Positions 1 to 24,845 of a DNA stretch of 24,845 nt are shown one piece after another. Below the pieces are notes generated by a model, which was not told the origin of the DNA, searched no databases, and saw only the letters and a program-made list of their open reading frames with translations. Within the stretch, counting starts at the first letter, position 1, and the number at the start of each line of letters is the position of its first letter. The position numbers and the translations under genes were made by a program. The stretch lies in IMG/VR virus record IMGVR_UViG_3300033143_000243, positions 1 to 24,845 of that record. One strand, written 5' to 3'. This stretch comes from a virus.

Positions 1-31
1 CGGTAACTGGTATACTTAAAAACTTTTGCAT
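1..31 (-). CDS. Start of a phage gene that runs off the left edge (partial)
   Basis: An ATG at 31 opens a frame reading MQKFLSIPVT before the window ends. From memory, short openings of the form M(K/Q)KFLSIPVT are common in small structural-type proteins of marine phages, but ten residues are too few to assign a function. The start is supported by position: a transcription terminator (72-100) and a TAnnTTTG promoter box (63-70) lie just upstream, so this looks like the first gene of the next transcription unit. Confidence 0.5.
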   Translation of the reverse strand, partial: MQKFLSIPVT

Positions 32-62
32 TGTTTAAAAAATTAAGTTGGTTTATAAAAAA

Positions 63-70
63 CAAAGGTA
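63..70 (-). promoter_or_regulatory. Bacteroidota-type -7 promoter box TACCTTTG
   Basis: The minus strand reads TACCTTTG, matching the TAnnTTTG -7 consensus of Bacteroidota promoters. It lies just after the T-run of a terminator and about 30 bases before the ATG at 31, so it would start the next leftward operon. No clear -33 TTTG partner was seen. Confidence 0.5.
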
Positions 71-71
71 C

Positions 72-100
72 AAAAAAAACCCCACACTATTGTGCAGGGC
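72..100 (-). terminator. Rho-independent terminator after the head-gene operon
   Basis: On the minus strand CCCTGCAC, a four-base loop AATA and GTGTGGGG form an eight-pair stem with two G-T wobbles. It is followed at once by eight T residues (72-79). It follows the frameshifted gene at 227-1004 and precedes a new promoter, which is the expected place for an operon end. Confidence 0.75.
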
Positions 101-226
101 TTTTCCAAGCGTTTAAAAGGGCAAATCGTTAGAAGTGCCCCGAGTTAATTAAAAAGAGATTTCTCACTTGTTCTCTGGATAATTACTTCAAATGTAGAGT
201 TTTTCTACTGCACTTCCAAGAGAATG

Positions 227-1004
227 TTATTGTTTTTCTAGCATTTTTAATGCTTCAATTCCATCATCAGATTGTAAGAAAGAAGCCACTATATAATCTC
301 TGCTTTCGCCAAAAGGAACTGTTAACATTTTCTTTGTTTCCAGCAGTATTATAGTAAACATCTTTTTGATTTTTCAACTTTAATATATCATTAGCAAAAA
401 AGTCAAATACTTTAGCTTGAAGCTCTAGCATTGGGTCTTCAATCAAATCTAATAACTCTTCTGGATTTCTACGAGCAAATAATAATATATCTCGTTTAAT
501 TTCTGCAGTAGTCATTTTATCTACATTCATACCTAATCCAATTCTAGCAATCTGCTCGGCTCTAGTAATCTCTAAATTTCTAGCAGCCATTAATGCATCT
601 AGTTCCCAATTCATTGAATCTAACTCTTTAGTTGCATCTCTTTCAGCATTTACTTCTTCAAAGTTAAATCCGTTTTCTGGATGTAAATGAAGAAACTTTT
701 GAAGCACTTGATTTTCTTTTGGGACATATAAAAAACCATCATCAAATATGATTGGCTCTAATATTACATTACCATCTTGTTCATCCTCAAAAGGAGATTT
801 TTGATTTCTTCCGTAACGTAGTGCTCTATTTACACCCGTATCTTCATCAAAATATAGTAATGGTTTTCTTTTCGTGTTCTTAGACGATAACATATAAGTT
901 AACGGAGCACGATTTCTAGTTAGTTTATAAGACTTGTCTACAAAAACCTGTTTTGGTTTTTTTGGAGTTTTGGTTTTTTTTGGAGTTTTTTCTGTTGTTT
1001 CCAT
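227..1004 (-). CDS. Head-region protein after the capsid gene, with an apparent +1 frameshift near 332
   Basis: As sequenced, the frame from the ATG at 1004 ends at 267 (245 residues), and its last 21 residues look unlike protein. If one base is skipped near 332 (AAC AAA G AAA ATG), the frame continues as MLTVPFGES..., then LQSDDGIEALKMLEKQ, and stops at 227, giving about 258 residues. The restored tail looks conserved and resembles the C-terminus I recall for a family of marine phage proteins encoded beside the capsid gene. The N-terminus is Lys/Pro-rich (residues 1-25). The middle (about 110-200) is helical and acidic, with a TTAEIKRDILLFARRNPEELLDLI segment in parts. Function is unknown; a head or connector role is inferred only from position. 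The shift may be a sequencing or assembly error, a mutation or programmed frameshifting. Confidence 0.75.
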
Positions 1005-1031
1005 TGTATTAAATTATATAAGATTAAAATT

Positions 1032-1057
1032 AAAAAGGGGAGGCAAACCCTCCCCTT
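1032..1057 (-). terminator. Strong hairpin terminator after the major capsid gene
   Basis: The minus strand forms a perfect nine-pair stem AAGGGGAGG / CCTCCCCTT with a five-base loop (GTTTG), then runs into TTT AATTTT. It lies 15 bases after the capsid stop codon and before the gene starting at 1004. A partial terminator here would lower expression of the downstream gene relative to capsid protein, as is usual in phage head operons. Confidence 0.8.
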
Positions 1058-1072
1058 ATTTGTAATTACAAA

Positions 1073-2518
1073 TTACGCTTCTATTAAGAAGAAGTTGTTT
1101 GCACCTAAAGTACAACAAGCTCTTTCAGATAAGAAGTTTACTTCCATCACATCTTTGTCAGAAGTTCTTGCACCACCAGCAGAACCAGTAATCCAAGTTT
1201 TGTATCTTCTGTCTTCAGTTTCAGAAGCTCTATATCTAACATGTAAGAAAGGTCTCTTAGCATTTTTACCTAAGATTTGGTCATACACTGTAGTTGAACC
1301 TGCAGGAACCATAAGTCCGTAGATTTTGCCAGCGTGAATTCCACCTCTCATTGCAGCATCGTTAAGATACTTCCAATCAGACTTGTAGAAATCGTAACCT
1401 CTTCTAAATCCTGTAAATCCAAGATTTAAAGCCATTTCTTCATCGTTATCAAATAGACCATAAGAAGTACCACCTGCACCATAAGAATTTTGAGCTGCTA
1501 ACATATCATCAATGTCAAAGCTTAATTCTCTGTTTACAAATAATACATTTTCTTCGATAGAACCTTGCTTGTCTAGTCTTTGAATAATTGCATCAAAGTC
1601 AGCCAATACTGCAGGAGCACCTTGGAAAACATTACCTCTATTTTTAACTACCCAGAATACACCTTCTGAACCTTTATCACCTAAACCTGTAGTAGCAGGA
1701 GAAAGACCTATAACACCAGAACCTGCTTCAGCTGGAACAGCTTCAATCATAGCAGTTTCTAAATAATCGTCAAATCTCATTCTAGTATCAGACTCAGATT
1801 TTAAATACCAAAGGTATCCTGTAGCACCTAATTCTGAAGTTACTTCAATCCATCCAATTTGAGCCATGTCAGAACCAGATACTTCGTAGTGGTCTTTAAT
1901 GATAATTGGAGAATTTTCAAATATGTAATCATCAGATTCAAGGCTATTTGGCATTCCGTCAGAACCTTTAGCAAATTCAGAACCGTAAATAAATACAGTT
2001 AATGTATCTGTAGCAGCAAAAGTTTGACCGCCTCCTTCATAATAAGCAACGTCAAAAGTACTTGCAGCATAATCTACATCAGTAACCAATGCTTTATTGA
2101 ATAAAGTATTTGCACCACTGTTAGCAGATATCATAACCGTTTGACCTTTTCTGATAGCAATTCCACCTTGACCAGCAGTAGTAGTACCACCACCAGGTAT
2201 AGCTGGAGTTAAGTTATCACTTACAGTAATTGTCGCAGTATCAGATGTTGCTGCAGAACCAGACGCACAATTCACATATTTAATGTGAAGTCTTCCTTGC
2301 TCAGACCATTTGATTAAATCAGAGTTGGATGGCATTTCTGCTCCAACCATTCTTAAAAAAGCACTAATGCTTCTATTACCATATCTCTCAAATTCTCTTT
2401 CATAAGTATCAGGTAAATACTGATTCATGAAGTTGAAGTTGGTGATATAGTTACTTGTTGTGGCTACCCTTTCCGCACTTGGGATTAAGTCGTAACCTGG
2501 AGTTCCTAATACACTCAT
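1073..2518 (-). CDS. Putative major capsid protein (481 aa)
   Basis: This is the probable building block of the icosahedral head. The assignment is mainly contextual: it directly follows terminase, portal and a scaffold-like gene, has a typical length, and is followed by a strong terminator. The N-terminal part (residues 20-80) contains NYITNFNFMNQYLPDTYEREF and a helical stretch. Residues about 85-180 are rich in Ser, Thr, Gly and beta-strand pattern (ATITVSD, GQTVMIS, TFDVAYY) and look like an inserted beta domain. The remainder alternates helix and strand, with a C-terminal FLHVRYRASETEDRRYKTW-like region. I recognise no exact family motif. The HK97 fold is presumed from the family role. 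The leader upstream is pure A/T with no purine-rich ribosome site. Confidence 0.75.
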   Translation of the reverse strand: MSVLGTPGYDLIPSAERVATTSNYITNFNFMNQYLPDTYEREFERYGNRSISAFLRMVGAEMPSNSDLIKWSEQGRLHIKYVNCASGSAATSDTATITVSDNLTPAIPGGGTTTAGQGGIAIRKGQTVMISANSGANTLFNKALVTDVDYAASTFDVAYYEGGGQTFAATDTLTVFIYGSEFAKGSDGMPNSLESDDYIFENSPIIIKDHYEVSGSDMAQIGWIEVTSELGATGYLWYLKSESDTRMRFDDYLETAMIEAVPAEAGSGVIGLSPATTGLGDKGSEGVFWVVKNRGNVFQGAPAVLADFDAIIQRLDKQGSIEENVLFVNRELSFDIDDMLAAQNSYGAGGTSYGLFDNDEEMALNLGFTGFRRGYDFYKSDWKYLNDAAMRGGIHAGKIYGLMVPAGSTTVYDQILGKNAKRPFLHVRYRASETEDRRYKTWITGSAGGARTSDKDVMEVNFLSERACCTLGANNFFLIEA

Positions 2519-2539
2519 TTTTTATTTTTTATTAATTAT

Positions 2540-3658
2540 TTATTTTCGTTTTCTAATTCGTAACCTGTTGCCATCACTGACTTGGGTTACATTCTTAATT
2601 TGTAAACCACCCTTAGTAGACACCTCTGGAACTCTTCTTTGGTCAAAGTCTATATTCTTGGACTTTTTAGCTGAATTTGTAACAGCTTCTGCCCGACCTT
2701 GCTCATAAAAAAACTTCGCAAATCTGTCTGGGTAATTTGCTATGGCTAACGACTTATGATACCTTTCTATATCAGTGAGCTCTCCGTTATCATCCAGAAA
2801 ACTAGTAACAAATTTACTTATGTCTGAATTTTTAGCTTTAAGCTCCTCCAAGTTAGAGGGTTTGTAAGAGTAAGAGTTGTCTCCGATTTTAAAATTGAAA
2901 CCTTCAAAATTATCATCTAGTAAGGAATTAGTTCTTTCTATAAACTTTTCCCTTCTAAGAGCACTTTCCTCCTCAGAAGTCTTAGCACGTTGAAGCGAGT
3001 TTCTGTATTCTTCTAATTCTTTTTCGACTTCAGGATTCAGTGATTCCGTTCTTGACTCAAGAGGAATTTTATACTGGTCTTTCTGTTCGTTAAAAAAACT
3101 TAAAGCTTCAGAAACTACTTTCTTTTTTGCTCGCTTTTTCTTTTTTATTTCCTTTTCTTCATCTAAATCTTCATCAAATTCAAAATCCGAAAGGATAGCG
3201 GCTATATCATCATTATCTAAATAATCTTCTTTAGCTTTATAATAACTAGCCAATAAATCGTCTTGGTCCATTTCGTCATAGTTCTGTTGTAATTTTACAA
3301 AATCTTCTATGCCTCGACCAGTCTCTTTTTTATATTTGAAGTAAGCAGAAACATCTTCAGGTAACTCTTCTGATTTTTCTCTTTCTTCAAACAGTTGGTC
3401 TAAAGACGATATTTCTTTACCATATCTCTTTCCAATATATGAAAGAACGTCTTCGTCTGCTAATTCTTTTTTTTCAGAAACTTCTTCCACAGCAGGAGTT
3501 TCTTGGCTTTTAGGAGCCTCAACTTTTTCTGCTACTGTTTCTGTTGTAGAAACTTCTGGGTCTACAAATTGAGACTCATGTTTTTCTAATAATTCTTTTT
3601 CTACTTCCTGAACTGATTTTTGTTCAGGGGCACTTACTTCTTTTACTGTTATACCCAT
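2540..3658 (-). CDS. Putative capsid scaffolding protein (372 aa)
   Basis: A highly charged, helix-rich protein with no membrane segment. Residues 1-75 are Glu/Val/Ser/Thr-rich and probably disordered. About 110-180 is very acidic (runs of Asp and Glu such as EFDEDLDEEKEI). It then turns into a basic patch KKKKRAKKK, continues as coiled-coil-like helix (about 205-250), and ends in a strongly basic tail RLRIRKRK. An acidic coiled-coil body with a basic C-terminus is typical of scaffolding proteins, whose basic end binds the inside of the capsid shell. Position agrees: it sits between portal and capsid genes, 21 bases upstream of the capsid start. A candidate promoter lies in the 60-base gap before it. 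Confidence 0.7.
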   Translation of the reverse strand: MGITVKEVSAPEQKSVQEVEKELLEKHESQFVDPEVSTTETVAEKVEAPKSQETPAVEEVSEKKELADEDVLSYIGKRYGKEISSLDQLFEEREKSEELPEDVSAYFKYKKETGRGIEDFVKLQQNYDEMDQDDLLASYYKAKEDYLDNDDIAAILSDFEFDEDLDEEKEIKKKKRAKKKVVSEALSFFNEQKDQYKIPLESRTESLNPEVEKELEEYRNSLQRAKTSEEESALRREKFIERTNSLLDDNFEGFNFKIGDNSYSYKPSNLEELKAKNSDISKFVTSFLDDNGELTDIERYHKSLAIANYPDRFAKFFYEQGRAEAVTNSAKKSKNIDFDQRRVPEVSTKGGLQIKNVTQVSDGNRLRIRKRK

Positions 3659-3681
3659 TTGATTAAATTTAAATTGTTATA

Positions 3682-3689
3682 CAAAATTA
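3682..3689 (-). promoter_or_regulatory. Candidate -7 promoter box TAATTTTG for scaffold and capsid genes
   Basis: The minus strand reads TAATTTTG, fitting TAnnTTTG, inside one of the few real gaps of the head operon (3659-3718). It lies 23 bases upstream of the scaffold ATG, with an AAATTTAAATTTAAT-like leader between. An extra promoter here would boost scaffold and capsid over portal and terminase. No convincing -33 element was seen. Confidence 0.4.
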
Positions 3690-3718
3690 AACATTTTTTA
3701 AATACTAAAAAAACCACT

Positions 3719-6154
3719 TTATCTTGGCTCAAACTCAGCTAAATCAAACCCATCTAACGTATCCTCATTAGATTCAAAATTTACTGGAGGCAACCCTTTT
3801 TTTCTTTGATTAATTAATTGAGATTGCTCCGTATTTTGCTGACTTATTCTTTTAGCTTTCGCATCTTCTCTTGAAGATTCTCTTGTGTTTAATGCTTCTT
3901 CTTGCATGCCTCGTAATTGCATTTGATACTGGAATTCTTGTTCCATAAGTTGTTTCTTTAACTCTGCTTCAGCCTGCATCTTAGCCATGTCTACTTGAGC
4001 TTGCGTTTGAATTTCTTGCATTTTAGATTGAGCTTCTAACCCAATTTTTTCTTGAGCAGCCTGAGATTGCATTTGTGTAACTTGCATTTGAGTCTGAGCC
4101 TGCAACTGCTGTTGAACTTGTGCATTTTTCTCGTCTCTATCTTGTTTTTGTTTTCTCTTTAATTTTAATAACTGATTGGCAAGTTTGATGTTTTGAATAC
4201 TTCTAATATCAATTGCGTCTTCTAAATTAATATCATTTTTAGATAAAGCCATTTGAACATTAGCTTCTAATTGAGCTTTTTCCAATTCATCAGGAGATAC
4301 ATCAATATATACTCCAAAATCATATATATATAAGTGTTTTATATCTTCTAATATAGTCATGCTATATTTTCCAATTTTATTAGCAAACTCATCTCTAAAT
4401 GGAGCATACTCTAAAATGTCGGCTACTCTATAAGATAAACCTTGTGCAATTTTTCGTAAAATATATAAACTTCCATCCAGAATGTGACGGGTAGCTACAT
4501 TAGAGTTTAAAGCTGCTAGTTTTTGTACACCTACCAAAGAGTTAGGGTCAGGAGTACTTCCATCTCTAGCTTCATTTAATCCTGTAACAGCCCTAATCAT
4601 ATCTAAATAATGATTGTAGTTTCCAATTAACATTTGCATTTTAGAAGCTCCACTATTAGAATTTAATTGAGTAATAGGAACTTTAGCTTGATTATATTCT
4701 CCATCTTGAGTGTAACTTCTTCCTATTACAGAACCTGTTTGAAAATATAATCTTAAAGCATCTTCAGGATTATAAGCATTTCCTGTTCCTAAGTCTACTT
4801 CATTTAAACCATCAGCATCTATGTAAACTCCATCAGGAACTACTCTAGATACTACTTGTTGTAACTTCAAATGAGTAATTTGTATTAAATCAGCAAAAGG
4901 AATCATTCGAGAAATTAATGATTCTATATTACCTTTATACATTCTAGGAGCTACAGCTACGTAATTAGGAAGTGCAAACTGAGTAGCTGACTTTGGACGC
5001 ACCATATTTTTAGACATTTCCCATTTCAAAATAATGTTAGTGCCCATTACCATTATGCCATCATACCAAACATCAATAGTTTTTTCTACTTTTTCAAATC
5101 TCCCTTCATCCATCATTTCTTCTGGTGGATTAAAAGTGTCATCTTTTTCTACTGCCTTACTGCCTCCTTCGTTAGTTTTTTTAATTTTATGAACTACTTT
5201 TTGTGTTGACTTATAATTAAAATACATTAATGTAGCAGTATCTCTAGCAAAAATACTATTTTGATACCATTGAGCTACATTAAAATAATCATACCAAGTT
5301 TGACTGTATTTAGCTATTTCATCTAAATCATCATTAGTAAGTGATTGGTCAATTTTTAAAAGTTCAGTTATTGGAACAGTTTTAATTTCTCCCCAATAAA
5401 AACAGTCTTTAAAGTGAGGGTCTTCGGTATAACTATAAACTAAATTTGCAGGGTCTACGTAATCTACCACTACTCCTTGTCCAGGTAAAAATTGTGTTTT
5501 CCCACACGCAATACCTAAAACCATTAAATCATAATCGTATCTTTTACGTAAATCTATATATTCATTATCTTGTAAAATAGCGTTTATTGCCTGTTCGTTA
5601 GCAATCTCTATTGCAGGTTTATAATTCATCTGCATATATAAATCTAACTCATCATCATCTTTAGGTAAATCATCTTGGTCCATGGTAAAAGGATTGATTC
5701 CAAAAGTTTTACCAATAGTATTTAATACACCCTGAGAAACCATTTGTCTTTCCACATTGTCTTGAAAAGCACTACGGTGAGCAGCTGATAAAGCATCAAT
5801 TGCTTCACACTTTACATCAAATAATCTGTCTGATAATCCATTCACTACAATGTCTACAAATTTAGGAAGTATAGGAACTGGAGTCCAATCTAAATTTAAG
5901 TAAGACAAATCCCCGTCAATTGCTAACTCATTTTTGTATTTAGCTACAGACTGTTCACCTCTTGCGTAAACTCTTCGTCTGTAAAACTCATTCCACTGAT
6001 TATAAAACCTGCATTGATTCCCATCTTTACGAAACCACTCATACTGAATTGCTTGTCCAATTTGAAGCCCATATTCCATGGTTTTTTTTTCGCTGTCTGA
6101 AACGAATTGACTAGGGAACCCATTCGGGGTTATCTGTATACTTATATCTTCCAT
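3719..6154 (-). CDS. Portal protein (811 aa)
   Basis: This is the dodecameric ring at one head vertex through which DNA is packaged and ejected. Assignment rests on size, on position directly after the large terminase, and on features seen. A long central domain (about 390-590) includes PNYVAVAPRMYKGNIESLI, LKLQQVVSRVVPDGVYI and IRAVTGLNEARDGSTPDPN; the last resembles the segment preceding the long helix in many podovirus and siphovirus portals. Residues about 650-770 are extremely Gln/Met-rich and would form a long coiled coil, as seen in the barrel of P22-like portals, followed by an acidic tail. The start codon overlaps the terminase stop as TAATG, so translation is probably coupled. Confidence 0.85.
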   Translation of the reverse strand: MEDISIQITPNGFPSQFVSDSEKKTMEYGLQIGQAIQYEWFRKDGNQCRFYNQWNEFYRRRVYARGEQSVAKYKNELAIDGDLSYLNLDWTPVPILPKFVDIVVNGLSDRLFDVKCEAIDALSAAHRSAFQDNVERQMVSQGVLNTIGKTFGINPFTMDQDDLPKDDDELDLYMQMNYKPAIEIANEQAINAILQDNEYIDLRKRYDYDLMVLGIACGKTQFLPGQGVVVDYVDPANLVYSYTEDPHFKDCFYWGEIKTVPITELLKIDQSLTNDDLDEIAKYSQTWYDYFNVAQWYQNSIFARDTATLMYFNYKSTQKVVHKIKKTNEGGSKAVEKDDTFNPPEEMMDEGRFEKVEKTIDVWYDGIMVMGTNIILKWEMSKNMVRPKSATQFALPNYVAVAPRMYKGNIESLISRMIPFADLIQITHLKLQQVVSRVVPDGVYIDADGLNEVDLGTGNAYNPEDALRLYFQTGSVIGRSYTQDGEYNQAKVPITQLNSNSGASKMQMLIGNYNHYLDMIRAVTGLNEARDGSTPDPNSLVGVQKLAALNSNVATRHILDGSLYILRKIAQGLSYRVADILEYAPFRDEFANKIGKYSMTILEDIKHLYIYDFGVYIDVSPDELEKAQLEANVQMALSKNDINLEDAIDIRSIQNIKLANQLLKLKRKQKQDRDEKNAQVQQQLQAQTQMQVTQMQSQAAQEKIGLEAQSKMQEIQTQAQVDMAKMQAEAELKKQLMEQEFQYQMQLRGMQEEALNTRESSREDAKAKRISQQNTEQSQLINQRKKGLPPVNFESNEDTLDGFDLAEFEPR

Positions 6155-8403
6155 TACCTAACTAATTGACTTAGATTACCATTATTTTTATATCTTGCAA
6201 AGTTAATGGATATTTTCGACTCTTTTTGAACCTTTGGCTGATATAAATGTTTCTGATTAGCCATAATAGCCAACCCTGAACTTATTGTTGCATCAAACCG
6301 AGTTCTGTTGTTAATATCAAACTTTGCCCAATCTTCTAAAGTTCGTGTAAATAACATCGAACCCATTTCATCTTCATTCCTAAAGTCTCCATTCAAATCT
6401 ATTCCTATGTGTTGTTCTATGTAAGATTCAATAGCAGACGCATGTGATTGCTTTACGTCTTCCGAACTATTGGGTATTCCTCCTAATTCTCTTTCCGTAA
6501 CAGATAATTTATTAAAAGTTTTATCAGGTCGGTTAATACAAAAATGTCTATATCCTCTATTTTTAAAATGATACAATAATCGTGGTTTATTATTTTCTAC
6601 TAAAATAGGCATTCCATAAAAAACACACGCCATTAATACCTCTTCAAAAAATATTTCCGCAGTTTGAGGACGAGCAATATATTGGAGAAAAAACTCATTA
6701 CTTGGAGCTTCATCCATATTAAACTTTGTCATTCCATGTAGAGCTCCATTAGATGCTCCACCTCCTACTGTCCCTGATATATCATAACTATCACAACCGA
6801 AAGAACCTAAATGCTCATTCCCTGGATAAAACTTACCTCCTCTTTCAATAAACCTATTTCTTAATCCACGATGAGGTAGCCACGAAATTAAAAATCTCCC
6901 ACTAGAATCAGGAGACCATATTACTTCACTATCTTTCACACCATTTTTCCAATAAAACTTTCCTTTTGTTAAATGATGTTCGGGTATAAGTGAATCATTA
7001 TAATCTATCTGTTGATAAATTTTTGTTAAGTTAAATAAAGAAGATTTACTTTCATCTCTAAAAGCGTGAGACTCAGTTCTAGGAAATTGACGATAAAATT
7101 CATTTAACGCATCTGCATCTTTTGTAAGAGCTTCTACTTCATTTTCCCAATAATTAATAGCTCCTTGATAAATGTATTCATCGTCTACACCTCTTATTTC
7201 TTTTTCTGGAGTCTTCAATACAGGCATTCCATATCTATCTATAAACCCTTCCATATTCCATTCCATTGGAATAAATAAATTATACAAGCCGCTTTTTGTT
7301 TGACCATTTGCATTTCGAGTATCTAAAGCAGAATCAAAATATAATTTTTTAAAGTTATTTCCTCCTTTTTCTAAAGCATTACAAGTAGACCCCATTAAAC
7401 ACTTTCCAATTACTTTACTTCCTAATCGTAAACAAGTTTTAGTTACTCGCCAATTATTTAAAATATTATCTGGCTTAGACCATTTGCCACTTTCATCATG
7501 AATAAGTAACATTAATTTCTCTCCATCATAAGAGTTATCTGCAGTATTTTTCCAATCAATAGTAGTGTCTAATCCGTCTAAAACTTGAGACTGAACTTTA
7601 GACATATTTTTTTTAGTAATCTTGCTAGCTGGAATTCTATAAGCTAATTCTGTTTTAGGTTTGTCCATACCATCTTGAATGGGCTTGAAAAAGAATGGAT
7701 AATTATTAGAAATAGGAACTACTTTGTCAGTAAACATTTTTTTAGCATCAGCTCCTGTTTTAGATAAAACACCTACTCTAGAATCTTTAGCTAATGTAGC
7801 GGTGTTAACAGATTCTGAAGACCCCATAAAAGAAAATCCAGAACGTCTAATTTTTAAATAGCACATTCCAAAACTTCTTTTATCTGCTCTGCAAGCTTCC
7901 CAAAATATAAAAAACAATCTATTGGCTTCTCTAAAATCAGGCAACCCTACATCAATTTTAGTCCACTGTAAATACATATAATGAGAGCCTGTAATATAAG
8001 TAGGAATTCCATTATTATAAAACCAGAAACCTTTTTCTCTTCTATCAAACTCTTCTTCTATATAATCTACCCAATCATTTTTAAACGCAGTTGGCATTTC
8101 ATTCCACTGAAAAATACTTTTAATCCTTTTAAGTTCTTGAGGATAAGTAAAAGGTCTCCAATATTGGTTTTCTTTTTTGGTGTCCCAAGTATATGATTTA
8201 TTTGGAGTTTTAGGTAAAGCTATTTTTAAATGATTTATTTCATATATATCTCCTATTGTTCCATCCCTAGATATAATTACAATATCGTATTTTTCGTTGT
8301 ACCCATACTCCCAAGTTTTTGCCTTATTTTTTTTAGTAAGAACATTTTTAGGTATTACATTTTTAAGTATCCTATATAAGCTATTTTGACCTTCTTTCTG
8401 CAA
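6154..8403 (-). CDS. terL: Terminase large subunit, DNA-packaging ATPase and nuclease (749 aa)
   Basis: This motor pumps DNA into the procapsid and cuts it. The N-terminal ATPase domain has a diverged Walker A-like stretch KIRRSGFSFMGS (184-195), a Walker B LMLLIHDE (297-304) and a probable coupling motif CLMGSTCN (335-342). The RNase H-like nuclease domain shows GCDSYDISG (536-544), an acidic residue in LVENN (601-605) and a late Asp in RFDATISSGLAI (702-713), giving the expected acidic triad. No ATG exists in this frame until about residue 103, well into conserved sequence, and an in-frame stop lies just upstream. TTG at 8403 is therefore the likely start, inside the preceding gene (23-base overlap). 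Confidence 0.92.
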   Translation of the reverse strand: MQKEGQNSLYRILKNVIPKNVLTKKNKAKTWEYGYNEKYDIVIISRDGTIGDIYEINHLKIALPKTPNKSYTWDTKKENQYWRPFTYPQELKRIKSIFQWNEMPTAFKNDWVDYIEEEFDRREKGFWFYNNGIPTYITGSHYMYLQWTKIDVGLPDFREANRLFFIFWEACRADKRSFGMCYLKIRRSGFSFMGSSESVNTATLAKDSRVGVLSKTGADAKKMFTDKVVPISNNYPFFFKPIQDGMDKPKTELAYRIPASKITKKNMSKVQSQVLDGLDTTIDWKNTADNSYDGEKLMLLIHDESGKWSKPDNILNNWRVTKTCLRLGSKVIGKCLMGSTCNALEKGGNNFKKLYFDSALDTRNANGQTKSGLYNLFIPMEWNMEGFIDRYGMPVLKTPEKEIRGVDDEYIYQGAINYWENEVEALTKDADALNEFYRQFPRTESHAFRDESKSSLFNLTKIYQQIDYNDSLIPEHHLTKGKFYWKNGVKDSEVIWSPDSSGRFLISWLPHRGLRNRFIERGGKFYPGNEHLGSFGCDSYDISGTVGGGASNGALHGMTKFNMDEAPSNEFFLQYIARPQTAEIFFEEVLMACVFYGMPILVENNKPRLLYHFKNRGYRHFCINRPDKTFNKLSVTERELGGIPNSSEDVKQSHASAIESYIEQHIGIDLNGDFRNEDEMGSMLFTRTLEDWAKFDINNRTRFDATISSGLAIMANQKHLYQPKVQKESKISINFARYKNNGNLSQLVR

Positions 8404-8656
8404 ATCCTTGAGTTATAGTTTTTTTATTGTTTCCTGTTAATTCAATATTTTCTTTTTCTGCTTCAATACGATTTAAAATTTCAAACGCATCAAAAATTGC
8501 TAACTTTTTTGTAGCAGCAGCATTTTTTAATCTATCAGCTGCTAACTCGTCATCAGGGTCAGGTTTTATAATATCTTCCTTAGCCACTTTTATAAGTTGT
8601 CTAACAGCTTGTTCACCCGCTTCAATTATTTTTAATTTAATTTCTTTGGAGTTCAT
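8381..8656 (-). CDS. Small helical protein upstream of terL, possible small terminase subunit (91 aa)
   Basis: A short, almost all-helical, charged protein (EAGEQAVRQLIKVAKEDI, then DDELAADRLKNAAATKKLAIFDAFEILNRI) with no cysteine and no membrane segment. Small terminase subunits, which bind the packaging site and regulate TerL, are usually encoded directly before terL and are helix-rich. Position is the main argument, and no helix-turn-helix can be named with confidence. It starts in an ATGA overlap with the stop of the 187-residue gene and overlaps terL by 23 bases, which implies tight translational coupling. A run of seven A residues lies near its end. It could equally be an unrelated head-assembly helper. 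Confidence 0.5.
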   Translation of the reverse strand: MNSKEIKLKIIEAGEQAVRQLIKVAKEDIIKPDPDDELAADRLKNAAATKKLAIFDAFEILNRIEAEKENIELTGNNKKTITQGFAERRSK

Positions 8657-9216
8657 AAAACCATTGTAATGTTATTAGTATACATTCTATACAACTTCTC
8701 TCCATCCACCTTAAACTCATATTCTGAATGAGGTTCATAAGCTACAATATCACCAGGAGCCACCCCTAGTTTTTTCAACTCACTATTAATATATTTCATT
8801 TCTCCAACTAAGGGTTCGGTAGTCCCTGGCTTTTCAATAAAATAATCTTTCTTTTTTAAAGGTTTTACAAAACAATATTTTGAATAAGCATTCCAACTAC
8901 CGTTTTGTTTATATGCAAAAAATTGACTTTCATCCACAAAAAAAGTATTATCTTTTAAAAAACTTCTTCCACTTTTTTGCTTTCCCTTCATATCATAATA
9001 ATACTTAAATACATTATGATGTACTAAAACTTTATCACCTTTTTTTATTTGTCCATCATACCTTAAAGGAACTTCTTGCACAATTCCCACTCTATTAGAA
9101 AACTTAAAGTCTTCTTGAGATGTACTAGCAATAAAATCCATTCCTTCTATATTAATGGTGTTATCATATCTTTTGTTTTTATCAGGAGTAATAATAAAAT
9201 AATACGGAGACTTCAT
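8653..9216 (-). CDS. Protein with two tandem GroES (Cpn10)-like domains (187 aa)
   Basis: Both halves follow the layout of a GroES subunit. Copy 1 (about 5-103) has an opening strand YYFIITP, a polar loop (18-40) where GroES has its mobile loop, NRVGIVQEV matching the GroES strand that carries GEVLAVG, IKKGDKVLVHHN (57-68) matching VKVGDIVIFND, and TFFVDESQFFAYK (91-103) matching the last strand. Copy 2 (about 113-187) has YCFVKPL, VGEMKYIN, VAPGDIVAYEP (152-162) and ITMVL at the end. The equivalence is from reading by eye and is an inference, but two correctly spaced GD(K/I)V signatures make chance unlikely. It could act as a second co-chaperonin with the phage GroEL (22032-23708), or be a virion protein reusing the fold. 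It sits in the packaging and head operon. Confidence 0.6.
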   Translation of the reverse strand: MKSPYYFIITPDKNKRYDNTINIEGMDFIASTSQEDFKFSNRVGIVQEVPLRYDGQIKKGDKVLVHHNVFKYYYDMKGKQKSGRSFLKDNTFFVDESQFFAYKQNGSWNAYSKYCFVKPLKKKDYFIEKPGTTEPLVGEMKYINSELKKLGVAPGDIVAYEPHSEYEFKVDGEKLYRMYTNNITMVL

Positions 9217-9217
9217 G

Positions 9218-9445
9218 TTAAAAATTTATGTTATATTCTACTGAAACTGGCATGTTTTTACCAAATTCTTTCCATAAATATACTTCTTCTTTTTGTATTA
9301 TATATACTCTATACGATGCTCTTAATTCATCTCTTTTTATGCAATGAATGGTATACCTACCTCCTAATACAGGCTGGTCTACAATATAATGCATAGCACT
9401 AGATTTATAATCTGCACCTACTGATATTTTTCTAATATCATCCAT
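9218..9445 (-). CDS. Small uncharacterised protein (75 aa)
   Basis: I do not recognise a named family. The sequence reads as a small beta-rich soluble protein: ISVGADYKSSAMHYIV, VLGGRYTIHCI and YRVYIIQKEEVYLWKEF suggest alternating strands, and there is no membrane segment or metal-site pattern. An AT-only leader containing AAATTAAATTAAAT precedes the ATG. The stop lies one base before the start of the gene at 8653-9216. That spacing places it in the operon of the double GroES-like protein and terL. A role in head assembly or DNA packaging is only suggested by these neighbours. Confidence 0.6.
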   Translation of the reverse strand: MDDIRKISVGADYKSSAMHYIVDQPVLGGRYTIHCIKRDELRASYRVYIIQKEEVYLWKEFGKNMPVSVEYNINF

Positions 9446-9467
9446 CTTATTTAATTTAATTTAAAGT

Positions 9468-11819
9468 CTAATATACAAACGCCAACACAGCTGGACCACC
9501 AGCAGGTGGTGCAACCCATCCTGGGATAAAAGCACCAAAATCAACGCAATAGGTGTCTCCAGGCTGTAACCCAGCTGCTACTGCAGCGTTGTTGTCAGGA
9601 TAAACATAAGCGTTAGCTAGTGCTTGTGCTATTAAGGCAGGAACAGCTAACATTGGACTACCTCCTCTTTGTACAGCACTAGCATCTTTCCCTAATGCAA
9701 TACAATCCACATCCGCACTAGATAAGTGTCCAATTGCCGTTGACCCTGTGGTAGGCGTTGCAGAATTTGCCTCTTTTCCAACTGACACTGCCTCTGCTCC
9801 AGCTTCAGCACTTACTCCAATACACACACTATCTCCTTCACCAATTGCAGCCTCTCCAATAATAACAGCATTAGAATCACCACCATTTTGGAAATTTGCG
9901 TTTCTTCCAATAATAACATTATTTTGTCCATTAGTTAGGGCAAAACCAACAGAATGACCTACTGCGGTATTATTAGCTCCAGTAGTTAAAGTATTTAAAG
10001 CGTTATGCCCTATAGCAACTGTTGAACTAGCTGCAGCTCCTGTGGTATTACCCATAGACCCTCCGCCTACTGCAACATTTTCATTTCCAACATCTGCCCC
10101 ATCTAAAGCTAAATCTCCAATTGCTATATTATTATTAGTAGTGATTACAGCAAGCCCTGCATCATGACCCAATGACACGTTAGAAGTACCTGTTGTTAAA
10201 TTTTGCAAAGCACTAACCCCTATAGCGGTATTTTGTGATGAAGCAGCTTGAGCACTCACTAAAGCTGAAACTCCGTATTGTAGGTTTTGAGTTCCTATAA
10301 CTCCTGCTGCATCTCCGTACACTACCTGAGCATTTAACCTAGTTTCCATATAAGTATTAGAAGTAGCACGACCATTTCCTACATTTACAGTAGAATTAGC
10401 AATATCTACTGTTAAAGCATCTTGTGCCTCTGCCACACCTAAAGCATTACCAGCCCATAACTCATTCGCAGCTACATTAGGTAAATCATTAGACCTTCCG
10501 ATAGCGGAAACCTTCATAGAACCATTAGCTCCAACTTTAGTAATAACACCTACATTTTGAACTTCAGTAGTTGCACCATCAGGGCGATTAACAGTAAGAC
10601 ACAAAGGAGAAGCAACAGCGTCATAAACATCTACATATACAACATCATTAATAGAGGCTGCTCCTCGAATACTAGTAGTGTCTACCTCTAGTTCTCCTGA
10701 CATCATTATTTCAGCATCATTTCCTTTTGCTGTAGCTGTCACAATTAAACCAATTGCAGGCATTTTTACAGTAGGAGAAGGAGAAGCATAATCTACAGTA
10801 GGATAATTATTAGGACCACTTGGGGTGTTAGAAACAAATACTGGAGTACCTGGTAAAAAGTTAGCTAAAGTACTAGCTGCACCAATATGAACTCCTGAAA
10901 CAACTGCACCTACAGTTAAATCTGAAGCACTTTGCCAAGCTAGAGGACTACCTGGTCCTTGACTTACTACTAAGTCTCCTACGGTTCCGCCTACTCCATT
11001 TAAAAGAAATCCGCCATTGGATTTAAAATCTGCTATTTGATTAAAACCATGCTCGGATAAAGACTCAATGCCACCATTGGCGGTTATATTAATATTATTC
11101 TGAGCTATTAAATTAATATCAGAACCTACAGAAAAAGCCCATATATCAATATCTCCATCAATAGGTCCTAAGTCTAATCCTGTTGGTCTACTTGGGAAAG
11201 TCCCGCCAATAGTAATTTGACCACCATTGGCATTAACAATTATATCATCATTTTGATTATAAAGCATGACAGTTCCAGCTGGTTGAGCACCATAACTTGA
11301 ACCGTTAGCAGATACAATGGCTTTATCTCCTGCTCTAACAGAAATGTTTGAAGTAGCAGTAATCCCATCAAGAGAAATATCTCCCTCGGCTCCTATTCCA
11401 GCATTGCCAGTAATTTGAAAGTCTAATCCTGCTCCTGTTCCTTCAATTGCACCTGAAACACTACCAGCGTATAATTTTATATCATTAGCATCGCTTTTAG
11501 TGTTTAATAATAAATCATTTCCTGATGTAGAAGTAATAGCACCACCCTCCATAAATATATCCGCATTTGCAGTAAGTAAAGTTATATCTCCTTCTAGGTT
11601 AATATTTCCTGTTGCAACTGCTGTTGGATTAGGAACTCCCGCAGGGTCCGATGCGTTTAAAACTTCTTGTAAAGTTATCTGTTCATCTAGAGCATCAGCA
11701 ATATCCTGAATCGTAAATGTTTTTGTTGCTTTTGTCGCAGCGTCAGTTCCAATTAAATAATCCGCTAGTGTAACGGGGGATTGATTAGGATACGCACCAA
11801 TATCTTCTATTTTAGCCAT
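9468..11819 (-). CDS. Large fibre or adhesin with YadA-head-like repeats (783 aa)
   Basis: A long surface protein, probably a trimeric tail or head fibre that contacts the host. The N-terminal MAKIEDIGAYPNQSPVTLADYLIG with a following AL(D/T)-type segment resembles the attachment regions of phage fibres. Residues about 70-290 are Gly/Asn/Asp-rich beta-helix-like sequence (GDITLL, GDISLDG, GDIDIW). About 300-445 forms a separate beta domain (VVSGVHIGAA...). About 525-715 has repeats of the form NNTAVGHSA, including NTAIGVSALQNLTTGTSN, NNIAIGDLAL and NNTAVGHSVGFALTNGQNN, which match the left-handed beta-roll of YadA-type adhesin heads. The C-terminus (720-783) is Ala/Gly/Pro-rich with GLQPGDTYCVDFG. 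It starts inside the end of the upstream coiled-coil gene (8-base overlap). Composition is unusually low in charged residues. Confidence 0.8.
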   Translation of the reverse strand: MAKIEDIGAYPNQSPVTLADYLIGTDAATKATKTFTIQDIADALDEQITLQEVLNASDPAGVPNPTAVATGNINLEGDITLLTANADIFMEGGAITSTSGNDLLLNTKSDANDIKLYAGSVSGAIEGTGAGLDFQITGNAGIGAEGDISLDGITATSNISVRAGDKAIVSANGSSYGAQPAGTVMLYNQNDDIIVNANGGQITIGGTFPSRPTGLDLGPIDGDIDIWAFSVGSDINLIAQNNINITANGGIESLSEHGFNQIADFKSNGGFLLNGVGGTVGDLVVSQGPGSPLAWQSASDLTVGAVVSGVHIGAASTLANFLPGTPVFVSNTPSGPNNYPTVDYASPSPTVKMPAIGLIVTATAKGNDAEIMMSGELEVDTTSIRGAASINDVVYVDVYDAVASPLCLTVNRPDGATTEVQNVGVITKVGANGSMKVSAIGRSNDLPNVAANELWAGNALGVAEAQDALTVDIANSTVNVGNGRATSNTYMETRLNAQVVYGDAAGVIGTQNLQYGVSALVSAQAASSQNTAIGVSALQNLTTGTSNVSLGHDAGLAVITTNNNIAIGDLALDGADVGNENVAVGGGSMGNTTGAAASSTVAIGHNALNTLTTGANNTAVGHSVGFALTNGQNNVIIGRNANFQNGGDSNAVIIGEAAIGEGDSVCIGVSAEAGAEAVSVGKEANSATPTTGSTAIGHLSSADVDCIALGKDASAVQRGGSPMLAVPALIAQALANAYVYPDNNAAVAAGLQPGDTYCVDFGAFIPGWVAPPAGGPAVLAFVY

Positions 11820-12063
11820 TTTCTTTTTGTGTTATTTGACCTGTCTTCAAGTTAATTACCGAATCAGGTCCATATTTCTCAATTAATTTTCTTTCCTCTA
11901 CTTCAAATAAAGTTTTTATATTATCTACTCCACGCAGAAGTTCTGCTTTTTTCAATTCTAATTCACCTAAAGCTAATTTGAATTTTTGAAATTCTCCATT
12001 CAAATCTTGTAGTTGCTTTAATTCCGTTTCGTCTAGTTTGTTAAGTGTTTTTAAATCTTCCAT
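11812..12063 (-). CDS. Small coiled-coil protein before the fibre gene (83 aa)
   Basis: Residues 1-65 form a continuous amphipathic helix with heptad spacing (LKTLNKLDETELKQLQDL, FKLALGELELKKAELL) and a Glu/Lys/Leu composition typical of a coiled coil. A short tail reads PDSVINLKTGQIT, which looks like a beta hairpin. There is no membrane segment. It is the first gene behind a candidate promoter (12095-12102) and an AAATTAAATTAAAT leader, and its end overlaps the fibre start by eight bases. Similar short coiled-coil proteins are frequent beside phage fibre genes and may help fibre trimerise or attach, but no function can be stated from the sequence. Confidence 0.7.
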   Translation of the reverse strand: MEDLKTLNKLDETELKQLQDLNGEFQKFKLALGELELKKAELLRGVDNIKTLFEVEERKLIEKYGPDSVINLKTGQITQKENG

Positions 12064-12094
12064 TTTATTTAATTTAATTTATGTTTATATTATA

Positions 12095-12102
12095 CAAAGA
12101 TA
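12095..12102 (-). promoter_or_regulatory. Candidate -7 promoter box TATCTTTG for the fibre operon
   Basis: The minus strand reads TATCTTTG, identical to the boxes at 21006-21013 and 24408-24415. It lies just after the holin stop codon (12111) and 31 bases upstream of the ATG at 12063, leaving room for a normal untranslated leader. No clear -33 partner was seen. Confidence 0.55.
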
Positions 12103-12110
12103 ATTAATTT

Positions 12111-12572
12111 TTACCTTTTTATCTTTGTTATTTTTTCAGCTCCTCTTGAGCCAAAATAAGCTACGTAAACTGTTATTAATAATGCTTCCAGTAAAGAAAC
12201 CCACCCTTCATTTATTTCTAATAAAACTGTAGAATCTAATATGACAAAAATAGTCATTGATATAGTTAAATAAATTAAAGTTAAAGGTCTAGTATTTTTA
12301 CTCAACCAAGAGTCTGATTTCATATCACTGCTCCATCGTTCAGAAATATTATTCATCTCTGCAATATCTTGGTCTAAAAGCTTTAGTGCAGTCTCTTTAT
12401 CTTTAGGATTAATAGTACTATCTCCTGATATGAGGTTTTTTACTATCCCTAATCCCCCTTGGTCTGGCAAAAATTCACCAACCGTATCTAAAATAGCAGG
12501 AGCTTTGTCTTTTAAAAACACTCCTACTTTAGTTTCTTTAAATTTCTTTTTTTGTTTTTTATCTTTTTTCAT
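12111..12572 (-). CDS. Holin with two C-terminal membrane segments, GTA-holin-like (153 aa)
   Basis: A membrane protein expected to open the inner membrane for lysis. The N-terminal half is soluble and charged, with a Lys-rich start (KKDKKQKKKFKETK), a helix around AILDTVGEFLPDQGG (26-40) and DKETALKLLDQDIAEM (58-73). The stretch SWLSKNTRPLTLIYLTISM (88-106) opens the first membrane helix (about 97-115). A second helix covers about 124-141 (WVSLLEALLITVYVAYF), followed by a basic tail. The W-x-x-K-x-x-R-P-L entry to the membrane helix is characteristic of the holin family named for gene transfer agents (three-TM holin). It lies one base after the peptidoglycan-active enzyme gene, forming a lysis pair. 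Confidence 0.75.
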   Translation of the reverse strand: MKKDKKQKKKFKETKVGVFLKDKAPAILDTVGEFLPDQGGLGIVKNLISGDSTINPKDKETALKLLDQDIAEMNNISERWSSDMKSDSWLSKNTRPLTLIYLTISMTIFVILDSTVLLEINEGWVSLLEALLITVYVAYFGSRGAEKITKIKR

Positions 12573-12573
12573 A

Positions 12574-13167
12574 TTAAAAAGTAACTACAGGTTGATTTAA
12601 CAATGTATAAGTAAATTTATTACCCCAATACTTTTCAGCCTTTTTGCATAAATCTATAAATATATCAAACTCATCAGAGTTTTGAAATACTTGACAACCT
12701 GCAGAATACCCATCAACATTTTCTCTTTCACCTTCACTAGCCTTATGAATGTTTATTCCAAAATATCCAGAAATAATAGTATCATCTAACATATCGTAAT
12801 GCATATCTTTATTGTCATCCCTATATACTTCTACCTCTCCCCCTGTTTGAACTAAAGCAGTATAAGTGTAATGAGTCCCTAATTTATATACTCCTTTGTA
12901 TTGGTTAGGAACTAAAATAGCACAACCTTTAGGATTCATAGGAGATTCCATATATTTTAACCCAGGTAATGTGGTAGCTTGACACTCAAAATAACTCCAC
13001 CTTCCTTCATACTTCCAAAAGGTAGCAATATAATCATTGAACTTATTTATAGTAGGGTCAGAATTTCTAACTCCTACAATATTTAAGTTGAAAGGCTTAG
13101 TGTCGTTTTCAAAAACAGCATAACCTTTTTTAGACATTAACGCTTTTAGATATTCAACCTTTTCCAT
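12574..13167 (-). CDS. Putative endolysin, L,D-transpeptidase-like cysteine enzyme (197 aa)
   Basis: A soluble protein likely to act on peptidoglycan during lysis. It shows NIVGVRN near the start, ILVPNQYKGVYKLGTHYTYTALVQ in parts (84-107), and above all GINIHKAS...SAGCQVF with H141, S155 and C158. That spacing resembles the His-x(14-17)-[ST]-x-G-C active site of YkuD-type L,D-transpeptidases. From memory, phages and bacteria carry a family with the same INIH...SAGCQVF signature and a final YGN-F-YTLL motif, present here as WGNKFTYTLL (181-190). Known members often have TTDPG where this has TTLPG (65-69). There is no signal peptide, so export would depend on the adjacent holin. The start overlaps the upstream stop as TAATG. 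Confidence 0.65.
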   Translation of the reverse strand: MEKVEYLKALMSKKGYAVFENDTKPFNLNIVGVRNSDPTINKFNDYIATFWKYEGRWSYFECQATTLPGLKYMESPMNPKGCAILVPNQYKGVYKLGTHYTYTALVQTGGEVEVYRDDNKDMHYDMLDDTIISGYFGINIHKASEGERENVDGYSAGCQVFQNSDEFDIFIDLCKKAEKYWGNKFTYTLLNQPVVTF

Positions 13168-13418
13168 TATTCTGACGCATCTGCAGGTGTCCAGTCAGGC
13201 GTATCTAATAGAGCCATAGCCTCTTGTTTATTTAAAACTTGAAGAGGAACAAGACGACCATTGGTTATAAAACTTGGTTCTACTTGATACGACAACATGG
13301 CTTCAGTATTAGCTACATTTCTTCTCATTGTTTGAGAAGAAGTTGTATTGAGTTGACTAAAATCTACAAGACTAGTTTGAGTATCAATGTTTATTACGAT
13401 ATAAGTAGTTGTTGACAT
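13167..13418 (-). CDS. Small uncharacterised protein before the lysis genes (83 aa)
   Basis: I do not recognise it. The N-terminus TTYIVINIDTQ looks like a beta strand. The middle is Ser/Thr/Asn-rich, with TMRRNVANTEAMLSYQV as a probable helix. The end reads LNKQEAMALLDTPDWTPADASE, a short helix followed by an acidic tail. No transmembrane or metal-binding pattern is present. It sits between the LamG surface protein and the lysis enzyme, is preceded by a candidate promoter (13432-13439), and shares a TAATG junction with the enzyme gene. It could be a small virion protein or a lysis accessory; the sequence does not decide. Confidence 0.6.
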   Translation of the reverse strand: MSTTTYIVINIDTQTSLVDFSQLNTTSSQTMRRNVANTEAMLSYQVEPSFITNGRLVPLQVLNKQEAMALLDTPDWTPADASE

Positions 13419-13431
13419 TTTTTATTTTTTA

Positions 13432-13439
13432 CAAATTTA
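13432..13439 (-). promoter_or_regulatory. Candidate -7 promoter box TAAATTTG before the lysis cassette
   Basis: The minus strand reads TAAATTTG, fitting TAnnTTTG, in the 30-base gap between the 1242-residue surface protein and the 83-residue gene, with 13 bases to its ATG. It would give the lysis genes their own promoter. AT-rich sequence makes single matches easy by chance. Confidence 0.4.
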
Positions 13440-13448
13440 TTAATATTA

Positions 13449-16400
13449 TCATGGTCCAGGTGTAAAAGTAGTTCTACCTGAAGGTGCTGGAGTTAAAGGA
13501 AAAGTGTCATTAGGACTTCCATAATCTGCCATATTAATGCTATAGGAGTTTTTTAGCGACTCTGAGGATTGACCCATTAAATCGTCAATTACTAAATTTA
13601 TTCCTGTTCCATTTGAATAAGACCCTGGAGCTTTTCCCACCATGTCGTCTACATTTCCTGTATTTAACCCTGTTCCATCTATTGTTCTTAATGGAACTAT
13701 ATCTCTAATAGTCCACTCGCTACCTGAATAATAACTACTAGATTCATCTAATGGATACCAGCACGTAGGAGGCGGTATAGCTGATTCTAATAAGTTTTGT
13801 GTAATTCCGTTATTATATATAGTTTGGGCATCTTGAGCAGACAATGTAGTATTAAATAAAGCGAGATTACTAATTAAACCATTAGTACCACTTACTCCAT
13901 CACGAACTATTCCAATAGTTCCAAAACCTAATGCTGTATATCCTAATACAGCTGCACTTCCGCTAGTCGACCATCCCGAAGTATACTCTACTCCATCTAC
14001 ATATAAAAGAGGGTTGTTAGCTATCCCTCTATACACCACTATTACATGATGCCAGGTGTTTGTAGATAAAACAGCAGTACTTAAATAGTTTTTTCTAAAA
14101 GCAGTTCCAGTTCCACTACCTGTAGAATAACCTACATTTACAATTCCTGTTTGATTTATTTGAAGAAGTAATCCCCCATAGTTAATAGGGGCTGTTCCTG
14201 AATAACCATCATTTTGCCAGATTCCATTACCTGCAGCTAACGAAGTATCTACGCTTATCCAAGCACTAACGCTAAAGCCAACATCTTCTAACACAGTATT
14301 ACTTGGCTGTATTGGACCTCCACTAATGTAATCTATTTTAAATCCATCTGAACTAGCTGCGTCAAAATTAAAACTATAGTTACTATAAGATTGGGTATTA
14401 GCAATGTTACTTTTTTGTAAAGCACTTTGCGGAACATTTTCGCTCAGTCCATTATTGGTAGAAACATTATTATTAGCTAAAGCACTTAGTCCCATTCCTG
14501 AACTGGTCCCTGAATTGCTATTTGCAGAATTATCTGCTACAGTCCATTCTCCTGTCAGAACATCAAAAGAATCACTACTATCTAGTTTCCACCAACCTGA
14601 AAGATTAGCACTTGCTATAGGTGTCGTGGTAGGAACTCCTTTATTATAAAGAGTTTCTATAGAGTCTCCTCCTGTAGCAGGAATAACAGCGTCCCACATT
14701 TGTACATTAGATAACCCACCATTAAACCAATAATTAGCGGAGGGACCCAATACTGATGCTCCTCCAATATATAAATCAGCAGCTGTAGATGCTGCAAAAT
14801 TAGTAGTTGCTTGACTCCCTGCTAAAACTCCATTTATATATAAATATTGTGTACCATTACTTCCTCCTGTGTGGTCAAAAACTAAAGCCACATGATACCA
14901 CTCATTGTCACTATATCCTGTCACAACTATTTTATCAGCTGCCCAATATGCCCAAGCGTGTATTTCTCCACTATTTCTATAGTCAATGTGATATCCATTC
15001 CCGCTTGCAGCTGAAATACACTTGTCTATTAATGGGTAGTTTCCAGTTCCAGAAGGATACATCCAACCCGATATAGTAAAAGAACTAGCAAATTGCAAAT
15101 CAGCTGGATTTTTGACATCCACATACTGAGGAGTAACATTATTAAAATCAAAATTAAAACTTTGTGGGTAATATGACCTACTATCATTTATCTTCCAAAC
15201 GTCTTCTACATAAATTTCGTTATTAGCGGGAACATATACATTGTTATTCCAACCTGCTCCAGACTGAGAAGAGAAGTCTTCATTGTATAAATACTCTCCA
15301 GCATTTGCTATTTTTATGCTGTTTATCCTACATCTATCTGCTGAATAAGTACGAGTTCCTATTTCGGCTTTAAATTGTATACTATCTAAACAGGATAAGG
15401 TTGGGCTATTGGTTAAGAAGTTAGTTAACCCTAAAGGGTCGCTTACTCCTACATTTATTATTCCAAAACTAGTCCAAGCACCACCATCAATTGAATAAAA
15501 CAATTGAGCTTTAGCTCCTCCAAACGCTCCACCTCTTTGTAAATCTATATCTGTTTCTATAACTAAATCACTATAAGCTCCTTTTATTAATAAAGATTCC
15601 CAAGCAATTCCATCTGAAATAGGAATGTTTATATCATAAGTAGGACCCCCCGCATTAGCACTGTTTAAATCTTGACACTCGAACACTAGAGGACTTAATG
15701 ATGGGTTTACATAAGCGTGGTCTCCTCCACCTGAAACATCAGGAGTTCCAATTTGATTAGCTACAAAAGCCACTCCGCTTATTCCAGGATTAAACGCAGA
15801 AGAAGGAGCGTCCAGTTTCCACCACCCCGCCAAATTATCTTCTTGAGGTTGAGGTTTAGTCATTAAAGGTCTGCCTCCGTTATAAATTTCGGTAGCCTCT
15901 TCATCGCTTAAATAAGTTTCAAAAAATTCTATATTTGCAAGCTCTCCGTCCCAAGGGAAAGCTGGAGAACCTGCAGAAACCACTCCACCAATACTATTCG
16001 GAGTACTTCCAACCAAAGGTTTTATCAGTGGTTTGGCAAACAAATTAGGTAAGGATGTTTCATTTTCATTATTAAACTTTACATTAGAACCTATCCCTGG
16101 TGCATGTCTCCATATTATATTTAACCATCCTTCTCTTTTATCTACAGGAACTACCACATCGTCTGTTTCTAATGTGTAAGTTGCTCCAAAAGGACTTTTA
16201 CCATAAATATTAAAACGAATAGTGTTACTTCCGATGGCAACAATTCGCCATTGCTGAGTCGAAGCTCCTGCACCAAATTTACCTACAATCGTTCTAAACG
16301 AAGTATCGGTCCATGAAACAGGGTTAACCCAAGCAGAAACTGTAATATGACTAGCAGGTAAATTCTCATTAATCCAATCATCTGTACTTAATTTAATAAC

Positions 16401-17177
16401 GCCATTATTTACTTTGTCAAAATCAAAAACATTTTGTCCTCCTGCCGATAAATTAGGAACGTATAGGCTAGAATTAGATAATTTTGTGTTATCTCCTGTT
16501 CTCCAATAAGCTACAGGCTCTTTTGCTAGAATTGCAAAAGGATTGATAGGAGCCCCTTCATTATAAAGTAAGCTTAATTCACTGTTAACTCCCGAAGTGG
16601 AAAGAGCGTAATCAAAAACACTTGCCTCCGTAAATTCTCCTATAAATTCTCCTGTAGATAAATCCCATCTTTTTCCAATTTGCATGGTCCTCAGAACAGA
16701 TGGTGCAGCAGCTAATGAAACTGCTGGTGTAATAGCCACACCGTTAATATAATACTCCAGTTCTAAAGTGTCTACCTTAATAATAAAAGTATGCATTTGC
16801 CATTCACCTTTACCAAGCTCTTCATTGCTATTATAAGTAGGACCTTGTATCCAATCTAAAGTAACACCTGTACCAATTAATCCTCTCCAACAATTAGCGT
16901 CATGCCAATAGTATAGCAAAATTCCTTGGTTAGCATTAGCGTTCCCATAAAAAGTTTGATAATTACTAGTGTCATATTCAAACTCTGGTTTAATCCATAT
17001 ATTAAAAGTAATATCAGTATTGGCTATGCCTGCTGTATTTGGTAAAAAAGCTGACATAGAAGCACACTCTATACCCTCACTGTTAGCACATTGAATAGCA
17101 TAATTACTATAACGATTAGCATTGTTGTTTGCATTTCGTGGCATTCGCCACATTGGTGATATGTAGTTTGTACTCAT
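13449..17177 (-). CDS. Giant surface protein with four LamG-like domains (1242 aa)
   Basis: A probable virion surface or fibre protein that binds carbohydrate or helps attach to the host. Four concanavalin-A-like (LamG) sandwich units can be read by the pattern of a strand pair, ISxW/VSAWV, an HH-type edge strand, an INGV or VDGV hairpin and a closing (A/S)xFxxxLS. They lie at about 28-205, 250-432, 672-844 and 933-1121. Each is followed by a repeated linker, I(Y/L)YNxG then W(W/Y)xLD (205-229, 432-455, 844-866, 1121-1144). Residues about 490-660 form a different beta domain without this pattern. The unit behind the last linker is short and ends in Pro/Gly/Thr. The ATG lies two bases after the stop of the related 229-residue gene. 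Confidence 0.8.
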   Translation of the reverse strand: MSTNYISPMWRMPRNANNNANRYSNYAIQCANSEGIECASMSAFLPNTAGIANTDITFNIWIKPEFEYDTSNYQTFYGNANANQGILLYYWHDANCWRGLIGTGVTLDWIQGPTYNSNEELGKGEWQMHTFIIKVDTLELEYYINGVAITPAVSLAAAPSVLRTMQIGKRWDLSTGEFIGEFTEASVFDYALSTSGVNSELSLLYNEGAPINPFAILAKEPVAYWRTGDNTKLSNSSLYVPNLSAGGQNVFDFDKVNNGVIKLSTDDWINENLPASHITVSAWVNPVSWTDTSFRTIVGKFGAGASTQQWRIVAIGSNTIRFNIYGKSPFGATYTLETDDVVVPVDKREGWLNIIWRHAPGIGSNVKFNNENETSLPNLFAKPLIKPLVGSTPNSIGGVVSAGSPAFPWDGELANIEFFETYLSDEEATEIYNGGRPLMTKPQPQEDNLAGWWKLDAPSSAFNPGISGVAFVANQIGTPDVSGGGDHAYVNPSLSPLVFECQDLNSANAGGPTYDINIPISDGIAWESLLIKGAYSDLVIETDIDLQRGGAFGGAKAQLFYSIDGGAWTSFGIINVGVSDPLGLTNFLTNSPTLSCLDSIQFKAEIGTRTYSADRCRINSIKIANAGEYLYNEDFSSQSGAGWNNNVYVPANNEIYVEDVWKINDSRSYYPQSFNFDFNNVTPQYVDVKNPADLQFASSFTISGWMYPSGTGNYPLIDKCISAASGNGYHIDYRNSGEIHAWAYWAADKIVVTGYSDNEWYHVALVFDHTGGSNGTQYLYINGVLAGSQATTNFAASTAADLYIGGASVLGPSANYWFNGGLSNVQMWDAVIPATGGDSIETLYNKGVPTTTPIASANLSGWWKLDSSDSFDVLTGEWTVADNSANSNSGTSSGMGLSALANNNVSTNNGLSENVPQSALQKSNIANTQSYSNYSFNFDAASSDGFKIDYISGGPIQPSNTVLEDVGFSVSAWISVDTSLAAGNGIWQNDGYSGTAPINYGGLLLQINQTGIVNVGYSTGSGTGTAFRKNYLSTAVLSTNTWHHVIVVYRGIANNPLLYVDGVEYTSGWSTSGSAAVLGYTALGFGTIGIVRDGVSGTNGLISNLALFNTTLSAQDAQTIYNNGITQNLLESAIPPPTCWYPLDESSSYYSGSEWTIRDIVPLRTIDGTGLNTGNVDDMVGKAPGSYSNGTGINLVIDDLMGQSSESLKNSYSINMADYGSPNDTFPLTPAPSGRTTFTPGP

Positions 17178-17179
17178 AA

Positions 17180-17869
17180 TTAATTATCTCCCATTCGATA
17201 CCAAGCTAATGGTGCTCCTTCTGGTGTTTCGTTTAAATTTGCTACTTTACCTGGATTATCTACTGTACATTGAAAAATCCCATCAAATGTATCTTTGGAT
17301 AAATTAGTATTCCATATTGCTAGTTCGTCTAAATATCCATCCATACTTCTAGTAACATCATGACCTATTCTCCAAGGAGCAGTAGGGTTTACAGTACCTC
17401 CAGGATTAGCCGATACGGCTGTCCAATCACTAGAAGTCCCTGTAAAATCTCTTAAATACATATTAATATTAGTTCCATCCCACGATACTCCTAAATATTG
17501 CCATATGTTTGCAGTTGCTATTAAATTAGATTGACCTCCTGCAGCACCAGCACTAGTATTAAAAAGAATTCTCCATCCATTTGGAGCATCATGATAAAGC
17601 AAAAAATTAGCAGGTCCAACTTGCCATTTTGCAATTATAGGTCTATCAGACCCAATAGAAGTCGTGTTGTACCAAAAAGAAATACTAAATGCTGACAACC
17701 CTCCTAACACCTCATCAGTTACTTTAAAATAAGTTGCGTCAGCTGAGTCAAACTCCATAGAAAACTCATTGTTTATAGGATTCGGAAAGACAGGGGGTGG
17801 AGGACCGCCTGCTCCCACTTGAGAGCCAAACACATTCGTTGTTATGCCTATTCCAACGCTAGTATACAT
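17180..17869 (-). CDS. Single LamG-domain surface protein ending at a module boundary (229 aa)
   Basis: One LamG-like beta sandwich fills most of the protein. NEFSMEFDSADATYFKV opens it, LSAFSISFWYN is the typical second strand, WQYLGVSWDG and INMYLRDF form the hairpin, and GYLDELAIWNTNLS closes it. The last residues, PLAWYRMGDN, are the start of the linker that joins LamG units in the neighbouring 1242-residue protein (VAYWRTGDN at 222-230 there), so this protein stops just where a second unit would begin. This suggests a truncated or split relative of the next gene. A role in virion adhesion is inferred from the domain and context. It has a glycine/proline-rich N-terminus (GAGGPPPPVFPNP). 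Confidence 0.8.
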   Translation of the reverse strand: MYTSVGIGITTNVFGSQVGAGGPPPPVFPNPINNEFSMEFDSADATYFKVTDEVLGGLSAFSISFWYNTTSIGSDRPIIAKWQVGPANFLLYHDAPNGWRILFNTSAGAAGGQSNLIATANIWQYLGVSWDGTNINMYLRDFTGTSSDWTAVSANPGGTVNPTAPWRIGHDVTRSMDGYLDELAIWNTNLSKDTFDGIFQCTVDNPGKVANLNETPEGAPLAWYRMGDN

Positions 17870-17872
17870 ATG

Positions 17873-18364
17873 TTACCAATTTGCGACTAAGCTAGTAGCT
17901 GTAGTTCCGTTATCCCATACTCTAATAACTTGCACAGGTAAAAAAGTTCCTGTAGGTACTCCTACATAAACTATGTCGTTTCCACGAACAGTAGTTACTT
18001 TAATATCTCCAGTTGCCCCACAATAGATAATACATCCTTCGCTGTGATTTGCTTCGGGGTCTAAATATATAGAATATTCTTTTCCTGTTGCAGTAAAAAT
18101 ATCTGTTTCTAAGCTTAATTCTGTAGCACTGTCTACACTATTTACAATAGTTTTAGTACCGTCAGTTTCGTTTACTACAATAGCTCCTGGAGTAATAAAT
18201 CCTTGTACAGTATCAAATGAAGCAGAAGAGTCTAATAATTTGTTTGCTGCCGCTGGACCTGTGTTAGTCCCTGTGAGTTTGGTTGATGAAATAAGAGGAA
18301 TATCTACGGTGTCACTTGGTATAACGACTGCAGCTAATCCTACTTGTAATTTTTGATATGCCAT
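17873..18364 (-). CDS. Small beta-rich virion-type protein (163 aa)
   Basis: A low-charge, Thr/Val/Gly-rich protein without membrane segments. It starts AYQKLQVGLAAVVIPSDTVDIPLI and ends VRGNDIVYVGVPTGTF, then LPVQVIRVWDNGTTATSLVANW. The ending, with a phrase of the type GTFLPVQVxRVW followed by a small tail, is one I recall from small structural proteins of marine phages. These may decorate the head or seal the neck, but the precise role is not established here. Residues 30-100 look inserted (LTGTNTGPAAANKLLDSSASFDTVQGFI and following). It is eight bases downstream of the Cys-containing gene and three bases before the LamG protein, so it belongs to the same transcript. Confidence 0.65.
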   Translation of the reverse strand: MAYQKLQVGLAAVVIPSDTVDIPLISSTKLTGTNTGPAAANKLLDSSASFDTVQGFITPGAIVVNETDGTKTIVNSVDSATELSLETDIFTATGKEYSIYLDPEANHSEGCIIYCGATGDIKVTTVRGNDIVYVGVPTGTFLPVQVIRVWDNGTTATSLVANW

Positions 18365-18372
18365 TTTTTAAT

Positions 18373-18552
18373 TTATTTATCTTTATTATATGGAAAAACA
18401 CGATTTAAAGTGTCACGCCTTTTAGAACACCCGCAGTCTTTTCCTAGAGCTTTAGCTCCTTTTTCTACTATTTTTTTTATGCCAGTTGCTTCGGTGACTC
18501 TTTCAATAGAATCACCTAAGCCTCTTGGTTTTACTCTTGCCCTTGTTGGCAT
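18373..18552 (-). CDS. Small basic protein with a DCGC motif (59 aa)
   Basis: Starts MPTRARVKPRGLGDSIERV, continues EATGIKKIVEKGAKALGKD, then has the cysteine pair CGC (residues 40-42) followed by SKRRDTLNRVFPYNK. The same ordering of GLGD, ATGIKK, DCGC and a final LN-x-(V/L/I)FPY occurs in many short phage proteins I recall from marine data, so it is probably a real conserved family of unknown function. Two cysteines in a CxC are too few for a zinc site unless the protein dimerises. It is too short to be found by a 60-residue cutoff. Its ATG overlaps the stop of the gene at 18552-18716 as TAATG. Confidence 0.7.
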   Translation of the reverse strand: MPTRARVKPRGLGDSIERVTEATGIKKIVEKGAKALGKDCGCSKRRDTLNRVFPYNKDK

Positions 18553-18716
18553 TATTTTACGTTTGCTTTAAAAGCTAATAAAAACTCTCTTAGGCTTATT
18601 CCAAAAGAAATACCAGCGTATAAAGGGTGGCTTTCAGCTATTAAAGCTAAACCTATTGCGGCAGCACACCCAGACTTAAATAAAGATGAGTTAATTACTT
18701 TCTTAACCTTATCCAT
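18552..18716 (-). CDS. Small hydrophobic protein (54 aa)
   Basis: MDKVKKVINSSLFKSGCAA begins a short protein whose middle (about residues 15-42) is hydrophobic and small-residue-rich (AAAIGLALIAESHPLYAGISF). The end is a charged helix, LREFLLAFKANVK. It may sit in or on the membrane as one weak hairpin, or be a small virion protein. No family is recognised. It begins two bases after the stop of the gene at 18719 and ends in a TAATG junction with the next gene, which strongly supports that it is translated. Confidence 0.65.
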   Translation of the reverse strand: MDKVKKVINSSLFKSGCAAAIGLALIAESHPLYAGISFGISLREFLLAFKANVK

Positions 18717-18718
18717 AA

Positions 18719-18916
18719 TTATTTTTTTATATTAGCACTGTTACGTTTCTTAACGCCTTCGTACTTCATCCCATGGTCTCCGCCATAGGCGTGTCCGTAG
18801 ATTTTTTTAGACATAGCCTTAGACTCGTCTCTTCTATCTTTTAAAGATTGCTTGTGATGACCTTTATGCTTGTTTCCTAAAGATTCATCTAATCTTGCAT
18901 TATAACCTTGTTTCAT
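18719..18916 (-). CDS. Small basic hydrophilic protein (65 aa)
   Basis: MKQGYNARLDESLG, then a Lys/His-rich stretch (NKHKGHHKQSLKDRRDESKAM), then KKIYGHAYGGDHGMKYEG and a Lys tail. There is no hydrophobic core, so it is probably disordered or nucleic-acid/partner-bound. The phrase of form KQGYNARLDESLG followed by KDRRDESKAM is one I recall from short marine phage proteins of unknown function. It lies five bases after the Lys-rich 46-residue gene, inside the cluster of small basic proteins. A DNA-associated or internal virion role is possible; no motif shows it. Confidence 0.7.
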   Translation of the reverse strand: MKQGYNARLDESLGNKHKGHHKQSLKDRRDESKAMSKKIYGHAYGGDHGMKYEGVKKRNSANIKK

Positions 18917-18921
18917 AATTT

Positions 18922-19062
18922 CTATTTTTTGTTTTTTTTCTTTTTTCTTCCTTTGGCAGCCATTTTAGCAAATTTAGTTTTGCCATATTTTTTTCTACCT
19001 ATATAAGCAGCTAAAGCTTTAGAACCTACTTTTTTTGCTAATTTGTTGAATTTACTTGCCAT
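18922..19062 (-). CDS. Very lysine-rich 46-residue protein without acidic residues
   Basis: MASKFNKLAKKVGSKALAAY opens a short helix-prone protein that contains 17 lysines and 2 arginines in 46 residues and no Asp or Glu, ending RKKKKNKK. Such extreme positive charge suggests binding to DNA, RNA or the membrane surface; histone-tail-like or antimicrobial-like behaviour are alternatives. The gene starts only three bases after a TATATTTG promoter box (19066-19073), so its message may be leaderless. It heads a sub-cluster running on to the LamG genes. The poly-A coding tract near its end (18924-18953) is prone to sequencing error, so the exact C-terminus is less certain. Confidence 0.65.
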   Translation of the reverse strand: MASKFNKLAKKVGSKALAAYIGRKKYGKTKFAKMAAKGRKKKKNKK

Positions 19063-19065
19063 ATG

Positions 19066-19073
19066 CAAATATA
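19066..19073 (-). promoter_or_regulatory. Candidate -7 promoter box TATATTTG almost touching a start codon
   Basis: The minus strand reads TATATTTG CAT ATG, with three bases between the box and the ATG at 19062. In Bacteroidota the transcription start lies a few bases after the -7 box, so the message would begin at or next to the start codon. It sits in a 25-base gap between two small genes. Confidence 0.5.
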
Positions 19074-19087
19074 GTAATAATTTCGCA

Positions 19088-19249
19088 TTAATAAGATTGA
19101 GACTCCATGCCGTAATTAGGGTTATTAACTTTAGAACCTTTCATTACTTTTGCAAATTCATGTGCTTGAGCTTTTCCTACTGCATTGTATGGAAAACTTT
19201 TCTTCATTGACTTTCCTGTGTCAGGACATTTATAACTAACTGTTGGCAT
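19088..19249 (-). CDS. Small protein with a single CPDTGK motif (53 aa)
   Basis: The better start is the ATG at 19249 (MPTVSYKCPDTGKSMKKSF). The frame is open further upstream, but that extension is Lys/Ile-rich and overlaps the previous gene. The protein continues PYNAVGKAQAHEFAKVMKG and ends NPNYGMESQSY. One cysteine sits in YKCPDTGK, like half of a zinc knuckle. Short basic proteins with the pattern Y-K-C-P-x-T-G-K followed by K-x-F-P-Y are known to me from marine phage data as hypothetical. It follows the 89-residue gene after 22 AT-rich bases. Function is unknown. Confidence 0.65.
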   Translation of the reverse strand: MPTVSYKCPDTGKSMKKSFPYNAVGKAQAHEFAKVMKGSKVNNPNYGMESQSY

Positions 19250-19271
19250 AATTTTATTTTTTTTTATGTTT

Positions 19272-19541
19272 TTACCCCCTAGCTTTTTTATCGCCAGGCA
19301 TATCATTTTTATCTCCACGATTTTTTTTCATATTACAAAATCGTATTCTAATTTTTCCTTTATACATTTTTTCGCAAGCATCTTTTCCGTCTCCGTTTCC
19401 GTATGTTCCCTTGCGTCTATTATGTTTATTTAGCTTGCTTCTTTTTTTAGTAGCTTTTCGGGTTTTGTTATACTCTTTGTCATATGCTAATTTTTTAGCA
19501 TACGCTTCAGGGTTTTCTTTATAATATTGAGAAGTCTTCAT
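19272..19541 (-). CDS. Small basic protein with NRRKGTYGNGDGKD motif (89 aa)
   Basis: The start at 19541 is preferred over an ATG six bases upstream because it forms a TAATG junction with the preceding stop, as at several other junctions here. Residues 1-40 are Lys/Tyr-rich (SQYYKENPEAYAKKLAYDKEYNKTRK in parts). The centre carries LNKHNRRKGTYGNGDGKDAC, and the end has two CxxxxxxxC-type cysteines with CNMKKNRGDKNDMPG. The Lys/Asn/His-rich segment before GNGDGKD recurs in short marine phage proteins I recall, sometimes adjacent to HNH-like words, but no complete HNH site is visible. A nucleic-acid-binding role is plausible and unproven. Confidence 0.7.
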   Translation of the reverse strand: MKTSQYYKENPEAYAKKLAYDKEYNKTRKATKKRSKLNKHNRRKGTYGNGDGKDACEKMYKGKIRIRFCNMKKNRGDKNDMPGDKKARG

Positions 19542-19831
19542 TACCATTTTACTTTATTCGCCCAATAAGCTGCAGACATTTTTCCTTTGGCGATGTTTTT
19601 AGCATGTCTAGCTTTAAAACTTCTTCTTTTAGCTTTCATTCTATCTGACTCACCTGCCTTTGGTTTACCAGCAGTTTTGGCTCCTTTTTGACCAAATCTA
19701 ATTGTTTTTATTTTATCACCCACTTTAGCTACCACAATATGAGACTTCTTAGGGTGATTAGGAGTTCTTTTAGGTTTATTATACCCTGACACTCCTGCCC
19801 TTACTAATCTACTATCTTTTTTTGCTGCCAT
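19541..19831 (-). CDS. Small basic protein with RRSFKARH and SAAYWANKVKW motifs (96 aa)
   Basis: A Lys/Arg-rich protein. DSRLVRAGVSGYNKPKRTPN is followed by HPKKSHIVVAKVGDKIKTIR, which reads as a small beta unit, then FGQKGAKTAGKPKAGESDRM, then KAKRRSFKARHAKNIAKGKM and SAAYWANKVKW. This arrangement, ending in an RRSFKARH helix and an AAYWANKVKW tail, belongs to a very widespread small protein family in marine phages and some large viruses; I recall no established function. The basic helix could bind DNA. It is flanked by TAATG junctions on both sides (19541 and 19831), so it is translated as part of a chain with its neighbours. Confidence 0.75.
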   Translation of the reverse strand: MAAKKDSRLVRAGVSGYNKPKRTPNHPKKSHIVVAKVGDKIKTIRFGQKGAKTAGKPKAGESDRMKAKRRSFKARHAKNIAKGKMSAAYWANKVKW

Positions 19832-19953
19832 TATTTTTTAATTTTTTTAACTTTTCCATTATGGGTGCGAGCAAACTTATGAGTTTTAGTCTCTCTTATT
19901 AAAGTTCCACTATAAGTTTTACCTCCCCATTTCCAACTTACTTTCTTTGCCAT
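19831..19953 (-). CDS. Very small basic protein (40 aa)
   Basis: MAKKVSWKWGGKTYSGTLIR followed by ETKTHKFARTHNGKVKKIKK. It has 13 Lys or Arg and one acidic residue, and two tryptophans near the start suggest a small beta barrel like a single SH3-type hairpin set. Short proteins with V-x-W-x-W-x-G-K-T-Y-x-G occur in marine phages without known role. Both ends are TAATG junctions (19953 with the coiled-coil gene, 19831 with the 96-residue gene), which is the strongest evidence that this short frame is real. Confidence 0.7.
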   Translation of the reverse strand: MAKKVSWKWGGKTYSGTLIRETKTHKFARTHNGKVKKIKK

Positions 19954-20264
19954 TATCTCATTTTTAAAAGTTCATTTTCTTTTTCTAAGTATTCTACTTT
20001 AGTTCGTAAAGAAGCTACTTCTTCAGTAAGTTTTAATACTGACGCTCTTAATTCATCTTTTTCTTTAGCTGACTCCACCAGGAGTTGTTCTAATTTAGCT
20101 ACTCTATGTTTCAAATCGTCTCTATATTGAATGGTGTCACTATTTTCTGTTGCATTTTTTTTCTGGTCAGCTTTTAATTTTATTCTTGTTTCTGCAAATT
20201 TCCAAAGTCCTGCTGTACCCAATAGACCTCCAATTATTGCAATAATCTCAGTAATATTATCCAT
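19953..20264 (-). CDS. N-terminally anchored coiled-coil membrane protein, spanin-like topology (103 aa)
   Basis: One N-terminal membrane segment (about residues 5-22, IIAIIGGLLGTAGLW) is followed by a charged linker (KFAETRIKLKADQKKN). A long coiled coil fills about 48-103 (LKHRVAKLEQLLVESAKEKD, VLKLTEEVASLRTKVEYLEK). This is the architecture of inner-membrane spanins (Rz type) and also of some small holin-like proteins. No outer-membrane lipoprotein partner with a lipobox is seen next to it. The gene overlaps the upstream 31-residue membrane peptide by eight bases, and the two may work together. It is distant from the main lysis pair at 12111-13167, so a lysis role is an inference. Confidence 0.6.
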   Translation of the reverse strand: MDNITEIIAIIGGLLGTAGLWKFAETRIKLKADQKKNATENSDTIQYRDDLKHRVAKLEQLLVESAKEKDELRASVLKLTEEVASLRTKVEYLEKENELLKMR

Positions 20265-20352
20265 TTTTATTATTTTCTTTAGTGTAAACGAATAGCATTA
20301 GTAGCATAGGAATCACCCACATTAAAAATAATATTACGCTTTGTGTTTTCAT
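20257..20352 (-). CDS. Single-pass membrane peptide (31 aa)
   Basis: MKTQSVILFLMWVIPMLLML followed by FVYTKENNKNG. Residues 4-23 are one strong transmembrane helix with four methionines, and the tail is short and polar. The start shares ATGA with the stop of the 121-residue membrane protein, and the end overlaps the start of the coiled-coil membrane gene, so it is embedded in a translationally coupled run of three membrane proteins. The size and topology fit tiny phage membrane peptides such as lysis modulators. Function is unknown. Confidence 0.6.
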   Translation of the reverse strand: MKTQSVILFLMWVIPMLLMLFVYTKENNKNG

Positions 20353-20714
20353 GATTTGTGAAACTGTTCTCTTTTTAGCCTAATTAAACTACCACCTGCA
20401 CTAAAAACTAAAACTACCCAACCATAATGAGTAGCATCATCTAATCCACATGGACTAATAGCATATAAGATTAAAGTACCCATAAACAAACATAAAGATA
20501 ATAAAGATGCTTTTACTCGCCAACATATTTTAGACGTAGAAACTGCCCACAACTGAAACCAACCCCCACCAATAACTAAAGGTAAAAATATAGGCATGAA
20601 TCCTACCTCACAATACAAAGCTGCTGGAGTGAGAAAAGCATTGCATAATCCTAAAGTAATTTCAGTAGGTTCTGAATCGCTATACGCCCAAATATGTAGG
20701 AGCTTTTTAATCAT
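20349..20714 (-). CDS. Polytopic small membrane protein (121 aa)
   Basis: After a polar start (IKKLLHIWAYSDSEPTEITL) there are about four hydrophobic stretches: around 20-35, 38-56 (VGFMPIFLPLVIGGGWFQLW), 67-87 (VKASLLSLCLFMGTLILYAI) and 95-111. The C-terminus SLIRLKREQFHKS is basic and probably cytoplasmic. Small marine phage proteins with an SEPTEI-type opening and this topology are known to me only as hypothetical. Possible roles are holin-like lysis control or superinfection exclusion, neither shown by a motif. It overlaps its upstream neighbour by eight bases and its downstream neighbour as ATGA. Confidence 0.65.
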   Translation of the reverse strand: MIKKLLHIWAYSDSEPTEITLGLCNAFLTPAALYCEVGFMPIFLPLVIGGGWFQLWAVSTSKICWRVKASLLSLCLFMGTLILYAISPCGLDDATHYGWVVLVFSAGGSLIRLKREQFHKS

Positions 20715-20844
20715 TGGAATCTTTACCGTTTAGTTTTTCTTTAGTATCTCCTATAGCTTTTAAAGCTGAATCGCATACTACGTTTGCACATTCTTTTAAA
20801 GTCTCTTTTAACAACGGTCTACCGCATTTTTCACATTTACTCAT
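20707..20844 (-). CDS. Small four-cysteine protein, zinc-ribbon-like (45 aa)
   Basis: The frame reads MSKCEKCGRPLLKETLKECA, then NVVCDSALKAIGDTKEKLNG and KDSND. Cysteines at 4, 7, 19 and 24 form CxxC plus a second pair, and CEKCGRPL is a classic zinc-knuckle opening. It might bind zinc and contact nucleic acid or protein. It is the second gene of the late operon, 16 bases after the 42-residue gene, and overlaps the following membrane gene by eight bases. Confidence 0.65.
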   Translation of the reverse strand: MSKCEKCGRPLLKETLKECANVVCDSALKAIGDTKEKLNGKDSND

Positions 20845-20860
20845 TATCTAATTTTTATAT

Positions 20861-20989
20861 TTAACTTCCGCAACTTAAACACTCCTCATCATCAATGCTA
20901 CATTGCCTCTCTGGAACAGTTTGTTCTTGGGCTTTTTCTAGTAGTTTTTCAAATTCGGATTTCTCTTCTTTTTTCTTATCTTCGTTCAT
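20861..20989 (-). CDS. First gene of the late operon, small acidic peptide ending in CLSCGS (42 aa)
   Basis: MNEDKKKEEKSEFEKLLEKA is a charged helix, followed by QEQTVPERQCSIDDEECLSC and GS. Three cysteines near the end, two of them in CLSC, suggest a metal site or disulfide. The ATG at 20989 directly abuts a paired palindrome (20989-21008) and a TATCTTTG promoter box, so it is the first gene transcribed leftward from this point. Its expression should be the most directly affected by any repressor bound there. Confidence 0.65.
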   Translation of the reverse strand: MNEDKKKEEKSEFEKLLEKAQEQTVPERQCSIDDEECLSCGS

Positions 20990-21008
20990 TGTACAAGTGT
21001 TTGTACAA
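20989..21008. promoter_or_regulatory. Paired palindromic operator TTGTACAA-N4-TTGTACAA
   Basis: Two identical 8-base palindromes, TTGTACAA, are separated by GTGT, so their centres are 12 bp apart. The left copy touches the start codon of the 42-residue gene, and the right copy overlaps its -7 box by three bases. Exact TTGTACAA was not noticed elsewhere in the window. A dimeric regulator bound here would block the leftward promoter and lies in the leader of the divergent plus-strand gene, so that gene's product is the obvious candidate regulator. Confidence 0.65.
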
Positions 21009-21013
21009 AGATA
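21006..21013 (-). promoter_or_regulatory. Candidate -7 promoter box TATCTTTG for the late operon
   Basis: The minus strand reads TATCTTTG, 16 bases before the ATG at 20989. It is identical to boxes at 12095 and 24408. Its TTTG is part of the right-hand palindrome of the operator. No -33 TTTG at the normal spacing was found, so the promoter may need an activator. Confidence 0.6.
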
Positions 21014-21028
21014 ATAAAATTAAATTCA

Positions 21029-21484
21029 ATGAATTCGGAAACTAAGCATATCCCCAGAGGATATCTTAAATACTATAGGGTGATTAGATATTTCTTTTGT
21101 GCTAAGTATAATCTCTCTTATCCTGAGTTAGAAATGCTTTTCTTTTTAGAAGGTGAAAAATATTTTTCTCGTCAAGACTTTAATGACTATAATGAATTGT
21201 TTAGCTGGGATAAAAAACGGTTTGAGAAGCTGCGTCAAGAAGAATGGATAAGTACATTTCGTAAACCATACAAAAAAATAAAAGCCATGTATATGGTCTC
21301 TCAAAAAGGTAAGAGGCTAATTGATTCTTTTTATAAAAAGTTAGCAGGAGAAGAAATACCTGTTAGCGAAAGTGGTAATCCTTTATTTAGAAGGAATGTT
21401 TCTTATACCGACAAAGTATATAGGAATATGATAATAGAGATGAATGACTTTATAAAACAACAACGACATCTCTCTCAAGAATAA
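21029..21484 (+). CDS. Possible winged-helix transcription regulator (151 aa), the only plus-strand gene
   Basis: Residues about 20-110 read like a winged helix of MarR-like build: YFFCAKYNLSYPELEMLFFL (two helices), EGEKYFSRQDFNDY, a recognition-helix candidate around WDKKRFEKLRQEEWIS, then a basic wing FRKPYKKIKAMYMVSQKGKR and helix LIDSFYKKLAG. The C-terminal part (112-151) is polar with helix MIIEMNDFIKQQRH. The assignment is by pattern only. The gene is divergent from the late operon across a paired palindrome, the usual layout of a self-regulating controller. An AAATTCA leader precedes the ATG at 21029. Its last 35 bases overlap groES on the other strand. Confidence 0.6.
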   Translation: MNSETKHIPRGYLKYYRVIRYFFCAKYNLSYPELEMLFFLEGEKYFSRQDFNDYNELFSWDKKRFEKLRQEEWISTFRKPYKKIKAMYMVSQKGKRLIDSFYKKLAGEEIPVSESGNPLFRRNVSYTDKVYRNMIIEMNDFIKQQRHLSQE

Positions 21485-21707
21485 TTGTCCTGGCTATTTT
21501 ATTTATTAGCATTGTAAAGCATCTAGCTTTATCATAATATATTTCGTCACCTTCTTTAATTACTGTAACCTCAGTCCCTGGTTTTATGACCGAAGCTTTT
21601 TGATATCTCATTTCTTCTTTGTCATTGGCAGATAACAATAGCCCTGAGTCAGTTACTATTTCTTCATCTATGTCCTGAACTATTATATATTTATTTAGAG
21701 GTTTCAT
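21450..21707 (-). CDS. groES: Phage GroES-type co-chaperonin (85 aa)
   Basis: Caps the GroEL ring as a heptamer. The layout matches Cpn10: PLNKYIIVQDI (3-13) opens the barrel, SGLLLSANDKEEM (21-33) is the mobile loop with a hydrophobic GLLL that should contact GroEL apical domains, QKASVIKPGTEV (36-47) and IKEGDEIYYDKA (50-61) are the core strands, and ILERDVVVVL (76-85) is the last strand. It is shorter than the usual 95-97 residues, mainly in the roof loop. It is the last gene of an operon that starts with groEL, the reverse of the normal bacterial groES-groEL order. Its start lies inside the end of the 60-residue gene and its end overlaps the plus-strand gene. Confidence 0.85.
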   Translation of the reverse strand: MKPLNKYIIVQDIDEEIVTDSGLLLSANDKEEMRYQKASVIKPGTEVTVIKEGDEIYYDKARCFTMLINKIARTIILERDVVVVL

Positions 21708-21873
21708 GTTGTTTAAATTTAACTGGATACTTGGACAAGTAGGGTATTACATCTTTTAGTTTAGCAAACTTTATATATTTCCCTTCTACATCTAGCACCT
21801 TTATCATTTTAATTATTATGTCTTGACCATCATAATCGTACCTTACTATTTCAAGACTATGTGGTTTTTTCAT
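21691..21873 (-). CDS. Small uncharacterised protein between groEL and groES, nearest groES (60 aa)
   Basis: A soluble, mixed-charge protein: SLEIVRYDYDGQDIIIKMIK looks like two beta strands joined by a turn, followed by VLDVEGKYIKFAKLKDVIPY and a polar tail. I recognise no family. It overlaps both neighbours by 17 bases, so it is translated with them. Its place inside a chaperonin operon suggests a helper or client-related role, but cargo genes often sit in such gaps. Confidence 0.6.
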   Translation of the reverse strand: MKKPHSLEIVRYDYDGQDIIIKMIKVLDVEGKYIKFAKLKDVIPYLSKYPVKFKQHETSK

Positions 21874-22045
21874 CTCTTAAATTTTTATACGCTTCATCGG
21901 CACTTCTCAAAGATGAACCGCATTTATCTTTTTTGCCATTGAAGTAATTTATATATTCATCTCTTGGGATACAGTACCACTTAGTCACATAAGGGTTATA
22001 ATGAAATACTACGTTTTGTATATCGTATGGTTTATTCCGACTCAT
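21857..22045 (-). CDS. Small uncharacterised protein downstream of groEL (62 aa)
   Basis: Residues 8-40 are aromatic-rich (DIQNVVFHYNPYVTKWYCIP, RDEYINYFNGKK), with two cysteines, and the C-terminal third is a charged helix (RSADEAYKNLRDEK). The phrase of type VVFHYNPY...W-x-(C/A)-x-P-R-(D/E) followed by Y-(F/I)-N reads like a compact fold found in other phage hypothetical proteins, function unknown. It begins 14 bases inside the groEL end and ends 17 bases inside the next gene. Confidence 0.6.
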   Translation of the reverse strand: MSRNKPYDIQNVVFHYNPYVTKWYCIPRDEYINYFNGKKDKCGSSLRSADEAYKNLRDEKTT

Positions 22046-23708
22046 AAGTTCTAGCTAAAGTTACAATAGCATTAGTGCTGCATATAGTAAGAGCTACAGA
22101 CGTAGCGTTTATTAAAGCACTAGTAGTTACTTTGGCTGGGTCTACTATTCCCATCTCCATCATATCTCCATGTTCTTGCGTCTTCACATTGTATCCGTAC
22201 TTAGGAACACTTACTTGAATCATGTTTACTTTTTGATTAGTTAAATCTTTTTTATCTACTTCTTTCCAATCTAGTCCAGCGTTTTCACATATTTGTTTAA
22301 AGGGCTCATATAAAGCGTGAGATAAAATATCACTAGCTGCTGCTTCTTCTTCAGTTCTTTTTTCAGCAATACTACCTTGGATAGACATGCGATAATGTTT
22401 TAAAGCTATTCCTCCTCCAGGTAGCACTCCACTTTCAAGTGCTGCCTTAACAGCACATACCGCATCCTCGATGCGGTCAAATTTTTCTTTTTGTTCTATA
22501 TCGGTAGCACCGCCTGCATATATAACGCCTATGCCACCTACTAGCGAAGCTATCCGAGATTCGAGAAATACTTTGTCGGCTTTCTTTGTAGCGGCTTTAT
22601 GTTGTTTCCAAAGTTGTTCTACTCTCTCATTGATTTCTTTTTGATTTGGATTCTCTGCGTCTTTAACTACTACGGTAGAGTTTCTACCTACTATAATCTT
22701 TTTAGCGAAGCCTAGGTCAGCTTCTTGTATAAGGCTGAGGTCATCGCCTGTTTTCTCTGAATAGTATGTAGCTCCTAGCGATAGAGCGATGTCTTGCATA
22801 AGCTCATGTTGCTTATATCCAAATGACGGTGGTTCTATCACACACATTCTAACTTTGTTCTTTACCACATTGGCTGCAATGGTATTTAGAAAGTTTGGTG
22901 ATGTAGGAGCTATAATAAGAAGTTTCTGTTGTTGACCTACGATAGGTTTCAAAACTTGTTCAATTTGTAGTACGCTATCAATCTGTGCATCGCACACTAA
23001 TACATGGGTGTCTTCAAAGATGCATTCATCTTTTTCTTGGTCGGTGATAAAGAGTGGGGAATTATAGCCTCTGTCCAATTTAAACCCTTCGGTTACTTCG
23101 GAGTAAGTGTTTTCGTTTAGAGACTTCTCTACTGTAACGATTCCGTTCTTTCCGACTTTGTTATATGCGTCAGCAATTATCTTCCCTAATTCTTTATCGT
23201 TGTTTGCTGAAATGGTAGCTACATCCTTTAGCTTACCCTTAGTTATCTTAGTAGCAGATTTCGACAAATATTGAACATACCCATCTACATACTCTTGAAT
23301 GTGTTTTAGTAAAATGGTTTTGTTTAATGGAATGTGTTGTCCTTCTGGTCCTAGGTGATTATCATTAAGGTGTTCGTTAATCAACTTAACTAAAGACTCG
23401 GCTAGTACAATAGATGTTGTCGTTCCATCACCTGCGTCTAACGCAGTCTTGTCTGCCGCCTGCTTCATAATCTTAACCGCAAGGTTCTCGATTGGGTCAA
23501 GTAAATCAATTGACTTAGCTACAGTCACACCGTCTTTGGTTACTGTTAATCCTCCTGTATGATTTTGTGATTCTATTAATACCGTTTGTCCTGATGGTCC
23601 CAGCGTGGACTTTACTGCTTGGGATAATTTGCTGATTCCGCTTAATAGCTTTTTGCGAGCAGCCTCATCAAAGGCTAAATTTTTGGGTGAGTATCCTACC
23701 TCATTCAT
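22032..23708 (-). CDS. groEL: Phage-encoded GroEL chaperonin (558 aa)
   Basis: An ATP-driven folding ring, full length compared with about 548 residues in bacteria. The nucleotide-binding motifs are intact: TLGPSG (35-40), VTKDGVTVAKSI (56-67), DAGDGTTTS (91-99, with the catalytic Asp), RIEDAV (412-417) and GVLPGGGIAL (427-436). The closing YGYN (504-507) and MGIVDPAKVT (519-528) are also present. The apical domain has EGFKLDRGYNSPLFI, where E. coli GroEL has SPYF, so one substrate/GroES-contact Tyr is Leu. The GGM-rich tail is absent (ends TYESE), and there is an insertion of about ten residues near 115-128 (NDNHLGPEGQHIPL). It is first in its operon, behind the best promoter in the window. 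Confidence 0.93.
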   Translation of the reverse strand: MNEVGYSPKNLAFDEAARKKLLSGISKLSQAVKSTLGPSGQTVLIESQNHTGGLTVTKDGVTVAKSIDLLDPIENLAVKIMKQAADKTALDAGDGTTTSIVLAESLVKLINEHLNDNHLGPEGQHIPLNKTILLKHIQEYVDGYVQYLSKSATKITKGKLKDVATISANNDKELGKIIADAYNKVGKNGIVTVEKSLNENTYSEVTEGFKLDRGYNSPLFITDQEKDECIFEDTHVLVCDAQIDSVLQIEQVLKPIVGQQQKLLIIAPTSPNFLNTIAANVVKNKVRMCVIEPPSFGYKQHELMQDIALSLGATYYSEKTGDDLSLIQEADLGFAKKIIVGRNSTVVVKDAENPNQKEINERVEQLWKQHKAATKKADKVFLESRIASLVGGIGVIYAGGATDIEQKEKFDRIEDAVCAVKAALESGVLPGGGIALKHYRMSIQGSIAEKRTEEEAAASDILSHALYEPFKQICENAGLDWKEVDKKDLTNQKVNMIQVSVPKYGYNVKTQEHGDMMEMGIVDPAKVTTSALINATSVALTICSTNAIVTLARTYESE

Positions 23709-23731
23709 ATTTGATTAAATTAAATTTAAAA

Positions 23732-23761
23732 CAAATATAAATAAAAAACAGCACTAAACAA
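23732..23761 (-). promoter_or_regulatory. Promoter of the chaperonin operon (TTG-N19-TATATTTG)
   Basis: TATATTTG occupies 23739-23732 on the minus strand and TTG occupies 23761-23759, with a 19-base spacer. This fits the Bacteroidota pattern of TTTG (-33) and TAnnTTTG (-7). It lies 23 bases upstream of the groEL ATG, with a TTTAAATTTAATTTAAT leader in between. No CIRCE-type repeat was seen, so host heat-shock control through HrcA is not indicated. Confidence 0.65.
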
Positions 23762-23769
23762 TGGTGTAA

Positions 23770-23916
23770 CTATTTTATTGCTACTAACTCTTTAAGGTCT
23801 AACTTAAATACCTTATTAGCATTCTCTTTAACAAATGACACCAACGCATAATGTGTAGTGAGAGTCTTTATATATACTCTCTTACCTTTATATGTTAACC
23901 TACGTTTCATATTCAT
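23770..23916 (-). CDS. Small basic protein upstream of groEL (48 aa)
   Basis: MNMKRRLTYKGKRVYIKTLT followed by THYALVSFVKENANKVFKLD and LKELVAIK. It resembles a compact beta unit with an alternating basic/aliphatic pattern. The frame stays open upstream through AT-repeat sequence coding Lys/Asn/Ile runs, which I treat as non-coding. ATG at 23916 or 23910 is the likely start, eight or more bases after a TATATTTG box. No family is recognised. It ends about 60 bases before groEL and may be co-transcribed with it. Confidence 0.55.
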   Translation of the reverse strand: MNMKRRLTYKGKRVYIKTLTTHYALVSFVKENANKVFKLDLKELVAIK

Positions 23917-23924
23917 AACTTGTT

Positions 23925-23932
23925 CAAATATA
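23925..23932 (-). promoter_or_regulatory. Candidate -7 promoter box TATATTTG before the 48-residue gene
   Basis: The minus strand reads TATATTTG, eight bases before the ATG at 23916, identical to the groEL box. It lies at the edge of a very AT-rich stretch, so chance is a concern, but its placement is right. Confidence 0.45.
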
Positions 23933-23950
23933 ATAAATATGTTGACATGT

Positions 23951-24010
23951 TGTTTTTTTTTCTCTATATTATATATATATATATTATTATTATTATTCTT
24001 TTTTTTTTTC
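23951..24010. repeat. AT low-complexity tract with (AT)n, (ATT)n and poly-T runs
   Basis: T-runs, an alternating AT block (about 23966-23982), several ATT triplets and another long T-run follow one another without coding character. Directly beyond it lies a 12-base palindrome TTTCTTAAGAAA (24013-24024). Such tracts melt easily and may act as a DNA-unwinding or promoter-upstream element. They are also frequent places for replication slippage and assembly error. This is part of a 310-base stretch (23917-24226) without a gene. Confidence 0.7.
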
Positions 24011-24089
24011 AATTTCTTAAGAAAAAATCAACATAATTAACATAAAATAAATAAAGAACTGATAATCAGTAAGTTACGTTTTTGAAGAT

Positions 24090-24116
24090 TGACATATAAA
24101 TAACATACCTATGTCA
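24090..24116. repeat. Perfect inverted repeat TGACATA-N13-TATGTCA
   Basis: Two perfect 7-base arms (24090-24096 and 24110-24116) flank a 13-base spacer in the gene-free stretch between the 58-residue and 48-residue genes. It has no T-run, so it is not a typical terminator. Arm size and spacing would suit a dimeric DNA-binding protein. Confidence 0.5.
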
Positions 24117-24146
24117 TAAACAATATACTAACTTATAATTTACTAT

Positions 24147-24179
24147 AAAAAAAAAGAGGCAGTCTAAACAACTACCTCT
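24147..24179 (-). terminator. Rho-independent terminator after the 58-residue gene
   Basis: On the minus strand AGAGGTAG and CTGCCTCT form an eight-pair stem (one T-G wobble) with a nine-base loop, followed by eight or nine T residues. It lies about 47 bases after the stop of the gene at 24227-24403. Confidence 0.75.
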
Positions 24180-24226
24180 CCCCTTGAACAAACACACCTA
24201 AACGAAAGGACACTTTGGTGATACTT

Positions 24227-24403
24227 TTATAGTTTTTTAAATAAGTTTATGTTAGCATTTGCTAACTCATTCGCCTCAGCTATCATACGTACTTTCTCAG
24301 CACGCTTTCTTTCTTTCCTAGCTTTAGCAATTTTTGCGAGACCTATAACAGAATCCTGTCTGTTGTTTATCTCTCTACCTTTGTACATGTCTAATCCATC
24401 CAT
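24227..24403 (-). CDS. Small basic helical protein (58 aa)
   Basis: MDGLDMYKGREINNRQDSVI is followed by GLAKIAKARKERKRAEKVRM and IAEANELANANINLFKKL. From residue 17 on, it is one continuous Lys/Arg/Ala-rich helix, suited to coiled-coil pairing or nucleic-acid contact. A TATCTTTG box lies four bases upstream of the ATG, and a clean terminator follows, so it looks like a one-gene transcript. If a leader is needed, the internal ATG at residue 6 could be the start instead. Inside the gene is GTTAGC-ATTT-GCTAAC, an exact inverted repeat. I do not recognise the family. Confidence 0.6.
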   Translation of the reverse strand: MDGLDMYKGREINNRQDSVIGLAKIAKARKERKRAEKVRMIAEANELANANINLFKKL

Positions 24404-24407
24404 ATAA

Positions 24408-24415
24408 CAAAGATA
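24408..24415 (-). promoter_or_regulatory. Candidate -7 promoter box TATCTTTG four bases from a start codon
   Basis: The minus strand reads TATCTTTG TTAT ATG. This is the same box as at 21006 and 12095. The spacing implies a leaderless or nearly leaderless message, or use of the second ATG of the gene. Confidence 0.5.
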
Positions 24416-24516
24416 ATAAATTATTTGATACCCGAAAAATTATATTAGATATATATAGTATTTGGGTTCTATGGCAGTATGACGATGACTCCCCCAAATG
24501 GAAAGCCATATTTTTA

Positions 24517-24560
24517 CAGAGGTAGCCCCCTTTTTATATGTGTGTTACCTCTGATTTTTT
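24517..24560 (+). terminator. Hairpin CAGAGGTA/TACCTCTG followed by a T-run
   Basis: Perfect 8-base arms at 24517-24524 and 24546-24553 enclose a 21-base loop, with ATTTTTTT directly after on the plus strand. It could terminate a plus-strand transcript, yet no plus-strand gene precedes it, so a small RNA or a structural role is also possible. The long loop lowers confidence. Confidence 0.4.
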
Positions 24561-24639
24561 TAGCTTTTTTCTGAGATGCTACCACCCCCACACCATCCGC
24601 CCATGTGCCACCCCTCGCACCCGTTCCACCTACCACCAA

Positions 24640-24679
24640 CCCCCGAACCCGTACCCCGTACCCCCTACACCCCCCACCC
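24640..24679 (-). repeat. G-quadruplex-capable tract on the minus strand
   Basis: The plus strand has C-runs of 5, 3, 4, 5, 6 and 3 separated by GAA, GTA, GTA, TACA and A, so the minus strand has six G-runs with one-to-four-base loops. This satisfies the usual G3+N1-7 quadruplex pattern with runs to spare, in an otherwise AT-rich genome. CCCGTACCCCGTACCCC is a short tandem repeat within it. Confidence 0.75.
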
Positions 24680-24705
24680 ATTGACACCCATATAAAGAAA
24701 TATGA

Positions 24706-24717
24706 CTATTTAAATAG
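24706..24717. repeat. Perfect palindrome CTATTTAAATAG
   Basis: A 12-base perfect palindrome about 26 bases beyond the G-quadruplex-capable tract in the gene-free region. It could be a protein-binding site; AT-rich palindromes of this length also arise by chance. Confidence 0.4.
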
Positions 24718-24845
24718 ACGTTTAAAGACAAAGAGTCTTTCTTTTATCCCCCTTATTAATGATTTAGTCCTAAACAATTCTACATAATTTAAACTTTTTT
24801 AAATCTTTCTAACTGAGGTAGTTACAAGAAAATAAATAAAAAGTG

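Follow-up and report, generated by a model that had tools for sequence, protein, structure and literature searches.

Prokaryotic bidirectional promoters, described by Warman, Grainger and colleagues, produce two divergent RNAs from pseudo-symmetrical DNA that serves one polymerase orientation at a time (PMC12825309, PMC10268837). In their enterobacterial form, the TATAAT boxes of both directions are superimposed and the start sites usually lie 18 bp apart, and regulators can tip the balance between directions (PMC12825309, PMC10268837). Experiments in E. coli have shown that facing promoters exclude each other if one of the directions is under strong activation (PMC12825309). In Bacteroidota, the sigma-ABfr promoter comprises TAnnTTTG at -7 and TTTG at -33, and the commonest 5' UTR in Bacteroides thetaiotaomicron is 23 nt (PMC7366714). 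Our literature search returned nothing relevant on bidirectional promoters in Bacteroidota or on a phage late regulator of the kind considered here, and the papers covered by it do not describe how these Bacteroidota phages control their late genes.

Here, we analyze a divergent junction in a 24,845-nt stretch of viral DNA (IMG/VR record IMGVR_UViG_3300033143_000243; hereafter, the window) and in the phages that encode a homologue of its regulator. The junction is best read as a Bacteroidota variant of the known bidirectional promoters. Whereas the enterobacterial boxes are superimposed, two whole boxes abut in the phages because TAnnTTTG is not self-complementary; the predicted start separation of about 5 bp falls outside the published 7 to 25 bp, and the arrangement belongs to one conserved phage locus. 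Measured against the sigma-ABfr promoter (PMC7366714), the phage -7 box is near perfect and the implied 5' UTR fits, but two copies face each other, and a position-by-position consensus of the homologue loci revealed no conserved or convincing TTTG near -33.

Gene content and synteny of the junction

The only clear plus-strand gene of the window encodes a 151-amino-acid putative regulator (positions 21029 to 21484). Facing away from it on the minus strand is the first gene of the late operon, an open reading frame of 42 amino acids (20861 to 20989, start codon 20989-20987); a minus-strand frame related to this gene can also be read in the upstream DNA of homologue locus L137. Elsewhere, the window encodes a terminase (phrog_6681), a portal (phrog_6547), a virion structural protein, GroES-like proteins and an endolysin-like protein.

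At its 3' end, the regulator gene overlaps by 35 nt a minus-strand gene for GroES (21450 to 21707; Pfam Cpn10, E = 7.8e-8), and no intrinsic terminator was found between the two. Of 57 loci, 43 have this tail-to-tail coding overlap at exactly 35 nt and 51 have it within 32 to 41 nt, and the conservation of a C-terminal QQRxLxPE motif in the regulator may be due partly to the antisense GroES tail ERDVVVVL. Two GroES-related proteins are thus encoded in one phage: the short one adjoins GroEL, and a longer one (8653 to 9216, 187 amino acids, phrog_13932) lies just upstream of the terminase genes.

Homologues of the 151-amino-acid protein were found in Cellulophaga phages phi38:1, phi13:2 and phi46:3, Flavobacterium elemoviruses, Maribacter phage Panino and MW202828, where the homologue is annotated as a repressor. 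In MW202828, Panino and phi13:2, the regulator gene points away from the block leading to the genes for terminase, portal and capsid, an orientation that a small gene in front of it shares in Panino; in phi38:1 and the elemoviruses, it is co-oriented with these genes. Of the 54 loci with facing boxes (see below), 53 have a divergent minus-strand open reading frame that begins no more than 70 nt away. The initial annotation had placed a lone regulator candidate beside the late operon, and synteny in the homologue loci bears this out: by comparison, the divergent junction is conserved. In a second large clade (L376, L382, L394 and others), the regulator gene shares its strand with groES and follows it immediately, and the facing promoters are missing. 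The host is indicated indirectly, by relatives that infect Flavobacteriia and by a promoter type that fits Bacteroidota.

A predicted MarR-like fold in the regulator

By profile, the 151-amino-acid protein falls in the same family as phrog_17028 (E = 3.3e-12), which carries no assigned function. AlphaFold modeling from an alignment of 66 relatives gave five models, all with a mean pLDDT of 88 to 89 and MarR topology, superseding an earlier nine-sequence run whose results were uneven (pLDDT 84.5 to 46.9). Helices are predicted at residues 12-27, 31-43, 50-53, 62-70, 92-105 and 126-148, and strands at 74-78 and 87-90. The top Foldseek matches in the PDB were all of the MarR family (probability 1.00, E = 1.6e-3, TM 0.44 to 0.48), and a profile of nine relatives matched MarR-family PDB chains at E = 0.018 and weaker, while the wider profile of 66 sequences gave only weak matches to Rot. 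The best structural matches, MarR/SarA-Rot regulators (for example, PDB 3s2w, 4rbr and 8za5), share the order of helices and wing, and the phage gene is likewise divergent from its presumed target; in contrast, sequence identity to these structures is only 10 to 20%. A Pfam search returned no domain match for the window protein, and two of nine family members matched SarA/Rot (PF22381; best E = 1.3e-4). The MarR-like fold class is therefore well supported by modeling and comparison, and formal MarR/SarA membership is not settled. The earlier guess of a winged-helix, DNA-binding protein is supported, since the predicted fold is a winged helix of MarR/SarA type rather than one lacking a DNA-binding fold.

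A palindrome pair absent from the fetched homologue loci

Between the late operon and the regulator gene, the window carries TTGTACAA-GTGT-TTGTACAA (20989 to 21008), located as first described. The octamer occurs exactly twice in the window, as palindrome 1 (20989 to 20996) and palindrome 2 (21001 to 21008), with centers 12 bp apart, and the 16-base pair pattern has a single mismatch-free occurrence. The regulator gene begins 21 bases past palindrome 2, as had been noted. The pair had also been described as exactly covering the stretch from the late start codon to the -7 box; the location stands, but the fit is not exact, as palindrome 1, lying immediately before the late frame, shares the first base of its start codon, and palindrome 2 shares 3 bp with the late-side -7 box, which is opened by its CAA. 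Taken alone, the pair is only mildly unusual: 8.5% of dinucleotide-shuffled windows hold a comparable repeat somewhere (an 8-bp palindrome containing two or more G/C that recurs within 30 bp). Its divergent intergenic placement makes it more unusual.

The initial annotation proposed that two dimers of the regulator bind both palindromes cooperatively, 12 bp apart, and repress or time the late operon. An exact 8-bp palindrome repeat at this spacing and the predicted winged-helix fold would suit such a model, which we nevertheless consider very unlikely. The pair had been expected to recur beside homologues of the gene, and it is absent from every fetched homologue locus, including that of the nearest homologue (67% identity), in searches that may leave out very close relatives of the window. 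A further search with leader DNA for closer relatives returned only known subclade members and unrelated matches. Besides being matched in the shuffled windows, the pair turns up where the regulator family does not: TTGTACAA-N4-TTGTACAA was found in 120 other viral contigs, in 86 of them inside open frames of at least 150 amino acids, and none of these contigs encodes a member of the regulator family or has flanking -7 boxes. Moreover, two winged-helix dimers would have little room at a center distance of 12 bp. As a conserved operator, the double palindrome is rejected, none of the fetched homologue loci having the pair. The pattern is fairly common in viral contigs (L012-L131), frequently in the form of a 12-nt repeat that codes for VVQE-like sequence, and such coding repeats can mislead motif searches.

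Palindrome 1 has no counterpart at any fetched homologue locus and may have a function private to the lineage of the window. We also consider it very unlikely that palindrome 1 functions at the level of RNA or translation, from its place at the extreme 5' end of the late mRNA. It does comprise the last bases before the late frame and the first base of that frame, but it is not conserved in relatives, and a loop-free, perfect 8-nt palindrome would form no stable hairpin by itself.

Two facing -7 boxes at the junction

Aligned with its relatives, the window has palindrome 2 on the junction of two promoter boxes that face each other. A facing pair, TAnnTTTG-N0-7-CAAAnnTA with at most one mismatch, is present in 54 of 57 nonredundant homologue loci (best match per locus; the representatives are related, so these are not counts of independent events), compared to 3.8% of random 120-nt pieces. 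As in a bidirectional promoter, elements serving divergent genes thus occur on both strands of a common stretch in all but a few of these loci; in the window, only the late-side element is intact. The pair is perfect in 36 loci, and across 358 kb of homologue loci, perfect facing boxes occur 36 times at the junction and three times elsewhere, with the back-to-back arrangement found once in all. In MW202828, a distant relative (L132, 19924-19941), -7-like boxes stand back to back as CAAAAATA-CT-TAAATTTG, forming a different palindrome. In Maribacter phage Panino, the facing pair is perfect, TATCTTTGCAAAGATA, and lies immediately ahead of the small gene in front of the regulator homologue.

In the window, the late-side box TATCTTTG (CAAAGATA on the plus strand; 21006 to 21013, minus strand) matches TAnnTTTG perfectly. 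The position of the regulator-side box (20996 to 21003, plus strand) holds the degenerate AGTGTTTG, with two mismatches, and the window is for this reason among the four representatives that drop out when at most one mismatch is allowed. Sequence inspection yields an alternative regulator-side candidate with a single mismatch, TATCTTCG, at 20977 to 20984 on the plus strand.

The distance from the late-side box to the ATG of the regulator is nearly constant, at 22 to 23 nt in 36 of 52 values, which fits the 23-nt UTR of B. thetaiotaomicron (PMC7366714). In one clade (L238, L233, L230 and relatives), the ATG of the regulator follows right after an 18-bp palindrome, predicting an almost leaderless mRNA.

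The junction was also recovered without reference to the gene. A scan of viral contigs, partly redundant, for the palindromic 18-mer TATNTTTGTACAAANATA found it in at least 120 contigs; among the matches listed, 33 contigs encode the regulator family, and in these the site lies mostly directly upstream of the regulator gene. In three metagenome-assembled genomes of host type, the 18-mer occurred once in 4 Mb, not at all in 2.1 Mb and once in 7.8 Mb, giving no sign of general host enrichment in these three.

A probable bidirectional promoter

We consider it likely that the region is a bidirectional promoter comprising two facing -7 boxes of the Bacteroidota primary sigma factor, with one orientation served at a time. 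In the common form, TAnnTTTG-N2/3-CAAAnnTA, the boxes would stand nose to nose, the left one driving the MarR-like gene rightward and the right one driving the late operon leftward. Each predicted start site falls inside the opposing box, and the two promoters should therefore exclude each other. RNA polymerase would occupy one orientation at a time, so that transcription of the regulator and of the late genes would compete. Palindrome 2 would then be largely a by-product of TTTG meeting CAAA, and in the window, the regulator-side box would have decayed, or moved to 20977, beside an intact late-side box, with palindrome 1 as a local addition.

An alternative hypothesis is that one dimer of the MarR-like protein binds the junction, either at TTTGTACAAA or at the facing boxes, and represses transcription both ways, so that the site is promoter and operator at once. 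Classical MarR repressors act at their own divergent promoters. The predicted MarR-like fold, the conserved divergent position and a clade with a perfect 18-bp palindrome, TATATTTGTACAAATATA, as its junction would all accord with such a site, and we regard it as a tentative possibility. Comparison of the loci nevertheless indicates that the junction evolves as two promoters and not as a dimer operator, because the spacer varies, the arms do not covary, the mismatches in the arms are directional and the center undergoes 1-bp indels. Among 55 loci, the window included, the boxes are 0 to 7 bp apart (2 bp in 22, 3 bp in 16 and 0 bp in 5). At the free nn positions, the counts are 15 and 23 of 54 loci compared to 19.0 and 23.2 after permutation, and the arms show no covariation. 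Decay is asymmetric: among the 54 facing-pair loci, the late-side box deviates once and is otherwise perfect (53 loci), while the regulator-side box is perfect in 37 and reads TAnnTTTA, with a final A in place of G, in 17. Between proteins 97% identical, with identical recognition helices, the center of the junction changes from GTTAC to GTAC or from GTAGC to GTAC. Such a 1-bp indel spares both boxes, although it would displace a dimer's half-sites, and the comparative evidence thus speaks against the fixed half-site spacing of a dimer operator. Moreover, the plus-strand leader of the regulator, to the right of the box, has an AT-rich stretch like those in front of other genes in the window, which leaves little unexplained conservation for a separate operator, and the site is missing from the clade in which the gene stands behind groES.

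Implications for late-gene control

With a bidirectional promoter as the preferred reading, mutual exclusion of the two directions, beside the regulator gene, could determine in which order the regulator and the late genes are transcribed; we infer that the MarR-like protein acts on this promoter, where it may also control its own gene, as initially proposed. We further speculate that the junction is a dedicated nose-to-nose sigma-ABfr switch between regulator and late operon in a broad group of Bacteroidota phages, where the regulator biases polymerase competition, with a possible contribution from antisense transcription that runs out of groEL-groES across the overlapping 3' end, to time the late genes. 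We hold this fuller scheme to be rather unlikely as a whole; if it were true, polymerase competition at the switch would decide when the late genes start.

The junction extends the idea of the bidirectional promoter from the TATAAT box to the Bacteroidota -7 box. It also carries a caution: where divergent genes are separated by a tidy palindrome, two promoters may simply meet there, and the palindrome need not be an operator. For the phages concerned, a promoter architecture conserved across many genomes beside a conserved regulator offers a concrete entry point to late-gene control.
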